In this document: one piece after another, positions 1 through 64,000 of the stretch
Numbering within the stretch: the stretch's first letter is position 1
How the letters are laid out: the number at the start of each line of letters is the position of its first letter
Assembly: GCF_034092395.1 (NCBI RefSeq)
Contig: NZ_CP139301.1
Location: forward strand, 930,001 to 994,000
Length of the DNA stretch: 64,000 bases
Origin: Prochlorococcus sp. MIT 1307
GTDB lineage: Bacteria; Cyanobacteriota; Cyanobacteriia; PCC-6307; Cyanobiaceae
Direction of reading: 5' to 3'
Program-made: the position numbers and the translations under genes
The notes under the pieces: generated by a model
Seen by the model: only the letters and a program-made list of their open reading frames with translations
Told to the model about the DNA's origin: nothing
The model's database searches: none

Positions 1-597
1 CTCCTTTCCATATATATAGATAAGGGTTCAAAAGAGTGCACTTAAGAATTTCTTCCTTGTGACTTTCCAGGATCTCAGATCCGGTCGTTTCCTCAACCTG
101 CTACACCTTTTACATTTAAACAAGCCCGTGAAAGCAAAATAAATGCAGTAAACAGATTTTAGAAACTAATTTCTTTTGACGGGACCTCACACTTCTGTCG
201 CATATCTGTCCAAAGAGATAAAGCTTATAAAAGCTCAACTAACAATGAACGCGACAAAAGCGTCAGTTCCTAAACTTTTCAGTTGTCCAGGTTCTGCCAT
301 ACAACTTCCAAAGATAAGGAAGTCTCAGGCTCTGCGGCCAAACGACCGCATTTAAAACTTACAACACCGGAGGATTTCTCCTTCAAGCTTTGTAAGCGCC
401 CACTGACTTGATTAAGACCTTCGCCTCAAGAAATCGTGGGAGTGCCTCAGGGCTCAGCCCCTTGCACATCCAAATAACTTAGACCATTAAGGGACGCAAG
501 GCAACAAAGATGGCTTAACACTATCTCCAGACTTGCGTAGGCTGCGTAATTGCCCTGCAAGAACTAGCGTTTGGCCATGGAGAATAGGAATTACTAA
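1..597. other. Gene-free region upstream of the invertase
   Basis: No convincing reading frame is seen here on either strand; the 120-codon minus-strand frame at 487-849 is a shadow of the invertase gene. The length is unusual for this compact genome. On the minus strand, about 277-306, there is a stretch resembling the boxA-like element of cyanobacterial rRNA leaders (GAACCTGGACAACTGAAAA). From memory of gene order in related Prochlorococcus, the rRNA operon lies near the invertase and petBD. A leftward rRNA promoter and leader is therefore possible, but the 16S itself would lie outside the window and this is only inference. Confidence 0.3.
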
Positions 598-2052
598 ATG
601 GCTGGACGCTTCAGTCAACAAGACCAAAGAGTACGCCCCAACTCTAATGAAGACCAAGTTATCAAAAGGGCCAAAGAGCATTTCGAGCGCACATTGATCG
701 AAGTTGCAGGAAAAGTTGGGGGAAGTGTGGCGGCACTTGAACATCCCGCAAACAACGATGCACTGAATTACGGAGAGATTTTTCTCCGTGACAACGTGCC
801 AGTCATGATCTACCTCCTTACTCAGAAGCGCTATGACATCGTCAAACATTTCTTAAGTGTTTGCTTAGACCTACAAAGCACTACCTACCAAACTCGAGGA
901 GTTTTTCCTACAAGCTTTGTTGAAGAGCAAGGGGAGTTAATTGCTGACTATGGTCAAAGATCGATAGGTCGTATTACATCTGCAGATGCAAGCCTTTGGT
1001 GGCCAATTTTGTGCTGGCTTTATGTAAGAAGAAGTGGAGACGACAGCTTTGGAACAAGTCAACGGGTTCAAAGAGGAGTTCAACTTCTGCTTGATCTAGT
1101 CCTTCATCCCACATTTGAAGGCACACCTGTTCTATTTGTTCCTGATTGTGCATTCATGATTGATCGCCCTATGGATGTATGGGGAGCGCCGCTAGAAGTA
1201 GAAGTCCTGCTATATGCCTGCCTTCGCAGCTGCATAGAGCTTATGGAACTCAGTCGAAAAAATCAGGTCAGTCGTCTCCTCGATCAAAGGCTTGTATTAA
1301 CAAGGCAATGGGTCCATGACTTGCGCCAATTCCTACTGAAGCACTATTGGGTTACAAGTAAAACAATGCAGGTCCTTAGAAGAAGACCAACTGAACAATA
1401 TGGCGAAGATCAGCACCAAAACGAATTCAATGTTCAGCCCCAAGTTGTTCCTTCTTGGCTACAAGACTGGCTAGAAAACCGAGGTGGGTATTTAATCGGC
1501 AACATTCGAACCGGTAGACCTGATTTCCGCTTCTATAGCCTTGGAAATTCACTGGCATGCATGTTTGGCGTCCTCACAGCTCCACAGCAAAGGGCTCTTT
1601 TTCGGCTTGTTCTTCATAACAGAGAGCATTTAATGGCCCAAATGCCAATGCGAATTTGTCACCCCCCTATGGATGGAGCAGAGTGGCAAAACAAGACTGG
1701 ATCGGATCCTAAAAATTGGCCTTGGAGTTATCACAATGGAGGGCATTGGCCAAGTCTTCTTTGGTTCTTTGGAGCATCAATAATTCGTCACGAAAAGCGT
1801 TATCCACATGCTGACGTATTGCTGATGGGGCAAATGCGAGCACTCCTAGAGGAATGCTATTGGAGTCAACTAAATCAATTACCACGTCAAAAATGGGCCG
1901 AGTACTTCGATGGTCCAACCGGAACCTGGGTTGGACAGCAATCAAGGACATACCAAACTTGGACCATTGTGGGGTTTCTCTTGCTGCACCATCTTTTGAG
2001 AGTTGCCCCAGAAGATGTATTAATGCTTGATCTTGAAGAGATCATGCCTTAA
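598..2052 (+). CDS. Neutral/alkaline invertase, GH100 family
   Basis: Cytosolic sucrose hydrolase that splits sucrose to glucose and fructose. The 484-residue protein has the GH100 signature throughout: DASLWWPI at about 130-137 carries the Asp matching the catalytic acid (D188 in Anabaena InvA), DGAEWQ near residue 362 supplies the catalytic Glu equivalent, and WPWSYHNGGHWPSLLW and SRTYQTWTI are conserved family blocks. There is no signal peptide. The ATG is the first possible start because a stop codon lies directly upstream in frame. It converges with petD, the two stop codons being 17 bp apart. In marine picocyanobacteria it probably controls turnover of sucrose as a compatible solute; that role is inferred. 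Confidence 0.93.
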   Translation: MAGRFSQQDQRVRPNSNEDQVIKRAKEHFERTLIEVAGKVGGSVAALEHPANNDALNYGEIFLRDNVPVMIYLLTQKRYDIVKHFLSVCLDLQSTTYQTRGVFPTSFVEEQGELIADYGQRSIGRITSADASLWWPILCWLYVRRSGDDSFGTSQRVQRGVQLLLDLVLHPTFEGTPVLFVPDCAFMIDRPMDVWGAPLEVEVLLYACLRSCIELMELSRKNQVSRLLDQRLVLTRQWVHDLRQFLLKHYWVTSKTMQVLRRRPTEQYGEDQHQNEFNVQPQVVPSWLQDWLENRGGYLIGNIRTGRPDFRFYSLGNSLACMFGVLTAPQQRALFRLVLHNREHLMAQMPMRICHPPMDGAEWQNKTGSDPKNWPWSYHNGGHWPSLLWFFGASIIRHEKRYPHADVLLMGQMRALLEECYWSQLNQLPRQKWAEYFDGPTGTWVGQQSRTYQTWTIVGFLLLHHLLRVAPEDVLMLDLEEIMP

Positions 2053-2068
2053 GAGAAGACAAACAACT

Positions 2069-2551
2069 TTAAAAAAGGCCTAAAGTCAAGGATTTATCTA
2101 TGGGCAAGCAGGCACCAATGCCAAGGTAGATAGTAATTAAAGTGCCAAACAAGAAGAAGCTAGTTGCAACTGGCCGTCTAAATGGGTTATAGAACTTGTT
2201 AACATTTTCTATAAATGGAATAAGCATTAAGCCCAAAGGTATAAGTGTCTGCAAGGCAATTCCAAGAAGTTTATTTGGCACAACTCTAAGAATTTGAAAA
2301 ACTGGATATAGATACCACTCTGGAAGAATTTCTAATGGAGTTGCAAAGGGATTCGCTGGCTCACCGAGAATTGCTGGATCTAAAACTGCAAGACCTACAA
2401 CACATGCAACAGTGCCCAAAATGACCACAGGGAATATATAAAGTAGATCATTTGGCCAGGCAGGCTCACCGTAATAATTGTGCCCCATTCCCTTTGCAAG
2501 CTTGGCCCTCAATTTAGGGTCAACAAGATTGGGTTTTTTTAGTGTTGACAT
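2069..2551 (-). CDS. petD: Cytochrome b6f complex subunit IV
   Basis: Subunit IV of the thylakoid cytochrome b6f complex, equivalent to the C-terminal half of mitochondrial cytochrome b; it helps form the plastoquinol oxidation site. It has 160 residues, the normal length. The start [18 protein letters not shown], the [13 protein letters not shown] quinol-site region (the family's PEWY motif) and three transmembrane helices are all visible. It lies 67 bp downstream of petB on the same strand, so the two are very probably one petBD transcript. Confidence 0.98.
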
Positions 2552-2618
2552 GGGTAAAACTAGTCTTTAGGAAGAAAAACAGAAATTAATAAAAAAGGGC
2601 ACGTATACCCCGCTTTTT

Positions 2619-3275
2619 TTATAAGGGACCAGAAATACCTTGTTTGCGAATCATAAGAAAGTGCATGAGCATGAAAACTGCAAGCGCCCAGGGCAGAACA
2701 AAAGTATGAAGACTATAAAAGCGAGTAAGTGTTGATTGTCCGACACTTTCTCCACCTCGGAGCAATTCAACCATGAAATCTCCAATCACTGGAATTGCAG
2801 CCGGCACCCCAGAAACAATTTTGACAGCCCAATAACCAACTTGATCCCATGGGAGTGAGTACCCAGTTACACCAAATGCAACAGTAATCACAGCCATAGT
2901 CACACCTGTAATCCAAGTAAGTTCTCTTGGCCTTTTAAAGCCTCCAGTCAGATATACACGGAAGACGTGCAAGATTAGGCATAGCACCATCATTGAGGCA
3001 CTCCAACGATGCACTGAGCGAATCAACCACCCAAAACTCACATCAGTCATCAAAGCGCTAACTGAGCTATAGGCCTCTGTAACAGTTGGCTTGTAGTAAA
3101 AAGTCATCGCGAAGCCAGTCGCGAACTGAATCAAAAAACAAACTAAAGTGATTCCTCCCAAGCAATAAAAGATATTGACGTGAGGTGGGACGTATTTTGA
3201 AGTGACGTCATCCGCTATGTCCTGAATTTCAAGACGTTCCTGGAACCAGTCATAGACGGGTGAGGAGTTCGCCAT
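2619..3275 (-). CDS. petB: Cytochrome b6
   Basis: The heme-carrying core of the cytochrome b6f complex, moving electrons across the thylakoid membrane. The 218-residue protein has four transmembrane helices. The paired histidines that bind the two b hemes are present in [17 protein letters not shown] and in [19 protein letters not shown]. The cysteine that attaches heme c' is seen in IFYCLGG. It is the first gene of petBD and is transcribed away from ctpA; its promoter must lie in or overlap the start of the ctpA frame. Confidence 0.98.
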
Positions 3276-3342
3276 TTATGAGGTGAGCTTGTATCCCAAC
3301 ACTCTACTGAATGCTCCAAGGTCCTTGCCAAGGATCAATCCA

Positions 3343-4671
3343 ATGCAGCCATCTTTTAAATCCTGGTCAAAAGCTCTTTGGCGCCTTTTTACGGCGTTAT
3401 GCATAGTTACCTGCTGTGCGTTTCTTAATGCACCAATCACATTTGCCCTAAACGATGGTCAGCAAATCGTTTTAGAAAGTTGGACGCTAGTTAATCAGGG
3501 CTATTTAGACCCCAAAAAATTCGACAAAATTCAATGGAGACGTCTAAGGGAAAAAGCACTCGAAAGCCCTATTACAACAAGTGAAGAGGCTTATTCTGCT
3601 ATCGAGAAAATGCTTATTCCTTTAGGAGATCCTTACACAAGGCTATTGAGGCCTAAGGATTACAACGCAATGAAAGAAAGCAATCTTGGAAGCGAAATTA
3701 ATGGGGTCGGTCTTCAATTAGGAGCCAGAAGCGAAGATGGGCAAATTGTTGTTATTGCTCCTTTAGAAGGGTCTCCAGCAGCTGATGCAGGTGTGGTAAG
3801 CGGAACATTATTACTAAAAGTGAACGGAGAATCTCCTCAAAACCTTGGCTTAGAAGCAACTGCAGCAAGACTTCGAGGAGAAATTGGATCGCAAGTAATA
3901 GTTGAAGTCAAAGCACCTCAAGGAGAAAGCGAAGAACTAACCCTTGAACGCCGCAGTGTTGATTTGCGCCCAGTTCGCACTCGCCGTCTAAGAGATAAGT
4001 CCCACACTATTGGATACCTTCGCATTACCCAATTCAGTGAGAGTGTTCCAAGCCAAGTCAAAGAAGCCCTTCAAGAACTTGCTGAAAAAGAAGTAGAAGG
4101 ACTGGTTCTTGATTTGCGAAACAATTCAGGTGGACTAGTGAGCTCTGGACTAGCTGTCGCAGATGCTTTTCTTAGCAATAAACCAATAGTTGAAACCAAG
4201 AATCGTGAGGGTATTAGTGATGCCATACCTGCAGGGATTGATACTCTTTATGACGGTCCAATGGTGACTATTGTTAATGGGGGTACTGCAAGTGCAAGCG
4301 AGATCCTTGCAGGAGCTCTCCAAGATAATGATCGTTCTCAACTAATTGGGAGTAATACTTTTGGGAAGGGCCTAATACAGTCATTAAGCACCCTGAGTGA
4401 TGGCAGTGGACTTGCAGTAACTGTTGCAAGCTATTTAACTCCCAATGGCATCGATATACAAAATCAAGGACTAAAACCCGACCGTCTTTTAGATATGCCA
4501 GAACCAATTAACCCAGGAAGTGATGAAGATCGTTGGATTCAAGATGCAGAACTACTTATGAGCGCCATTCTTGAACGTCAAATAATTGAAAAATCATCTA
4601 CACATCCAATCAAATCAGATTCAACAGAAACCACCTTAGGCCTTGAAAATCAAATTCCTATGCCTAATTAA
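3343..4671 (+). CDS. ctpA: Carboxyl-terminal processing protease (S41)
   Basis: Lumenal or periplasmic serine protease of the CtpA/Prc family; in cyanobacteria the founding member matures the C terminus of photosystem II D1. After a signal-like hydrophobic segment (ALWRLFTALCIVTCCAF) come a PDZ domain (about residues 110-190) and the S41 catalytic domain. The Ser-Lys dyad is visible as GTASASEI (Ser about 317) and FGKG (Lys about 342), separated by 25 residues as in D1 protease. I prefer the ATG at 3343, preceded by AAGGA; a GTG at 3283 in the same frame would add 20 residues and almost touch petB. Paralogues CtpB and CtpC cannot be excluded. Confidence 0.92.
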   Translation: MQPSFKSWSKALWRLFTALCIVTCCAFLNAPITFALNDGQQIVLESWTLVNQGYLDPKKFDKIQWRRLREKALESPITTSEEAYSAIEKMLIPLGDPYTRLLRPKDYNAMKESNLGSEINGVGLQLGARSEDGQIVVIAPLEGSPAADAGVVSGTLLLKVNGESPQNLGLEATAARLRGEIGSQVIVEVKAPQGESEELTLERRSVDLRPVRTRRLRDKSHTIGYLRITQFSESVPSQVKEALQELAEKEVEGLVLDLRNNSGGLVSSGLAVADAFLSNKPIVETKNREGISDAIPAGIDTLYDGPMVTIVNGGTASASEILAGALQDNDRSQLIGSNTFGKGLIQSLSTLSDGSGLAVTVASYLTPNGIDIQNQGLKPDRLLDMPEPINPGSDEDRWIQDAELLMSAILERQIIEKSSTHPIKSDSTETTLGLENQIPMPN

Positions 4672-5912
4672 TGAGCCAAAGGACTTATCACGACCCTCTG
4701 CATCACGGAATAAGCCTTGATAGCAATAACCAAGCAGAAGCGATGGTTATTGAACTAATAGATTCAGCTCCATTTCAACGATTGAGACGTATTAGGCAAC
4801 TTGGGCCAGCATTTCTGACATTTCATGGAGCTGAATCAAGCCGGTTTACTCACTCGATTGGTGTTTTCCATATCGCCAGAAAAGCACTAAATAGATTAAT
4901 AGGATTAGATTCTGGCCTAAAAGAACACAAAGGGATCCTTTATGGAGCAGCTCTACTTCATGACCTAGGGCACACACCTCTTAGTCATACAGGAGAAGAA
5001 ATGTTTGGTCTAAAGCATGAAAGCTGGACCGCACGATTAATTAAAGAACATCCGTTAATTAGAGATCCTTTGGAGTCATATGCAAAAGGAACAGCAATCG
5101 AAGTCGCAGATCTTATTGAGCAAGATCACTCGCACTATCCAGTCCTAAAAGCACTTGTAAGTAGTCAACTTGATTGTGATCGTTTGGATTATTTATTGCG
5201 TGATAGCTATAGCACTGGGACTAGATATGGCCAACTGGATCTGGAGAGAATCCTCTCAGCTCTAACAATTGCTCCTGACGGAAATTTAGCTATTCATCCC
5301 AAAGGCCTAATGGCAGTTGAACATTATCTTGTTGTTAGGAATCTTATGTATCGAAGTGTATATAACCACAGAATTAATGAAGTTTGTAGCTGGTTACTAG
5401 AACAAATCATTTGTACTGCTCGGTCCTTGGGACCCCAAAAAGTTTGGGCTGATAGTTATATGGCCAAATGGCTTTGGGAGTCAGATAAAATTGAATTGGA
5501 CACATTTCTAGCAAATGATGATATAAGAACTTGCTACCACTTAACAAGATGGCAAGAAGAAGCTCCTGAAGTACTTGCTCAAGCCTGCAAACGTATATTA
5601 AATCGAAACTTATTAAAAGCATTAGATGTCCATCATCTCAATAGCGAGTCTCAGTTAGAGTTACTAGCAAAGGCCAGAAAGATGGTTGAAAAGCAAGGGG
5701 AAAACCCTGACTATTTATGTACTTTACGCCACCAGAAACTAGAAAGTTATCAACCCTATAAAAAGGGTCTTCGTTTATGGGATGGCGAAGAGCTTAAAGC
5801 CTTAGAAAATGTTTCACCATTAGTTGCAGGATTAGTTAATCCTGCAGGAGCAGCTTGGTTAATTCACCCCAAAGAGATCCATGTAGAACTTAAAAAAGAA
5901 ATCAATCTCTAG
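4671..5912 (+). CDS. HD-superfamily phosphohydrolase
   Basis: A metal-dependent phosphohydrolase of the HD superfamily, in the branch related to dGTP triphosphohydrolases and SAMHD1-like proteins. The HD residues are clear: H61 in RFTHSIGVFH, H97-D98 in LLHDLGHTPLSH, and a later Asp in SQLDCDRLDYLLRD. The start ATG overlaps the ctpA stop codon (TAATG), so translation is probably coupled. The substrate is unknown; nucleotide hydrolysis is inferred from the family. Confidence 0.88.
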   Translation: MSQRTYHDPLHHGISLDSNNQAEAMVIELIDSAPFQRLRRIRQLGPAFLTFHGAESSRFTHSIGVFHIARKALNRLIGLDSGLKEHKGILYGAALLHDLGHTPLSHTGEEMFGLKHESWTARLIKEHPLIRDPLESYAKGTAIEVADLIEQDHSHYPVLKALVSSQLDCDRLDYLLRDSYSTGTRYGQLDLERILSALTIAPDGNLAIHPKGLMAVEHYLVVRNLMYRSVYNHRINEVCSWLLEQIICTARSLGPQKVWADSYMAKWLWESDKIELDTFLANDDIRTCYHLTRWQEEAPEVLAQACKRILNRNLLKALDVHHLNSESQLELLAKARKMVEKQGENPDYLCTLRHQKLESYQPYKKGLRLWDGEELKALENVSPLVAGLVNPAGAAWLIHPKEIHVELKKEINL

Positions 5913-5954
5913 TTCTCAATGCTTACCTTTTACTAAACTCACTAGGCCACCTAA

Positions 5955-6629
5955 ATGAATAAAAGTCAAGCAGAATTTCAAACCATTAATTTCCCATTGA
6001 GCCGTAAAGAAGATTGGAGGAAAGTGCTTCCTCTCAAACTAATTGAGCTCCAACCAGGACCAATCATAATTAATTGTCTAGACTGGTTTCTTAGTTGCAG
6101 AGATTTTCAACAAATAAATGCTTTATTAGAAAAAGCAGGCCTGAAAATAAAGCTCATTCAATCTAATGTACCTGAAACTATCATCAGTGCTTCATCACTG
6201 GGATATCAAACTTATTTAAACCTAAAAGACAGCCAACATAACTTAAGCAATAGAAAAATTGCAGCCCCCGCGTCAGACCCAAAACAATCTCTCCTGTTTC
6301 ATCAAGGAACACTTAGGTCCGGAGAAAGTTTAGAGGCTGAGGGAGACCTTCTGTTATTTGGAGATATCAATCCAGGTGCAAAAGTTTCTGCAGAAGGAGA
6401 CGTATTGGTCTTGGGAAGACTGCTTGGTATCGCCCATGCAGGCAAGTCAGGAAATAATCAGGCGAAAATCATGGCCCTTCAACTCAGACCACTTCAACTA
6501 AGAATTTCAAATAAAGTTGCCCGAGGCCCAGAAGAAAAGCCTCAAGAAGGCTTAGCTGAAGAAGCTCTTATTGAATCTGGACGAATTGTGATCAAACCAG
6601 CAAGAACAAATTCTTTTAAGCGTAACTGA
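5955..6629 (+). CDS. minC: Septum site-determining protein MinC
   Basis: Inhibitor of FtsZ ring assembly that blocks division away from mid-cell. The 224-residue protein has a weakly conserved N-terminal domain and a typical C-terminal beta-helix domain rich in glycine turns (RSGESLEAEGDLLLFGDI, GAKVSAEGDVLVLGRLLG). It is first in a minC-minD-minE cluster, with 175 bp separating it from minD. Confidence 0.95.
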   Translation: MNKSQAEFQTINFPLSRKEDWRKVLPLKLIELQPGPIIINCLDWFLSCRDFQQINALLEKAGLKIKLIQSNVPETIISASSLGYQTYLNLKDSQHNLSNRKIAAPASDPKQSLLFHQGTLRSGESLEAEGDLLLFGDINPGAKVSAEGDVLVLGRLLGIAHAGKSGNNQAKIMALQLRPLQLRISNKVARGPEEKPQEGLAEEALIESGRIVIKPARTNSFKRN

Positions 6630-6804
6630 TATCAAAACTAACTTTTTCTCAATGAATGAGTGTGAAGCCAATGCAGGATTGGGATTCAGTGAACAAGATT
6701 TAACCAAAACAACATTCAGAAAGACTTTCAAATGCAAATCTTGACCCATTTTGCTGTTTCCTAATCTGAATGCCACGTAGGATGCGCCCACTTTTAAGAG
6801 GTCC

Positions 6805-7620
6805 GTGGCGCCAAATACACGCATCATTCTTATCTGCTCTGGCAAAGGAGGCGTCGGGAAGACAACTCTGACGGCAAATTTGGGGATCGCCCTTGCTAAA
6901 CAAGGTGTTAAAACAGCGGTTTTGGATGCCGACTTTGGTTTAAGGAACCTCGATTTACTCCTGGGTCTGGAAAATCGCATTATCTATACGGCACAAGAAG
7001 TTCTTGAAGAAAGTTGTCGCCTAGATCAAGCACTTGTTAAACACAAACAAGAACCAAATCTTGCGCTTTTACCAGCAGGCAACCCTCGTATGCTTGATTG
7101 GCTGAAGCCTGATGATATGCAGCGAATAGTTTCCTTATTGAGTGAGCAGTTTGAATATGTGTTGATTGATTGTCCAGCTGGGGTTGAAGACGGTTTCAAA
7201 AATGCTGTTTCTGCCTCTAAAGAAGCAATAGTAGTTACTAATCCTGAGGTTTCTGCTGTTAGGGATGCTGACCGAGTTATTGGCCTTCTCAATACTCATG
7301 GGGTAAGTCCAGTTCAATTGGTTCTAAATAGAGTTCGTCCAAAAATGATTGCCAGCCAAGAGATGCTTTCAGTGGAAGATGTGACAGACATTCTTGCGTT
7401 GCCATTACTTGGGATAGTTCTGGAAGATGAGCAAGTAATTGTTAGTACTAATAGAGGTGAGCCTTTAACTCTCAGCGGAAGCAATTCTCCTGCAGCTCGC
7501 TGCTACTCGAACATTGCTCGTCGCTTGCAAGGTGAAGATGTGCCCTTAATCGACCCATCTCAAGAAGGCTCAGGAATTCGTAACAAGTTCAGGCGTTTGA
7601 TGCAAACCAAGATTTTCTGA
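6805..7620 (+). CDS. minD: Septum site-determining ATPase MinD
   Basis: Membrane-associated ParA-type ATPase that recruits MinC and oscillates with MinE. The 271-residue protein opens with the deviant Walker A motif [11 protein letters not shown] (about residues 11-21). It also has the [16 protein letters not shown] and [10 protein letters not shown] blocks, and ends in a basic amphipathic membrane-targeting tail ([12 protein letters not shown]). The start is GTG at 6805, fixed by position just ahead of the Walker motif. minE follows after 4 bp. Confidence 0.97.
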
Positions 7621-7624
7621 ATCC

Positions 7625-7948
7625 ATGACACTGCGAGACATCCTCAACAAATTACTAAGACGTCAAGAAGCAAGTGCTAACACAGCACGAGAACGTCTTC
7701 AATTAGTTCTTGCCCACGATCGCACTGATCTCAGTCCAGATCTGTTAGATCAAATGAGGCGAGAAATTCTTGAAGTTGTCGCCAAATACGTGGAGATCGA
7801 CATAGAAGATGGAGCTGTAAGTTTGGAGACTGAAGACAGGATGACTGCCCTTGTCGCTAACTTACCTATAAAACGAGACTCCTCAGGGGCAATTAAAACC
7901 AAAGACTTAGCTAATAGCTTAGAGGAAGAGACATCAGAACAGAGCTGA
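7625..7948 (+). CDS. minE: Cell division topological specificity factor MinE
   Basis: Stimulates MinD ATPase and displaces MinC, giving mid-cell specificity. It has 107 residues, with the anti-MinCD segment and coiled region followed by the conserved core ([20 protein letters not shown]). The acidic, Ser-rich tail is variable in the family. It starts four bases after the minD stop codon and ends the min operon. The 277 bp to the next gene (tRNA-Thr) are A+T-rich with no further gene visible. Confidence 0.96.
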
Positions 7949-8225
7949 CTTATACTTATTCATTGAAACTACTAAGCTGCATTCGCTAATAATAACAATG
8001 GATTTGATGAGATTATATATTTAGGAACAATCAAAGCAAAGCAGCAAAAAAATTAAGCTTAATTCTTAATTAAAATTTCAACCTTACCTTATTTATTAGA
8101 TGCCTTACGAAAACAAAAATAATGCCAAGTAAAGCCAAATAAAATTTAGTTTTAGCAAAGAAATGCTTCTCTTAAAAACTTCTAGGCAGGATTTCAGCTG
8201 CCTTCTTAGTTAAACTTTGAAGTAT

Positions 8226-8297
8226 GCCGGCTTAGCTCAGTGGTAGAGCAGCGCTTTTGTAAAGCGAAGGTCATCGGTTCAAATCCGTTAGCCGGCT
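8226..8297 (+). tRNA. tRNA-Thr (anticodon TGT)
   Basis: A complete cloverleaf: acceptor GCCGGCT/AGCCGGC, D arm AGCTCAGTGGTAGAGC, anticodon stem GCGCT/AGCGA-type pairing around loop TTTGTAA, and T arm with GGTTCAAATCC. The anticodon reads TGT, for threonine ACA codons. CCA is not encoded. Confidence 0.97.
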
Positions 8298-8400
8298 TCA
8301 ATAATTAAGCTCCCAGATTGAATTGACCACAAGGCACCATATGTAATAAAGGTATTTTGGCAAGAGGAAGAACAAACTCCAATGAGAGTTTGATAAAAAA

Positions 8401-8574
8401 TTAAAGAGGTCCTTCTCGCTCAGATCTTCCAGAAAAAAGCCAAAGCCCTATAACCAAAATCCAGAAGGCTAAATTCCTAAATTCAACTATTGGAGTAGCA
8501 ATCAAAATTGCAGGCTTCAAAATCCAGTAGAAGCAAGCCTGAAGGATTAGGACAACACCTATAAGCCAAATCAT
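8401..8574 (-). CDS. Small two-helix membrane protein coupled to sua5
   Basis: A 57-residue protein starting MIWLIGVVLILQACFYW. It has two hydrophobic segments (about residues 2-22 and 31-50) and a charged tail SGRSEREGPL, which suggests a small integral membrane protein. The ATG overlaps the sua5 stop codon (TAATG on the minus strand), so translational coupling is likely. A longer in-frame version reaching to 8682 would lie inside sua5 and is less likely. I do not recognise a function. Confidence 0.65.
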   Translation of the reverse strand: MIWLIGVVLILQACFYWILKPAILIATPIVEFRNLAFWILVIGLWLFSGRSEREGPL

Positions 8575-9197
8575 TAATTTGAACCGACTTCCAGAGTCAA
8601 AGAACCACTTCGCAAAACCTGCCAGCGGCCTGAGCTTCGCCACAAGATCACAGTACTGGCTAACCCTGATGCGCTTGGCCAAGGAAGAGGACCTAACAAT
8701 GGCAACTCAGGGAAATTCTTTGCTGCATCTTTTGCATTCGTAGAAGGAAGCTCTCCTGATAAGTTTGCACTAGTTGTAGCTAATGGACCACTCCTGGACA
8801 GGAGGTCAATAGCAAGTTCACAGGCTGGCACTCTCATCCCTAGGTTCGATTCGCCTGGATTAAGAGCCTCAACGATTCCCCCTGAAGCCGGTAAAACCAT
8901 AGTAAGAGCACCTGGCCAAAATTTCTTTGCCATTAATTGCGCATCCTTCAATGCCTTCTTAGATATATATTCGAATAATTGATTCGAATTCGAACCCATC
9001 AAAATAAAAGGTTTATTTGCTGGCCTACGTTTTATCTCCCACAATTGAGATGCAAATAGTGGGCATGATGCTAGTGCTGGCAATGTATCTGTAGGGAATA
9101 TAACTGCAGCACCTTTCTGCAATTTTGCAGAAAGATCAACTGAATCATATGTGCAAATTTTTTTCACCTCTTCCATCATGCAAGGGTTCAAATTCAT
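8574..9197 (-). CDS. Threonylcarbamoyl-AMP synthase (Sua5/YrdC/YciO)
   Basis: Makes L-threonylcarbamoyladenylate from threonine, bicarbonate and ATP, the first step of t6A37 tRNA modification. The 207-residue protein shows the YrdC fold signatures: GAAVIFPTDTLPALA, KRRPANKPF, and PLATTSANLSGELP near the C terminus. There is no long Sua5-specific C-terminal domain, so it is a TsaC-length protein. Its start overlaps the prmC stop by four bases. It lies in a leftward block whose neighbours also act on translation. Confidence 0.92.
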   Translation of the reverse strand: MNLNPCMMEEVKKICTYDSVDLSAKLQKGAAVIFPTDTLPALASCPLFASQLWEIKRRPANKPFILMGSNSNQLFEYISKKALKDAQLMAKKFWPGALTMVLPASGGIVEALNPGESNLGMRVPACELAIDLLSRSGPLATTSANLSGELPSTNAKDAAKNFPELPLLGPLPWPSASGLASTVILWRSSGRWQVLRSGSLTLEVGSN

Positions 9198-10066
9198 TGA
9201 TGACGACCTAATGCAAAGCGTCTTATACCTTGCAGGTCCGTCTCAAAGTCAACATCTTGGAAACCAGACTGGCTCATAAGCTCCAACACATCATCACTCT
9301 GATCATGATGGTGTTCAAGAAATAACCAGCCTTCATTACGAATAGCATTAAAAGCACCACTAACTATTTCTCGAATCGCATCTAAGCCATCAGCTCCTCC
9401 AGAGAGAGCAATATATGGCTCATTTCTAATAATTATTGGGTCAAGCCCGTCTATCAGGGAAGCTGGAATATAAGGAGGATTTGCTAGGGCAAAACCAAAT
9501 GATCCCCACCAAGGTTTTAAAGGCTCCCACCAATTACCACAATGAAGACTTACTTGTGCAATAGGAGATAGTTGCTGCAAATTCCTTTGAGCGAGAGATA
9601 AAGCATCCTGACTAAAGTCCACAGCATGTCCAATTGAACGAGGCAAAGATCTTCCCAAGGCAACAGCAATAGCGCCTGAGCCAGTCCCCAAGTCTGCCCA
9701 AAGGCCGAGAAAGTCTGAGTCGAATTTGCTTAAAGCCAAATCAACTAAAAGTTCCGTCTCCTGCCTAGGAATTAATGCCGCAGGGCTTATCTCAAGTTCA
9801 AAATCCCTCCAAGGACACTTGCCAACTAAATACTGCAAGGGGATCTGATCCTCTAAATGCGAACACCAGAGTTTTTCTAAATACTCCAATGGTTCCTCAA
9901 GCTTTAAAGAGCGCTTTGGATCAAGATGAATTTGTTGCAATTGACTCCAACGAACTCCACCCCCAATATCCAAAAGCCAATCTATATCAACCTTCCTACC
10001 ACCTTTTGATAAAAGTTTTCTTCTCCAAAGCAATAACTCTGCGCCAGAAATATCCAAGAGTGCCAT
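9194..10066 (-). CDS. prmC: Release factor glutamine N5-methyltransferase
   Basis: Methylates the GGQ glutamine of peptide release factors using S-adenosylmethionine. In its 290 residues an N-terminal helical domain is followed by RQETELLV (101-108), SAM-binding motif I DLGTGSGAIA (125-134) and the catalytic NPPY (196-199), all diagnostic of PrmC/HemK. It is upstream of and overlaps sua5. The historical name is hemK. Confidence 0.96.
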   Translation of the reverse strand: MALLDISGAELLLWRRKLLSKGGRKVDIDWLLDIGGGVRWSQLQQIHLDPKRSLKLEEPLEYLEKLWCSHLEDQIPLQYLVGKCPWRDFELEISPAALIPRQETELLVDLALSKFDSDFLGLWADLGTGSGAIAVALGRSLPRSIGHAVDFSQDALSLAQRNLQQLSPIAQVSLHCGNWWEPLKPWWGSFGFALANPPYIPASLIDGLDPIIIRNEPYIALSGGADGLDAIREIVSGAFNAIRNEGWLFLEHHHDQSDDVLELMSQSGFQDVDFETDLQGIRRFALGRHQ

Positions 10067-10118
10067 AAAACAACAATAGGGCTTTCACACAAATAAAACC
10101 AAAAAGTTTAATGGCTAG

Positions 10119-10556
10119 TTATTCCCCGAACTGCAGTTTCAGCAAAGGACTTAAGATGTGATCTGGCACATTTCTAATCAGGCGATGCTTCTTATCAATA
10201 TTTTTAACAAGTACCAAATCAACCTTCGACTCAGCAACCACTTCTCCATTTCTCAAGAAATTAGTCATCCATGGCCAACGTGCCCGATTTCTAGGCAATG
10301 ACCAACTCTCAAGCCAAACCAATTGCCCATGAAGAAGAGGACTTTTATAATTAATCTCCAGTGAAATTACTGGCATTTCATATCCCTCCTCTGAAAGATT
10401 CTTATAAGGCAAACCAACCTGATTTAAAGCCTCCACTCTTGCTTCCTCAAGCCAATTTAGATACGCCCCATGCCACATAACTCCTGCATGATCAGTATGC
10501 TGGGGCAATACTCTTTTCTGAATTCTCCAAGGTTTTCTATCTAATTTATCTATCAC
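10119..10556 (-). CDS. 4HBT-family (hotdog) acyl-CoA thioesterase
   Basis: A 145-residue single hotdog-fold thioesterase. The active-site region HTDHAGVMWHGAYLNWLEEA matches the YbgC/4-hydroxybenzoyl-CoA thioesterase pattern, where the Asp after the first His is catalytic. In cyanobacteria one member of this family hydrolyses 1,4-dihydroxy-2-naphthoyl-CoA for phylloquinone synthesis. That is a possible role here, but the sequence alone does not show it. It lies 52 bp upstream of prmC on the same strand. Confidence 0.82.
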   Translation of the reverse strand: MIDKLDRKPWRIQKRVLPQHTDHAGVMWHGAYLNWLEEARVEALNQVGLPYKNLSEEGYEMPVISLEINYKSPLLHGQLVWLESWSLPRNRARWPWMTNFLRNGEVVAESKVDLVLVKNIDKKHRLIRNVPDHILSPLLKLQFGE

Positions 10557-10741
10557 AATTTAGTACTTAATTTCAATTAAAAGTTAACTGTATCCAAAAG
10601 ACTTTTGGTCATTACCTCTAATAGGGTTAAATTAGGCTAATGCAAAACATAGTGAAATAGGCCTTACTTAACTTTAGAAGGCCTTTATTGAGCTATGGGT
10701 TTGAGAAATAGGGATTGTGCTTGCAAAACCCCTATTGCTTT

Positions 10742-10894
10742 TTATATTGTTGGGCCGATTTTTCCCTTGCCCTTTGCAGATAAGAAACTCGACTTCTCTC
10801 CTTCATTGGTAACAAGAAATGTCCCAAGTAGGAAAAGCACTGGAACAGCTACAAAAAGAAGGGTGGCGGCAGCGCCAAAATTGGTGGTTTCCAT
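10742..10894 (-). CDS. psbM: Photosystem II reaction centre protein M
   Basis: A 50-residue protein found by translating the minus strand. It begins METTNFGAAATLLFVAVP, has a single transmembrane helix (about residues 8-28) and ends in a charged tail NEGEKSSFLSAKGKGK. PsbM sits at the photosystem II dimer interface. Plant and most cyanobacterial PsbM are about 33-36 residues; the longer C-terminal tail is typical of what I recall for Prochlorococcus. It stands alone on the minus strand, transcribed away from psbB. Confidence 0.93.
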   Translation of the reverse strand: METTNFGAAATLLFVAVPVLFLLGTFLVTNEGEKSSFLSAKGKGKIGPTI

Positions 10895-11561
10895 TGAGAC
10901 GAATGGTTACCCACAGAAGTTATCACTAACAGGCCCTATAAAGCTGATTCCTGTCAGGGCTCTTCATGGGCTTTACAAGAGAAACAACACTTCTTGCTCT
11001 GAATTAGGTCCTGAAATATCACTCAATCCCCAAGCAGCGACTCAATTAAGAAGCACTAAGCAGATCAAACAGCCTAAAATTTCCCATTTGGTTTTGGGAA
11101 CCTTTTGTAACTCTCCACTCTGAGACACTTTTAACCATGACAAGAAAAAATACGGAGAATTGATGGAAGAGAAGCAAATTTTTTTATCCAAGAAGCGCTA
11201 ATCCGGCACCTAATACCAATTAACCCGATCAAGGCTGCGTAGATTTCTTCTGCAAAATCACATGAGGCTTTAACTATCCTGCAATTCCCAAATAAAGGGA
11301 ACCCAACCAAGCATTTGCGTCCAAAGAGGAAATCCAAAAGACCCCTAAACCAGTTGGCATTGCGATTTGTGACCAAAAATTCTTCGTTCGTTTGAAATTA
11401 AAAAACACGTCACCCCAACTGGAATAAAGCCTATTTCTGGAGTTTTCAAGTGTCACTAGACATTTCAGCTGACAACAAGATCTTCCTTAGATAAAGGCAG
11501 AAGCCTTACGATCGTCGGGTCTAGCTGCATTGAGCAGCTTTGTTTCACGAAATCTGAGCCC
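10895..11561. other. Gene-poor space between psbM and psbB
   Basis: No supported gene in 667 bp. Minus-strand frames of 60-81 codons at 11131-11376 and 11274-11456 match no family I know and lack a good ribosome-binding site. In some related genomes a ferredoxin gene is found between psbM and psbB; no CxxxxCxxC ferredoxin motif is visible here. The space should contain the divergent promoters of psbM and psbB. Confidence 0.5.
11523..11539 (+). promoter_or_regulatory. Hairpin in the psbB leader
   Basis: AGCTGC, five bases, GCAGCT form a perfect 6-bp stem ending 22 bases before the psbB start codon. A role in mRNA stability or translation is possible but unproven. Confidence 0.35.
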
Positions 11562-13121
11562 ATGGGATTGCCCTGGTATCGGGTGCACAGCGTCGTTCTT
11601 AACGACCCAGGCCGACTTCTGGCCGTGCACCTCATGCATACAGCTTTGTTAGCCGGCTGGGCCGGCTCCATGCTCCTATATGAGCTGGCCATCTTTGATC
11701 CATCTGACCCAATCCTGAACCCAATGTGGCGCCAGGGTATGTATGTCATGCCTATGACAGCACGTCTAGGTGTAACAAGCAGCTGGAACGGCTGGGATAT
11801 AACCGGCGGGGTTGGTTCATTTGATTTTGATGCATTGGGTTTCTGGGGCAAAGCTCTTCCTTATGCAACCTTCGAAGGTGTTGCCGTAGCCCATATTTTC
11901 TTAAGTGGTCTACTGATTTTGGCTGCCATCTGGCACTGGACCTACTGGGATCTTGAACTCTGGGAAGATTCCCGCACCGGTGACTCAGCATTAGACCTCC
12001 CAAGAATCTTCGGGATTCATCTAACTCTTGCAGGAACTATATGTTTCTGGTTTGGTTTAGGCCATTGTTCCCAATTTGTAGGTCTATGGGTATCTGATCC
12101 ATATGGACTTACAGGTCACGTTGAAAAAATTGATCCAGTTTGGGGTGCCGCAGGATTCAACCCATTCAACCCAGGCGGAATCGTTGCCAACCATATAGGC
12201 GCTGGACTTCTTGGAGTAATTGGTGGCCACTGGCACATTTTTAACCGACCTGGAGAAAGGCTTTATAGAGCATTAAAGATCGGTAACTTAGAAGGTGCTC
12301 TTTCCAGTGCCTGTGCGGCTACTCACTTTGTATCGATAATAGTTGCCTACACAATGTGGTATGGCACTGCCAGCACTCCTGTTGAGCTATATGGCCCAAC
12401 CCGTTATCAATGGGATAGCAACTATTTCAAGACTGAAATCAACCGTCGTGTAGAAGCCTCTATGGCTGATGGAGCAAGTAAGGCGGAAGCCTATGCGGCC
12501 ATCCCCGAGAAACTTGCTTTCTATGACTATGTTGGCAACAGTCCAGCGAAAGGTGGTTTATTCCGACCAGGAGCAATGGTCAATGGAGATGGTGTTCCAA
12601 CAGGCTGGCAAGGTCATATCGGCTTCAGTGACAAGAATGGCAACGATCTTGAAGTTCGTAGAATTCCAAATTTCTTTGAGAACTTCCCTGTAGTTCTAGA
12701 AGATAAAGATGGAGTAGTACGTGCAGACATCCCATTCCGTCGTGCCGAGGCAAAGTATTCCATAGAGCAGACCGGAGTTACTGCAACCATTTATGGTGGA
12801 GAGCTCAATGGACAGACCTTCAACGATCCTGTGGTCGTTAAGCGTCTTGCAAGGAAAGCTCAGCTTGGAGAATCCTTTAAGTTTGATAGGGATCGCTACA
12901 AGTCAGACGGTGTTTTCCGCAGTGGTCCCCGAACCTGGTTTGCTTGGTCTCACCTTTGTTTTGGCTTGCTTTACCTGTTTGGCCATTGGTGGCATGCTGC
13001 AAGGTCTCTCTACGGAGATGTCTTTGCTGGTGTCGATCCAGACATGGGCGATCAAGTGGAATTCGGTCTATTCAAAAAGCTTGGAGACGAATCCACACGT
13101 CGTGTTCCTGGTCGTGCCTAA
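11562..13121 (+). CDS. psbB: Photosystem II core antenna CP47
   Basis: Chlorophyll-binding inner antenna of photosystem II in the thylakoid membrane. The 519-residue protein starts [20 protein letters not shown], the invariant CP47 N terminus. It has six transmembrane helices with many chlorophyll-ligating histidines (for example [62 protein letters not shown]) and the large lumenal loop between helices five and six. psbT follows after 45 bp, then a strong terminator, so psbB-psbT is a two-gene operon. Confidence 0.99.
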
Positions 13122-13166
13122 GATCAGGACATACAAAAGCTCTGTTACCTAAATTAGAATCTTTTT

Positions 13167-13268
13167 ATGGAAGCATTCACCTACACCCTTGTAACAGCCT
13201 TAGCGCTTGTCACACTCTTTTTCTGCGTCGCCTTCCGCGATCCGCCGAAATACAAAAACGATCGTTAA
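13167..13268 (+). CDS. psbT: Photosystem II protein T
   Basis: A 33-residue single-helix photosystem II subunit, [18 protein letters not shown] then [15 protein letters not shown]. The N-terminal [14 protein letters not shown] helix and the RDPPK tail are characteristic of PsbT, which stabilises the dimer near the D1 quinone site. It is too short for ordinary gene finders. It is directly followed by a terminator overlapping its stop codon. Confidence 0.96.
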
Positions 13269-13300
13269 AAAAAAGCCCCACCTTTGTGGGGCTTTTTTTT
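13267..13300 (+). terminator. Rho-independent terminator of psbB-psbT
   Basis: AGCCCCAC, loop CTTT, GTGGGGCT form an 8-bp G+C-rich stem, preceded by an A run that begins in the psbT stop codon and followed by eight T. It is strong on the plus strand, and the A run would also allow function on the minus strand. Confidence 0.93.
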
Positions 13301-13469
13301 GCTTATCAGGCATCTAAAGCTCATCAAATCAAGCCAATTACCACACTAAATTTCCAAGAAAAATATAGTTCTCAAACCTTTCTAAAAACAAATACTTAAC
13401 TAAAGGACTTCTCAGATTACTAATCAATGTATACAGTAAGGATAATTACCTTTGAATAGATAGGGCAGT

Positions 13470-13946
13470 ATGCAATGCCCCTCATGCCAAAACACAGATA
13501 GCAGAGTTCTCGAATCTCGTTCGGCAGATTCAGGGAGAAGTGTTAGAAGGCGTCGAGAATGCCTAAATTGTGATTTCCGCTTCACTACCTACGAAAGGGT
13601 AGAGACGGTGCCAATGACTGTTTTGAAACGAAATGGCAACCGAGAAATATTTAATCGCAACAAACTACTTAATGGTCTCACTAGAGCTTGTGAAAAAACT
13701 TCTGTTCAAAGTAATAAAGTCGAAGTAATTGTTAATGAGCTAGAGCTACAACTGCAACAACGAAATATTCGAGAAATTGATAGTTCTGAGATTGGGGAAA
13801 TGGTACTAGATCATTTAAAGGGTATTAGCGAAGTTGCATATGTACGTTTCGCATCGGTTTATAGACAATTCCATGGAATTAATGATTTTGTCGAAACATT
13901 AGAGACATTTAATTCCAAAAAAGGACAATTAGCCACAGTTGCATAA
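13470..13946 (+). CDS. nrdR: Transcriptional repressor NrdR
   Basis: ATP/dATP-sensing repressor of ribonucleotide reductase genes. The 158-residue protein has an N-terminal zinc ribbon (C3, C6, C31, C34: [10 protein letters not shown] and [12 protein letters not shown]) followed by an ATP-cone domain (about 46-136). It lies between psbT and the ribosomal protein S1 gene with its own 169-bp upstream space; no NrdR box was searched for systematically. Confidence 0.97.
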
Positions 13947-13992
13947 GCTTGATAAGCAAAATCTGATGGGCATATCTGTAGAGTAGGCAAAT

Positions 13993-14047
13993 AATTTCGA
14001 AAGGCAGGCGGGCCATTCGAAAATCCTACGCACTGTCCTTTGGACAG
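13993..14047 (+). promoter_or_regulatory. Structured leader of the S1 gene
   Basis: Two inverted repeats precede rpsA. TTTCGAA and TTCGAAA frame about 14 bases (near 13994-14022), and CTGTCC-TTT-GGACAG forms a perfect hairpin at 14033-14047, only 14 bases before the start codon. S1 genes are autoregulated in other bacteria, so the second hairpin could mask the ribosome-binding region; this is inference. Confidence 0.35.
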
Positions 14048-14061
14048 ACCGCCAAAGCACC

Positions 14062-15168
14062 ATGCCTGTTAACCCCACAGAGCCTATTCAGGCATCAGAT
14101 TCAGAAACAAGTAACGAGCAAGATCCAAATGCTATTGCAATTGCAGAGACTTCTGATGATGCAAGTGCAGAAACCTCTGAAGAAGATCTAATCATCCCAA
14201 CTGATATTCCCACTGCAGATGACCCAAGTAGCAGGGTCAACAAGAAAGATTTAGAGGGTGCTGGATTCACACTCGATGAGTTTGCTTCCCTTTTAAGCAA
14301 ATACGACTACAACTTCAAACCAGGAGATATTGTCAACGGCACAGTTTTTGCCCTGGAATCGAAAGGAGCAATGATTGATATAGGTGCTAAAACAGCCGCT
14401 TTTATGCCTATGCAAGAAGTCTCAATAAATCGAGTAGAAGGATTAAGCGACGTACTGCAACCATCAGAGATCCGACAATTCTTCATCATGAGTGAGGAGA
14501 ATGAAGATGGCCAACTATCACTCTCCATCCGCCGCATTGAATATCAACGAGCCTGGGAACGGGTCAGACAGTTACAAAAAGAAGATGCCACCATTTATTC
14601 AGAAGTATTTGCGACAAACAGAGGCGGAGCACTTGTACGTGTAGAAGGTCTTAGAGGGTTTATTCCTGGTTCTCATATCAGTACTCGGAAGGCCAAAGAA
14701 GAACTTGTCGCAGACTTTTTACCTCTCAAATTCCTAGAAGTTGATGAAGAGCGCAACCGTCTGGTTCTAAGTCATAGGAGAGCGTTAGTTGAAAGAAAAA
14801 TGAATCGCCTTGAAGTAGGTGAAGTTGTCATAGGAACAGTACGCGGGATTAAACCTTATGGGGCTTTCATCGATATAGGAGGAGTTAGTGGCCTACTGCA
14901 CATCTCAGAAATTAGCCACGAGCACATTGAGACTCCTCACTCAGTTCTCAATGTCAATGATCAAATGAAGGTAATGATCATCGATCTTGATGCTGAACGA
15001 GGTCGAATTTCCTTATCAACAAAAGCTCTAGAGCCCGAGCCTGGTGACATGCTCACAGACCCACAAAAAGTGTTTGACAAAGCGGAAGAGATGGCAGCTC
15101 GTTATAAGCAAATGCTTCTTGAGCAAGCAGAAGAAGGAGAAGACCCAATAGCAGTTATGTCAGTTTGA
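14062..15168 (+). CDS. rpsA: 30S ribosomal protein S1 homologue
   Basis: RNA-binding ribosomal protein that helps bring mRNA to the 30S subunit. The 368-residue protein has an acidic, low-complexity N terminus (about 1-60). Three S1 (OB-fold) domains follow: KPGDIVNGTVFALESKGAM (about 91), EVFATNRGGALVRVEGLRGF (about 180) and VGEVVIGTVRGIKPYGAFID (about 252). Three domains rather than six is normal for cyanobacteria and plastids. The HAD gene follows after 14 bp. Confidence 0.95.
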   Translation: MPVNPTEPIQASDSETSNEQDPNAIAIAETSDDASAETSEEDLIIPTDIPTADDPSSRVNKKDLEGAGFTLDEFASLLSKYDYNFKPGDIVNGTVFALESKGAMIDIGAKTAAFMPMQEVSINRVEGLSDVLQPSEIRQFFIMSEENEDGQLSLSIRRIEYQRAWERVRQLQKEDATIYSEVFATNRGGALVRVEGLRGFIPGSHISTRKAKEELVADFLPLKFLEVDEERNRLVLSHRRALVERKMNRLEVGEVVIGTVRGIKPYGAFIDIGGVSGLLHISEISHEHIETPHSVLNVNDQMKVMIIDLDAERGRISLSTKALEPEPGDMLTDPQKVFDKAEEMAARYKQMLLEQAEEGEDPIAVMSV

Positions 15169-15182
15169 ACTGATTTCATTCA

Positions 15183-15971
15183 ATGCCAACGATTTTGCTG
15201 AGGGGAGAACCTATCGGCACTATAAAAGGGGTGCTTTTCGATAAAGATGGCACCCTTTCCAACAGCGAAGAACACCTTCTTAAACTGGCAGAGCTAAGGG
15301 TCCAGACAGCTTCTCAATTACTCAAAGAAAAAGGTGCAAGCTCCAAAGCAATTAAAAACTTGCAAGAATTACTTCCTAAAGCCTATGGACTTAACGAACA
15401 AGGAATAAGTCCAAATGGAACTACTGCAATTGCTTCAAGAGCACACAACTTGCTCTCAACAGCAACTGTACTTTGCCTTATAGGGGAAACCTGGCCAAAA
15501 GCATTAGAATTATCAAATAAGGTCTTTAGATTAGTAGACCTTCTCGACGAGAAAATCAGCAACAAGTCAATACCCAGAACACTTTTACCAGGAGTTCGGA
15601 TTACATTACAAAACCTACGAGAAGCAAATATAACTTGCGCATTAATAAGTAACGACAGTGGCTCAGGAATTCAAAGTTTTTTATCCAAACACAATCTTAA
15701 AAGCTTATTTAATAATTTTTGGAGTGCTGACCACTCCCCAGCTAAGCCACATCCAGCTGCAGTAATAGGACTATGCAACAAGCTCAACCTCCATCCATCT
15801 GAATGTGCACTTATTGGGGATGCAGATTCAGACCTGCTTATGGCCCGTCAATCAGGTGTAGGCATTACTCTTGGATATACAGGTGGTTGGAGCCAGAAAC
15901 CACATCTGACGAAGCACGAATACTTAATCAATAAATGGAATGAGCTAACTATTAAACAAAGCAAACACTAA
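15183..15971 (+). CDS. HAD-family phosphatase, phosphoglycolate phosphatase-like
   Basis: A 262-residue haloacid dehalogenase phosphatase. The nucleophile motif FDKDGTLSN (D20, D22), motif II LISNDSGSG, the motif III Lys region PAKPHP and motif IV GDADSDLLMA are present. A helical cap lies between motifs I and II (about 30-135). The pattern resembles phosphoglycolate phosphatase Gph, which would link it to photorespiration, but substrate specificity is not readable from sequence. It lies between rpsA and metK on the same strand with short gaps. Confidence 0.85.
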   Translation: MPTILLRGEPIGTIKGVLFDKDGTLSNSEEHLLKLAELRVQTASQLLKEKGASSKAIKNLQELLPKAYGLNEQGISPNGTTAIASRAHNLLSTATVLCLIGETWPKALELSNKVFRLVDLLDEKISNKSIPRTLLPGVRITLQNLREANITCALISNDSGSGIQSFLSKHNLKSLFNNFWSADHSPAKPHPAAVIGLCNKLNLHPSECALIGDADSDLLMARQSGVGITLGYTGGWSQKPHLTKHEYLINKWNELTIKQSKH

Positions 15972-15995
15972 AGTGCACCATGAAAGAGATGTCTT

Positions 15996-17219
15996 ATGAG
16001 TACTTACGTCTTTACTTCCGAATCAGTAACAGAAGGGCACCCTGACAAGATTTGCGATCAAGTTAGTGATGCAGTGCTAGATGCTCTCTTGGCAGAGGAT
16101 CCAGAAAGCAGGGTGGCCTGTGAAACAGTTGTAAATACAGGCTTATGCTTAATTACAGGCGAAATAAGTTCGAAAGCCAAAGTTGATTTCATTCAACTTG
16201 TAAGAGATGTAATACGAGAAATTGGCTATGACGGTGCTCGAGCAGGAGGCTTTGATGCCAAAAGCTGTGCGGTTTTAGTTGCTCTTGATCAGCAATCACC
16301 GGATATCGCTAAAGGAGTAGATGAAGCTGATGATCATTCAGGTGATCCTCTTGACAAGGTAGGGGCTGGCGATCAGGGGATCATGTTTGGCTATGCCTGT
16401 GATGAGACGCCAGAATTAATGCCTTTACCTATAAGCCTGGCGCACCGCCTATCAAGAAAACTTGCTCAAGTGCGTCATCAAGGCTTGCTGAAATACCTAC
16501 TTCCTGATGGAAAAACCCAAGTTAGTGTTCTCTACAAAGGAGGCCAGCCAGTGGCAATAGATACAATATTAATTTCAACTCAACACACCTCAAATATTGA
16601 AGGCATTGAAGTCGAAGAAGCCATAAAAGATCGCATTACAAAAGATCTCTGGGAGCATGTTGTAGAACCTGCAACTGCTGATCTTCATTTGAAACCACAA
16701 AGGCACACCACACGATTTCTAGTAAATCCCACTGGGAAATTTGTAGTAGGAGGACCTCAAGGGGATGCAGGCCTAACTGGCAGAAAAATTATCGTTGATA
16801 CTTATGGAGGCTACGCACGGCATGGAGGGGGAGCGTTTTCAGGAAAAGATCCAACAAAAGTGGATCGATCAGCTGCCTATGCAGCTAGATATGTAGCGAA
16901 ATGCCTTGTAGCAGCAAAACTTGCTAAAAAAGCAGAAGTCCAACTTAGTTATGCCATAGGGGTAGCAAAACCAGTTTCAATCCTGGTGGAAACTTTTGGA
17001 ACTGGCATCATTGCTGACAGTGAACTAACAGAGATAGTGAAAAAGCACTTTGATCTTCGCCCCGGAGCCATTATCAAGCAATTTCAATTAAGGACATTGC
17101 CACAGAGAAGAAATGGTCGCTTTTATAGAGATACTGCTGCATACGGACACTTTGGTCGAACAGACCTAAATCTTCCCTGGGAAGATGTTGAGCAGAAAGC
17201 AAAAGAGCTTCAAAAATAA
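15996..17219 (+). CDS. metK: S-adenosylmethionine synthase
   Basis: Makes S-adenosylmethionine from methionine and ATP. The 407-residue protein starts [20 protein letters not shown] and has the two MetK signatures [15 protein letters not shown] and [19 protein letters not shown]. The gap to the preceding gene is 24 bp, leaving no room for a SAM riboswitch. Confidence 0.98.
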
Positions 17220-17261
17220 AATCACAGAGTTATCGCTACAGATAAAAAGGTCTAAATCCCA

Positions 17262-18506
17262 ATGAAAATGCCTTCTCTAGTGATGGGAATAGATCTAGGC
17301 ACAAGTGGTGTTCGAATAGCTGTAATAAATGAAAGTAGAGTCTTGATCCATAGTGCAGAGATGGCCTACCCAAATGATTTATCTTCATGGGAAGGTTGGA
17401 AAGAATGCTGCAAAACACTTATTCATGGAATTCCAAAAAGCATAAGAAATTGCCTCATGGCATGTGCCATAGACGGCACATCAGGGACACTACTGGCCTG
17501 TGACAAAAAAGGAAGCCCATTAGGACCGGCTTTGCCCTATTACCTCTGCTGTTCTGAACAAAAACTGCCTCTTGCGAAAATACTTCCCGAAGGTGGCATC
17601 GCCTCCAGTGTCAACAGCAGTCTTGCAAGAGCTCTTCGCCTAATAAAACAATATGGTCCCGATCTCCTCTTAAGGCATCAATCAGATTGGATCACAGGCT
17701 GGTTACTAGGGAATTGGGACTGGGGCGAAGAGAGTAATAATCTCCGACTTGGGTGGGACCCTCATAGCAAGTCATGGCCTTCAAACTTTAAAAAACTTTC
17801 ATTGCAAAGGTCTTTACCTCTAATTGTTCCAAGTGGAAGGATTTTCACAACCATTTCTAATAAGCAAGCAAGTAGTCTTAACTTGCCAAAAGATCTGCTA
17901 ATCATTGCCGGGACAACTGATTCAAATGCAGCAGTTTTAAGTGCAGAGTTAGAAAAAGACGATGGGTTGACAATATTAGGTAGCACAATTGTAGTTAAGC
18001 GCTTTGTAGAAAGTCCTATAAAAGGAGCTGGTATAACTAATCATCGTATTTTAAATCGTTGGATCTGCGGAGGTGCTTCCAATACTGGAGCCGCAGTTCT
18101 ACGTCCACTCTTTAGTGATATTCATCTGAAGGAATTAAGTCGACAAATCAATCCATATTTAGATAGCGGTCTAAACCTCAGACCCATGCCTTTTCAAGGT
18201 GAGCGATTCCCAGTTGATGACCCCTCTTTAAAACCAATTATGAAGCCAAGACCCGTAAGTGATTCACTCTATCTGCATGGAATATTTGAAGGACTAGCCC
18301 AAAAAGAAAGCCATTGCTGGCAGAAACTTGTTGAGCTTGGCGCTCCAAGGCCCAAAAGAATTATTACGATTGGAGGCGGTGCTAAAAATCCTCAATGGAG
18401 AATTATTAGAGAAAGGATCATGGGATTTCCAATAAGGACATGCAGGAATTTCCCAGCACAAGGAGCAGCATTTATTGCTTTAAAAGCAATCTTAAAAAAG
18501 CATTGA
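17262..18506 (+). CDS. FGGY-family sugar kinase
   Basis: A 414-residue kinase of the FGGY family. It has the phosphate-1 motif MGIDLGTSGVRIAV near the N terminus, the AIDGTSGT block, the ATP-binding GTTDSNAAV region, and the C-terminal adenosine motif TIGGGAKNPQWR. It is shorter than typical xylulokinases (about 480-500). Putative sugar kinases of this type from Synechococcus elongatus and plant plastids have been reported to use D-ribulose, which is the best guess for substrate. It starts 42 bp after metK; an ATG six bases downstream (MPSLVMGID) is an alternative. Confidence 0.82.
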   Translation: MKMPSLVMGIDLGTSGVRIAVINESRVLIHSAEMAYPNDLSSWEGWKECCKTLIHGIPKSIRNCLMACAIDGTSGTLLACDKKGSPLGPALPYYLCCSEQKLPLAKILPEGGIASSVNSSLARALRLIKQYGPDLLLRHQSDWITGWLLGNWDWGEESNNLRLGWDPHSKSWPSNFKKLSLQRSLPLIVPSGRIFTTISNKQASSLNLPKDLLIIAGTTDSNAAVLSAELEKDDGLTILGSTIVVKRFVESPIKGAGITNHRILNRWICGGASNTGAAVLRPLFSDIHLKELSRQINPYLDSGLNLRPMPFQGERFPVDDPSLKPIMKPRPVSDSLYLHGIFEGLAQKESHCWQKLVELGAPRPKRIITIGGGAKNPQWRIIRERIMGFPIRTCRNFPAQGAAFIALKAILKKH

Positions 18507-18714
18507 TCTCAACATCATCAAAAGACTAGAATCCCTAAACCAAGACCAGTTTGGAAAACCCAAGAACATTATCTATATTTTCTCCTTTTGCTAGTTACTA
18601 ATTAGATGAGCTTTAGAGATCAATCAGCCTCACATTATTAGTATTGAAATTTGCCTAAGCCTCAGATTGCGATATAGCGTATATCTTTAGAGTTTAGATC
18701 TAAATAAAACTCTA

Positions 18715-18987
18715 ATGAAAGCAACCCCACTAACTCCAGATATCAGCAAACGAATCTGCAACCATATGAATGCTGATCACCAAGAAGCATTAATTCAATA
18801 TGCAAAGCATTTTGGAGGAGTTGTTAAGCCTAAACAGGTGAAGATGATTGATTTAAACCCAATAGAGATGAAGCTGGAAGTGGATGGGGATACTGTAAAT
18901 ATCGCTTTTGATCACAGACTCATCGACAGCTCAGATGCTCACAGAAGCCTAGTTGCAATGCTTGAAGAAACACCAAATCGCTCCTGA
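18715..18987 (+). CDS. DUF2470-domain protein
   Basis: A 90-residue protein consisting of a single DUF2470 domain, recognised by ICNHMNADHQEALIQYAKHFGG and the AFDHRLIDSSDAH stretch. The same domain is the C-terminal part of HugZ-type heme oxygenases and pyridoxamine phosphate oxidase-like proteins, and occurs alone in cyanobacteria. A heme or tetrapyrrole-related role is a guess. It has its own upstream space of 208 bp, A+T-rich with no visible gene. Confidence 0.8.
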   Translation: MKATPLTPDISKRICNHMNADHQEALIQYAKHFGGVVKPKQVKMIDLNPIEMKLEVDGDTVNIAFDHRLIDSSDAHRSLVAMLEETPNRS

Positions 18988-19155
18988 CTCACAAAGTCAG
19001 ATAACTCCTAACACTCCAAAAATTTCAAAACCTATTAAAACTTTGATTTAAATTCTGATCTCTTAAACGAAACCAGCAGCAGCAACTGTCAAAAAAACTT
19101 TTCCTCACACTGTGTTCTAAGATTTAGTAGTCCTGAGCAGATGCACAGGCAAAAA

Positions 19156-19228
19156 GCCGGGATAGCTCAGTTGGTAGAGCAGGCGACTGAAAATCGCCGT
19201 GTCCCCAGTTCAAATCTGGGTCCTGGCA
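19156..19228 (+). tRNA. tRNA-Phe (anticodon GAA)
   Basis: A full cloverleaf: acceptor GCCGGGA with TCCTGGC (one G-T pair), D arm AGCTCAGTTGGTAGAGC, anticodon stem GGCGA/TCGCC around loop CTGAAAA, T arm CCCAGTTCAAATCTGGG. The anticodon GAA reads phenylalanine codons. It lies at the left edge of the phycoerythrin region. Confidence 0.98.
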
Positions 19229-19300
19229 TACCCCCCCAAATCAGGAATTCACTTTCTTTAAAGACTTTCCTTTTAAAAGCCATTTTGAACTTGATATTCA

Positions 19301-19333
19301 ATTACTGATCAAACGGTCTGATTGACCAGTAAT
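19301..19333. repeat. Imperfect inverted repeat in the 19229-19565 space
   Basis: ATTACTG-A-TCAA and TTGA-C-CAGTAAT pair as an 11-bp stem with one A-C mismatch around nine bases. It is followed by TATTTTATTT on the plus strand, so it could terminate transcription from the tRNA side. A second short dyad (CGACC-TTA-GGTCG) lies at about 19417-19429. No supported gene is present between the tRNA and 19566. Confidence 0.45.
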
Positions 19334-19565
19334 TATTTTATTTAAAAAGCACAAAGTGTATTCTTATAAACAAATGCTATAGCCCTTTTGATTTCTAGAA
19401 ACTTTTAAAAAATCTTCGACCTTAGGTCGAGTTAGTACACTTGGATGGCAACTTTTTTATCAATCAACCATTTTTTATTACGGGGAGAAGGTCTATTTAC
19501 TTTTATTTGCTGAAATATGCTTTGATTCTTTTTTTAGCCAACCAAACAATAAGAGGATTTATAAC

Positions 19566-19808
19566 ATGGCCTTCACATCTAGCAATCAAGGGAATGATCG
19601 ATACTACAACAATGCTGATAGTTTTGCTATGGCCTTTGATGATAAATGGAAAAGTTTCTCTTCTCAGCCTAACAAATCTGTAACCAGTAAAGAGGAGAAG
19701 ATAAAAATTATTCTCTCAGAAATTAAAGATCATCCATTCCTAAATGAGTATCCTAGGGAGGCAAAGAAAATAGCTGAATTTCGCCTCAGACTGTTAAAGC
19801 TTGACTAA
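19566..19808 (+). CDS. Small hypothetical protein
   Basis: An 80-residue ORF starting MAFTSSNQGNDRYYNN. The first third is polar and rich in Asn, Ser and aromatic residues; the rest is charged and looks helical (KEEKIKIILSEIKDHPF, REAKKIAEFRLRLLKLD). AAGAGGA lies nine to fifteen bases upstream and could serve as ribosome-binding site. There is no transmembrane segment or signal. I do not recognise a family. An overlapping frame at 19441-19683 is less likely. Confidence 0.55.
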   Translation: MAFTSSNQGNDRYYNNADSFAMAFDDKWKSFSSQPNKSVTSKEEKIKIILSEIKDHPFLNEYPREAKKIAEFRLRLLKLD

Positions 19809-20387
19809 GCTAAAGATAATCTTTAAAGCAAAGGTATTTGATAGTCATGTTTTTATGATAAACATCACAACTAATCAACTTCATGGATACAAAGTATTGC
19901 TATCAATCTAATTCAATTGTTTTTAATATTTAAATCCATAGAAACTTTTTTTTCGTTTCACCTCAAGTTAGGACTTGTCTCAATATTTTCAACAAAAAGC
20001 TAGGTTCTGCAAATTCATCTTCAGGGAAAATTAAGTATCAAGAAAATTTTTTGGCGTCTAATTTTTTAGATTCACTCTTTGAAGAAGATTCTCTATAGAT
20101 TAATACACAACTTAAGGCCCAATTATCTGTCTAATCTTAAAATCCGCGATTTTTGCTTTACCCTCAAGTAGTCTGAATATCAATATTGAACACAATTTGC
20201 CAAAACAATGCAAATTGTTAGTAAACCACTATTCAAAAAAGAAGTCTGCATACTCATGGCTATAAAGAAAGAACTATAGAAGTAATAATATTGATACTAT
20301 CGATGCTTGGCTTAATTTCCATCCCCTTCAGGCTAATAAAACGACATTGGCCCTAGCAAGCTCACTAATGAAAAAAACTCAATCAAA
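19809..20387. other. A+T-rich space upstream of pucC-like gene
   Basis: 579 bp with no supported gene. The longest start-to-stop frame I see on the plus strand is about 23 codons (near 20209-20280). T-rich and A-rich runs are frequent. It probably carries the promoter of the PucC-family gene. Confidence 0.5.
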
Positions 20388-21788
20388 ATGAGATTTCTTT
20401 TAAATCGCGATAACAAATTACCCCTCCTAACCTTGCTTAGGTTGAGCTTATTTCAGGCCTGTTTAGGTTGCCTGGCGGTGATCTTTGCGGGAATGCTTAA
20501 TCGAATAATGATTTCAGAACTTGCATTTCCAGCAATCCTGGTTGGCGGAGGGTTGGCATTCGAGCAATTAATGGCTCCATCCAGAGTTCTTTTTGGGAAC
20601 ATCTCAGACAGCTGGCCCATTCGTGGCAGGAAGAGAACTCCTTACATTTGGCTTGGTGCAGCTGGTTTTTGTTCGATGGCTGTTCTCTCTATTCCTCTCA
20701 TTTTCATTACAGAAGAAGCTTTAAGGCAAGGGAGTTTGATGCCTATTGCTCTTTGCTCAGTAGCTCTCTGCATTCTTTTTTCTCTTTATGGCTTAGCCGT
20801 TTCTATGGCTACCACTCCATACCTCGCCCTTGTCATTGATTTGACTAATGAGCAAGAGCGACCAAAAGCAATCGGGATTATTTGGTGCATGCTCACAATC
20901 GGAATAATAGTTGGGGCAATTGCAATTGCAATTACCACTAAAGGATTAGATGGGGTAAGTGATGTGGAGTTACTAGAACCAGCACTGCAGAAGTTTATGA
21001 TACGGGTGAGTGCAATAGTCTTAGCAATCTCAATATTTGCCTGCTGGGGGATAGAGCCAAAAAACAAAAAGATAGGTACAGGTAAGACAAAGCAAACAAA
21101 GGAGATAGGACTAAAGGAAGCGTGGTCATTAATCACTTCGAGTCCTCAGATAATAATCTTTTTTACCTTTCTAATTCTTTACACATTAGGACTTTTCCTT
21201 CAAGATCCAATACTGGAAAGTTATGGTGCAGAGGTTTTTAACTTACCAATTTCAAAAACGACTCTTCTCAATGCATTTTGGGGAGGAGGGACACTATTTG
21301 GCCTACTTCTTGGTGGATTATGGGTCACTCCACGCCTTGGAAAATTATCAACGGCAAGGATTGGGTGTTGGATGATTATTGTCTCTCTAGGACTTCTAAT
21401 TATTAGTGGGTCTACTCAAACTGTAAACGGACTATATGGAGTACTAGTGATCTTTGGCGTTGCGGCTGGCTTGGCAACTAATAGCGCGCTATCTCTAATG
21501 TTAGATCTAACACTTCCAGAAGTTGCAGGGACTTTTGTAGGTGTTTGGGGACTGGCACAAGCACTGTCTAGAGCAATGGGGAAAGTATTCGGAGGAGGTC
21601 TTCTAGATATCGGAAGAGCAATAACGGCGCCAGAGAATACATACATGGCATTTGCATTTGTTTTCTTGTTAGAAATAATTGTCATGGTTCTTGCTATATT
21701 GGTACTTGAAAAGGTAAGTGTTAAGCGTTTTAGAGAAGAGACTTCTACAAAGATGGAGACTTTTATGATGGCTGAATTAGACGCATAA
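20388..21788 (+). CDS. PucC/BCH-family major facilitator transporter
   Basis: A 466-residue polytopic membrane protein of the BCH1/PucC (LhaA) branch of the major facilitator superfamily, with about twelve hydrophobic helices. The N-terminal pattern MRFLLNRDNKLPLLTLLRLS, MLNRIMISEL and RVLFGNISDSWPIRGRKRTP is family-specific. Purple-bacterial members assist assembly of light-harvesting complexes, and cyanobacterial members are thought to handle chlorophyll or its delivery. Its position 108 bp before the phycoerythrin linker suggests co-inheritance with light harvesting, but a direct role in phycoerythrin is not shown. Confidence 0.88.
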   Translation: MRFLLNRDNKLPLLTLLRLSLFQACLGCLAVIFAGMLNRIMISELAFPAILVGGGLAFEQLMAPSRVLFGNISDSWPIRGRKRTPYIWLGAAGFCSMAVLSIPLIFITEEALRQGSLMPIALCSVALCILFSLYGLAVSMATTPYLALVIDLTNEQERPKAIGIIWCMLTIGIIVGAIAIAITTKGLDGVSDVELLEPALQKFMIRVSAIVLAISIFACWGIEPKNKKIGTGKTKQTKEIGLKEAWSLITSSPQIIIFFTFLILYTLGLFLQDPILESYGAEVFNLPISKTTLLNAFWGGGTLFGLLLGGLWVTPRLGKLSTARIGCWMIIVSLGLLIISGSTQTVNGLYGVLVIFGVAAGLATNSALSLMLDLTLPEVAGTFVGVWGLAQALSRAMGKVFGGGLLDIGRAITAPENTYMAFAFVFLLEIIVMVLAILVLEKVSVKRFREETSTKMETFMMAELDA

Positions 21789-21896
21789 ATAAATTACAAA
21801 ACATATTAAACTGTATCCTCTTTAATTAAATTTGTTTATTGAGATAGAATTAATTTCAAAATCGTTCAATTTAAATTTCTCTCTAGAGGATTCTGA

Positions 21897-22850
21897 ATGT
21901 CTTCTATTCCAGTTGATGCCCTTGCCTTCGGCGGCCAAAGCTTGACAGAGCAACCCATTACCTATGACAAAACTAGAATTTCAGGGAGTACACAAGTTAG
22001 TTATATCCTCCATTCCAAAGGAGGTTGCATGCCAGGACAGCAAGAACTGTTTATGACCAATTCAAGAACCAGTCCTGGCATTGGAGACAAGGTTAGCGAC
22101 AATAAAGTCATGAGAGCATTTAGGCGTGAAAGATATTTAGAGGGTCAAGTTCCAATGCGAACTAAATTCCCAAAAACTGCAAGAGATTCCTTTACTTATG
22201 ATGAATATGTACCTAATGATGATGAATCACTAAACCTGGCTATTAAGTCTTCTTACCGCCAGGTCTTTGGTAACTTCCACCTGATGGAAAGTGAGCGGCC
22301 AATAGAATTAGAAAGGAGGCTTAGGAATGGGGATCTAGTTATTCGAGAGTTCATCAGATTACTTTCAAAGTCAGAATTTTATAAAGCTCATTATTTGGAA
22401 AATGTGTCTCAACAAAGGTGCATTGAACTAAACTTTAAACATCTCTTAGGCAGACCACCATTACACCAACAAGAGGTAATTGAAAGTATAGAAGTGATGT
22501 CAGAAGAAGGCTTTGATAGCCATGTTGACAAGCTAATAGATTCAATTGAATATCAGGAAGCCTTTGGCCCATTTATTGTTCCATATCAACGTTGCTGGAA
22601 TTCACCAAGTGGTGCCAGAACATCAAGCTTCATTAATACTTATTATCTAACACAAAGTTTCGCGACTAGCGACAATGCACTTCATAAGCGAAAAACACTT
22701 TCAAGCGAAAAAAGTGGAGTAAGTCAATTAGTTCACAGTTTAACAAATAAAAGCCCATATGAAATTATTTTTCCCAAGCATGCTGAATACCTATCAACAA
22801 AGAAGAAAGAATCAGACACAGTACTAATCAATGAATCATTCCCAAGTTAG
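21897..22850 (+). CDS. ppeC: Phycoerythrin-associated linker polypeptide
   Basis: A 317-residue linker with one PBS-linker domain (PF00427-type, about residues 68-200, with SYRQVFGNFHLMESERPIEL, GDLVIREFIRLLSKSEFY and NFKHLLGRPPLHQQEV). The N-terminal extension contains a lone cysteine (about C44, in SKGGCMPGQQ), roughly where marine Synechococcus gamma-type PE linkers carry a bilin; chromophore attachment here is inference. Since the window holds no allophycocyanin or phycocyanin genes, the linker may organise or anchor free phycoerythrin rather than rods. GAGGA lies just upstream of the start. It leads the ppeC-unknown-cpeS-cpeT run. Confidence 0.88.
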   Translation: MSSIPVDALAFGGQSLTEQPITYDKTRISGSTQVSYILHSKGGCMPGQQELFMTNSRTSPGIGDKVSDNKVMRAFRRERYLEGQVPMRTKFPKTARDSFTYDEYVPNDDESLNLAIKSSYRQVFGNFHLMESERPIELERRLRNGDLVIREFIRLLSKSEFYKAHYLENVSQQRCIELNFKHLLGRPPLHQQEVIESIEVMSEEGFDSHVDKLIDSIEYQEAFGPFIVPYQRCWNSPSGARTSSFINTYYLTQSFATSDNALHKRKTLSSEKSGVSQLVHSLTNKSPYEIIFPKHAEYLSTKKKESDTVLINESFPS

Positions 22851-22899
22851 ATATCTTGGATTAACCAATCTAAATTATCCATCACAACAGATCAAATTC

Positions 22900-23088
22900 A
22901 TGTCAATACTTCACCCACCATCTGATGAAAGACCTGGCGATCAATCTTCAAAAACGCCCTCAGGCAAGGAGATTCCAACTGCAATGTCAATGATGGTTGA
23001 TTCAATGGTCAGAATGATCCAAAAAGCAAATAAGAATACTTCAAATCTAGATAGTGAAGAAGCCAAGGACAGTTTTGATGACAATTGA
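22900..23088 (+). CDS. Small unknown protein inside the phycoerythrin operon
   Basis: A 62-residue ORF starting MSILHPPSDERPGDQSSK. It is hydrophilic and Ser/Pro-rich at first, then has a Met-rich, probably helical stretch (TAMSMMVDSMVRMIQKANK) and an acidic end. The cpeS ATG lies inside its last codons (overlap 23078-23088), which suggests translational coupling. A longer frame from 22831 would overlap ppeC. I recognise no family. Its place between linker and lyase genes points to a phycoerythrin-related job, which is inference. Confidence 0.62.
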   Translation: MSILHPPSDERPGDQSSKTPSGKEIPTAMSMMVDSMVRMIQKANKNTSNLDSEEAKDSFDDN

Positions 23089-23611
23089 GCAGTTTGTTGC
23101 TCGAAGCGAAGGAGAATGGAGATCTATGAGGAGTGGGCACTCACTTGCTTTTCAGCAATTCGAGCAAATCCTCAGTACCATCACAGTCAAAATATTAGGA
23201 GGCAATGACCCAAGAGTTATAGATCTACTAAGCTCAAGTCCTGAAAATAGAGCAAAGTACACAACACCATTCTTGATTCAATGGGAAGCAGAAAGTGACT
23301 GGTCTAAAGAGATTAGTAAAGAGAATAGCTCAGGCTCTAGCATATTGATTCCAATCCCAAAAACAAAATCTAGTGGTTTGCTTATAAGAAGTATTGGTTA
23401 TACAGAGGCTATTCCATTAATATCAACATACTGCTTCTTAAGTGATGGTACATTCAAGCTAAAGAGTAAATACGAGAAAACGACTACTGAAGAACGTATC
23501 TGGCACCTCTCAGAGAATGTCCGCTGTCGGTCATCGGTGGTCTACACAACAAAAACATCAGGGATATTGCAAACTTCCTTTGCCTCAGAAATCAAGCATC
23601 TCAAGCCTTAA
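23078..23611 (+). CDS. cpeS: Phycoerythrobilin lyase CpeS
   Basis: CpcS/CpeS-type bilin lyase; family members attach phycoerythrobilin to the Cys-82 site of the phycoerythrin beta subunit. I take the start at the ATG giving MTIEQFVARSEGEWRSMRSG, which matches the normal start of the family (a short N terminus before the xGxWxSxRS motif), giving 177 residues. A longer frame from 23054 lies inside the preceding ORF. Conserved parts include SGHSLAFQQFEQ, IQWEAESDW and LSENVRCRSSVV. cpeT follows after 21 bp. Confidence 0.93.
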   Translation: MTIEQFVARSEGEWRSMRSGHSLAFQQFEQILSTITVKILGGNDPRVIDLLSSSPENRAKYTTPFLIQWEAESDWSKEISKENSSGSSILIPIPKTKSSGLLIRSIGYTEAIPLISTYCFLSDGTFKLKSKYEKTTTEERIWHLSENVRCRSSVVYTTKTSGILQTSFASEIKHLKP

Positions 23612-23632
23612 AGAATCAATAAAAAAGTAAAG

Positions 23633-24244
23633 ATGATAAGAACTAAAAGTCCACTGCTGCAATTCGCCGAAAACCTCTCAGGCAAGTATTCAAATGTTGA
23701 GCAAGCTCAAAAAAATCCCAGGGATTTTGCTCATATTAATATTTACTTTTTACCAATAGAGTGGTCAATTTTACAAGGAGCATGGTTCTACTCGGAACAA
23801 AGCTATGACTACGCACCTTGGTCACCTTATAGGCAAGGCATACATCAAATTCTAAGTATAGATAATATTTTTATAGTTGAAAACTATTCACTAAATTCGC
23901 CTGAAAAGTTTGCTGGTAGTGGCTTTATGCCAGATCTACTAAAAGACATACGAGAAAATTCTTTTCGTAAAAGAGATGGTTGTGCCATGCATTTCACTCA
24001 AGTCAGTTCAGATATTTATTTAGGAAAGGTTGAGCCTGGGCAAAGGTGTCTAATTCAGAAAGGAGACAGAATGTCCTATCTAGTTAGCAATATTGAATTA
24101 AGAAAAGATAAATGGCTAAGCTTAGATGAAGGGTTTGACCTTAATACAAATAAGAAGATCTGGGGTGCTGAACATGGCTATTTAAAATTCAAAAAAATCC
24201 AAAACTTCAAAAATCTCTTTGTTGATCAATGGCTAGAATTATGA
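23633..24244 (+). CDS. cpeT: Bilin lyase CpeT
   Basis: CpcT/CpeT-family chromophore lyase; relatives attach bilin to the Cys-165 site of phycoerythrin or phycocyanin beta subunits. The 203-residue protein shows the family features NLSGKYSNVEQAQKNP, WSILQGAWFYSEQSYDYAPW, PYRQGIHQI, and a Cys-containing DGCAMHFT. It is the last gene of the rightward run; cpeY converges on it with 17 bp between the stop codons. Confidence 0.93.
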   Translation: MIRTKSPLLQFAENLSGKYSNVEQAQKNPRDFAHINIYFLPIEWSILQGAWFYSEQSYDYAPWSPYRQGIHQILSIDNIFIVENYSLNSPEKFAGSGFMPDLLKDIRENSFRKRDGCAMHFTQVSSDIYLGKVEPGQRCLIQKGDRMSYLVSNIELRKDKWLSLDEGFDLNTNKKIWGAEHGYLKFKKIQNFKNLFVDQWLEL

Positions 24245-24261
24245 AGATTTTAGTGACTTAT

Positions 24262-25611
24262 TCATCCTAAAGATAAATTTTCAGAAGAATACTTACTACT
24301 AATCTCTTCGGCTTTTAGCTTGATAAATCGATTACTATCGTTCCTACTTATTAATATTTGATCTTTGATCTTTTGGTCTATTCCTGTCACAGGATATTTT
24401 TGAATTGCCATCAGGGCTGCATAACGTGACACCCAAAAAGGCGTAATTGACGCATCCAACCAACTTACAGTGTGTTTTACAGCAATAGATGGGAATAATT
24501 TTGCCAAGGTTAATATTGCAGCTGGCTTGAATTTCATAAAGTCAGGCCAATTCTGTCCCAGACAAAACAATGTAATTTCTTTAATTTCTATGAGGGCAAG
24601 ATGGTTCCATCCTTTAAGGGACCTGAAAAGAATCATTAAAAAGTAAAGAGCACCATAGTCCCTTTTCATTCTACTTATATGTCTGGATAAAATTGGCCAC
24701 AGGTTATTAGGATCTTTTTGTAAAAGTACTTTTAAAGCAAGGTATGACCTTTTATAGTCAGTATTTAGGAGTTCCAATACAAGAAGCTCTTCATCGTAAA
24801 ATATTTCACAATTATTGGGAAGGTCGAAATAATTAGGGTCATCCAAAATCAAGGAGTCAATTGTATTCAGTAAATCAATTCCATTAGTGTTTTCAATATT
24901 CTTTGGCCAAAGAAGGTTCACAGCTCGAACTCTAAATGAAGGAGCAACTGGGGTTTTTAAAATATATGGCAATAACTGAATATCTCCAAAATCAATGATG
25001 TCATTAACAGCACATTGTCTATCATTCTGATTTGGCAAAGATAAGAGTTTAATCAGTTCTTCAACTTGATTAGATGCTCCAGATAATCTTTTAACTGCTG
25101 CTATAGAAGCTCCTAGAATTCCAGGCGATACACAAGAGCCTTTTAAGAAAAGTTCTATGCGTGGTAATTGTGAAACTGCACCTAAATTTCCGAGAGCCTG
25201 AATTAAGACTCTTCTATTCTGCTTTGAATCATCAAGCAAATCTGCCATTAATTGAATCAAGCCAGAATCATTACAATCAAGTTCTTGCAAGGCCCAAGCA
25301 GCATTCTCGACTAGGTATGGATCAGGACTCTTCAAGCATCGACCAATAGCAGGGATTGCACTTACACACTTGTGACGAGCTAAAACCTCAATAGCTTTTC
25401 TTCTGGCAATAACAACACAATGCGCTTCAGATTCAGATTCAACTAATTTTAAAAGTACTTTTTGGGTATCAGGGCCTGGATACTTAAACAAATGAAAGGC
25501 TGCTTTATAGTAATCACTAGATCGTGTAAGTTCATCAGTGCGCTTAGAGAGAATATTGAAGGCCTCTTCTTTGCTCAATATTGGAAGGTTATCAAAAGGA
25601 TTTTTTTTCAC
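24262..25611 (-). CDS. cpeY: Phycoerythrobilin lyase subunit CpeY
   Basis: A 449-residue alpha-solenoid protein of HEAT/PBS-lyase repeats, mostly between residues 45 and 240 (for example HKCVSAIPAIGRCLKSPDPY, LVENAAWALQELDCND, RRVLIQALGNLGAVSQLP). Length and repeat pattern fit CpeY, which with CpeZ attaches phycoerythrobilin to the Cys-82 site of the alpha subunit in other cyanobacteria. The C-terminal half is less repeat-like and rich in Trp and aromatic residues. It is transcribed opposite to cpeS-cpeT, with 225 bp of divergent promoter space to the next gene. Confidence 0.87.
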   Translation of the reverse strand: MKKNPFDNLPILSKEEAFNILSKRTDELTRSSDYYKAAFHLFKYPGPDTQKVLLKLVESESEAHCVVIARRKAIEVLARHKCVSAIPAIGRCLKSPDPYLVENAAWALQELDCNDSGLIQLMADLLDDSKQNRRVLIQALGNLGAVSQLPRIELFLKGSCVSPGILGASIAAVKRLSGASNQVEELIKLLSLPNQNDRQCAVNDIIDFGDIQLLPYILKTPVAPSFRVRAVNLLWPKNIENTNGIDLLNTIDSLILDDPNYFDLPNNCEIFYDEELLVLELLNTDYKRSYLALKVLLQKDPNNLWPILSRHISRMKRDYGALYFLMILFRSLKGWNHLALIEIKEITLFCLGQNWPDFMKFKPAAILTLAKLFPSIAVKHTVSWLDASITPFWVSRYAALMAIQKYPVTGIDQKIKDQILISRNDSNRFIKLKAEEISSKYSSENLSLG

Positions 25612-25836
25612 TCTTTGAAGAAATAGTCAGCTTATCAGAAATATAACTGATCTAAATTAATCATATTATAGCGCATAAATAAAACATATGGAAAATAATT
25701 TTTGTACTATTAATATTGGAAGTAAAAAATAAGCAAAAACTCTTTTATAGTTGTTTTAAATTATCAGTATTCTATTTACCTTAGCCAGACTCTTATCTAG
25801 GTTTTAGACAACTGATAAAAGCCTGCTCCTATTAAA

Positions 25837-26730
25837 TTGTCAAAAAAAACTCACTTCCAACAATCGTCAGAGGAAATAGTTCTTGGAGAAGATGAAGCTT
25901 CGAAGCTAGCTGATGAGCTCAAGTCAGAACTTCAAAGAGGCAGCATCCCAACAGCAGATGAAAAAAGAATACAACTAATAATTGCAGGCCTTGGCGATCG
26001 TAGAGGGCTGCTAAGACGAACATTTGCTGAAAGTCTTGGGGCTATAGGTAAATCAACTGTTCCAGCACTGCGTAAAGCTCTAATTCAACATTCCAACGTC
26101 ACCGTGCGACGAGCAGCGGCAAAAGCTCTCAAATTAGTAGGAGACCCAAGTGCTCTCCCAGACCTTCTACTAGCACTAATAAATGATAAAGACCCTGTTG
26201 TACAAGGCTCATCTGTTGCCGCAATGGCAATATTTGGTGAAAGTGCTGTCGAATATTTACTGGCAGTGCTGGTTAACTCAAATAGCACCACAACTCAATG
26301 CGGTCTAGCTTCCTGGGGGCTCTCATTTATTGGAGCAGAAGCGCCGAAAGCCCTTCGAAAAGCTGCACAATCTAAAAATGCAGTTGTAAAAGCTGCGGCG
26401 ATCTCAGCACTTGGAGAACAAATTCAATTATTAGGAGATAAATCGGCAAAAAATTTAGTCGTAAATGCTTTAGAAGATCCTGCAATTGAAGTGAGAGCAG
26501 CTGCTACAACTTTGATGGGAAAGCTTGATGATCCACTCTGGGCAAGACCTTTACTAATAAAAAGGCTTGCAGACCCAAATCCTGGTGTTAGAAAAAATGC
26601 GGCATTGTCCTTGATGAAGCTAAAGGCAAGTGATGCAATCAATGAACTAAAGAAGATTTATCGAACTGAAAAAGATGCTGAAGTCTCTCCAGTCCTAAAG
26701 TTAGTAATCAATAATTTAAGCAAAGGCTAG
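25837..26730 (+). CDS. HEAT-repeat bilin lyase, CpeF/MpeV-like
   Basis: A 297-residue protein built almost wholly of HEAT/PBS-lyase repeats (GLLRRTFAESLGAIGKSTVP, NVTVRRAAAKALKLVGDPSA, DPVVQGSSVAAMAIFGESA, AIEVRAAATTLMGKLDDPLW, NPGVRKNAALSLMKLKASDA). Length and lyase-cluster position fit the CpeF/MpeV/MpeU group; CpeF handles the doubly linked bilin at Cys-50/61 of phycoerythrin beta in other species. Whether it is CpeF, MpeV or MpeU cannot be decided by eye. The start is a TTG at 25837. It converges with cpeZ (15 bp between stop codons). Confidence 0.78.
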   Translation: MSKKTHFQQSSEEIVLGEDEASKLADELKSELQRGSIPTADEKRIQLIIAGLGDRRGLLRRTFAESLGAIGKSTVPALRKALIQHSNVTVRRAAAKALKLVGDPSALPDLLLALINDKDPVVQGSSVAAMAIFGESAVEYLLAVLVNSNSTTTQCGLASWGLSFIGAEAPKALRKAAQSKNAVVKAAAISALGEQIQLLGDKSAKNLVVNALEDPAIEVRAAATTLMGKLDDPLWARPLLIKRLADPNPGVRKNAALSLMKLKASDAINELKKIYRTEKDAEVSPVLKLVINNLSKG

Positions 26731-26745
26731 ACTAATAAATATCAA

Positions 26746-27381
26746 TTAGTTATTCTTAGGGTATAGATATTTAATATAAGAGTCTAATGAATAAATAGCG
26801 CTTTCTTGGACAAGCTTATCTATTGATGAATTCGCCGACAAAGCCTTCAAGCAATCTACTGAAGAAGGATCGTCTATCTCTCCAATTGCAGTAACCGAAG
26901 CTTTAGCGAGTAAAACATTTTCTTGTTTAGCAATCTCAATAAGTTTAGGCAAACCTTGCTTGCCTAACTGCCTTAGAAGTGAAACAACTGACAAATTAAT
27001 TTGAGGGTTATCATCTTTTATTGAAAGGTCTATCACCTTTATCAAAGGTTCAGGGATTGATTTATATGTTTCAATCGCAGCTATTTTGACAAAAACTTTT
27101 AAGCAACTTGTCCGAACTGAAATATCCTCACTAGAAAAGAAAATCCGAACAACAGGCAACAAAGCAATATCACCAAAGCCCCCCAAGGCCTTAACTGACT
27201 TCCTCCTAAGCTCTACGTCTTTTGTATTTAAATTGCCAATTAGCCTTTCAATTGAAGCCTTTGGCCAATAAGTAGCCATATCAACATAAGCTCTCTTATT
27301 AATATTGGGGTTAGGGTGAGCCAAGTCTTCAAATAAATCATCTAAAGAAGGCTTGTTCCTCTTTGAAGAGTAAGTGCTCAC
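26746..27381 (-). CDS. cpeZ: Phycoerythrobilin lyase/chaperone CpeZ
   Basis: A 211-residue HEAT-repeat protein starting MSTYSSKRNKPSLDDLFEDL, with repeats such as DVELRRKSVKALGGFGDIAL, DISVRTSCLKVFVKIAAIE and NVLLAKASVTAIGEIDDPSS. Length and location next to cpeA fit CpeZ, which acts with CpeY and CpeF as a lyase partner or chaperone in phycoerythrin bilin attachment. It lies 142 bp downstream of cpeA on the same strand, so cpeB-cpeA-cpeZ may be one transcript. Confidence 0.87.
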   Translation of the reverse strand: MSTYSSKRNKPSLDDLFEDLAHPNPNINKRAYVDMATYWPKASIERLIGNLNTKDVELRRKSVKALGGFGDIALLPVVRIFFSSEDISVRTSCLKVFVKIAAIETYKSIPEPLIKVIDLSIKDDNPQINLSVVSLLRQLGKQGLPKLIEIAKQENVLLAKASVTAIGEIDDPSSVDCLKALSANSSIDKLVQESAIYSLDSYIKYLYPKNN

Positions 27382-27523
27382 GTAACAAGAAATTAAATAG
27401 GAAATTAGAATACGCCTTTTGACTAAATATATTTGTGTAATTTAAATATTGATTATATCCATTGAAAATCTATTAGTTATTGATGCCAATAGGAAATAAT
27501 ATCGGAACATCAACTTAATCTTC

Positions 27524-28003
<480 letters not shown>

Positions 28004-28050
28004 CTAAAGGAAGAATAATTGGCAAGAATCAACATGATCGAATTAATCAA

Positions 28051-28620
<570 letters not shown>

Positions 28621-28754
28621 TCAGATATGTGAGTAAGTGCTTTGGATCCATAAGGAAAAGCACCATCTACCAACCTACTTCTTAGCTTTCCGTAGAAAGT
28701 TATTAATAGATTAGTCCGCAACGGTTCTTAACCGAAGATTATCGTGAAAGCCTT

Positions 28755-28804
28755 GTTCTGAATAGAGGGCAGAACTATCACAAACCAGTGAAATAGAGTT
28801 TCAC
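28755..28804. promoter_or_regulatory. Paired dyads upstream of cpeB
   Basis: Two perfect 6-bp inverted repeats lie side by side: GTTCTG-N9-CAGAAC (28755-28775) and GTGAAA-N5-TTTCAC (28788-28804). Each contains the same 7 bases AATAGAG in or at its loop (28761-28767 and 28792-28798), 31 bp apart, about three helical turns. They sit 155-205 bp upstream of the cpeB start in the otherwise gene-free 28600-28910 space. A tandem regulator site or RNA structure is possible; function is unproven. Confidence 0.4.
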
Positions 28805-28910
28805 AAGGGCTCTTAATTATCAATTCAATTTATTTGCTTTAAAAAAAAGCAAACTTCTATAAGGAAAGCTAGATTAATAAGTTAAGTCAATCTTGAAAAT
28901 AACTAGATCA

Positions 28911-29135
28911 ATGACAGAACCGAGCATTCATGAGCTTAATGAATCAATTAAATTACTTTCCAACTATCATGATAGGCTCCAGGAAGAAGTAATAAGTATT
29001 ACAAAGAAGCTGCAAATGCCACAAGCCAAGATAACTACAACTCTAAATAAAAATTCAGAGTTAAGCAATATAAAACAAGTAATAATTAATCTTGTAGAAC
29101 AGCGTGACAAGAAACTAAATCAAACCCAAGAATAA
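28911..29135 (+). CDS. Small conserved-looking hypothetical protein
   Basis: A 74-residue ORF, MTEPSIHELNESIKLLSNYH at the start, highly charged and probably helical or coiled-coil through RLQEEVISITKKLQ and IKQVIINLVEQRDKKL. I use the ATG at 28911; a TTG at 28893 would add six residues. It ends 57 bp before uvrD on the same strand. No family recognised; the coding look comes from the clean helical heptad-like pattern and its spacing. Confidence 0.62.
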   Translation: MTEPSIHELNESIKLLSNYHDRLQEEVISITKKLQMPQAKITTTLNKNSELSNIKQVIINLVEQRDKKLNQTQE

Positions 29136-29192
29136 TCAATCAAAGCAATACCCATCAATTTATAACAAACAAAATAATTTTTTTCGATCAAG

Positions 29193-31619
29193 ATGAATGA
29201 GCCTAGCTTTGAATTCCTTGAAGGACTGAATGATGCCCAACGGCAAGCAGTTGATCATCATGTTGGCCCCCTTTTAGTAGTTGCAGGTGCTGGGAGTGGA
29301 AAAACCAGAGCACTCACACATCGAATAGCACATTTAATCGGGCACCATGGTGTAGATCCAGCCGAAATCCTTGCGGTTACTTTTACCAATAAGGCCGCTC
29401 GAGAAATGAAAGAGAGATTAGAATTACTCTTAGCAAAAAAATTAGCCAATGCTCAATTTGGCCAACCCTGGAGCACACTTCCTACGATCGAACAACGTCA
29501 ATTACGTCAACGCATCTATACAGAAATAACTAAAGAACTTTGGATTGGGACTTTTCATGCTCTATTTGCAAGATTACTAAGGTTTGATATAGAGAAATTT
29601 ACGGGTGCTGAAGGTCTTAGATGGACCAGACAATTCTCTATTTATGACGAAACAGATGCCAAAAACCTGATCAAAGAAATAGTCACTCAGGAAATGCAAC
29701 TTGATCCCAAACGCTTTGACCCAAAAAAAATCAGATGGTCTATAAGTAGGGCTAAAAATCAAGGTTTCTTACCACATCATTTAGCAGAAAAGGCGCAAGG
29801 GAGAATAGACGAACTTACAGCAAAAGCTTATAAGCTCTATAGAAACTCTCTAGCGGCAAATAATGCTTTGGATTTTGATGACCTTCTTCTTTTACCTGTG
29901 CAACTACTCAAGCAAAATGTAGATGTTCGAGATTATTGGCATCAAAGATTCCGTCATATATTAGTTGATGAATATCAAGATACTAATCAAATTCAATATG
30001 AATTAATCAAGCTTTTAGTGACCAATGGGAATGAGCCATCTTCATTTAAAAATTGGAAGGATCGATCAATATTTGTTGTTGGGGATGCTGACCAAAGCAT
30101 CTATAGCTTCAGAGCTGCTGACTTCAGAATTCTGATGGGGTTTCAAGCGGATTTTGGTGATAAGTCTCTAGATACGACAACCTCGACAATGGTCAAGCTT
30201 GAAGAGAACTATCGATCAACATCTAACATCCTAGAAGCTGCAAATTCATTGATTTCTCACAACACGGAACGTATAGAGAAAGTATTACGAGCAACAAGAG
30301 CCGAAGGTGAACTAATCAAACTCACTAAATGTGACGATGAGATTGCAGAAGCAGAAGCAATAGTTCATCGACTAAGGATGATTAATGCTGCAAACCCTGA
30401 AGTGCGTTGGGGCGATATGGCAGTTCTCTATAGAACTAATGCACAATCAAGAGCAATCGAAGAGTCTTTAGTTCGTTGGGGTATTCCATATGTTGTTGTT
30501 GGAGGGCTTCGCTTTTATGACCGAAGAGAAATAAAAGATATTTTGGCTTACCTTCGACTTTTAATTAATCCAGCAGATAATGTGAGTCTTCTTCGGGTAA
30601 TGAATGTACCTAAAAGGGGTATTGGCAAAACAACTATTCAACGACTTACAGATGCAGCTAATCAATTGAGCATTCCTCTTTGGGAGGTGGTATCTGATGC
30701 TGAAGCCGTACGTTCTTTAGGCGGAAGATCTTCAAAAGGTCTTTTGGAATTCTGTGAACTCATTAATTTCTTAAATAGTCACTTAGTTAGTTCTTCTATC
30801 TCAGAATTAATACAACTAGTCATGGAGAAAAGTGGTTATATCAGTGGGCTTATTGCTGAAGGAACTGATGAGGCAGAAGAACGCAGACGAAATCTCCAAG
30901 AACTTGTAAATGCAGCATTGCAATATCAAGAGGAAAATGAGGCCGCTGACCTTGAGGGCTTTCTTGCATCAGCCGCTCTAGCAAGCGATGCAGACAACAA
31001 AGATACTCAAATTGATCGAGTCACACTCATGACACTTCACAGCAGCAAAGGTTTGGAATTCCCAATTGTTTGCTTAGTTGGAATGGAACAAGGATTATTT
31101 CCTAGTTATCGTTCTCTTGATGATCCAGCCTCATTAGAAGAAGAAAGAAGATTGTGTTATGTAGGACTGACAAGAGCTAAAGAAAGACTCTTTCTTACTC
31201 ATGCAACAGAGCGCAGAGTTTGGGGCGGCATGAGAGAAGCTGCTTTACCATCTATATTCCTTTCTGAAATTCCTGAAGAGCTAATTCAAGGTGATGTCCC
31301 ATTAAGTGGAGGTACCTCATTGAGGCGGGAAAGAAACCTTGAGAGGCAAACAAGAATTGACCGAAATTACATCCAAAACAAGGCTCTGGAGCCTAACAAC
31401 ATTCCAAAAAATGCTGTTAGGAGAAAACACCCAGGGCCTTCAGCAGGAAAGAATTGGTCTATCGGAGACAAGGTAATCCACAAAAGCTTTGGGTTAGGGA
31501 CAATCAGCCATATATTTGGCGAAGGTGAGAAAATTTCAATCGCAGTGAAGTTTGATGGTTTAGGTCCAAAAATTCTTGACCCACGTCTCGCACCAATCGA
31601 ACTGCACGAATGCGAATAG
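29193..31619 (+). CDS. ATP-dependent DNA helicase, UvrD/PcrA family
   Basis: Superfamily 1A 3'-5' helicase for nucleotide excision and mismatch repair and for removing proteins from DNA. The 808-residue protein carries the Q motif LNDAQRQAV, Walker A AGAGSGKTRALTHRI (about 31-45), VDEYQDTN (motif II), GDADQSIYSFRAAD (motif III), MTLHSSKGLEFPIV (motif V) and CYVGLTRAKERLF (motif VI). The C-terminal tail has the PcrA/UvrD-type WSIGDKVIHKSFGLGTISHI segment that binds RNA polymerase in other bacteria. It could be called uvrD or pcrA. Confidence 0.96.
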   Translation: MNEPSFEFLEGLNDAQRQAVDHHVGPLLVVAGAGSGKTRALTHRIAHLIGHHGVDPAEILAVTFTNKAAREMKERLELLLAKKLANAQFGQPWSTLPTIEQRQLRQRIYTEITKELWIGTFHALFARLLRFDIEKFTGAEGLRWTRQFSIYDETDAKNLIKEIVTQEMQLDPKRFDPKKIRWSISRAKNQGFLPHHLAEKAQGRIDELTAKAYKLYRNSLAANNALDFDDLLLLPVQLLKQNVDVRDYWHQRFRHILVDEYQDTNQIQYELIKLLVTNGNEPSSFKNWKDRSIFVVGDADQSIYSFRAADFRILMGFQADFGDKSLDTTTSTMVKLEENYRSTSNILEAANSLISHNTERIEKVLRATRAEGELIKLTKCDDEIAEAEAIVHRLRMINAANPEVRWGDMAVLYRTNAQSRAIEESLVRWGIPYVVVGGLRFYDRREIKDILAYLRLLINPADNVSLLRVMNVPKRGIGKTTIQRLTDAANQLSIPLWEVVSDAEAVRSLGGRSSKGLLEFCELINFLNSHLVSSSISELIQLVMEKSGYISGLIAEGTDEAEERRRNLQELVNAALQYQEENEAADLEGFLASAALASDADNKDTQIDRVTLMTLHSSKGLEFPIVCLVGMEQGLFPSYRSLDDPASLEEERRLCYVGLTRAKERLFLTHATERRVWGGMREAALPSIFLSEIPEELIQGDVPLSGGTSLRRERNLERQTRIDRNYIQNKALEPNNIPKNAVRRKHPGPSAGKNWSIGDKVIHKSFGLGTISHIFGEGEKISIAVKFDGLGPKILDPRLAPIELHECE

Positions 31620-31676
31620 ATGCAGAACCAATTCTTCAGAAATTGATATTGAAACAAAAGGAGCTAGTTTTTAAGA

Positions 31677-32933
31677 ATGGAGCCCACTGAGAGCAGCAAG
31701 TCTCATCTTGAATGGCCAAGCTTGCTCAAAAACTTGCCTTTAGATGAAATTCTAAAAGCAGCCAATACAGCAGGAATCAATTCTGTTGCAATCGTTGGCG
31801 GCGCAGTTCGAGATGAATTACTTAACCAAATTAAGGAACAACCTTTACAAACCCCAAAAGATTTAGACCTAGTAGTAGAAGGATCTGCAACTCAATTAGC
31901 AGAAGCCTTAAAGGATGAATTAGAGCCTAGGAGATTATCTGGATTGCGGATTTATCCCGATTATGACACCGCGGAGATAAAAATAGATGGGTACCCATTC
32001 GACTTCGCAACTGCACGAATAGAAAAATATAAATCGCCAGGGCAAAACCCTCAAGTCACCCCTGGCAGCATTGAAAAAGATCTTCAGCGCCGAGATTTCA
32101 CAGTTAATGCTATGGCACTAGAGTTATCAAATATGCGACTAATCGATCCCTATGGGGGGCAAGCTTCTCTCGCTAATCGAGAACTTCGGTTTCTTCACTC
32201 GAAAAGCGTTGAGGAAGACCCAACCAGAATAATTCGAGCCGCTCGCTATTCTGCAAGACTGCTATTCGATTTAGCACCTGAAGCTCATAAACAAATTAAA
32301 TCAACTCTTTTACATTGGCCTTGGAAGTGGAAGCAAGGTGATTCTCCGAATCTTGCTCCTCCAGCTCTAGCGACGAGGCTTCGCCTAGAAATGGAACTCT
32401 TGTTTCATGAAGAGTTATGGGCAGAAGCATTAGAGAATCTACAAAGTTGGGGAGGCCTAGTATTACTTGAAAGCGGACTCCAAGCAGACAAGGGTTGGGG
32501 GAACAGATTAAAAAAGGCTTCAGAGCTCGGAGTAGATCTACTAACTGCATTTCTAGCCGGCTCAAGAAACCCTGGTGTTGTGGCAGCAAGGTTGCAATTA
32601 CCTCAACATCAACAACAAATACTTATTCAAAGTCTAGAAATTCAAAAGTTCCTTTGTGATCTTCTTGAGAGAAAAGAGTATTTATCATGGACACCTTCTA
32701 TATGGAGTCATGAAATTGAAAGTAATAATTGGCACTGTGATGCTATAGCTCTTTCAATATGCAATGGTGGTCCTATTTGGCGTCCGTTTTATAAATGGTT
32801 AAATTGTTGGCGATTCATTAAGTCGCCAATTTCTGCTAAAGAGCTGATTCAGAAAGGATGGGAAGCAGGACCCTTATTAGGAAAAGAACTAAAAAAACTA
32901 AGGAGCGAAGAGCTAGATAAGTTAATAAATTAG
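31677..32933 (+). CDS. cca: tRNA nucleotidyltransferase / poly(A) polymerase family
   Basis: Class II nucleotidyltransferase, adding CCA (or part of it) to tRNA 3' ends; needed because the tRNA genes here do not encode CCA. The 418-residue protein has the motif A block IVGGAVRDELL and DLDLVVEG (metal-binding Asp pair), the RRDFTVNAMAL motif, and DPTRIIRAARYSARLLFDL. The C-terminal half is poorly conserved. Whether it adds CC, A or all three cannot be read by eye. Confidence 0.88.
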   Translation: MEPTESSKSHLEWPSLLKNLPLDEILKAANTAGINSVAIVGGAVRDELLNQIKEQPLQTPKDLDLVVEGSATQLAEALKDELEPRRLSGLRIYPDYDTAEIKIDGYPFDFATARIEKYKSPGQNPQVTPGSIEKDLQRRDFTVNAMALELSNMRLIDPYGGQASLANRELRFLHSKSVEEDPTRIIRAARYSARLLFDLAPEAHKQIKSTLLHWPWKWKQGDSPNLAPPALATRLRLEMELLFHEELWAEALENLQSWGGLVLLESGLQADKGWGNRLKKASELGVDLLTAFLAGSRNPGVVAARLQLPQHQQQILIQSLEIQKFLCDLLERKEYLSWTPSIWSHEIESNNWHCDAIALSICNGGPIWRPFYKWLNCWRFIKSPISAKELIQKGWEAGPLLGKELKKLRSEELDKLIN

Positions 32934-32976
32934 AAAGACTGCGATTAATTATTTAAAGCAATATATAAACGACCAT

Positions 32977-35175
32977 TTATATAGATAAAACATTGCCAAT
33001 CTTGATCCATGGAGCTTCATTCTCTAATCTTATTGCGTCTTCGTTTGGGCAAGCTATCAATAATGGTCCGCAGGTCTGAGGGTCAACTATAAGCTCCATG
33101 ATTGTCTCATATTCTTGACATCCCGCATAGAGGCCTTTCCCTAAAGATAATTCAACAAATGCAGGTGATCCATCCCTCTTATCGAGAAGGCTCCATGCTC
33201 TGCGGTTCGCTGGGGCGAGTGTGCTCGCATAACCATCCCTAAGCAAACTTAATGCGCCCTTTAATGAAGGAATTAATTCAGCCTCTAATTGAATTCGTAG
33301 TAGAGATTGACCTAATTTAATGCGTTTAGAATTGCTAGCAAAAAGCATCTCTTCCAAATGGCCCAACAATCCAAAACCTGTAATGTCAGTACAAGCATGC
33401 ACAATTGGATTTGAATGATTCCTCTCTTGAGCTTTAAGTAGTGCCTCCACAAGAATGTGTTGGCTAGTCGCAAGCTCATTGATTGCTGCGTCCAAGTCTT
33501 GAGAGCAAACTTTGCCAGCTCTAGCTGCAGCAAATAGAACGCCAGAACCTAAGCCTCGACTCAGCATTAGCGCATCTCCTTCGCAAAAGCCTCCTTTAGT
33601 CCACGGGTCGATTCCACTAGAAACTAATCCATTGACACATAAAGCTATTTGAATTCCAAGACTGATTGGTTCAGGAGCATCACTTCTATCCTCAACAGTA
33701 TGACCCCCAACAAGTTTTGCGCCTTGGATTTCTAATGCTGAATTAATACCAGACAAACTCTGAGCTAATAATTCCTTCTGAATTTTGTCAGATACATTGG
33801 GAAGTGTAATTACAGCCTGCGCAGAAGAAACGCACGCACCGGTTGCCCAAAGATCAGAGCATGCATGCAAAGCTGTTAATCGCCCATTAAGCCAGGGATC
33901 ACTTATCAGAGCAGGGAATCCATCTACACTTTGCACAAGACCTTTCCCTCCTTGTAGCGATGCAATAAAAACAGAATCCTCTGGATTAGCACTCAAAGCT
34001 GAAAGATTTGCCTGATCCAAAGCTTCTTTTAGAGGTTTTGAAGGCAGTTTCGCTGCACAACCACGACAACCCATATCTGAATCAATTGAATTTTCTGATG
34101 AATCCATACCAAATTCAACGTCAAGCTTCGCCATAAACTTTCTGTCAATTTTCTCCTTCCATTTCCATAGCAAATGGTGAGGGCCAATTAAGAAATGTCC
34201 CCACGAAGCCCAAGCTACAGGCTTTTTAGATTGATACCCCCCACCACCAATCAACTGAAGAGCTCTTTTTTGAGGCAACCAACCAGAAGGCTCCAAGTTT
34301 TTACTAAATCTCTCAAGATTCCTTGCTAAAGGCTCAGCAGCACGTACCGCCCAAACGCCTGAAGCAGGTCGATACTGCTTTTTGATGACACCACAATCAC
34401 CTACCGCAAAAATATATGGGTAATTAATTACTTGAAATGTATTAGTCGTAAAAACTCTGCCATCAGAGTCAACTTCAAGATTACTTTTTTTAAGCCAATT
34501 AGGTGCTTTACTTCCAGTGCAAAACAATACGTGGCCTGAGATTGAAGCCCTCCTAGGTATCAGGTCAATCTTGGCCTTATCAAGCGCCTTTTTAAATGTG
34601 GGACTTAATTTACACATATCTGCTTGCAATCTCAAAAAGCGATTACTCCAACGACTACGAAGCGCTAAAACAACCTCCAAGGCCGAAAGGCCTGATCCAA
34701 CTACCGTCAATGGCTTTTTATCAAAATCAAGAGTATCTTTCTCTTGGTTTTCAATCCATTGCATTGCTGCAGTTAAAGGCTTAATTGGTATCCCTAAATC
34801 TATGCCTGTCTTTTGAACATGTTCTTTATCCTCGCAGGCTTCAGAACCAATATCTAAACTCAGTCGTTGAAAATATATTGGAGGGCGATCTTGCAAGAAG
34901 ATACAATTATCAATCACATTTAAACCTCTAATTTCATCTATTACGAGCACGACCTTAGCTTTCTCCGACAAGGTTCTTAGATTAATCAAAACTTCATTTA
35001 GTGAATAATATCCTGCAATTAAACCTGGAAGCATTCCTGAGTACATTGTGGTGCTTTTTCGACTAATCAAAGTGATCAAACCTTTAGGTCTAAGGCTAGG
35101 ATCCATGCACCATCTGCGAAGTATCAAAGCATGGGTATGTCCTCCTCCCGCTAAAACAAGATGATCATCAAGCAT
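32977..35175 (-). CDS. selD: Pyridine nucleotide-disulfide oxidoreductase / SelD fusion
   Basis: A large two-domain protein of 732 residues from the ATG at 35175; a TTG at 35214 would add 13. The N-terminal half is an NDH-2-like flavoprotein with two dinucleotide-binding sites (LVLAGGGHTHALILRRW at the start; VVGSGLSALEVVLALRSRW in the middle). The C-terminal half, from about residue 365, is selenide, water dikinase: MGCRGCAAKLPSKPL (active-site Cys region), SVDGFPALI, VGGHTVEDRSD and ACTDITGFGLLGHL. SelD makes selenophosphate, here most likely for 2-selenouridine in tRNA; the reductase may deliver reduced selenium. The fusion is known in cyanobacteria. Confidence 0.92.
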   Translation of the reverse strand: MLDDHLVLAGGGHTHALILRRWCMDPSLRPKGLITLISRKSTTMYSGMLPGLIAGYYSLNEVLINLRTLSEKAKVVLVIDEIRGLNVIDNCIFLQDRPPIYFQRLSLDIGSEACEDKEHVQKTGIDLGIPIKPLTAAMQWIENQEKDTLDFDKKPLTVVGSGLSALEVVLALRSRWSNRFLRLQADMCKLSPTFKKALDKAKIDLIPRRASISGHVLFCTGSKAPNWLKKSNLEVDSDGRVFTTNTFQVINYPYIFAVGDCGVIKKQYRPASGVWAVRAAEPLARNLERFSKNLEPSGWLPQKRALQLIGGGGYQSKKPVAWASWGHFLIGPHHLLWKWKEKIDRKFMAKLDVEFGMDSSENSIDSDMGCRGCAAKLPSKPLKEALDQANLSALSANPEDSVFIASLQGGKGLVQSVDGFPALISDPWLNGRLTALHACSDLWATGACVSSAQAVITLPNVSDKIQKELLAQSLSGINSALEIQGAKLVGGHTVEDRSDAPEPISLGIQIALCVNGLVSSGIDPWTKGGFCEGDALMLSRGLGSGVLFAAARAGKVCSQDLDAAINELATSQHILVEALLKAQERNHSNPIVHACTDITGFGLLGHLEEMLFASNSKRIKLGQSLLRIQLEAELIPSLKGALSLLRDGYASTLAPANRRAWSLLDKRDGSPAFVELSLGKGLYAGCQEYETIMELIVDPQTCGPLLIACPNEDAIRLENEAPWIKIGNVLSI

Positions 35176-35430
35176 TATTTTGAGGGCAATAGAGTGAACA
35201 GTTTGTAAAGGCAATAAACTAATTCTGACAATTTTACTACCATAAACTTGATTGAGTTATCTAATGAGGATATTCTCTTTGCTATTGATAAATTAACTAT
35301 TTAAAATTTCCAGTCAAAACTCCTTAGCAAAAGGCAAGGTTTAAGACTAAGTAAACACAAAAACTTAAAGTTATGTTCAAACTATATTTATTTCAAAGAA
35401 GCTAAGATGAAAAGGATTGAGAAAACCTAA

Positions 35431-36345
35431 TTGCAGCTTTCTAAAATTACTCTTCTCAAAGATGCGCGTCTTGGCATATTGGGAGGGAGTGGCCTTTACA
35501 ACATAGACGGGCTCGAAAATGTACAAGAGTTGAACATTAAAACTCCCTTTGGTGCACCATCTGACACATTACGTTTAGGGGAATTAGGTGGGATGGAGGT
35601 GGTTTTTCTTGCTCGGCATGGCAGACATCACACAATTACACCGACAGATATTCCTTATAGGGCAAACATCTGGGCACTCAAATCACTAGGTGTTAGTTGG
35701 TTATTAGCACCATCAGCGGTTGGCTCACTGCAAGAACAAATAAGACCCCAAGACATGGTCGTACCTGACCAATTTATCGATCGAACCCATCAAAGGCCTC
35801 TATCTTTCTTCTCTGATGGCGCTGTTGCTCATGTAACCATGGCAGATCCGTTTTGCCCCAATCTTGCAAGGTTGCTAGCGGAAGAAGGAGGAAGGCTGAT
35901 GCCTGAAGGAAGACAAATGCATAAAGGTGGCATCTATTTAGCCATGGAAGGCCCTGCATTCTCAACTCGCGCCGAATCAAACTTATACAAAAGCTGGGGC
36001 TGCTCAGTAATTGGGATGACAAACCATACTGAAGCAAGATTGGCGAGAGAAGCTGAAATTGCCTATGCATCTCTTTCGATGGCCACCGACTATGACTGCT
36101 GGCATGAAAGTGAAGAAACTGTTTCAGTAGAAATGGTAATGAACAACCTTCGGGCTAATGCGAGCTTGGCCTCAAAAATTGTTCGTGCAACAGCTGCAAA
36201 GATTTCAACAACTAGGCCAAAAAGCACAGCACATCATGCACTCAAAGATGGACTAATGACAGCCAAAGAGAGGGTGCCAAATGAAACTCGTAAGAAGCTT
36301 GATTTATTAACAAGGCCTTACTGGGGCCATTTCAGTAACCAATAA
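35431..36345 (+). CDS. mtnP: 5'-methylthioadenosine phosphorylase
   Basis: Splits methylthioadenosine with phosphate, the first step of methionine salvage. The 304-residue protein shows GILGGSGLYNIDGL near the N terminus, FLARHGRHHTITPTDIPYRA and the PNP/MTAP signature AMEGPAFSTRAESNLY with GMTNHTEARLAREAEI. The start is a TTG at 35431; no better ATG is present ahead of the conserved GxLGGSG. It is divergent from selD (216 bp between starts of frames) and convergent with psbEFLJ. Confidence 0.94.
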   Translation: MQLSKITLLKDARLGILGGSGLYNIDGLENVQELNIKTPFGAPSDTLRLGELGGMEVVFLARHGRHHTITPTDIPYRANIWALKSLGVSWLLAPSAVGSLQEQIRPQDMVVPDQFIDRTHQRPLSFFSDGAVAHVTMADPFCPNLARLLAEEGGRLMPEGRQMHKGGIYLAMEGPAFSTRAESNLYKSWGCSVIGMTNHTEARLAREAEIAYASLSMATDYDCWHESEETVSVEMVMNNLRANASLASKIVRATAAKISTTRPKSTAHHALKDGLMTAKERVPNETRKKLDLLTRPYWGHFSNQ

Positions 36346-36367
36346 AAAAATTATCTTTCCAAAAGAA

Positions 36368-36400
36368 AAATCGAACTTCCATTAAATGGAAGTTCGATTT
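36368..36400. terminator. Perfect inverted repeat between mtnP and psbJ
   Basis: AAATCGAACTTCCAT and ATGGAAGTTCGATTT form a perfect 15-bp stem around TAA, between the convergent stop codons of mtnP (36345) and psbJ (36453). The position and symmetry suit a bidirectional terminator, though the flanking T tracts are short and the stem is not G+C-rich. Confidence 0.7.
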
Positions 36401-36452
36401 AAGCACTTCAACCTTTAATAGCGAAGGAACTCCTTAATTCAAATCCCTAAAT

Positions 36453-36659
36453 TTATAAGCCTCCAGCATTCCCTACACCGGTGTAGGAACCATAAAAGAA
36501 AATACCAAGAACAAAGAATACCGCTATTCCACCTGCAGAGGCTACAAGCCAAAGAGGCAGAGATCCTTCTGTCCAACGGCGTTCCCAAGAAACTGCTGGA
36601 CGTCCATCTGGAAGTCGATCAGGTATTCGACCGTCAGGGCCCTTAAGTTTGGTGCTCAT
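36453..36659 (-). CDS. psbJ: Photosystem II protein J
   Basis: Single-helix photosystem II subunit, 68 residues. The C-terminal 40 residues ([20 protein letters not shown], then [19 protein letters not shown]) are classic PsbJ. They are preceded by a hydrophilic extension of about 28 residues ([20 protein letters not shown]) not present in plant and most freshwater PsbJ. It is the last gene of psbE-psbF-psbL-psbJ, 12 bp after psbL. Confidence 0.95.
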
Positions 36660-36671
36660 GATTCCTAAGGT

Positions 36672-36791
36672 TCAGTTAAAGAAATAGCTGGAAAACAAAA
36701 TTCCCATGACGAAGGTAAGCAAAAGTCCTAAATAAAGACTTGTGCGATTCAACTCAACGGGCAAATTGTTGGGATTTGGATTGACTTGCAT
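36672..36791 (-). CDS. psbL: Photosystem II protein L
   Basis: A 39-residue single-helix subunit found by hand translation: [20 protein letters not shown] then [19 protein letters not shown]. The [11 protein letters not shown] core and SSYFFN end are diagnostic of PsbL, which is needed for the plastoquinone side of photosystem II. It lies 20 bp after psbF. Confidence 0.97.
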
Positions 36792-36811
36792 TGCTAGTAG
36801 AAAGTGATCAA

Positions 36812-36949
36812 TCAGCGACGGATGAACTGCATGGCAGCAATTGCACCTAGGAAAAACACCGTGGGAACGCCCAAGGCGTGCACAGCAAAGAATCTAACCG
36901 TAAAAATCGGGTAGACGCGATCAGATTGAAGAGGAGCAGATTGTGTCAT
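36812..36949 (-). CDS. psbF: Cytochrome b559 beta subunit
   Basis: A 45-residue single-helix protein, [20 protein letters not shown] then [20 protein letters not shown] and QFIRR. The heme-ligating histidine is intact (H24, in [13 protein letters not shown]). With PsbE it normally sandwiches one b heme at the edge of photosystem II. It begins three bases after the psbE stop codon. Confidence 0.97.
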
Positions 36950-36952
36950 GTC

Positions 36953-37201
36953 TTATTGCAGACGCAGGTCTAGTTGGGACTTGGATTCATAGCGTTGGCT
37001 CACAACTGGAGCCTTTGTCTCTGAACCCTGGAAATATGCATCAGGTCTTGGAGTCCCGAAAGTGTCATAGGCAAGACCTGTAGACACAAACAAGAACCCA
37101 GATATGAAGATAGCTGGCAGGGTTACAATTTGGATAACCCAAAACTTGATGTCGGTAAGGATCTCAAAAAACGGGCGTTCCCCCGTAGAGCCGGCAGCCA
37201 T
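36953..37201 (-). CDS. psbE: Cytochrome b559 alpha subunit with Gln at the heme-ligand position
   Basis: An 82-residue single-helix photosystem II subunit, [20 protein letters not shown] at the start and [20 protein letters not shown] in the lumenal part, so identity is secure. The helix start reads [13 protein letters not shown] where other PsbE proteins read (R/K)-Y-W-(V/I)-I-H; the axial heme histidine is replaced by Gln24 (codon CAA, plus-strand 37130-37132). A single third-position base separates CAA from a His codon. It heads psbEFLJ and follows ycf48 (109 bp). It may be real divergence or a sequence error. Confidence 0.97.
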
Positions 37202-37310
37202 AACCTCATGCGTATCAGCCCATAGATCTTATCAAGGCTCTGACGTATCTATGTGGATGCCTTGCAGGCTTGGTTACAGAGCGTTGTGCAAATTTATTTT
37301 TTAAGCAGGC

Positions 37311-38324
37311 TTATCCAGCCCAACGGAGCAAAGTTCCTCTTTCTCCCAGTACAAAGCCACTGATTTTTTCCTGCTCATCACTGGCATTAAACAAAATTCG
37401 AAGCAAATTAGAAGGTTGCACATCTCCCACAGGATCAGATTCCCAAGAATCTCCTCCATCTTTACTAAATAAGAGTGTTCCATTACCACCCGCTGCCCAA
37501 ATTGTCCCTTTTGGGTCCCAAGCCAAGTCCAAATAGTTGTAGCCATTAACTATAGGAATTATTGGTTTACCCCAACTATCTTCCTGAGCCTCAAAATAAT
37601 CAGCAAAACGAATCTCAGCACCTCTTGAAATCATCCACAGTGATCCATCTGGCTTATATCCCATTGTTTGGACTCTCTTACTGCTAGCTCTTTGATGTGG
37701 CTGCCAGGAGCTTTGGCCAGGATCCAAAGTCGCATAAAAATTTCCCAAACTACTAACACTTACATATTCACCATTACTACCTCTCCTTATATCTCTAATA
37801 CCACCTGAAGCTTCTTCTATTTTCCCCTCCCAATTCTGTCCTCCGTCTGTCGTGACATAAACCGCTCCTGCTGTAGTAGCTAGTTCTGCGGAATCTGTCG
37901 CAAGAGTTTTAATTAGATAAGGCTCCCCAGGCAATTTGTTACCTAGTGCCAAACGAGTCCAAGTTTGCCCAGCATCTCGACTATGCAGTACTAGGCCTGG
38001 CTGACCAGCAATCCATCCCTCATCACCAAAGAAATCAATACTAATCAAACGAAAATTCTCTTCACTAGGAATATCAAGGCTTCTCTTGTCCCAACTTTTA
38101 CCTCCATCATTAGTTTCACGAATTAAACGGTTCGTTCCAATCAAAAAACCATGATTTTGATCAACAAAACTAATATCCAGAGGGTTGGCATCTGTATTGA
38201 TCTCAACGACTTGCCAAGGACTTGCACTCGCAACTGACAAGCGAGTTGAGACACAGCCACCCAAACTTAGGCCTATGCCCAAGATAAGGACCCAATTGAT
38301 CAAGGTCGAAAGAAAACGGTTCAT
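37311..38324 (-). CDS. ycf48: Photosystem II assembly factor Ycf48 (HCF136)
   Basis: Lumenal or periplasmic-side assembly factor for early photosystem II (precursor D1). The 337-residue protein begins MNRFLSTLINWVLILGIGLS with a lipobox LGGC, so it is probably a lipoprotein. It then has a seven-bladed beta-propeller of BNR-type repeats with Trp/Gly-rich turns (RETNDGGKSWDKR, LHSRDAGQTWTRL, VTTDGGQNWEG, FSKDGGDSWESD). I use the ATG at 38324; a longer frame to 38372 would put 16 extra residues before the signal. It lies between rubA and psbEFLJ, a conserved assembly operon. Confidence 0.94.
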   Translation of the reverse strand: MNRFLSTLINWVLILGIGLSLGGCVSTRLSVASASPWQVVEINTDANPLDISFVDQNHGFLIGTNRLIRETNDGGKSWDKRSLDIPSEENFRLISIDFFGDEGWIAGQPGLVLHSRDAGQTWTRLALGNKLPGEPYLIKTLATDSAELATTAGAVYVTTDGGQNWEGKIEEASGGIRDIRRGSNGEYVSVSSLGNFYATLDPGQSSWQPHQRASSKRVQTMGYKPDGSLWMISRGAEIRFADYFEAQEDSWGKPIIPIVNGYNYLDLAWDPKGTIWAAGGNGTLLFSKDGGDSWESDPVGDVQPSNLLRILFNASDEQEKISGFVLGERGTLLRWAG

Positions 38325-38341
38325 AGAGGAATTGATTAGGT

Positions 38342-38773
38342 TCAATGCAAGGAGTACAAAGACAAGAAGCAAGCGACGGCAAAGGCCAGGCCTCCAAAAA
38401 TCAAGACATTCTTCTGCCCTGAAGTGAGATTATTAATTCCAAAACCATAATTTAAATTTTCCTCAAATCCACTAGGTGATTCCTTGGGGCCAATATCTCT
38501 AAAGACCTCAACTCCTGAACGGCATACAGGGCAACGAAAATTGCCCTGATCCAAATCCATGAATGCTGTTCCACTCGCAATACCAAACTTTTTTACACCA
38601 TCGGCAGGGTCATAAACATAGCCACACTTGCGGCACTCAAATCGATGAGAGGTGTTCTCAGGGATTGATTCTGATGCCCCTTCTGAGGCTAATGAAGACA
38701 TTGTTTCAACAGCCTCAAGATCCAACTTACTTACTTCGCCAATATCTTCTGTTTTTTTGATTTCATCGCTCAC
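38342..38773 (-). CDS. rubA: Membrane-anchored rubredoxin RubA
   Basis: Small iron protein needed for photosystem accumulation in cyanobacteria and plastids. An acidic N terminus (about 45 residues) precedes the rubredoxin fold with its four iron-binding cysteines (FECRKCGYVYDP and FRCPVCRSG). A C-terminal hydrophobic anchor (VLIFGGLAFAVACFLSLYSL) holds it in the thylakoid. I use the GTG at 38773 (MSDEIKKTED); a TTG at 38785 is possible. ycf48 follows after 17 bp. Confidence 0.93.
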   Translation of the reverse strand: MSDEIKKTEDIGEVSKLDLEAVETMSSLASEGASESIPENTSHRFECRKCGYVYDPADGVKKFGIASGTAFMDLDQGNFRCPVCRSGVEVFRDIGPKESPSGFEENLNYGFGINNLTSGQKNVLIFGGLAFAVACFLSLYSLH

Positions 38774-38874
38774 GATGCTCTCCAATTCAAGACAACTCTA
38801 TCTAGGCTGACACTTTTCAGCGAATATGGGACTTATCATTCAAATAGCCAGTATCAATTGAGTAGCAAATATCT

Positions 38875-39237
38875 ATGTTTTCACTACCTGGCTACGACGC
38901 TTTCCTAGGGTTTCTTTTGCTCGCATCGGCTGTCCCAGCACTCGCTTTAATTACCAACAAACTACTTTCTCCTAGCAGCAGAGAAGGGGAGCGAGAGCTG
39001 ACATATGAATCTGGAATGGAACCCATCGGAGGCGCATGGATTCAATTCAATATCCGTTATTACATGTTTGCTCTTGTCTTTGTGATTTTTGATGTGGAGA
39101 CCGTATTTCTCTATCCATGGGCAGTAGCTTTCAATCGTCTAGGTTTATTGGCTTTTATAGAAGCACTTATTTTTATTGCCATTCTTGTAGTTGCACTAGC
39201 CTATGCATGGAGAAAAGGAGCACTTGAATGGAGTTGA
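38875..39237 (+). CDS. ndhC: NAD(P)H-quinone oxidoreductase subunit 3
   Basis: Membrane subunit of the photosynthetic NDH-1 complex (cyclic electron flow, respiration). The 120 residues carry three hydrophobic helices and the conserved [20 protein letters not shown]-type loop, which contains YESGMEPIG. It is first in ndhC-ndhK-ndhJ, divergent from rubA with 101 bp between starts. Confidence 0.97.
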
Positions 39238-39241
39238 TTCA

Positions 39242-39985
39242 GTGACTGAAAGCCCTTCTATCAAAGCAGTACGAGACTTACGCTCGGCCACATGTGGACC
39301 CGTTGGGGCCCCAACGGTTACCAGTGAGCTAAGTGAGAACATCATTTTGACCAGTCTGGATGACCTTCATAATTGGGCGCGACTAAGTAGTTTATGGCCT
39401 TTGTTATATGGGACAGCTTGCTGTTTTATAGAATTTGCTGCATTGATTGGATCACGATTCGACTTTGATAGGTTCGGATTAGTACCAAGAAGTTCTCCCC
39501 GGCAGGCAGATCTTTTAATAGTGGCAGGTACAGTCACAATGAAAATGGCTCCAGCACTGGTAAGGCTTTACGAACAAATGCCTGAGCCCAAATATGTAAT
39601 TGCAATGGGCGCATGCACAATTACCGGTGGAATGTTTAGCGCAGACTCCACAACAGCTGTTCGAGGAGTAGACAAACTAATTCCTGTAGATCTCTATCTG
39701 CCTGGTTGTCCTCCAAGGCCAGAAGCAATCTTTGATGCAGTAATTAAGCTACGTAAAAAAGTGGGAAATGAATCAGTAGCCGAACGAAATAAAATCAGTC
39801 AGACACATCGTTACTACACTATTAGTCATCAAATGAAGAGAGTAGAGCCTCTTATTACCGGCAAGTACTTGAATGCGGAAACGCAAAAAAAAGCACTGCC
39901 ATCAGGAGTTGGTATAAAGCTGGAGCAAGAAGATCTCGTCAAAGATCAAGCAATCCTAAAATCAAACAACAAGAACGAATCATGA
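39242..39985 (+). CDS. ndhK: NAD(P)H-quinone oxidoreductase subunit K
   Basis: Peripheral NDH-1 subunit carrying the N2 iron-sulfur cluster. Cluster cysteines are visible in [23 protein letters not shown] and [11 protein letters not shown] place the start at GTG 39242 ([15 protein letters not shown]), four bases after the ndhC stop; the longer frame from 39203 would overlap ndhC by 35 bases. This gives 247 residues, with a charged C-terminal tail typical of picocyanobacteria. Confidence 0.95.
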
Positions 39986-40563
39986 GCGAGGAAACACCTC
40001 CAAATTCACCTGCTCCATCACAAGAAAACGATAGCCAAGAAATCTCTGCTGAAAAGGCACTTCAGCCAGGCCTAGTGAGTAAATGGCTCAGCTCCAAGGG
40101 ATTTGACCACACTATTCTTGACAATGATCACCTTGGAATTGAAACAATAAGTGTTGAACCTATTCATCTTCGTGAAATTGCAACTGCCTTAAAAAGCTAC
40201 GGGTTCGATTATTTACAATGTCAAGGGGGATACGACGAAGGTCCAGGATTAAACCTTGTCAGTTTTTATCATCTAATTTCAATACAGAACTTTCTATCAA
40301 CGAATGATTCATCGAACTCAAATGTTCAAGAAGTTCGCATCAAAGTTTTCTTACCTCGCTCTGGAGACCTAAGTGTTCCAAGTCTTTACGGTCTATTCCA
40401 TGGTGCTGACTGGCAAGAAAGAGAAACATATGACATGTTCGGGATTAATTTCGATGATCACCCGCACCCCAAAAGATTGCTTATGCCAGAAGACTGGAAA
40501 GGCTGGCCTCTGAGAAAGGACTACGTTCAACCTGACTTTTATGAAATGCAAGATGCATATTAA
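39982..40563 (+). CDS. ndhJ: NAD(P)H-quinone oxidoreductase subunit J
   Basis: Peripheral NDH-1 subunit, 193 residues. It has the family signature [20 protein letters not shown] then [20 protein letters not shown] near the C terminus. The N terminus is a Ser/Glu-rich extension. Its ATG overlaps the ndhK stop (ATGA), and its stop overlaps that of the convergent yvcK-like gene by four bases. Confidence 0.97.
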
Positions 40564-41981
40564 ATATCCTTTTTGTAACTCCTATAAAAGCGCATAATTG
40601 CCAAGGCAAGACTCCTTGAGTCATGGCGTAATGTAGGCGTTTGACGGCGACCCTGCAGGGGAGCTTGTATAACCTTATACCCCTGTAATTTCAGAGCTCT
40701 TTTGTCACATGTAACAGGCTGGGCACCTCTTGCCTTGTAATAGTCCACTAATGGAGAAGGCTCGATTTCATCTTGAGCGAGAATTGAATTAAAAATCCTC
40801 TTACTAATTCCAGAACTTGCTAGTTGAGCTTCTATTGCTCTGACATGCCCACTTACATCAAGACCATCAGTCTCACCTGGTTGGGTCATCAAATTGCATA
40901 TATACAATTTTGGGGCATTACTGCTTTGAATTGCATCCACTAATTCTGGTACAAGCAGATTTGGCAAAAGAGACGTATACAGACTCCCTGGGCCAAGCAA
41001 GATGAGATCAGCATTAGCTATTGCTTCTAGGCCACGCGGTAGAGCCGTAGGTTTTTCTGGATAACAACCAATTCTCAAAATCGGACTTGGAGCATTGCCG
41101 ATCGCAGATTCACCTTCTATTTTCTGACCATTTTCTAATTCAGCCCATAGCTTTACATCAACGTTCGTAGCTGGTACAACTTGCCCCTGCACCGCAAGCA
41201 CTCTGCTAGAAGCAGTAATAGCCGCCTCTAAATTCCCTGTAATAGCAGTTAAAGCGGAAAGAAATAGATTCCCAAAACTATGCCCTTCTAATCCACTCCC
41301 CGAAGAAAAACGGTATTGAAATAACCGAGTTAAAAGAGGGGCCTCTGTTGAAAGAGCTGCTAAACAATTACGTATGTCGCCAGGAGGTTGTACGCCTAAT
41401 TCACGGCGCAGGACTCCACTGCTTCCTCCATCATCTGCAACAGTGACAATCGCTGTTATTCGGCTGCTATAGCTCTTCAAGCCACTTAGCAAACTCGCAA
41501 GACCTGTCCCACCTCCAATAGCAACAATATTGGGGCCTCGATTTAATTTGCTCTTAGCCCTAAGTGCATCTACTAAAGCTGTGTCCTTGGAGGGGGCTAG
41601 TGCCTGCTGAATCGAACCAAAGCTACGACTCTGCCCCCACAACAAAAGCCCACCACCCAAAATAAAAACCAAAGGGCCAGTGATACTCCTTGGCAAGAAT
41701 GTAGTAATCGCAGTTAAAAACCAAAAAAGAGTTTCAATACTCCAATAAATTGGGGTCAAATCAGCCCAAATTGCAGCTCCCAAAAGTGCTAAGAGCAAAC
41801 CCAGACCCGAGGTCAACATCCATCGCTTAACCACTAACCCTGGCAATAACCAGCGAACTGCTCTAACAGTTCGCATTGCTATACCCTTTGGATGCGATCG
41901 TCTTTTAGATCTTCTAGGCCGCCTCAAAGCAATGCGCCTTTTATAGCGACGTTGATAAGAAGATTGGTTCCGTGAAGTCAA
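40560..41981 (-). CDS. YvcK/CofD-like protein with membrane N terminus
   Basis: A 473-residue protein. An Arg/Lys-rich start ([20 protein letters not shown]) is followed by two hydrophobic helices (about 45-125), then the YvcK/GlmR (CofD-fold) domain with [47 protein letters not shown] and [16 protein letters not shown]. In Bacillus YvcK binds UDP-sugars and acts on cell-wall metabolism and morphology. The membrane anchor is seen in cyanobacterial versions as far as I recall. It is convergent with ndhJ. Confidence 0.88.
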
Positions 41982-42089
41982 ATGCGGTGTAGAGCTAGAT
42001 CTAAGTCAGCCTTCAGAACTCTAAGTGTCCTTCCAAAATTGAACAGACAAGGCAATATGAGATAAATCAATGCGCTTTTAGGTTTTCTC

Positions 42090-42875
42090 GTGGCTCAACC
42101 CACAACAGTGGTCAAGATGCAAGACCTAACAATGCAGTGGGGAAATATCCAAGTGCTTAATGGATTGCACTTAGCAATGAAACCTGGGGAGCGTCTTGCA
42201 ATAGTGGGGCCTTCAGGTTGTGGTAAATCAACAATTCTCAAACTTTTAGCTGGATTGATTTTGCCAACAACAGGTGAGCTTCAGTTATTTGGGAAAAGAC
42301 AAAATTACCTCAGACTGGATCAGTTACAACCTCCAGATGTTCGATTAGTTTTTCAGAATCCTGCTCTTTTAGGTTCTTTAACAGTCGAAGAAAATGTAGG
42401 TTTTCTTCTCAAAAGAAAAGCGAAACTTCCAAAAGAAAATATTCGTAAACTTGTAGCAACCTCCCTAGAAGAAGTAGGCCTTTACGACATTGCAGATAAA
42501 TTTCCAGGACAACTAAGTGGAGGCATGCAAAAACGCGTTAGTTTTGCTAGAGCTTTAATCAGTGAACCTTACAAAAAAAAAGATGCCATGCCTCTTCTTT
42601 TGTATGACGAGCCAACAGCAGGACTAGATCCAATAGCATGTACGAGGATCGAAGATTTAATAGTAAAAACAACAACCATTGCAGGTGGCTGTTCAATAGT
42701 TGTAAGCCATGTTCTTAGTACTGTTGAACGAACCGCAGCAAAGGTTTTGATGCTTTATGGAGGGAAGTTCCAATGGGCAGGATCAATCGAAGAATTCAGA
42801 GAAAGTAAAAATCCCTATGTAAATCAGTTTCGTACAGGTAGTCTTCAAGGACCAATGCAACCTGCAGATCATTGA
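42090..42875 (+). CDS. ABC transporter ATPase, MlaF/TGD3-like
   Basis: A 261-residue ATP-binding subunit: Walker A GPSGCGKST (40-48), Q-loop VFQNPALLGSLT, signature LSGGMQKRVSFARAL and Walker B LLLYDEPTAGLD. The GMQKR signature and the following MCE gene place it in the Mla/TGD lipid-transport group, which moves lipids between membranes. The start is GTG. A short poly-Lys insertion (PYKKKDAMPLLL) lies before Walker B. The permease partner is not in this neighbourhood. Confidence 0.88.
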   Translation: MAQPTTVVKMQDLTMQWGNIQVLNGLHLAMKPGERLAIVGPSGCGKSTILKLLAGLILPTTGELQLFGKRQNYLRLDQLQPPDVRLVFQNPALLGSLTVEENVGFLLKRKAKLPKENIRKLVATSLEEVGLYDIADKFPGQLSGGMQKRVSFARALISEPYKKKDAMPLLLYDEPTAGLDPIACTRIEDLIVKTTTIAGGCSIVVSHVLSTVERTAAKVLMLYGGKFQWAGSIEEFRESKNPYVNQFRTGSLQGPMQPADH

Positions 42876-43738
42876 ATGCCATGAGACGCAGTGTTCGGGA
42901 TGCCATTGTCGGATTATCAATAGTAGGAGGGATCATTGCGTTTGGAGGGATAATGCTTTGGCTTAGAGGGATTAAGTTGGGAGCCAATTCTTGGCAAATA
43001 AAAGCAAACTTCTCAGATGCAAGTGGACTCTCCGAACGTTCACCCGTTACATATAGAGGGATACTTGTTGGAGAAGTTGGAGCAATAGAAGTAAGGCCAG
43101 AAGCAGTTCAAGCAACAATAAAAATCGACAAACCAGATCTTTATTTACCTACTCCTGTGATAGCAAGAGTTGTCAAAAACTCTTTATTAGGTGGCGACGT
43201 GCAAGTTGCTTTAATAAGTAGTGGAAAATTACTTGGAATAAATAATACTTTGCCTGGAGATGAGAATTGCTTTAATTCACAAATACTTTGCAAAGACGAT
43301 CTAATAAAGGGTGAGCCTTTAACAAGCATTTCAACACTTACTACAGAGCTTGAGCGTATAGTCAGAAAAGCTTCCCAAAAAGATATTATTCAAAACCTAG
43401 TCGATTCGACCAATCAATTTGACAAGACACAAAAAGAACTAGAAAGTCTCATAATTCAAACAAAAAAAGAAGTCAAAAGAGCACAGCCCATTATAACCGA
43501 ACTTTCTGAAGCCAGCGCGCATATAAATAACATATTAGCCGCTATAGATGATCCTGAAACACTGAATGACATAAAGGAAACAGCAAGCAATGCTAGATCT
43601 TTGTCAAAAAAGATTGATACTATGGGGACTGAGGTAAATAAACTAATGGATGATGATGAATTGATGAATGCACTCAGAAGTGTAACTATTGGACTTGGGA
43701 AATTCTTTAATGAAGTTTACCCATCAAGCTCTAATTAA
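42872..43738 (+). CDS. MCE-domain protein, MlaD/TGD2-like
   Basis: A 288-residue substrate-binding component. One N-terminal transmembrane helix (AIVGLSIVGGIIAFGGIMLW) is followed by an MCE domain (about 35-120, with ANFSDASGLSERSPVTYRGI and the V.NSLLGG type motif) and a long helical, probably coiled-coil C terminus (150-285). It overlaps the ATPase stop by four bases (ATGA). Together they suggest lipid movement from envelope to thylakoid; the direction is inferred from the plant TGD system. Confidence 0.87.
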   Translation: MNAMRRSVRDAIVGLSIVGGIIAFGGIMLWLRGIKLGANSWQIKANFSDASGLSERSPVTYRGILVGEVGAIEVRPEAVQATIKIDKPDLYLPTPVIARVVKNSLLGGDVQVALISSGKLLGINNTLPGDENCFNSQILCKDDLIKGEPLTSISTLTTELERIVRKASQKDIIQNLVDSTNQFDKTQKELESLIIQTKKEVKRAQPIITELSEASAHINNILAAIDDPETLNDIKETASNARSLSKKIDTMGTEVNKLMDDDELMNALRSVTIGLGKFFNEVYPSSSN

Positions 43739-43760
43739 TTGTTTCCCAGAAAATATCAAA

Positions 43761-45911
43761 TTAATTAACTGTTCCAATAGCATCCATTGCAATTGCTGCT
43801 ATTGCTTGATCGCTAGCCTTAGGGAGTTGCACATATTTCCCTCCTGCGGCTTCTGCCAACTCTTTACCCATCCCACTGCCAATAAACTTTCTTTCAGTGT
43901 CTATAACAAGAAGCTTAATCCCAAGACTCCTATACCGCGCTGACACATCAAGTACTTCTTGTTTTAAATCCACTGGCTCTTCTCCCTCAAGTTCAGGCTG
44001 GCCTAATGATTTACCTAAAGGTACATTTCCACGGCCATCAGTAATCGCAACAACGACAACTTGACCAAGGTCTCCAGTAGCTAATGCATTAGCTCCTACA
44101 CGTGCTGCTTGGGTTAAGCCATGTGCCAGAGGGGAACCTCCGCCACATGGCATCGTCTCTAATCTTCTTTTGGCTGCAGTAATCGAGCGGGTTGGAGGCA
44201 ATAAAACATCAGCCTGATCTCCTCTAAAAGGAATTAACGAAACTTCGTCTCTATTTTCATAAGCCTCTGTAAGAAGTCTAATAACTGCACCTTTCGCACT
44301 CTGCATGCGATTGAGTGCCATAGAGCCACTTGCATCCACCAAAAATATCACTAAAGCTCCTGCCTTCCTTTGCAAAAGCTTCGCTCTCAGGTCTCCTTCC
44401 TCAACAATAACTTTACGCTCTGGCTGTCGAGCACGTCTTGCTTTCTGGTAAGGAGCAGCAGCTCTCAAAGTAGCGTCTACGGCTATTCGGCGAACAGGGC
44501 CACGGGGAAGGACAGGTTTAACATAACGACCACGGCTGTCGCTCATCACCGCAGAGCGACTGCCACTGTTGCCACTTTTGGACTTGGCCGCAGAAAAAAG
44601 CAATAGGTCTGGATCGATAGCACAAGCTTCAGGATCAAGCATGAACTCTTCCGGGATGGGCGGTGATGCCTCCTGATCGGGAGTATCCTCTTCATCCTCT
44701 TCATCTTGATCAGTATCTTCTTCATCCAAAGAATCATCTTGACTTTGATCCTGAGGTGGTTGCTGTTCTTCAGGAGGAGGAGGCTCCATTTGTTCATCCT
44801 GTGGAGGCAATTGCAACGCACGAGGTGCAATAACAAGGCGAACTGCAACTTGCAAGTCCTCGGCATCAACTTGATCTCTCCCACTTAAAGCAGCATGTGC
44901 CTTTGCGACGCGAACCGCATAAAGCTCTGATCGATGCCCTTCTACATCTCCGCGAATAGCTTCAGTGACTAGATAGGTAATCTGATCTTGAGTGATTTCT
45001 ACATCAGGCAGCCATTGCCTAGCCAACAACAACTGAGTTGCCAGTGCATCAGTATCTTCAGACCAAGTTTTTGCAAAGCTTTCACTGCCCTGACCATGAG
45101 CTAATGCCGCCTGAGTTATTTCGACCCTTTGCTCATTAGTAACTATCTGGTTAGCAGAAAGGACAATTGCAAACCGATCAAGCAAATGATCACGAACTGC
45201 ACCTTCCTCAGGGTTATATGTAGCAATAAGGAGTGGCCGACATGGGTGACTCAGACTTAAGCCCTCTCGCTCAACACGATTCTCTCCAGCCCCTACTCCA
45301 GCAAGCATCAAATTAATTATCCCATCATCCAAAAGGTTCAGCTCATCAACATAGAGAACGCCTCGATGCGCTTCAGCCAAGAGCCCTGGTTGGAAAACTG
45401 GCGATCCGCTGGCCAAAGAGGCAGTGACATCTACTGCCCCAACAAGCCGATCTTCTGTAATTCCAAGAGGTACCTGAACAAAAGGCGAAGGAACAACTTT
45501 TGTCGGCAGGTCCTCATCTGCCCATTGCTCCTGACCTTGAAATTTTTGTGCAATTATTTGTTTTGTTCCTTCATCCCATTCTTGAGGGAGTTTTGGATCA
45601 AGGTTCAATCCAACAGGACGAAGGTGAGGCAAGTTTGTAGGCGATTGCTCTTCATAATCCAAATCCAAGATCTCTATTGGTGGCAACAAAGCATGTAACC
45701 CCCTAGCCAAGATTGATTTACCTGTGCCGCGTCCACCAGCAATAATCACCCCGCCCAGACCTGGATCCACGGCTGCCAGCATCAACGCCAACTTCAAAGT
45801 TCCATGCCCTGTAATTGCCGCCAATGGGAAGGCTCTATTAGCCATTCCCTGATCCACTCTTTCAGTCGGCCTTGAGGTGTCTTGAGGAGCGGCTGATCCG
45901 CTTGCAACCAT
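43761..45911 (-). CDS. chlD: Magnesium chelatase subunit D
   Basis: Part of ChlHDI, which inserts Mg into protoporphyrin IX, the first committed step of chlorophyll synthesis. The 716 residues consist of an AAA+ domain (about 20-330, with [18 protein letters not shown] and [19 protein letters not shown]), a proline- and acid-rich linker (about 375-425, EEEQ/DEED runs) and a C-terminal von Willebrand A domain with MIDAS motif DASGSMA. I use the ATG at 45911 (MVASGSAAP); the longer frame to 45986 would run into folK on the other strand. Divergent folK starts 48 bp away. Confidence 0.96.
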
Positions 45912-45959
45912 GGATAGTTCCCAACTAATCAATTTCTCAACAGTCTGGCTGATCGGCTC

Positions 45960-46541
45960 ATGATTAAACCGACCCAAAAGGATCAAATCACTCTTGCTGT
46001 CGCATTAGGTGCAAACGTTCCCAGTCCATTTGGACCTCCTACCTCAACGCTAATTGCTGTGAGGCCTCAATTAGAGAAAGTTATTTGTGACTGGCTATAC
46101 ACATCACTTGGCGAAAAAATAGATGAGGAGAAGAGTTCTACAGATTTGCGTTGGCGTTGGTCCCCATTATTTGAAACAGATCCAATGGGGGGACCTATAG
46201 GGCAATCTCCCTATATCAATGCAGTAGTTGTGGTAGATGGAACAAAGGTTTCTTCTTTAAAACCCACGCAAAAATCAGCACTTAATTTGTTAGAAAGATT
46301 CTTAGAAATTGAAACCTATTTTGGAAGAGACCGCAAAAATTGCACTATTCGCTGGGGGCCTCGCCCACTTGATTTAGACCTATTGGCATGGGGAACACTG
46401 CAAGTAAAACATGAACTCCTCACGCTTCCACATCCCCGTCTCACAGCAAGGAGCTTTGTGGTTGTCCCTCTAGGAGAAGCACTTAATCAAGGCGAAACCA
46501 AACCCAGTCGTCTTCCACCTCAGCTTGATTGGCCAGAGTGA
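45960..46541 (+). CDS. folK: Hydroxymethyldihydropterin pyrophosphokinase
   Basis: HPPK, the folate-pathway enzyme transferring pyrophosphate from ATP to 6-hydroxymethyl-7,8-dihydropterin. The 193-residue protein has [14 protein letters not shown] at the N terminus, the [13 protein letters not shown]...YINAVV block and the signature [15 protein letters not shown] with [14 protein letters not shown]. It is somewhat longer than typical (about 160) owing to insertions. Confidence 0.94.
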
Positions 46542-46608
46542 GGTTCCCTCGATGAGTAACCATTTGCACCATTAGGAGCCATGCTGGTAGCTCATCACAA
46601 GCTTCTTT

Positions 46609-47169
46609 ATGGCGCCATTGCCGCCTCCAGAACCATCGATCCTCTTAGAAACAAAGGATTCACTCACAATTAAAAAGATTCGATTTGACATAAATCGGAT
46701 CAAACTGCCAATGGGGATAGAAACTAACTTCGGAATAATTCATCACCCTGGCGCAGCTATTGCAATACCTATCACAAATAATGGAGAGGTTGTTCTACTT
46801 CGCCAATATCGATTTGCTATTTCTAGAAGAATTTTAGAATTCCCAGCTGGGACATTAGAAGATGGGGAAGCTCCATTATTCTCAATGCAAAGAGAACTAG
46901 GGGAAGAAGCTGGTTATGCAGCTTCTCAATGGGATTTCCTAGGACAAATGACACCATGTCCAGGCTATTCAGACGAGATCATTCACATGTTTCTAGCTCG
47001 CGATCTCAGTGCATTAGAGGAAAGACCCGCTGGGGATGATGATGAGGACATTGAGGTCCTTCACATGTCAAAAGATAAATTAAATGAATACATAGAAAGT
47101 GGAGATGAGTTACTTGATGGAAAGAGCATCACAGCTTGGTATAGGGCCTGTCAATTCTTGAAAATATAA
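46609..47169 (+). CDS. NUDIX hydrolase, ADP-ribose pyrophosphatase-like
   Basis: A 186-residue NUDIX enzyme. The Nudix box is complete: GTLEDGEAPLFSMQRELGEE followed by AGY, fitting GX5EX7REUXEEXGU. A VVLLRQYRFAISRRILEFPA segment upstream is typical of ADP-ribose pyrophosphatases. The substrate is inferred from the subfamily. The start follows the short gap after folK, and 72 bp separate it from the convergent aminotransferase. Confidence 0.88.
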   Translation: MAPLPPPEPSILLETKDSLTIKKIRFDINRIKLPMGIETNFGIIHHPGAAIAIPITNNGEVVLLRQYRFAISRRILEFPAGTLEDGEAPLFSMQRELGEEAGYAASQWDFLGQMTPCPGYSDEIIHMFLARDLSALEERPAGDDDEDIEVLHMSKDKLNEYIESGDELLDGKSITAWYRACQFLKI

Positions 47170-47241
47170 AAATAATTTAACATGCTCTTTTTAAGTCAAT
47201 AAGAAGGTGAAGCCTAAATATCGAAGAGTAAATAATCAGCC

Positions 47242-48435
47242 TCAAGCAAGCAAGTTCTTTATTACTTTAATAACATAATTCTGTTCTTCAAAAGTAATTT
47301 CAGGGAAGATTGGAAGACTCAAAACTTCGCTGCAAAGCCTCTCTGTAATAGGCAAGCTCCCTGACGTGTATCCAAGCTCAGAGTATGCAGGTTGCAAATG
47401 AATAGGTATTGGGTAATATATAATAGTGTTAACACCATGATTACGAAGACTATTCTTTAACCAATCTCGACGATTTTGATTTTCAGGTGAATTAGAACTT
47501 CTCATCTCTTGATGACTAAACAATTTACTAGAAAGAGAGTCCTTCGAAGAAATGTCTTTCACACTTACAACAAATTGATTCCAAGCATGAAGCATATGAA
47601 TTGTAGATTTCGTTGAAGGAAGTTCAACTCCAGGCAAATTATCTAGAGCATCTAAGTATCTTTTCGCTACAAGGTCCCTTTTCTTTACCCAATTAGCCAA
47701 GTGAGGCAACTTGACGTTCAAAACAGCGGCTTGTATTGCATCCAATCGGCTGTTATACCCAAGCTCAGTATGCAAATATCGCCGGGGCATTCCGTGAATA
47801 GCTAATTCGCGGATTCTTTGGGCAAGTTGACCATCTTGAGTTGAAATACATCCCCCATCTCCAGCAGCGCCCAAATTCTTTGTAGGAAAAAAACTAAAGC
47901 AGCCAATATCTCCCCAACTACCAACTGATCTTCCCTGCCATTTCGCACCGCATGCCTGGGCACAATCTTCAATGACTTTCAAGCCATTTTTCATAGCCAA
48001 CGCCATTAGCTGCTCCATATCAACTGGGCAACCAAAGAGATGGACAGGCAAAATCGCTTTAGTCGCCGAATTAATTACTTTCTCAATCTGAGATAGGTCA
48101 ATTAAATAATCCCTTGGATCTATCTCGACAAATATGGGCTTTGCACCTACAGCACTAATTGCCTCAGCAGTCGCAAAAAAACTAAAAGAACTTGTTATAA
48201 CCTCATCTCCTGCTCCTATATCAAGCGCCCTCAGAGCAAGGACTAATGCGTCTGTACCACTATTACATCCCACTACATGGGGAACACCAATACTTGCAGC
48301 AAAAGACTCTTCAAATGTGTTTACTTCTTCCCCACCGATGTATTGACCACTTTGCAAAACCCTCAATAATGCTGAATTAAGATCATCTCCCAACAAGGAA
48401 ATTTGTTTAGAAAGACTAAAGGGGGGAATCTGCAT
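47242..48435 (-). CDS. DegT/DnrJ/EryC1/StrS-family aminotransferase
   Basis: A PLP-dependent sugar aminotransferase-like enzyme, 397 residues. The PLP lysine is K186 in SFFPTKNLGAAGDGG. VVGCNSGTDALVLALRALDI, DEVITSSFSFFATAEAI and VIEDCAQACGAKW (the Asp that pairs with PLP nitrogen) are all present. Such enzymes make amino-sugars for surface polysaccharides. The neighbours do not form a sugar cluster, so the product is unknown. Confidence 0.92.
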   Translation of the reverse strand: MQIPPFSLSKQISLLGDDLNSALLRVLQSGQYIGGEEVNTFEESFAASIGVPHVVGCNSGTDALVLALRALDIGAGDEVITSSFSFFATAEAISAVGAKPIFVEIDPRDYLIDLSQIEKVINSATKAILPVHLFGCPVDMEQLMALAMKNGLKVIEDCAQACGAKWQGRSVGSWGDIGCFSFFPTKNLGAAGDGGCISTQDGQLAQRIRELAIHGMPRRYLHTELGYNSRLDAIQAAVLNVKLPHLANWVKKRDLVAKRYLDALDNLPGVELPSTKSTIHMLHAWNQFVVSVKDISSKDSLSSKLFSHQEMRSSNSPENQNRRDWLKNSLRNHGVNTIIYYPIPIHLQPAYSELGYTSGSLPITERLCSEVLSLPIFPEITFEEQNYVIKVIKNLLA

Positions 48436-48477
48436 GCAAATAACCTTAGGACTTGCTTTAACAAGATTGTTGATTAA

Positions 48478-49110
48478 TTAGCTCAATGTTCCACTAAACC
48501 AAAAAGGCTCTTCCCCTGGATGCCATTTGATATTGCATCCAATAGAAGGTGTTTGATCACATGAGACGTCCTTATCCTCCAATACTGCATCCAAAGCCAA
48601 GCGCAAATCATTTCCAGTCACGGGTGTTTTACTACCTGGACGGCTACCGTCTAACTGGCCTCGATAACGAAGCTGTTGCTGGTCAGCTTTAACAGGTGAA
48701 AAAAGAAAAAAATCAGGAGTACAAGCTGCGTTAAGCGCCTTAGCAAAGTTTTGATTTGTATCCAACAAATATGGGAACGTCCAACCTTGCTTCTGAGCTT
48801 GAGATGCAAGGTTCTCAGGTCCATCCTGAGGGTGAGTAATCAAACTATTGCTAGCAATTGCAAGCATTTGCACTCTATTGCCATAGTCATCATCCAACTT
48901 GGTAAGTTCTTCCTCAATATGCTTAACAAAGGGGCAATGTGAGCAAATAATCATCACCAAAACTGGCTTTAACTCAAGTAAAGTGTTGTTGATTTGATCT
49001 AACCCTCTTAGCCGAGCATTTCGAAAAAGAGGGGTTCCTTTTACAACAGCCAATTCAAACTCAGGAAGGGTAGTGCCCAAAGGCAGCATTGTCGAAAGGG
49101 TCTTGACCAT
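48478..49110 (-). CDS. Thioredoxin-fold peroxiredoxin-like protein
   Basis: A 210-residue AhpC/TSA-type (PRX-like) protein with a thioredoxin fold. The redox Cys region reads LVMIICSHCPFVKHIEEEL (CxxC with CSHC), and the rest includes AIASNSLITHPQDGPENLAS, FPYLLDTNQNFAKALNAACTP and YRGQLDGSRPGS, as in cyanobacterial thiol-disulfide isomerase-like proteins. A C-terminal SIGCNIKW also has a Cys. It probably reduces peroxides or disulfides; the exact activity is unknown. Confidence 0.85.
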   Translation of the reverse strand: MVKTLSTMLPLGTTLPEFELAVVKGTPLFRNARLRGLDQINNTLLELKPVLVMIICSHCPFVKHIEEELTKLDDDYGNRVQMLAIASNSLITHPQDGPENLASQAQKQGWTFPYLLDTNQNFAKALNAACTPDFFLFSPVKADQQQLRYRGQLDGSRPGSKTPVTGNDLRLALDAVLEDKDVSCDQTPSIGCNIKWHPGEEPFWFSGTLS

Positions 49111-49235
49111 GAGATTTAAAAGCAGACCTTCATCGTGGCTTAAATAATTAATTATTAGCGAGATTTGTGCATTTTTTAGAGGCTGTGCACCACATGGGAG
49201 AGAATCAAAGAAATAACTTCCATAATTCCATTCAG

Positions 49236-50018
49236 ATGCTTCTAGACCTCAGCGGCAAGAAGATCCTCGTAACAGGCATCGCCAATAATCGCTCCATCGC
49301 CTGGGGCATTGCTCAACAATTACATGCTGCAGGCGCTGAAATTGGAGTCACTTATCTGCCAGATGATAAGGGACGTTTTGAATCCAAAGTAAGAGAGCTA
49401 ACTGCACCACTAACCCCCAGCCTTTTTCTTCCACTAAATGTCCAAGACTCAACTCAGATAGAGGGGGTTTTCCAGGCAATAGAGAGCCAATGGGGTCAAT
49501 TAGATGGCCTAGTGCATTGCCTTGCTTTTGCAGGCAAAGAAGAATTGATAGGTGATTACAGCGCCACAACTTCCGAAGGCTTTTCAAGGGCTTTGGAAAT
49601 TAGCGCATACTCACTGGCACCCCTGTGCAAACATGCCAAACCCCTATTCAGTGAAGGAGCAGGTGTAGTCACACTGACCTATCTAGGTGCAGATAGGGCA
49701 ATCCCTAACTACAACGTCATGGGAGTCGCAAAGGCAGCTCTCGAGGCATCAGTTCGCTATCTATCGGCGGAACTAGGCCCAGAAAAAAAAGTTCGAGTTA
49801 ATGCTATAAGCGCTGGGCCAATAAGGACCTTGGCAAGCTCCGCTATCGGTGGCATCCTCGAGATGATCCATAACGTTGAAGAGAAAGCCCCATTACGTCG
49901 CACAGTGACCCAAAAAGAAGTCGGCAATACTGCAGCCTTTTTACTTAGTGATCTTGGGAGCGGTATCTCAGGACAAACTATTTATGTTGATGCAGGATAT
50001 TGCATTAACGGAATGTAA
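49236..50018 (+). CDS. fabI: Enoyl-[acyl-carrier-protein] reductase (NADH)
   Basis: Last reductive step of each fatty-acid elongation round. From the ATG at 49236 the protein is 260 residues: MLLDLSGKKILVTGIANNRS is the family N terminus, YNVMGVAKAALE carries the Tyr-Lys catalytic pair, and GPIRTLASSAIGG is the substrate loop. An upstream in-frame ATG at 49167 adds 23 residues that do not look conserved, so I reject it as start. hisB follows after 36 bp. Confidence 0.96.
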   Translation: MLLDLSGKKILVTGIANNRSIAWGIAQQLHAAGAEIGVTYLPDDKGRFESKVRELTAPLTPSLFLPLNVQDSTQIEGVFQAIESQWGQLDGLVHCLAFAGKEELIGDYSATTSEGFSRALEISAYSLAPLCKHAKPLFSEGAGVVTLTYLGADRAIPNYNVMGVAKAALEASVRYLSAELGPEKKVRVNAISAGPIRTLASSAIGGILEMIHNVEEKAPLRRTVTQKEVGNTAAFLLSDLGSGISGQTIYVDAGYCINGM

Positions 50019-50054
50019 TTTGACTGTCATCATTACTTAATCTGTAATAGGAAT

Positions 50055-50666
50055 ATGACATCTCAAAGACTTGGAAATATCCATCGCAAAACTGGCGAAA
50101 CTGACGTATTTATTCGTTTAGGACTTGATGGGAAAGGGCAATGCAATGTTGCCACTGACATTGCATTCCTTGATCACATGCTGCAGCAAATTTCTAGCCA
50201 TGGATTACTAGACCTAGAAATCAAAGCCAAGGGAGATACGCATATAGATGATCATCACACCAATGAAGATGTTGGAATTGCATTTGGTCAAGCCCTCGCT
50301 CAAGCACTAGGCAGTCGTTCTGGGATTAAGCGTTTTGGCCATTTTGTTGCGCCACTGGATGAAGCTTTAGTGCAAGTTGTTCTTGATTGCTCTGGCAGAC
50401 CGCACCTAAGCTATGGACTTGTAATTCCAACTCAAAAAATTGGAACTTATGACACCGAATTAGTCAAAGAGTTCTTCGGTGCAGTGGTGAACAATAGTGG
50501 CCTGACATTACATATTCGACAATTAGCTGGGTCTAATTCTCATCACATTGTCGAAGCATGCTTCAAGGCCTTCGCTAGAGCGCTAAGAATGGCAACGGAA
50601 TTCGACCCTCGCAGATCAGGAACTGTACCTAGTAGCAAAGGTGTCTTAGAGCAAGCTGGTGTCTAA
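50055..50666 (+). CDS. hisB: Imidazoleglycerol-phosphate dehydratase
   Basis: Histidine biosynthesis enzyme of the monofunctional type, 203 residues. Metal-binding and signature motifs are present: [44 protein letters not shown] and [19 protein letters not shown]. It is downstream of fabI on the same strand. Confidence 0.97.
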
Positions 50667-50750
50667 GGCTAAAAGTTCTATTACCAAAGTCATTCCCTCA
50701 ATCCACCTCCTGTTTACGCGATTATTAATGATCCATGAAGTCAATCGCCT

Positions 50751-52244
50751 GTGTCTAAATCTGCCTTAAACCCTGCCACTACAAAGGTGACCAGGCATTT
50801 TGATCGACATGACTGGGCCAGTGGTTATTGCAATGTTGAAAAAGAGCTGAACAATGTCAGAGTTCAACCACTTAGAGGAACAATCCCTAAGGAACTTTGT
50901 GGATTCTTTTATCGCAATGGTCCAGGTCGCTTAGAGCGCAATGGTCAAAGAGTGCATCACCCATTTGATGGCGATGGAATGATCACCTCCTTACATTTCA
51001 AGGAAAGTCAATTAAAGCTAAGTAATCGCTTTGTGCAGACCGAAGGTTGGCAACAAGAAGAAGAGGCCGGAAAGTTCATCTATAGAGGCGTATTCGGAAC
51101 ACAAAAGCCAGGTGGTGCAATAGCAAATGCCTTTGACCTCCGTTTTAAAAACATTGCCAACACCCATGTCGTCAAGCTTGGAGACCAACTACTAGCTCTT
51201 TGGGAAGCAGCAGGACCACACGCACTTAACCCCATTACTCTTGAAACCTACGGACTTTCCAATCTCAATGGAGTCCTCAAAGAGGGAGAACCCTTTAGCG
51301 CACATCCTCGATTTGATCCTGGGCATCACGGAACTCGTCGAATGGTGACTTTTGGGGTAAAGACTGGTCCCAAAAGTACTGTTCGATTAATGGAGTTCGA
51401 AACAGAAGGGAAAAATGCTGGTCAACTTATAAGTAGTCGAAAAGACAGCTTTAATGGATTCTCATTTCTTCATGACTTCGCAATTACACCAAACTGGGCA
51501 ATCTTTTTGCAAAATGCAATTTCATTCAACCCACTGCCATTCATACTTGGGCAAAAAGGAGCTGCCCAATGTTTGTCTTCAAAACCTGGTAGCAAAGGAA
51601 AATTCTTGCTTATTCCAAGAGATTGTGGAATTTTTGCAGGACAAGAACCTAGAAGTTTCGATGCTCCAGATGGATTTGTTTTCCACCATCTAAATGCATG
51701 GGAACAAAACAAGCAAATCGTAGTTGAAAGTATTCATTATCCGGATTTCCCAGAAGTAGGACCGCAGGACGATTTTCTTACAATGAACTTTGATCAAATC
51801 CCTGCAGGAATACTCTCACGTTGTGAGATAAATCTTGCTAGTAAACAAGTCATAACTACAAGATTTAGTGATCAATGTTGTGAATTTGCTACGACAAATC
51901 CTCTAAAGCAGGGACGTCATGCTCGCTATAGCTGGATGGCAATTGCAGAACGAAAAGAAGGGTATGCGCCACTGCAAGCTATAAAGAAACTTGATTTAGT
52001 AAATCTTGAGCAATCCATTTGGAGTGCTGCACCTAGAGGGTTTGTTAGTGAACCACTAATGATTCCAAGACCCAACTCTCACGTCGAAGATGAAGGATGG
52101 ATATTGGTTTTAGTCTGGAATGGTTCACGCCGTGGAACAGATCTAGTAATACTAAATGCAAATAATCTCAAAGAAGAAGCTTTAATTGAACTACCTATTT
52201 CAATTCCACATGGGCTTCATGGAAGCTGGGTTAATGAATCCTAA
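50751..52244 (+). CDS. Carotenoid cleavage oxygenase
   Basis: A 497-residue seven-bladed beta-propeller oxygenase with a non-heme iron held by four histidines. Candidate ligands are in HPRFDPGHHGTRR, FLHDFAITPNW, FHHLNAWEQN and SIPHGLHGSW at the C terminus, and FYRNGPGRLERNG and HPFDGDGMI are strongly conserved family blocks. It probably cleaves apocarotenoids to retinal-type products, as the Synechocystis relative does; exact substrate is unknown. The start is GTG at 50751. Confidence 0.9.
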   Translation: MSKSALNPATTKVTRHFDRHDWASGYCNVEKELNNVRVQPLRGTIPKELCGFFYRNGPGRLERNGQRVHHPFDGDGMITSLHFKESQLKLSNRFVQTEGWQQEEEAGKFIYRGVFGTQKPGGAIANAFDLRFKNIANTHVVKLGDQLLALWEAAGPHALNPITLETYGLSNLNGVLKEGEPFSAHPRFDPGHHGTRRMVTFGVKTGPKSTVRLMEFETEGKNAGQLISSRKDSFNGFSFLHDFAITPNWAIFLQNAISFNPLPFILGQKGAAQCLSSKPGSKGKFLLIPRDCGIFAGQEPRSFDAPDGFVFHHLNAWEQNKQIVVESIHYPDFPEVGPQDDFLTMNFDQIPAGILSRCEINLASKQVITTRFSDQCCEFATTNPLKQGRHARYSWMAIAERKEGYAPLQAIKKLDLVNLEQSIWSAAPRGFVSEPLMIPRPNSHVEDEGWILVLVWNGSRRGTDLVILNANNLKEEALIELPISIPHGLHGSWVNES

Positions 52245-52288
52245 GAATAGAAAAATAAGTTGCTGCTAATTAATAGTCTTAAACTTGG

Positions 52289-52891
52289 TCAAAGTTGAAG
52301 AAGGTTTGTTAAGCCTGGCTTAAGCAAAGCAAAGGCCCTACCTCTATGACTTAATAACTGTTTTTTTTCTATTCCCATTTCTGCAAAAGTTAACCCTGTA
52401 TCTAAAACTTCAAATATTGGATCATAACCAAAACCTTTTGACCCTCTTGGTTTATTAGTGATCAATCCTTCACACCTCCCTTCCACCTCTAGCAAAATCT
52501 CATTGTTCGGGGAAGCAATGCAAATAGCAGAGCTAAAGTGAGCAGAGCGATTTTTACAAGTTTCCATTTCTCTGAGCAAACGACTAATTCGTCCTTCATC
52601 AGTACTGGCATATCGTGCTGAATGCACACCTGGAGCACCGGCCAAGTGATCCACGCTTAATCCAGAGTCATCTGCCAAAGAACATTTGCCAGTGGCATTT
52701 GCAACAGCCAGTGCCTTTAAACGTGCATTTTCAAGAAAAGTATTCCCTGTCTCTTCGACATGCAACCCCTCAGGCTGCCCATGAATAGTTAAAGGGAAAT
52801 CAGCCAAAAGCCTTCTAAATTCATAGATCTTCCCAACATTTCCACTGGCAATAACCAGACAAGATTTCAAATATTTGGTTTGCTCATGCAT
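52289..52891 (-). CDS. rdgB: dITP/XTP pyrophosphatase
   Basis: House-cleaning Ham1/RdgB enzyme hydrolysing non-canonical purine nucleotides. The 200-residue protein shows LVIASGNVGKIYEFRRLL, LADDSGLSVDHLAGAPGVHS, ARYAS, GSKGFGYDPIFEV and LSHRGRAFALLK. I use the ATG at 52891, which overlaps the end of the upstream pgm gene by 8 bases; the longer frame to 52954 lies inside pgm. Confidence 0.95.
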   Translation of the reverse strand: MHEQTKYLKSCLVIASGNVGKIYEFRRLLADFPLTIHGQPEGLHVEETGNTFLENARLKALAVANATGKCSLADDSGLSVDHLAGAPGVHSARYASTDEGRISRLLREMETCKNRSAHFSSAICIASPNNEILLEVEGRCEGLITNKPRGSKGFGYDPIFEVLDTGLTFAEMGIEKKQLLSHRGRAFALLKPGLTNLLQL

Positions 52892-54344
52892 TTTCGGCGA
52901 GTTGTTTTGCCCAGTGAAGTGCTTGATCAACTTTTTCTTTCGTAGGCGCCTCACAATAAATTCTTAAGAGAGGTTCAGTACCTGAAAACCTGAACATCAC
53001 CCAATGCATTACATCTAGTCTGAGCTTCACACCATCAATCCTAATGACATCTTTTACTTGTTGCCCTAGAACATTGGAAGGAGGTGTGGCTTGAAGAAAA
53101 GCTTCTAAACGCTTTCTTATATCTAAATTTTTAAGCCGCAGATCGATACGTTCATAGTGACTTGCTCCAAAGCGGCCTTGAAGTTCATCTAATCTTTCGG
53201 CAAGGGTCTGCCTAGATTCAGTTAATGCCTCCAACAAAAGCAAGCAGGCAAACAATGCATCACGTTCGGGCAAATGACTACCAAAGCCAATACCTCCAGA
53301 CTCTTCACCCCCTATAAGTACATCTTTAATAAGCATTTCAGAAGCAATGTACTTAAATCCAACTGGCAGCTCAAGGACTTCACGGCCTAAATCTTCTGCC
53401 ACTAAACGCATCAAATCAGAACCACTAACAGTTTTTATGACACATCCTGGCAATTGTCTAACCCTTGCAAGGTGATCTATTAGAAGCGGAATAAGCAGCT
53501 GAGTACTACAAAACCTCCCCTTTTCATCAATAGCAGCGATTCGGTCACCATCTCCATCAAAAACAACTCCTAAAGCTGATTGCCCCTTTAAGGCCGATGC
53601 TTTCACACGCTCAATAAGCTTTTTTAAATATGGAGCTAGAGGCTCAGGAGGATTTCCACCAAATAAAGGGTCACGTTCTCCTCGGATTTCAGAGACAAGT
53701 TGATTCCGATCTGCCTCCAAAAGCTCGGCTATACAACCTGCAGCAGATCCATGCATTGGATCAACAATAACTTTCAGCCCCATTGCCTTAAGCCCCCTGG
53801 TCAATGAAGAAATATCTGCTTTTTTTCGTAGCCCATCTAGGTGCTCTTTTCGTCCATCAAATCTTTGAGTCTTCCCCTCAATAGGAGTCGTAATACCTCC
53901 CACAGAGAGTCTCTTCTCAACAGCCTCAGTAAAATCTCCTTCTACTGAACCACCCAGAGGCCCTTTAATCTTCAATCCAAGCCATTCAGGTGGATTATGA
54001 CTAGCAGTTATGACCAATGCACCCAAAGCCTGATATTTGACGACTGCCCAACTGCAAGACGGAGTAGGGACTGGCGTTGTAGTTAGCAGGGGGTCTAAAT
54101 CACAGCCTCTTACAGCAGAAGCAATGGCCTCTGCAAATTCAGATGCCAGGAACCGATGATCATATCCAATTACAATCACTCGGCTCTTTAAACCTAGGGG
54201 TGCTCGAAAGGCCAACTCTCGTGCAGCAGCAGCAGCAACAATTAGAAGCCTCTCAAGGGTGATATCAACCCCTAAAACCCCGCGCCATCCATCCGTCCCA
54301 AATTTAATAGGCGAGGCATATAGCCGCAGTGGGTTTTTTTCCAT
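52884..54344 (-). CDS. Phosphoglucomutase/phosphomannomutase
   Basis: Alpha-D-phosphohexomutase, 486 residues, interconverting hexose 1- and 6-phosphates for glycogen and sugar-nucleotide metabolism. It has FGTDGWRGV near the N terminus, the phosphoserine loop VITASHNPPEW (S115), the metal-binding VFDGDGDRIAAID, the sugar-binding GGEESGGIGFG and the phosphate-binding RFSGTEPLLRIYCE. Whether glucose or mannose is preferred is not clear. It is upstream of, and overlaps, rdgB. Confidence 0.94.
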   Translation of the reverse strand: MEKNPLRLYASPIKFGTDGWRGVLGVDITLERLLIVAAAAARELAFRAPLGLKSRVIVIGYDHRFLASEFAEAIASAVRGCDLDPLLTTTPVPTPSCSWAVVKYQALGALVITASHNPPEWLGLKIKGPLGGSVEGDFTEAVEKRLSVGGITTPIEGKTQRFDGRKEHLDGLRKKADISSLTRGLKAMGLKVIVDPMHGSAAGCIAELLEADRNQLVSEIRGERDPLFGGNPPEPLAPYLKKLIERVKASALKGQSALGVVFDGDGDRIAAIDEKGRFCSTQLLIPLLIDHLARVRQLPGCVIKTVSGSDLMRLVAEDLGREVLELPVGFKYIASEMLIKDVLIGGEESGGIGFGSHLPERDALFACLLLLEALTESRQTLAERLDELQGRFGASHYERIDLRLKNLDIRKRLEAFLQATPPSNVLGQQVKDVIRIDGVKLRLDVMHWVMFRFSGTEPLLRIYCEAPTKEKVDQALHWAKQLAENA

Positions 54345-54397
54345 GACTAAGGGTTAGATGAGCTTGAAGTAAAAGGCAAGGAACTTAACGTCGAGAT

Positions 54398-55867
54398 ATG
54401 GATATGAACTTTCAAAGCTCGAATATCATTACTGATCGTTTGTTGCGAAGTTGGGTTCGCTGCAAGCGCAAAGCTTGGCTGGATCGATTTGGTAATCAAA
54501 CAAAACGAGTTTGGTCTGCTCATAGGGCTCTTCAGTTAGATCACCAGCAAAGGTGCTTAGCTGAACTACTGCCCATGAAAGCTGGGAAAGGATTAAGGGC
54601 GTGTCAACAGGGCAAGAAAGGAGTCATAGGCTTGCGACTAAAAGGTGTAGGGCCATCAGGTGAATTGTTAGAAGCACATCCCCCATTACTTGAACGAATG
54701 GGAGGAGAGTGTAAATGGGGAAAATATGTTTATAGACCAGTCCTGACTCGGCAAGGGCGAAAAATCACACGAGAGCACCGCCTAACTTTGTGCTTTGTTG
54801 GCCTATTACTAGAGCAAGTTCAAAAAGCATCAGTCACTCAAGGAGTAATTGTTTCAAAAGCAGGCGAATATCTAGAGCGACAAACAATTTCATTATCTGA
54901 AAAGCTGCAAGATCAACTCAAGGTTGCTCTTATCAAGCTAAATGCAGATCTGAAAAGGGATGAAATCCCACAAATCACATCAGATCGCCGCAAATGCTCG
55001 CTTTGCTCATGGAGAGGAATTTGCAACAACGAAGCATCTGAACAAGGTCAATTAAGTGAAATAAGTGGGATAGGGGCTAAGCGAGAACAAATGTTGCAAG
55101 AACTTGGCATCAACAAACTTCAGGACTTAGCAAAAACCAATCCTCAAGTACTTAGCAAAAGTCTTAACCGTTTTGGAGAACAACATGCGGCAATTGCCCA
55201 TCAACTTGTAGCTCAAGCAGAAGCACAACACACTGGAAAGGAAAAAAGATTATCTAGACTTCAAGCCTTACCAGAGCTTATTAATGCTCCTGGTGTGTTG
55301 TTGTACGACATAGAGGCCGATCCAGACAATCATGATGACTTCCTTCATGGATTTGTTCGCTTAAACCGAAGAAATAATGGAGAGTGGGACTTACAAGCCG
55401 CCAAATACCAACCAATCCTTACGCTCAGTGACCATGGAGAAGATATTTGCTGGAAAAGAATTAACCGCAAACTGGCCTTTTTCAAAGACTGGCCCATTCT
55501 TCATTATGGTGAAACTGAATCTAGAAGCATTTTGAGCCTAGCCAAAAGGCAAGGCGCGCAAGACATTGAACTGAAGGAACTGAGAAAGCGTTTTATCGAC
55601 ATCCATGCTCGTTTAAGACTCTACTGGCTCCTGCCATTAAATAGCTATGGATTAAAAACAGTCGCGAGTTGGACAAATTTCCAATGGAGTCATGCAGGAG
55701 CAGAAGGTGCAAGGGCACTGATGTGGTGGAGACAATGGAAAGGGGCCGGAGACAAAAAAAGAGGCCATATAAATGCCTTGAAATGGCTACTTAAATACAA
55801 CCATGACGATTGCCTCGCAACTTGGTCAGTTGCATCATGGCTTTTAAAGCAAGACTCTTTTGATTAA
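54398..55867 (+). CDS. RecB-like nuclease, TM0106 family
   Basis: A 489-residue protein of the TM0106-type RecB-family putative nucleases. A Cys-rich element RRKCSLCSWRGICNNEA (about 200-215), possibly for an iron-sulfur cluster, is followed by a helix-hairpin-helix stretch (SEISGIGAKREQMLQELGIN) and an RNase H-like domain with acidic residues in LLYDIEADPDNHDDF and DCLATWSVASW. The N-terminal start (LLRSWVRCKRKAWLDRFG) also carries Cys. The biological role is unknown. Confidence 0.85.
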   Translation: MDMNFQSSNIITDRLLRSWVRCKRKAWLDRFGNQTKRVWSAHRALQLDHQQRCLAELLPMKAGKGLRACQQGKKGVIGLRLKGVGPSGELLEAHPPLLERMGGECKWGKYVYRPVLTRQGRKITREHRLTLCFVGLLLEQVQKASVTQGVIVSKAGEYLERQTISLSEKLQDQLKVALIKLNADLKRDEIPQITSDRRKCSLCSWRGICNNEASEQGQLSEISGIGAKREQMLQELGINKLQDLAKTNPQVLSKSLNRFGEQHAAIAHQLVAQAEAQHTGKEKRLSRLQALPELINAPGVLLYDIEADPDNHDDFLHGFVRLNRRNNGEWDLQAAKYQPILTLSDHGEDICWKRINRKLAFFKDWPILHYGETESRSILSLAKRQGAQDIELKELRKRFIDIHARLRLYWLLPLNSYGLKTVASWTNFQWSHAGAEGARALMWWRQWKGAGDKKRGHINALKWLLKYNHDDCLATWSVASWLLKQDSFD

Positions 55868-55876
55868 AAAAAGTCT

Positions 55877-56728
55877 TCAATCTCCTTTGGGAAGAGCGAC
55901 AAAGCCCAGAGGCATTTTAATCCTCATAGTCCTTAAATCTTTCTCAAGAAAAAGCTCTTCTTCTAACAAAACCGAACGTTTTAACATTGCCAAGCCATAG
56001 CTGCAATCTCTTACTGAATCAATCACCGAAGAAGTAACTAAACCGACACTCTCCTTAGTATCTAAATTTGAAAAAGCTTTAACTATCCTTTCCCCAACGG
56101 AAATTTTACCGTCACATTCCCAAAATCTAAGTTCCTGTTTCACCTTGCCCAAATTAGCCAATTTCGCCAATGTTTCTTGTCCTAAATAACAGCCTTTATT
56201 GAGACTGATCAAATCGAACAAACCCAATTCATAAGGGTTATTTTCTCCATTTAACTCACCCTTTGAAATTGGCAACCCCTGCTCTATTCTCCATCTCTCA
56301 AAATTTTCTGGAGCTGCCGATTCAAAAGGCTTTAGTTCATTTGGTAAGGATTGATCAGGGTATAGCCAAGACACCTCATTAAACCTTTGGGGATTGGGAG
56401 AGGCCAAATATTGGACTCTCCTTATAGTGCTCAGAGGCTTTATCTGTACTTGATCAGCTGGGAATATGACCTGATCAAATCCTTTCACTAACTTTTCAGC
56501 ATCTCCTCCAAGGATCAAAATCTCTGCCCCCTCATCCAACAAGCGAATTTCCAATAAGGCCCTAACTCGACCTGTACTACTCAACCAACAGCCATGAACA
56601 AATGTATCTGGATTGGCACTTAAACAATCTACGGTTGTCTGTCCATGGAGAAAAGATCTAGTCCCTCTACCCTCAAGCCTCAGAAGAGGCATCATTTGAT
56701 CCCAAAGAAGTTTTCTATTTCTAGTCAT
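55877..56728 (-). CDS. ygfZ: YgfZ/GcvT-like folate-binding protein
   Basis: A 283-residue tetrahydrofolate-binding protein of the YgfZ/IBA57 family, which helps repair or mature iron-sulfur clusters. The diagnostic [20 protein letters not shown] motif is present, with [20 protein letters not shown] near the N terminus. It overlaps the upstream pyrE stop codon by four bases (ATGA-type). Confidence 0.91.
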
Positions 56729-57309
56729 TGCATAAATGAATTTGCCCTTAACTCAATCTCCTTAAGTAGAAAAAGACTAATCAGATCTAAGCCTTCATTC
56801 TTCATTGCAACATCTCCTCCTTCCTGACGATCGATAATAGTGACAACACGCTTAACGCAAAAACCAGCCTCTCGTATTTGATTAACTGCTTTCAAAGAAG
56901 ATCCACCTGTTGTCACTACATCCTCGAGAATTGTTACTAAAGAGCCTTTTGGAGGAAGAGGGCCTTCAAGCCAAGCACCTGTTCCATGCCCTTTGGCCTC
57001 CTTTCTAACTATAAGACCGTCGAGAGAGCGTCCCATTTGTGCTGCCTTCATCACTACACCACTAACAAGAGGATCAGCTCCCAGGGTTAAGCCTGCGACA
57101 GATAAAGCATCATCCTGTACTTGATCCAAAAGCAAAGTACTTATCAGTGAAAGGCCCACACCACTAAGGCTTACAGGCTTGCAATTGACATAATGAGCAC
57201 TTTTTCGGCCAGAAGCCAGCGTGAAATCCCCAGAACGATATGCTCCTCCTGCAAGCATGTTGAGAAGTTTGTCTTTACAAGCCTCCTTAGTTGTGGGGAG
57301 AGCAACCAT
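56725..57309 (-). CDS. pyrE: Orotate phosphoribosyltransferase
   Basis: Pyrimidine synthesis enzyme joining orotate to PRPP. The 194-residue protein has [20 protein letters not shown], the flexible-loop [11 protein letters not shown] and the PRPP-binding motif [18 protein letters not shown]. It is first of the pyrE-ygfZ pair. Confidence 0.96.
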
Positions 57310-57418
57310 AGTGACTAATGGGTTTCAGAATCATTTCCTAGTTTGGTATAAACAACCGTAATTGTTATTTCTGCAAGGTCTTCATTATTATCAAGCAACT
57401 TTGATAGATCCAACATAA

Positions 57419-57491
57419 GGGGGTCTAGCAATCTGGTGAATGCACCGAACTCATAATTCGGCTAAGGCGAGTTCGATCCTCGCGACCCCCA
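57419..57491 (+). tRNA. tRNA-Met, elongator (anticodon CAT)
   Basis: A cloverleaf with acceptor GGGGGTC/GACCCCC, D arm AGCAATCTGGTGAATGC, anticodon stem CCGAA/TTCGG around loop CTCATAA and T arm GCGAGTTCGATCCTCGC. The anticodon CAT and fully paired first acceptor base suggest elongator Met rather than initiator; a lysidine-modified Ile tRNA cannot be fully excluded by eye. Confidence 0.93.
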
Positions 57492-57503
57492 TCAAACCCA
57501 TTA

Positions 57504-58790
57504 ATGAGACTGCTAATCCTAGGATTATTGCTTGTTCTACCAGCATTTTTTGCTGCTGGAGAAGTCTCTCTGTTGCGACTACGACCTAGCCGTGTACAAC
57601 GTTTAGTCGAAGAAAGGAAACCAGGAGCAAAAGCAATTAATCGGCTTCAGCGTCGCTTGCGAAGAGCTTTAATGGTTTCACAACTAGGCGGAACTCTTGC
57701 TTTAGTAACTCTTGGATGGATAGGTAGGGGGCTAAGCGCCCGCTGGTGGCCTAATGAACAGCCAGCAAGTCGAATCTGGGATCTGAGTCTCTTCCTTGTA
57801 ATAGTTCTTCTGGCGACAATAATTGCTGGCTTTCTTCCAAAAGCGCTAGTTCTTAATAGACCAGACACCGCAGCTCTTCATCTAGCGCCTCTTCTAGAAG
57901 CTGTCATGAGAGCCTTGGCTCCAGCACTCGCGCTCCTAGAGGCATTCACATCACTACTACTGCGTTTAGTTGGCTTAAATGCGAAATGGGATTCATTAGT
58001 ACCAGCATTATCCGCAGAGGAGTTAGAAACCCTTATTGAAACAGGTGGTGTAACTGGGCTACGTCCTGATGAACAAAACATTCTTGAAGGTGTTTTTGCA
58101 CTACGAGATACTCAGGTCCGAGAAGTAATGGTGCCTAGATCAAGAATGGTCACCCTCTCATTGGATGTTCAATTTGCAGAACTAATGCAAGAGGTCCACC
58201 GTACTCGTCATGCTCGGTTCTTAGTAATAGGCGACTCTTTAGATGAGGTAAAAGGAGTTCTAGATCTCAGAGAACTCGCCGAACATATTTCCAAAGGAAC
58301 ATTAAAAGCAAATACACCACTTAGGCCCTATCTAAAACCCGCCAAAATGGTTCTTGAGGCAAGCACGCTAGCTGAACTTTTACCACTATTCCGTAGTGGT
58401 AATCCTCTCCTTGTAGTGGTAGATGAGCATGGCGGAACAGAAGGACTTGTCACTGCTGCAGATTTGACAGGTGAAATAGTGGGTGACGAGCTACAGGCAG
58501 ATAAAGAAGAAACACCTTTAAAAGCTTTAGAAGGTCAACATGGGCAATGGGTAGCCACAGGAGATTTTGAGATTCTTGAACTAAACCGACAATTAAACAT
58601 TGATTTACCGGAATCTGCTGATCACCACACACTCGCTGGATTTGTTCTTGAGAAACTCCAACATGTTCCTGTATCAGGAGAAACCTTCATATACAAAAAT
58701 GTTCAATTTGAAATCTGCTCTATGAAAGGCCCAAGAATAGATCTTGTAAAACTGATATTTACCACAAATGCTCAAGAGGGAAATCAATAG
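57504..58790 (+). CDS. CNNM/CorC-type membrane protein with CBS domains
   Basis: A 428-residue protein. A DUF21 membrane domain of four hydrophobic helices (about 1-165; LLILGLLLVLPAFFAAGEVS) is followed by a CBS pair (about 195-320; REVMVPRSRMVTLSLDV, FLVIGDSLDEVKGVLDLREL, GNPLLVVVDEHGGTEGLVTA) and a CorC_HlyC domain at the C terminus. These proteins, often annotated hemolysins, are probably Mg/Co or other cation transporters or efflux regulators. It starts 12 bp after tRNA-Met. Confidence 0.9.
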   Translation: MRLLILGLLLVLPAFFAAGEVSLLRLRPSRVQRLVEERKPGAKAINRLQRRLRRALMVSQLGGTLALVTLGWIGRGLSARWWPNEQPASRIWDLSLFLVIVLLATIIAGFLPKALVLNRPDTAALHLAPLLEAVMRALAPALALLEAFTSLLLRLVGLNAKWDSLVPALSAEELETLIETGGVTGLRPDEQNILEGVFALRDTQVREVMVPRSRMVTLSLDVQFAELMQEVHRTRHARFLVIGDSLDEVKGVLDLRELAEHISKGTLKANTPLRPYLKPAKMVLEASTLAELLPLFRSGNPLLVVVDEHGGTEGLVTAADLTGEIVGDELQADKEETPLKALEGQHGQWVATGDFEILELNRQLNIDLPESADHHTLAGFVLEKLQHVPVSGETFIYKNVQFEICSMKGPRIDLVKLIFTTNAQEGNQ

Positions 58791-58823
58791 TCGATAATCA
58801 ATCAGAACAACAATATCTATCGA

Positions 58824-59828
58824 ATGACTCCACCAATGATTCCAGTAAAGGTTGGAGTTATAGGTGTAGGCAACATGGGATGGCATCATGCCAGAGTCCT
58901 TAGTCTTTTAAAAGATGCCGAGCTAATTGGTGTTGCCGACCCAGACAAAGAAAGAGGCCTCCTGGCTACTCAGCAGTTTGGATGTAAATGGTTTGCGGAC
59001 TATCAAACACTTTTAAAGGAAGTAGAAGCAGTATGTATTGCCGTGCCTACTTTGCTTCATCACAAAGTAGGCATTGAATGTCTTCAAGCAACTAAACATG
59101 TATTAATCGAAAAACCAATCGCGGCAAGTCAAGAAGAAGCTTCTTCATTAATCAAAGCAGCCAGTAAAGCTAGTCGATTACTACAAGTAGGCCACATCGA
59201 AAGATTTAACCCAGCATTTCGAGAATTAATCAAAGTAGTAGCCAACGAAGAAGTTGTAGTACTAGAAGCTCGCCGACATAGCCCTAATGCAGATCGTGCA
59301 AATGATGTTTCGGTAGTACTCGACCTGATGATCCATGACCTGGATCTAATTCTGGAGTTAGCGCAGGCACCCGTTGTGAAATTATCTGCAGTTGGAGGGC
59401 GCAGCACTGATGGACCTATCGATTATGTAAATGCCACCCTTGGTTTCAATAATGGAGTTATTGCAAGTCTGAGTGCAAGCAAAATGAGTCACAGAAAAAT
59501 TCGAAGTTTAAGCGCACATTGCAGAGGGAGCCTTGTTGAAACGGACTTTTTAAACCACACGCTCCAAATTCATCGTCGTGCTCATGAGTGGTACTCAGCA
59601 GACCATGGGGAATTGTTATACCGAAATGATGGTTTCGTTGAAGAAGTAAGTACAACCTCAATCGAGCCTCTTTATGCGGAGCTGGAACATTTTCTGCAAT
59701 GTGTAAGAGGACGAGAAAAGCCTGCTGTAGATGGCCAACAAGCTTCAAGGGCCCTAAAACTTGCAGATTTAATAGAGAAAGCAGTTGAAGAACCTCAACG
59801 AGAACTTTGTCTAGAAGATTGGGTATAA
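58824..59828 (+). CDS. Gfo/Idh/MocA-family oxidoreductase
   Basis: A 334-residue NAD(P)-dependent sugar or inositol dehydrogenase-type protein. It has an N-terminal Rossmann motif KVGVIGVGNMGWHHARVL, the family EKPIAASQEEA motif and the catalytic-region MIHDLDLILELA. An ATG 12 bases later (MIPVKVGV) is an equally plausible start. The substrate is unknown. It follows the CBS-domain gene after 33 bp. Confidence 0.88.
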   Translation: MTPPMIPVKVGVIGVGNMGWHHARVLSLLKDAELIGVADPDKERGLLATQQFGCKWFADYQTLLKEVEAVCIAVPTLLHHKVGIECLQATKHVLIEKPIAASQEEASSLIKAASKASRLLQVGHIERFNPAFRELIKVVANEEVVVLEARRHSPNADRANDVSVVLDLMIHDLDLILELAQAPVVKLSAVGGRSTDGPIDYVNATLGFNNGVIASLSASKMSHRKIRSLSAHCRGSLVETDFLNHTLQIHRRAHEWYSADHGELLYRNDGFVEEVSTTSIEPLYAELEHFLQCVRGREKPAVDGQQASRALKLADLIEKAVEEPQRELCLEDWV

Positions 59829-60023
59829 ATATCATCTTCTATGCTTCAAAGCTCATGGAATATAACGAGTAACCGCTTTATCAAAGCTCAGCCTATTCAA
59901 TTGAAAATAATAATTTAAATCCAAAAATCAAGCAGATTTCTTCTGGAACAATACCCCATGGACCTTGAAACTTCTTTTTTAATTAACTCGCAAAGATTAA
60001 TGTTCTATTTTATTTCTTCTGGT

Positions 60024-60071
60024 TAAAAAAAAACACAAAAATATTTCCGGCTGAAAATAGGCAGCCAGAAA
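60024..60071 (-). terminator. Probable terminator downstream of psbK
   Basis: On the minus strand TTTCTGGCTG, eight bases and CAGCCGGAAA form a stem with one mismatch, followed by a T-rich tail (TATTTTTGTGTTTTTTTTT). It lies about 80 bases after the psbK stop codon. The rest of the 59829-60152 space is A+T-rich with no visible gene. Confidence 0.6.
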
Positions 60072-60152
60072 TAAAAACTTATAAAATCTTGTTTGGATGG
60101 GCGACTTTTAAGACTTTTAAGGCCCTTGGTCTCTTTCTTCCTTTAATTCCGC

Positions 60153-60296
60153 TTAACGGAACCCAACTGCTGCTTGCCAAACAAAAACTAGCAAGAAGAA
60201 GAAAATAGGAATTAGTGGTAGCACATCCACAGTTGGAGCATAGGCCTGATAAGCCTCAGGCAATTGAGCCAGCAAGTCAAAAGTAAAGGCTGCCAT
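60153..60296 (-). CDS. psbK: Photosystem II protein K
   Basis: A 47-residue precursor found by hand translation: [47 protein letters not shown]. The PEAY leader, cleaved in other species, the VDVLPLIP start of the mature protein and the [10 protein letters not shown] end are diagnostic of PsbK, which binds at the CP43 edge. It lies 30 bp downstream of tgt on the same strand. Confidence 0.97.
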
Positions 60297-60326
60297 CCCT
60301 AGGAATTTATGGTCGTTCGACTGACG

Positions 60327-61463
60327 CTACCACGTGTGATGTGCTTTCGAGTCTGATTTCCATGGAGCGAAATCCTCTGAAAAACATCCTTCAATAATTG
60401 ATTGCCTTATCGCGTTAGTAAAACGAATCAAATTAGTAAGGTTGTGCAGACTCAAAAGCGTTAAACCAAGGAGCTCTCCACTTCTAACAAGATGATGAAG
60501 ATATGCCCTGCTGTAAGTGGTACAAGCCTCACAGGTACAGGTTTGATCTAAAGGTTGGTAATCTTCGCGAAAACAAGCATTTTTCAAATTCCAGCGTTCA
60601 TCTCTAACCAAAGCAGCACCATGGCGGCCTAGTCGAGTAGGGAGTACGCAATCAAAAAGATCAATACCGTTTGCAACAGCAATTGTCATTTCTCGAAAAG
60701 TACCTATCCCCATTAAATACCTAGGCCGATCCTCTGGAAGCAGTGGCGCAACCTCACGCACAAGTTTGTGTATTTCTTTTATTGGCTCTCCAACACTTAC
60801 TCCTCCAATTGCTATACCAGGAAGATCAAAACTCGCAACAGTTTGAGCACTCTTTTCTCGGAGGTGTAAAAAGCATCCACCTTGCACAATGCCAAAAAGA
60901 GCTTGATCTGGTTGATCGTGAGTCTCTATACATCTCTCAAGCCAGTGATGGGTGCGATCACAAGCATCCTCTACATCATTCTCTGTAGCTTGATAGGGAG
61001 GGCACTGATCAAAAGCCATAGCGATATCAGACCTGAGAGCCATCTGGATCGCAATTGCTTTTTCAGGAGTCAAATGAATATGACTGCCATCACGCGGATT
61101 CCGAAAAGAAACCCCTTGATCATCAATCTTATTTAGCTGGGCCAAACTAAATACCTGAAAACCCCCTGAATCAGTAAGGATTGGTCCAGTCCAACCCATA
61201 AATTTGTGCAAGCCTCCAGCAGCATGAACTACTGCCTCGCCAGGCTGCAAATGCAAGTGGTACGTATTAGCAAGAATCATCTGAGCACCCGTTTCTGCCA
61301 GTTGGCTAGACGAGACCCCTTTAACAGTCCCTAAGGTGCCCACTGGCATAAATCTTGGAGTCAGCACACGCCCATGGGGGGTAACAAAACAACCCGCTCT
61401 AGCATTGGTATTAGGGCACTGAGCCTTGATCTGAAAATCAAACACATCCAATTTTGCAAACAA
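60327..61463 (-). CDS. tgt: tRNA-guanine transglycosylase
   Basis: Exchanges guanine-34 for preQ1 in tRNAs with GUN anticodons (queuosine pathway). The 378-residue protein has the general-base motif [15 protein letters not shown] (D98), GGVSVGEP, the nucleophile-containing [20 protein letters not shown] and the zinc site [17 protein letters not shown]. It is followed by psbK, probably in one transcript. Confidence 0.96.
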
Positions 61464-61510
61464 GGCCTAAGTCCATTAAAGCTTTAGCTAACCAAACTCT
61501 CGTTTGAGCT

Positions 61511-62299
61511 TTGAACTTACTGAAATTTCGCACCCTAAGCAATTTCACATGGCCGAGAGACCTTGCAGGAGCTTGGATTTTCTATACTGTTCTACCTTTC
61601 TTTCCATGGATAAAGCCACGATTTGAGCGTATTGCCCGATTCGCCCCCTTGATCGGAATAGTCATAGGCCTCGTTCAAGCGGGTTTATGGGTACTACTTT
61701 CTCGAATCGGCTGGGAGAAAGAGTCAATAGCTCTTCTGACCATTGGAGTTGGAATTTGGATTACTGGAGGGCTTCATCTGGATGGACTAATGGATACTGC
61801 TGATGGACTTGCCGCAGGAAAAGTTAAATGTTTAAAAGCAATGAAAGACAGCAGAGTTGGGGCGGGTGGAGTACAAGCTTTAATTATTATTCTTCTAATT
61901 CAATTGGCAGCACTAATTAAACTTAATTCTCTTGTTCCACTTGCTATTCCAATAGCAACATTCTGGGGTAGATGTGCACCATTCTGGGCAATTCAAAAAT
62001 TCTCTTATCTCCACAAGAATGGTGCAGGTTCATTCCATAAGCTGCACTGGAAGAGGTTCAGCGAACTAAAAGCAACATTGATTGCTATTACAGTTTTCTT
62101 GTTGATTTTAAACCTAACGCCAATCAAATCAATTAATCAATTTCATGCAACAATTGGTTTGCTAAGTGGTGTTTTTCCTGCTTTTATTTTTCCGGAACTA
62201 ATAGGTCACAAACTGGGTGGTCACAATGGTGATTCCTATGGAGCATCTGTTGTTTGTGTAGAAACATTTATGCTTCTATTTCTGGCATTGTTTCTTTAG
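61511..62299 (+). CDS. cobS: Cobalamin synthase (adenosylcobinamide-GDP ribazoletransferase)
   Basis: Integral membrane enzyme joining alpha-ribazole to the corrin ring in B12 (pseudo-B12 in picocyanobacteria) synthesis. The 262-residue protein has several hydrophobic helices and the CobS motifs GGLHLDGLMDTADGLAAGK, MKDSRVGAGGV and HKLGGHNGDSYGA. The start is TTG at 61511. No cobalamin riboswitch fits in the 47-bp upstream gap. Its 3' end overlaps the convergent kinase gene by 32 bp. Confidence 0.93.
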   Translation: MNLLKFRTLSNFTWPRDLAGAWIFYTVLPFFPWIKPRFERIARFAPLIGIVIGLVQAGLWVLLSRIGWEKESIALLTIGVGIWITGGLHLDGLMDTADGLAAGKVKCLKAMKDSRVGAGGVQALIIILLIQLAALIKLNSLVPLAIPIATFWGRCAPFWAIQKFSYLHKNGAGSFHKLHWKRFSELKATLIAITVFLLILNLTPIKSINQFHATIGLLSGVFPAFIFPELIGHKLGGHNGDSYGASVVCVETFMLLFLALFL

Positions 62300-63410
62300 G
62301 AAGGGTTAAGTAAAAAGCATTGCCTTCTTTTGGCAAAGTAGAGTCAACTTCTGAAGGAGGAATTATTAATTTGAGCTCTCCACCTATCTGTTCTGATAAT
62401 TGGAGTCCTAATGCCAAACCAAGACCACTCCCAGAACAATCATTAGTATCTTTTCCTCTGACACCTTTTTGAAAAATCCTTTCTCGTTCATCTATAGCGA
62501 TTGGTGTGCCTCGATCCCAAACACACAGTCCACTTTCATTTATAAAAAGGCCTATTGGAATCGTCGAAGAGCTATAGCGAAAAGCATTCTCCAAAAGATT
62601 GGCCACAATTTCAGCAATTACTCCATCGCCTGAAGGCCTAGGCCTATTTGTCCAAACTGGCCATTCCCTGGGTCCGAACCATTTACGCCCTTGCAAATGT
62701 GCAGTAGCAGCCGCTCGTTCAATTAATGGCTTCAGCAAAGATTGCACATCTAATGAAGGTCCTCCAGCGAAAACTGGAGGGAGCAACAATGAAGTAGGTG
62801 GTCCATCAAATGAAAGCAGTTTTGACTGACTCAGTTCATCAAGTGCAGATACATATCTATTGAGCTGATCCTGCTCACTCAACAAGCCTTCAACTAGAAC
62901 ACGATGATTACTATCAGGTCCAAGTTTTCGCAAGAGAAGTTGTGCATATGTCCGCAACGCAGCTAATGGATTCCGCAACTGATGCACCATGAGCCCTATT
63001 TGCTCACGTTGTTGAGTCAGTTCATCAAGAAGTCTTCTACGGTCAAGTTCTAACCCAAGACACTGTGCAAGTGCTGCTGCAGTCGCCTGCAAGCGTTGAT
63101 CCAGTTTTTCAGACCAAGCTTGATCCCCCCCAATGCATTCAGCCCTAAGGACTCCTAGCAAGATGGAACCTTCTTGAAGCGGATACCACCTTCTATCAGG
63201 GGATGGAGCGCGAAGTCCCGGATCATCTTCTACAGGAGGCAAAGCTCTACCAAGACTTGGCCATTGCCCTACAGCTTCCAAACTTGGAGATTGACCATCT
63301 TTAGACTGAGCCACATAAACGACCAGACGCTGAACGCCAACCTCACTGTCAAAACTTTTTAACTGCTGTTGAACAAGATTCAAAAACCGTTCCGATAACT
63401 GCATAGTCAT
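62268..63410 (-). CDS. Sensor histidine kinase
   Basis: A 380-residue kinase without obvious membrane helices. The N-terminal sensor region (about 1-125) may be GAF-like, followed by a HisKA dimerisation domain with phosphoacceptor H143 in MVHQLRNPLAALRTYAQLLL. The ATPase domain has an N box LANLLENAFRYSS, a G1 box reading VWDRGTPIAI (weaker than the usual DxGxGI) and a G2 box GSGLGLALGLQLSEQIGG. The partner regulator is not adjacent. It could be one of the few kinases conserved in picocyanobacteria, but I cannot name which. Confidence 0.88.
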   Translation of the reverse strand: MTMQLSERFLNLVQQQLKSFDSEVGVQRLVVYVAQSKDGQSPSLEAVGQWPSLGRALPPVEDDPGLRAPSPDRRWYPLQEGSILLGVLRAECIGGDQAWSEKLDQRLQATAAALAQCLGLELDRRRLLDELTQQREQIGLMVHQLRNPLAALRTYAQLLLRKLGPDSNHRVLVEGLLSEQDQLNRYVSALDELSQSKLLSFDGPPTSLLLPPVFAGGPSLDVQSLLKPLIERAAATAHLQGRKWFGPREWPVWTNRPRPSGDGVIAEIVANLLENAFRYSSSTIPIGLFINESGLCVWDRGTPIAIDERERIFQKGVRGKDTNDCSGSGLGLALGLQLSEQIGGELKLIIPPSEVDSTLPKEGNAFYLTLPKETMPEIEA

Positions 63411-63787
63411 CTATCCCCGGTTGATTTGATAGCAGATTTAGCTCTAAATCGACAGAGCGAAAAAGTTGAAAATTCAAAAAAAAGTATTAAGATGGAGGTA
63501 TCGATCGTCACAACACTTTCCCGTTTGTTGCTTAAAGGTCGACTCGGCAGCATCGCACGCACAGTGCTACCAAAGCTACAGCACAGACAGATGAATTCTG
63601 TCTATGAAGCGGTCGAGTTGATTTTTGCACTAAATAACTTGTCCTGGTTTTACTACGACAAAAATTACTCGCGGATCTCTGTCGGTTGTGACTCTCACTA
63701 CTCGTGCAATAGCCCGAGATTTTACAAAGAACGGCATTCAGCCGCTTCAGTTCTCTCCCCATCTCACTCCTAAACGAGTTCACTTAA
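63411..63787. other. Space between divergent kinase and basic-protein genes
   Basis: 377 bp. A plus-strand frame starting at ATG 63493 would give about 93 residues (MEVSIVTTLSRLLLKGRLGS) but has no recognisable family, and its C-terminal part looks random. The area is more likely promoter for the two divergent genes, though a small protein cannot be excluded. Confidence 0.4.
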
Positions 63788-64000
63788 ATGTCAAAAAAGC
63801 GCAAGCGGATCAGCCGCAGACGCCTAGCTGGTCAGAGGGTTTTGGCTCATGTCCCAATATTCCATCTCGAGACAGGAGAGCACAAACCTGTTACAGCAGC
63901 CCGTCGTTACATAGCAGAGATTGGGCTCTCTTCACCAGCAATCTTGAATGTCCGCCGAAACGAGCACACAACCGACAGGTTTTTCTGGGGTGAAAAAGGC
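63788..64000 (+). CDS. Basic small protein, cut by window edge
   Basis: The first 71 codons of a frame that stays open to the right edge. It starts MSKKRKRISRRRLAGQRVLA with a strongly basic N terminus, then HVPIFHLETGEHKPVTAARR and ILNVRRNEHTTDRFFWGEKG. The look is that of a nucleic-acid-binding or ribosome-associated small protein, and I believe similar sequences are conserved in marine picocyanobacteria, but I know no function. The missing 3' end is outside the window. Confidence 0.75.
   Translation, partial: MSKKRKRISRRRLAGQRVLAHVPIFHLETGEHKPVTAARRYIAEIGLSSPAILNVRRNEHTTDRFFWGEKG

Follow-up and report, generated by a model that had tools for sequence, protein, structure and literature searches.

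The window, meaning the whole stretch of 64,000 nucleotides that we analysed, contains a group of phycoerythrin (PE) genes and, directly upstream of the lyase gene cpeS, a small open reading frame, unk6. The features of the region are as follows.

21897-22850, + strand: PE-associated linker gene, ppeC/cpeC-like (PF00427, E 3.8e-44)
22900-23088, + strand: unk6, a 62-aa ORF from ATG to TGA (open frame; start and frame conserved in homologues; purifying selection)
22900-23022, + strand: conserved core of Unk6, residues 1-41, consensus RPPS..RPGDQSS.TPSGK..P.AMSMMVDSMVRMIQ (pooled pN versus pS)
22981-23034, + strand: predicted amphipathic helix rich in Met (residues 28-45), modelled better than the rest of Unk6 (AlphaFold2, hydrophobic moment)
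23078-23088, + strand: 11 b (ATGACAATTGA) shared by the 3' end of unk6 and the beginning of cpeS
23078-23611, + strand: cpeS, phycoerythrobilin lyase family (PF09367, E 1.4e-51)
23633-24244, + strand: cpeT (PF06206, E 9.4e-54)
27524-27991, - strand: presumably the PE alpha subunit gene, cpeA-like (PF00502), so assigned from gene order and length
28051-28599, - strand: what we take to be the PE beta subunit gene, cpeB (PF00502)

Outside the high-light-like clade, 12 other genomes of the Prochlorococcus type have a CpeB that is 86-95% identical to the window's. Directly upstream of the linker gene, at 20388-21788, lies a gene for a PucC-family membrane protein (PF03209).

The unk6 frame begins with the ATG at 22900 and ends with the TGA at 23086-23088, without an internal stop. 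An alternative in-frame ATG at 22831 would extend it to 85 aa; homologues agree instead on the start at 22900. The linker gene ends at 22850, 49 b before unk6, and the ATG of cpeS lies at 23078. A preliminary description of this DNA had likewise placed the gene between the linker (ppeC) and cpeS, with an overlap of 11 bases. That description had also assigned the protein to no known family, and Pfam and NCBIfam indeed gave no significant match, the best being DUF3020, whose E of 0.071 misses the cut-off for that family. Solved structures were discarded as homologues, since the best E of 4.7 is meaningless. The gene had further been presumed undescribed, which does not hold: its location, its length and its occurrence in Prochlorococcus identify it as the gene that Six et al. 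2007 (PMC2246261) named unk6.

Conservation of the frame and selection on it

Homologues of Unk6 were confined almost entirely to one family. Matches occurred in 26 of 60 genomes, the window's own counted, all of them in that family (E up to 0.001). A class-wide sample gave 30 matching genomes out of 242 (E up to 0.01), 29 of them within the family; the sole match outside it, in G400, is marginal (E 0.007), falls outside the helix and lies in a 434-aa frame. Phage transfer of unk6 was considered and rejected: a search of 50,697 phage records gave nothing, and none of 32 candidate viral-contig stretches was confirmed.

Of the 49 Unk6-type loci from the named collection, all but one stand immediately before cpeS; the exception, L071, is a separate paralog. 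With the aligned CpeS start as reference, the overlap with cpeS is 11 b in 36 of the 48 loci, 4 b in two and 1 b in two; in the other eight there is a gap of 9-16 b. The recurrent ending of the D-E-N type coincides with the cpeS start in another reading frame, and we therefore do not read it as a protein motif.

Selection was quantified on 54 sequences (the window, 48 named loci and five high-light-like copies), taking as usable the pairs with a synonymous divergence of 0.1-1.5. In the 350 usable pairs out of 1431 the median dN/dS was 0.24, with 99.7% of values below 1 and a maximum of 1.20. This selection is concentrated in residues 1-41 (pooled pN 0.167 versus pS 0.577); residues 42-58 are nearly free (0.490 versus 0.568). 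The preliminary description had named an unconserved frame or a high nonsynonymous rate among close relatives as grounds for giving up the gene, and we found the frame conserved and the nonsynonymous rate low. Positions 22900-23088 are a real, conserved protein-coding gene of ocean picocyanobacteria.

A Met-rich helix is the best-modelled part of Unk6

The Met-rich helical segment pointed out in the preliminary description reappeared in our model. Residues 27-41 of the window's Unk6 read TAMSMMVDSMVRMIQ, and AlphaFold2 predicts a single helix at residues 28-45 with low-confidence ends (pLDDT about 81 at residues 31-40, mean of the whole model 59.9). The hydrophobic moment of the window's helix exceeds that of 99% of shuffles; amphipathicity is clear in the window's copy and weaker in those of Synechococcus and of the high-light-like genomes.

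Unk6 is linked to CpeS and CpeB yet dispensable

We searched 80 chosen genomes with CpeS and CpeT (both at E 1e-15), 37 of them also with CpeB and 19 with the linker. The labels high-light-like (g18) and low-light-like (g79) used here are tentative assignments of our own, made on gene content and genome size. CpeS matched in 68 of the 80 genomes, in G067 only through a 29% paralog, leaving 67 with a cpeS ortholog. In these, an unk6 match lies directly upstream of cpeS in 52 (the broken copy of G004 counted) and is missing beside cpeS in 15, namely 13 low-light-like genomes, G086 and G075, all such counts being of related genomes rather than of independent events.

In the high-light-like clade, all 14 genomes tested carry unk6 beside cpeS and also carry cpeB; a fifteenth, G260, lay outside the 80 searched. 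No cpeT was found in any of the 14 (E 1e-15), nor any PE linker (E 0.001), the same linker search being positive in all five other genomes. In the five loci of this clade that we read (L094, L125-L128), the gene order is unk6, cpeS and then a convergent cpeB.

The low-light-like clade has cpeS and cpeT in 13 of 15 genomes, and in all 13 loci read there is no Unk6 between the linker and the adjoining cpeS. The remaining two genomes lack the whole region, uvrD included, which probably reflects an assembly gap. In G086, a genome 70% complete, the gap of about 230 b upstream of cpeS holds no recognisable unk6. In G004 (L131, 2393-2545) the unk6 copy is broken by two stops; the linker gene and cpeS that flank it are both open. 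CpeS, CpeT and linker genes are all kept where Unk6 is lost or broken, that is, in the low-light-like clade, G086 and G004. G075 has a divergent frame bearing the helix in the place of unk6, and the match of G087, which crossed a stop in the genome search, proved on reading of the locus to be a short intact copy. Judged from genus labels, not from a tree, the losses perhaps represent about three independent events.

Absence from Synechococcus without PE counts among the traits of the unk6 of Six et al. 2007, and eight genomes without a cpeS ortholog bear on it. Three of them (G012, G083 and G091) gave no Unk6 match at E 0.001, and five (G016, G030, G060, G065 and G067) gave a weak one (E 3e-5 to 5e-4), which in G016 and G067 is confined to the helix and corresponds to the sufE-linked frame described below.

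Some further observations concern the neighbouring genes. The PucC-like gene was not found in any of seven low-light-like and five high-light-like genomes tested, and G102 has a broken fragment of it. Its loss does not go together with that of Unk6: G036, G100 and the five high-light-like genomes bear Unk6 and also lack the PucC-like gene, and we rejected this connection. Beside an open cpeS and unk6, cpeT matches run over stops in G021 (C2:235432-236001, one stop) and G121 (C1:303870-304448, two stops); these may be breaks or only frayed ends of the matches.

Unk6 is therefore linked to CpeS and CpeB and is nevertheless dispensable, since other lineages keep cpeS without it; an obligatory subunit of CpeS is contradicted. 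The proposal that the protein is a lyase partner or PE assembly factor thus divides in two. Synteny supports a functional link to CpeS and PE, and so does the fact that the reduced, high-light-like clade has kept unk6 along with cpeS and cpeB. An obligatory partnership with the lyase is contradicted by the 13 of 13 low-light-like genomes and G086, which have an open cpeS and no Unk6, and by the broken copy of G004 beside an open cpeS. The proposal is reasonable once "partner" is weakened to "accessory".

Long paralogs combine the Unk6 domain with 11-residue repeats

Several Prochlorococcus-type genomes encode separate proteins in which the N-terminal domain of Unk6 is followed by 11-residue coiled-coil repeats, e.g. 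RARADLERVDQ, in about 4 to 7 copies as counted by eye. The same kind of repeat occurs in some copies within the PE operon, which end as the short Unk6 does.

L082 3195-3455, L083 3239-3616, L085 2751-3101, L098 2538-2831 and L071 5986-6345: separate Unk6-domain proteins, away from PE genes
L067 6001-6312, L068 5992-6270, L086 about 3097-3408 and L122 2281-2592: Unk6 copies of the PE operon in which 11-residue repeats precede the overlap with cpeS

For the long PE-operon form the prediction is one helix from residue 27 to 102, the Met-rich segment passing unbroken into the coil; this model used an alignment of three sequences and a single chain, which places the oligomeric state outside its reach. 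In Pfam, five long paralogs matched Apolipoprotein, ATP-synt_B and other families; we set these matches aside, as they miss the cut-offs and are probably due to the composition of the coil.

Among Prochlorococcus-type genomes, all 15 that have lost Unk6 or carry a broken copy encode the long paralog, and we read its repeats in all 15 (the protein of G004 is cut by the contig end); of the 30 with an intact Unk6, 4 encode it (G008, G021, G082 and G094). The association with Unk6 loss has a Fisher p of 1e-8, calculated without correction for kinship. The pattern suggests that the long form may cover for a lost Unk6. G207 and G255 were at one point candidates for PE-less genomes with a long paralog. 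We dropped them, because they lack not only cpeS, cpeT and cpeB but also uvrD, so that an assembly gap is likely.

A similar helix occurs in small frames near sufE

A small conserved frame found elsewhere ends in ALSMMVSSMVRMVQAG....SRW, a helix like that of Unk6 followed by an RW motif. Five loci were read first.

L087 2570-2815, L088 2781-3071, L089 2489-2767, L090 2570-3004 and L092 2594-2866: sufE-linked small frames

A sufE gene (PF02657) lies downstream in the three of these five loci that were tested (L087, L088 and L092), with another ORF in between in L087. The frame has no conserved ATG, and the one example tested had no Pfam match. Strong matches to the family (E below 1e-8) occur in 18 of 119 relatives; of nine of these 18 tested for cpeS, eight lack an ortholog, and the ninth, G075, has one. 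In a profile comparison, the Unk6 helix aligned with the sufE-linked family over 21 columns with a probability of 96.6. The two helices may be homologous or convergent, and the sufE-linked frame itself is putative. Since a like helix is found in genomes without a cpeS ortholog, the partner of the helix may not be PE-specific.

Proposed role of Unk6

We tentatively favour the reading, although slightly worse than even chances attach to it, that Unk6 is a dispensable helical accessory of the maturation step involving CpeS and CpeB, with its helix docking or oligomerising. Ribosomes that terminate at the unk6 stop would reinitiate on cpeS, so that the two proteins would be made in matched amounts. 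The Met-rich helix at residues 28-45 would dock on CpeS or on apo-CpeB, or would join copies of Unk6. By this route Unk6 could assist or localise the attachment of bilin to the PE beta subunit, or the early folding of that subunit, improving the step rather than enabling it. Where Unk6 is lost, the separate paralog, which shares its N-terminal domain and adds a coil of 11-residue repeats, may take its place. Since the high-light-like clade keeps Unk6 without the linker or CpeT, Unk6 probably needs neither of them as a partner. Four observations count against the accessory role: the absence or breakage of Unk6 upstream of cpeS in the low-light-like clade, G086 and G004; the like helix in a small frame of genomes without a cpeS ortholog; the weaker amphipathicity of the Synechococcus and high-light-like copies; and the reported behaviour of CpeS from MED4, which is said to attach bilin to beta-PE in vitro with no Unk6 present.

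Other readings share part of this evidence. The 11-b stop/start overlap of 36 of the 48 named loci, together with the nearly unconstrained tail of residues 42-58, is what one might expect if unk6 were a translational coupler whose main effect, by termination-reinitiation, is on the amount of CpeS made, the peptide itself mattering little. We consider this improbable. Amino-acid selection on residues 1-41 is strong, the protein is still kept in the 8 of 48 loci where a gap of 9-16 b replaces the overlap, and separate paralogs retain the Unk6 domain away from cpeS. It is also conceivable that Unk6 acts in PE turnover instead of assembly, by analogy with NblA, a phycobilisome-degradation adaptor of about 60 residues that binds rods and a Clp chaperone. 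Unk6 resembles NblA in size, in being helical and in its tie to phycobiliprotein genes. However, it has no Pfam match to NblA (a scan at E up to 1 yields only DUF3020, 0.071), its gene stands among synthesis genes and is tied to that of the lyase, and it persists in genomes that have cpeB and cpeS but neither cpeT nor the linker, so that such an adaptor is the least probable of the readings considered here.

A further reading is that of a general picocyanobacterial helix, in which Unk6, the repeat proteins and the sufE-linked frame bind one partner (a membrane, a chaperone or a protease adaptor) or pair with themselves, and the PE operon only recruited the helix. The 21-column profile match points this way, as do the occurrence of the sufE-linked family in genomes mostly lacking a cpeS ortholog and the helix of the long form, predicted to continue unbroken into the coil. 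On the other hand, likeness over 21 Met-rich columns can arise by convergence, the sufE-linked frame is putative and lacks a conserved ATG, and the separate and PE-operon forms differ inside the helix (MVRMIQ versus MASMIQ or MTSMVE types); we hold this reading to be unlikely, though well ahead of the coupler. A wider proposal that includes the PE role has a marginally better, still low, standing: judging by sequence comparison, the helix AMSMMVDSMVRMIQ might be a lineage-specific picocyanobacterial module used in at least three small-protein settings (Unk6, the repeat proteins and the sufE-linked frame), which would oligomerise or dock on a common partner, would organise CpeS/CpeB maturation in PE cells, and whose coil form would replace a lost operon copy.

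The accessory role that we favour touches on a wider matter. The role of the last PE genes in very streamlined high-light Prochlorococcus is an unsettled question, for which a passage of PMC4890579 suggests photoreception rather than light harvesting. As a high-light-like clade keeps unk6 with cpeB and cpeS, in genomes in which our searches gave neither cpeT nor the linker, unk6 is a concrete candidate for inclusion in that question.

Comparison with known systems

The CpeS lyase family (PF09367) is the genetic neighbour of Unk6 and, on genomic grounds, its probable partner; its domain is absent from Unk6, for which a single helix with low-confidence ends is predicted.

The closest counterpart is the unk6 of Six et al. 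2007. Passages of that paper (PMC2246261) describe, for marine Synechococcus as well as Prochlorococcus, a gene upstream of cpeS that annotation software often overlooks and whose products of 57-61 aa are well conserved in PE-bearing Synechococcus; Table 4 shows it missing from RCC307. The window's ORF occupies the same place, immediately before cpeS within the PE region, and is similar in length, with 62 aa and no recognised domain. Seven Synechococcus loci (L072-L078), which served for our comparison in place of the sequences of the 2007 paper, have homologues of 60-61 aa upstream of cpeS, with best segments 35-46% identical. The same passages state, with data not shown there, that all Prochlorococcus strains carry unk6, whereas we find no unk6 beside cpeS in any of the 13 low-light-like genomes that have cpeS, nor in G086, and only a broken copy in G004. 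The paralogs and the forms with 11-residue repeats are part of the present data and absent from those passages. In the literature searched, this paper alone joins the name unk6 with the phycobilisome; we found no later paper, no function assigned to unk6, and neither the losses nor the modular paralogs in print. What was known already is thus the gene and its name; what is new is its distribution and losses, its co-retention with cpeS and cpeB, the paralogs, the repeat-bearing copies and the sufE-linked helix.
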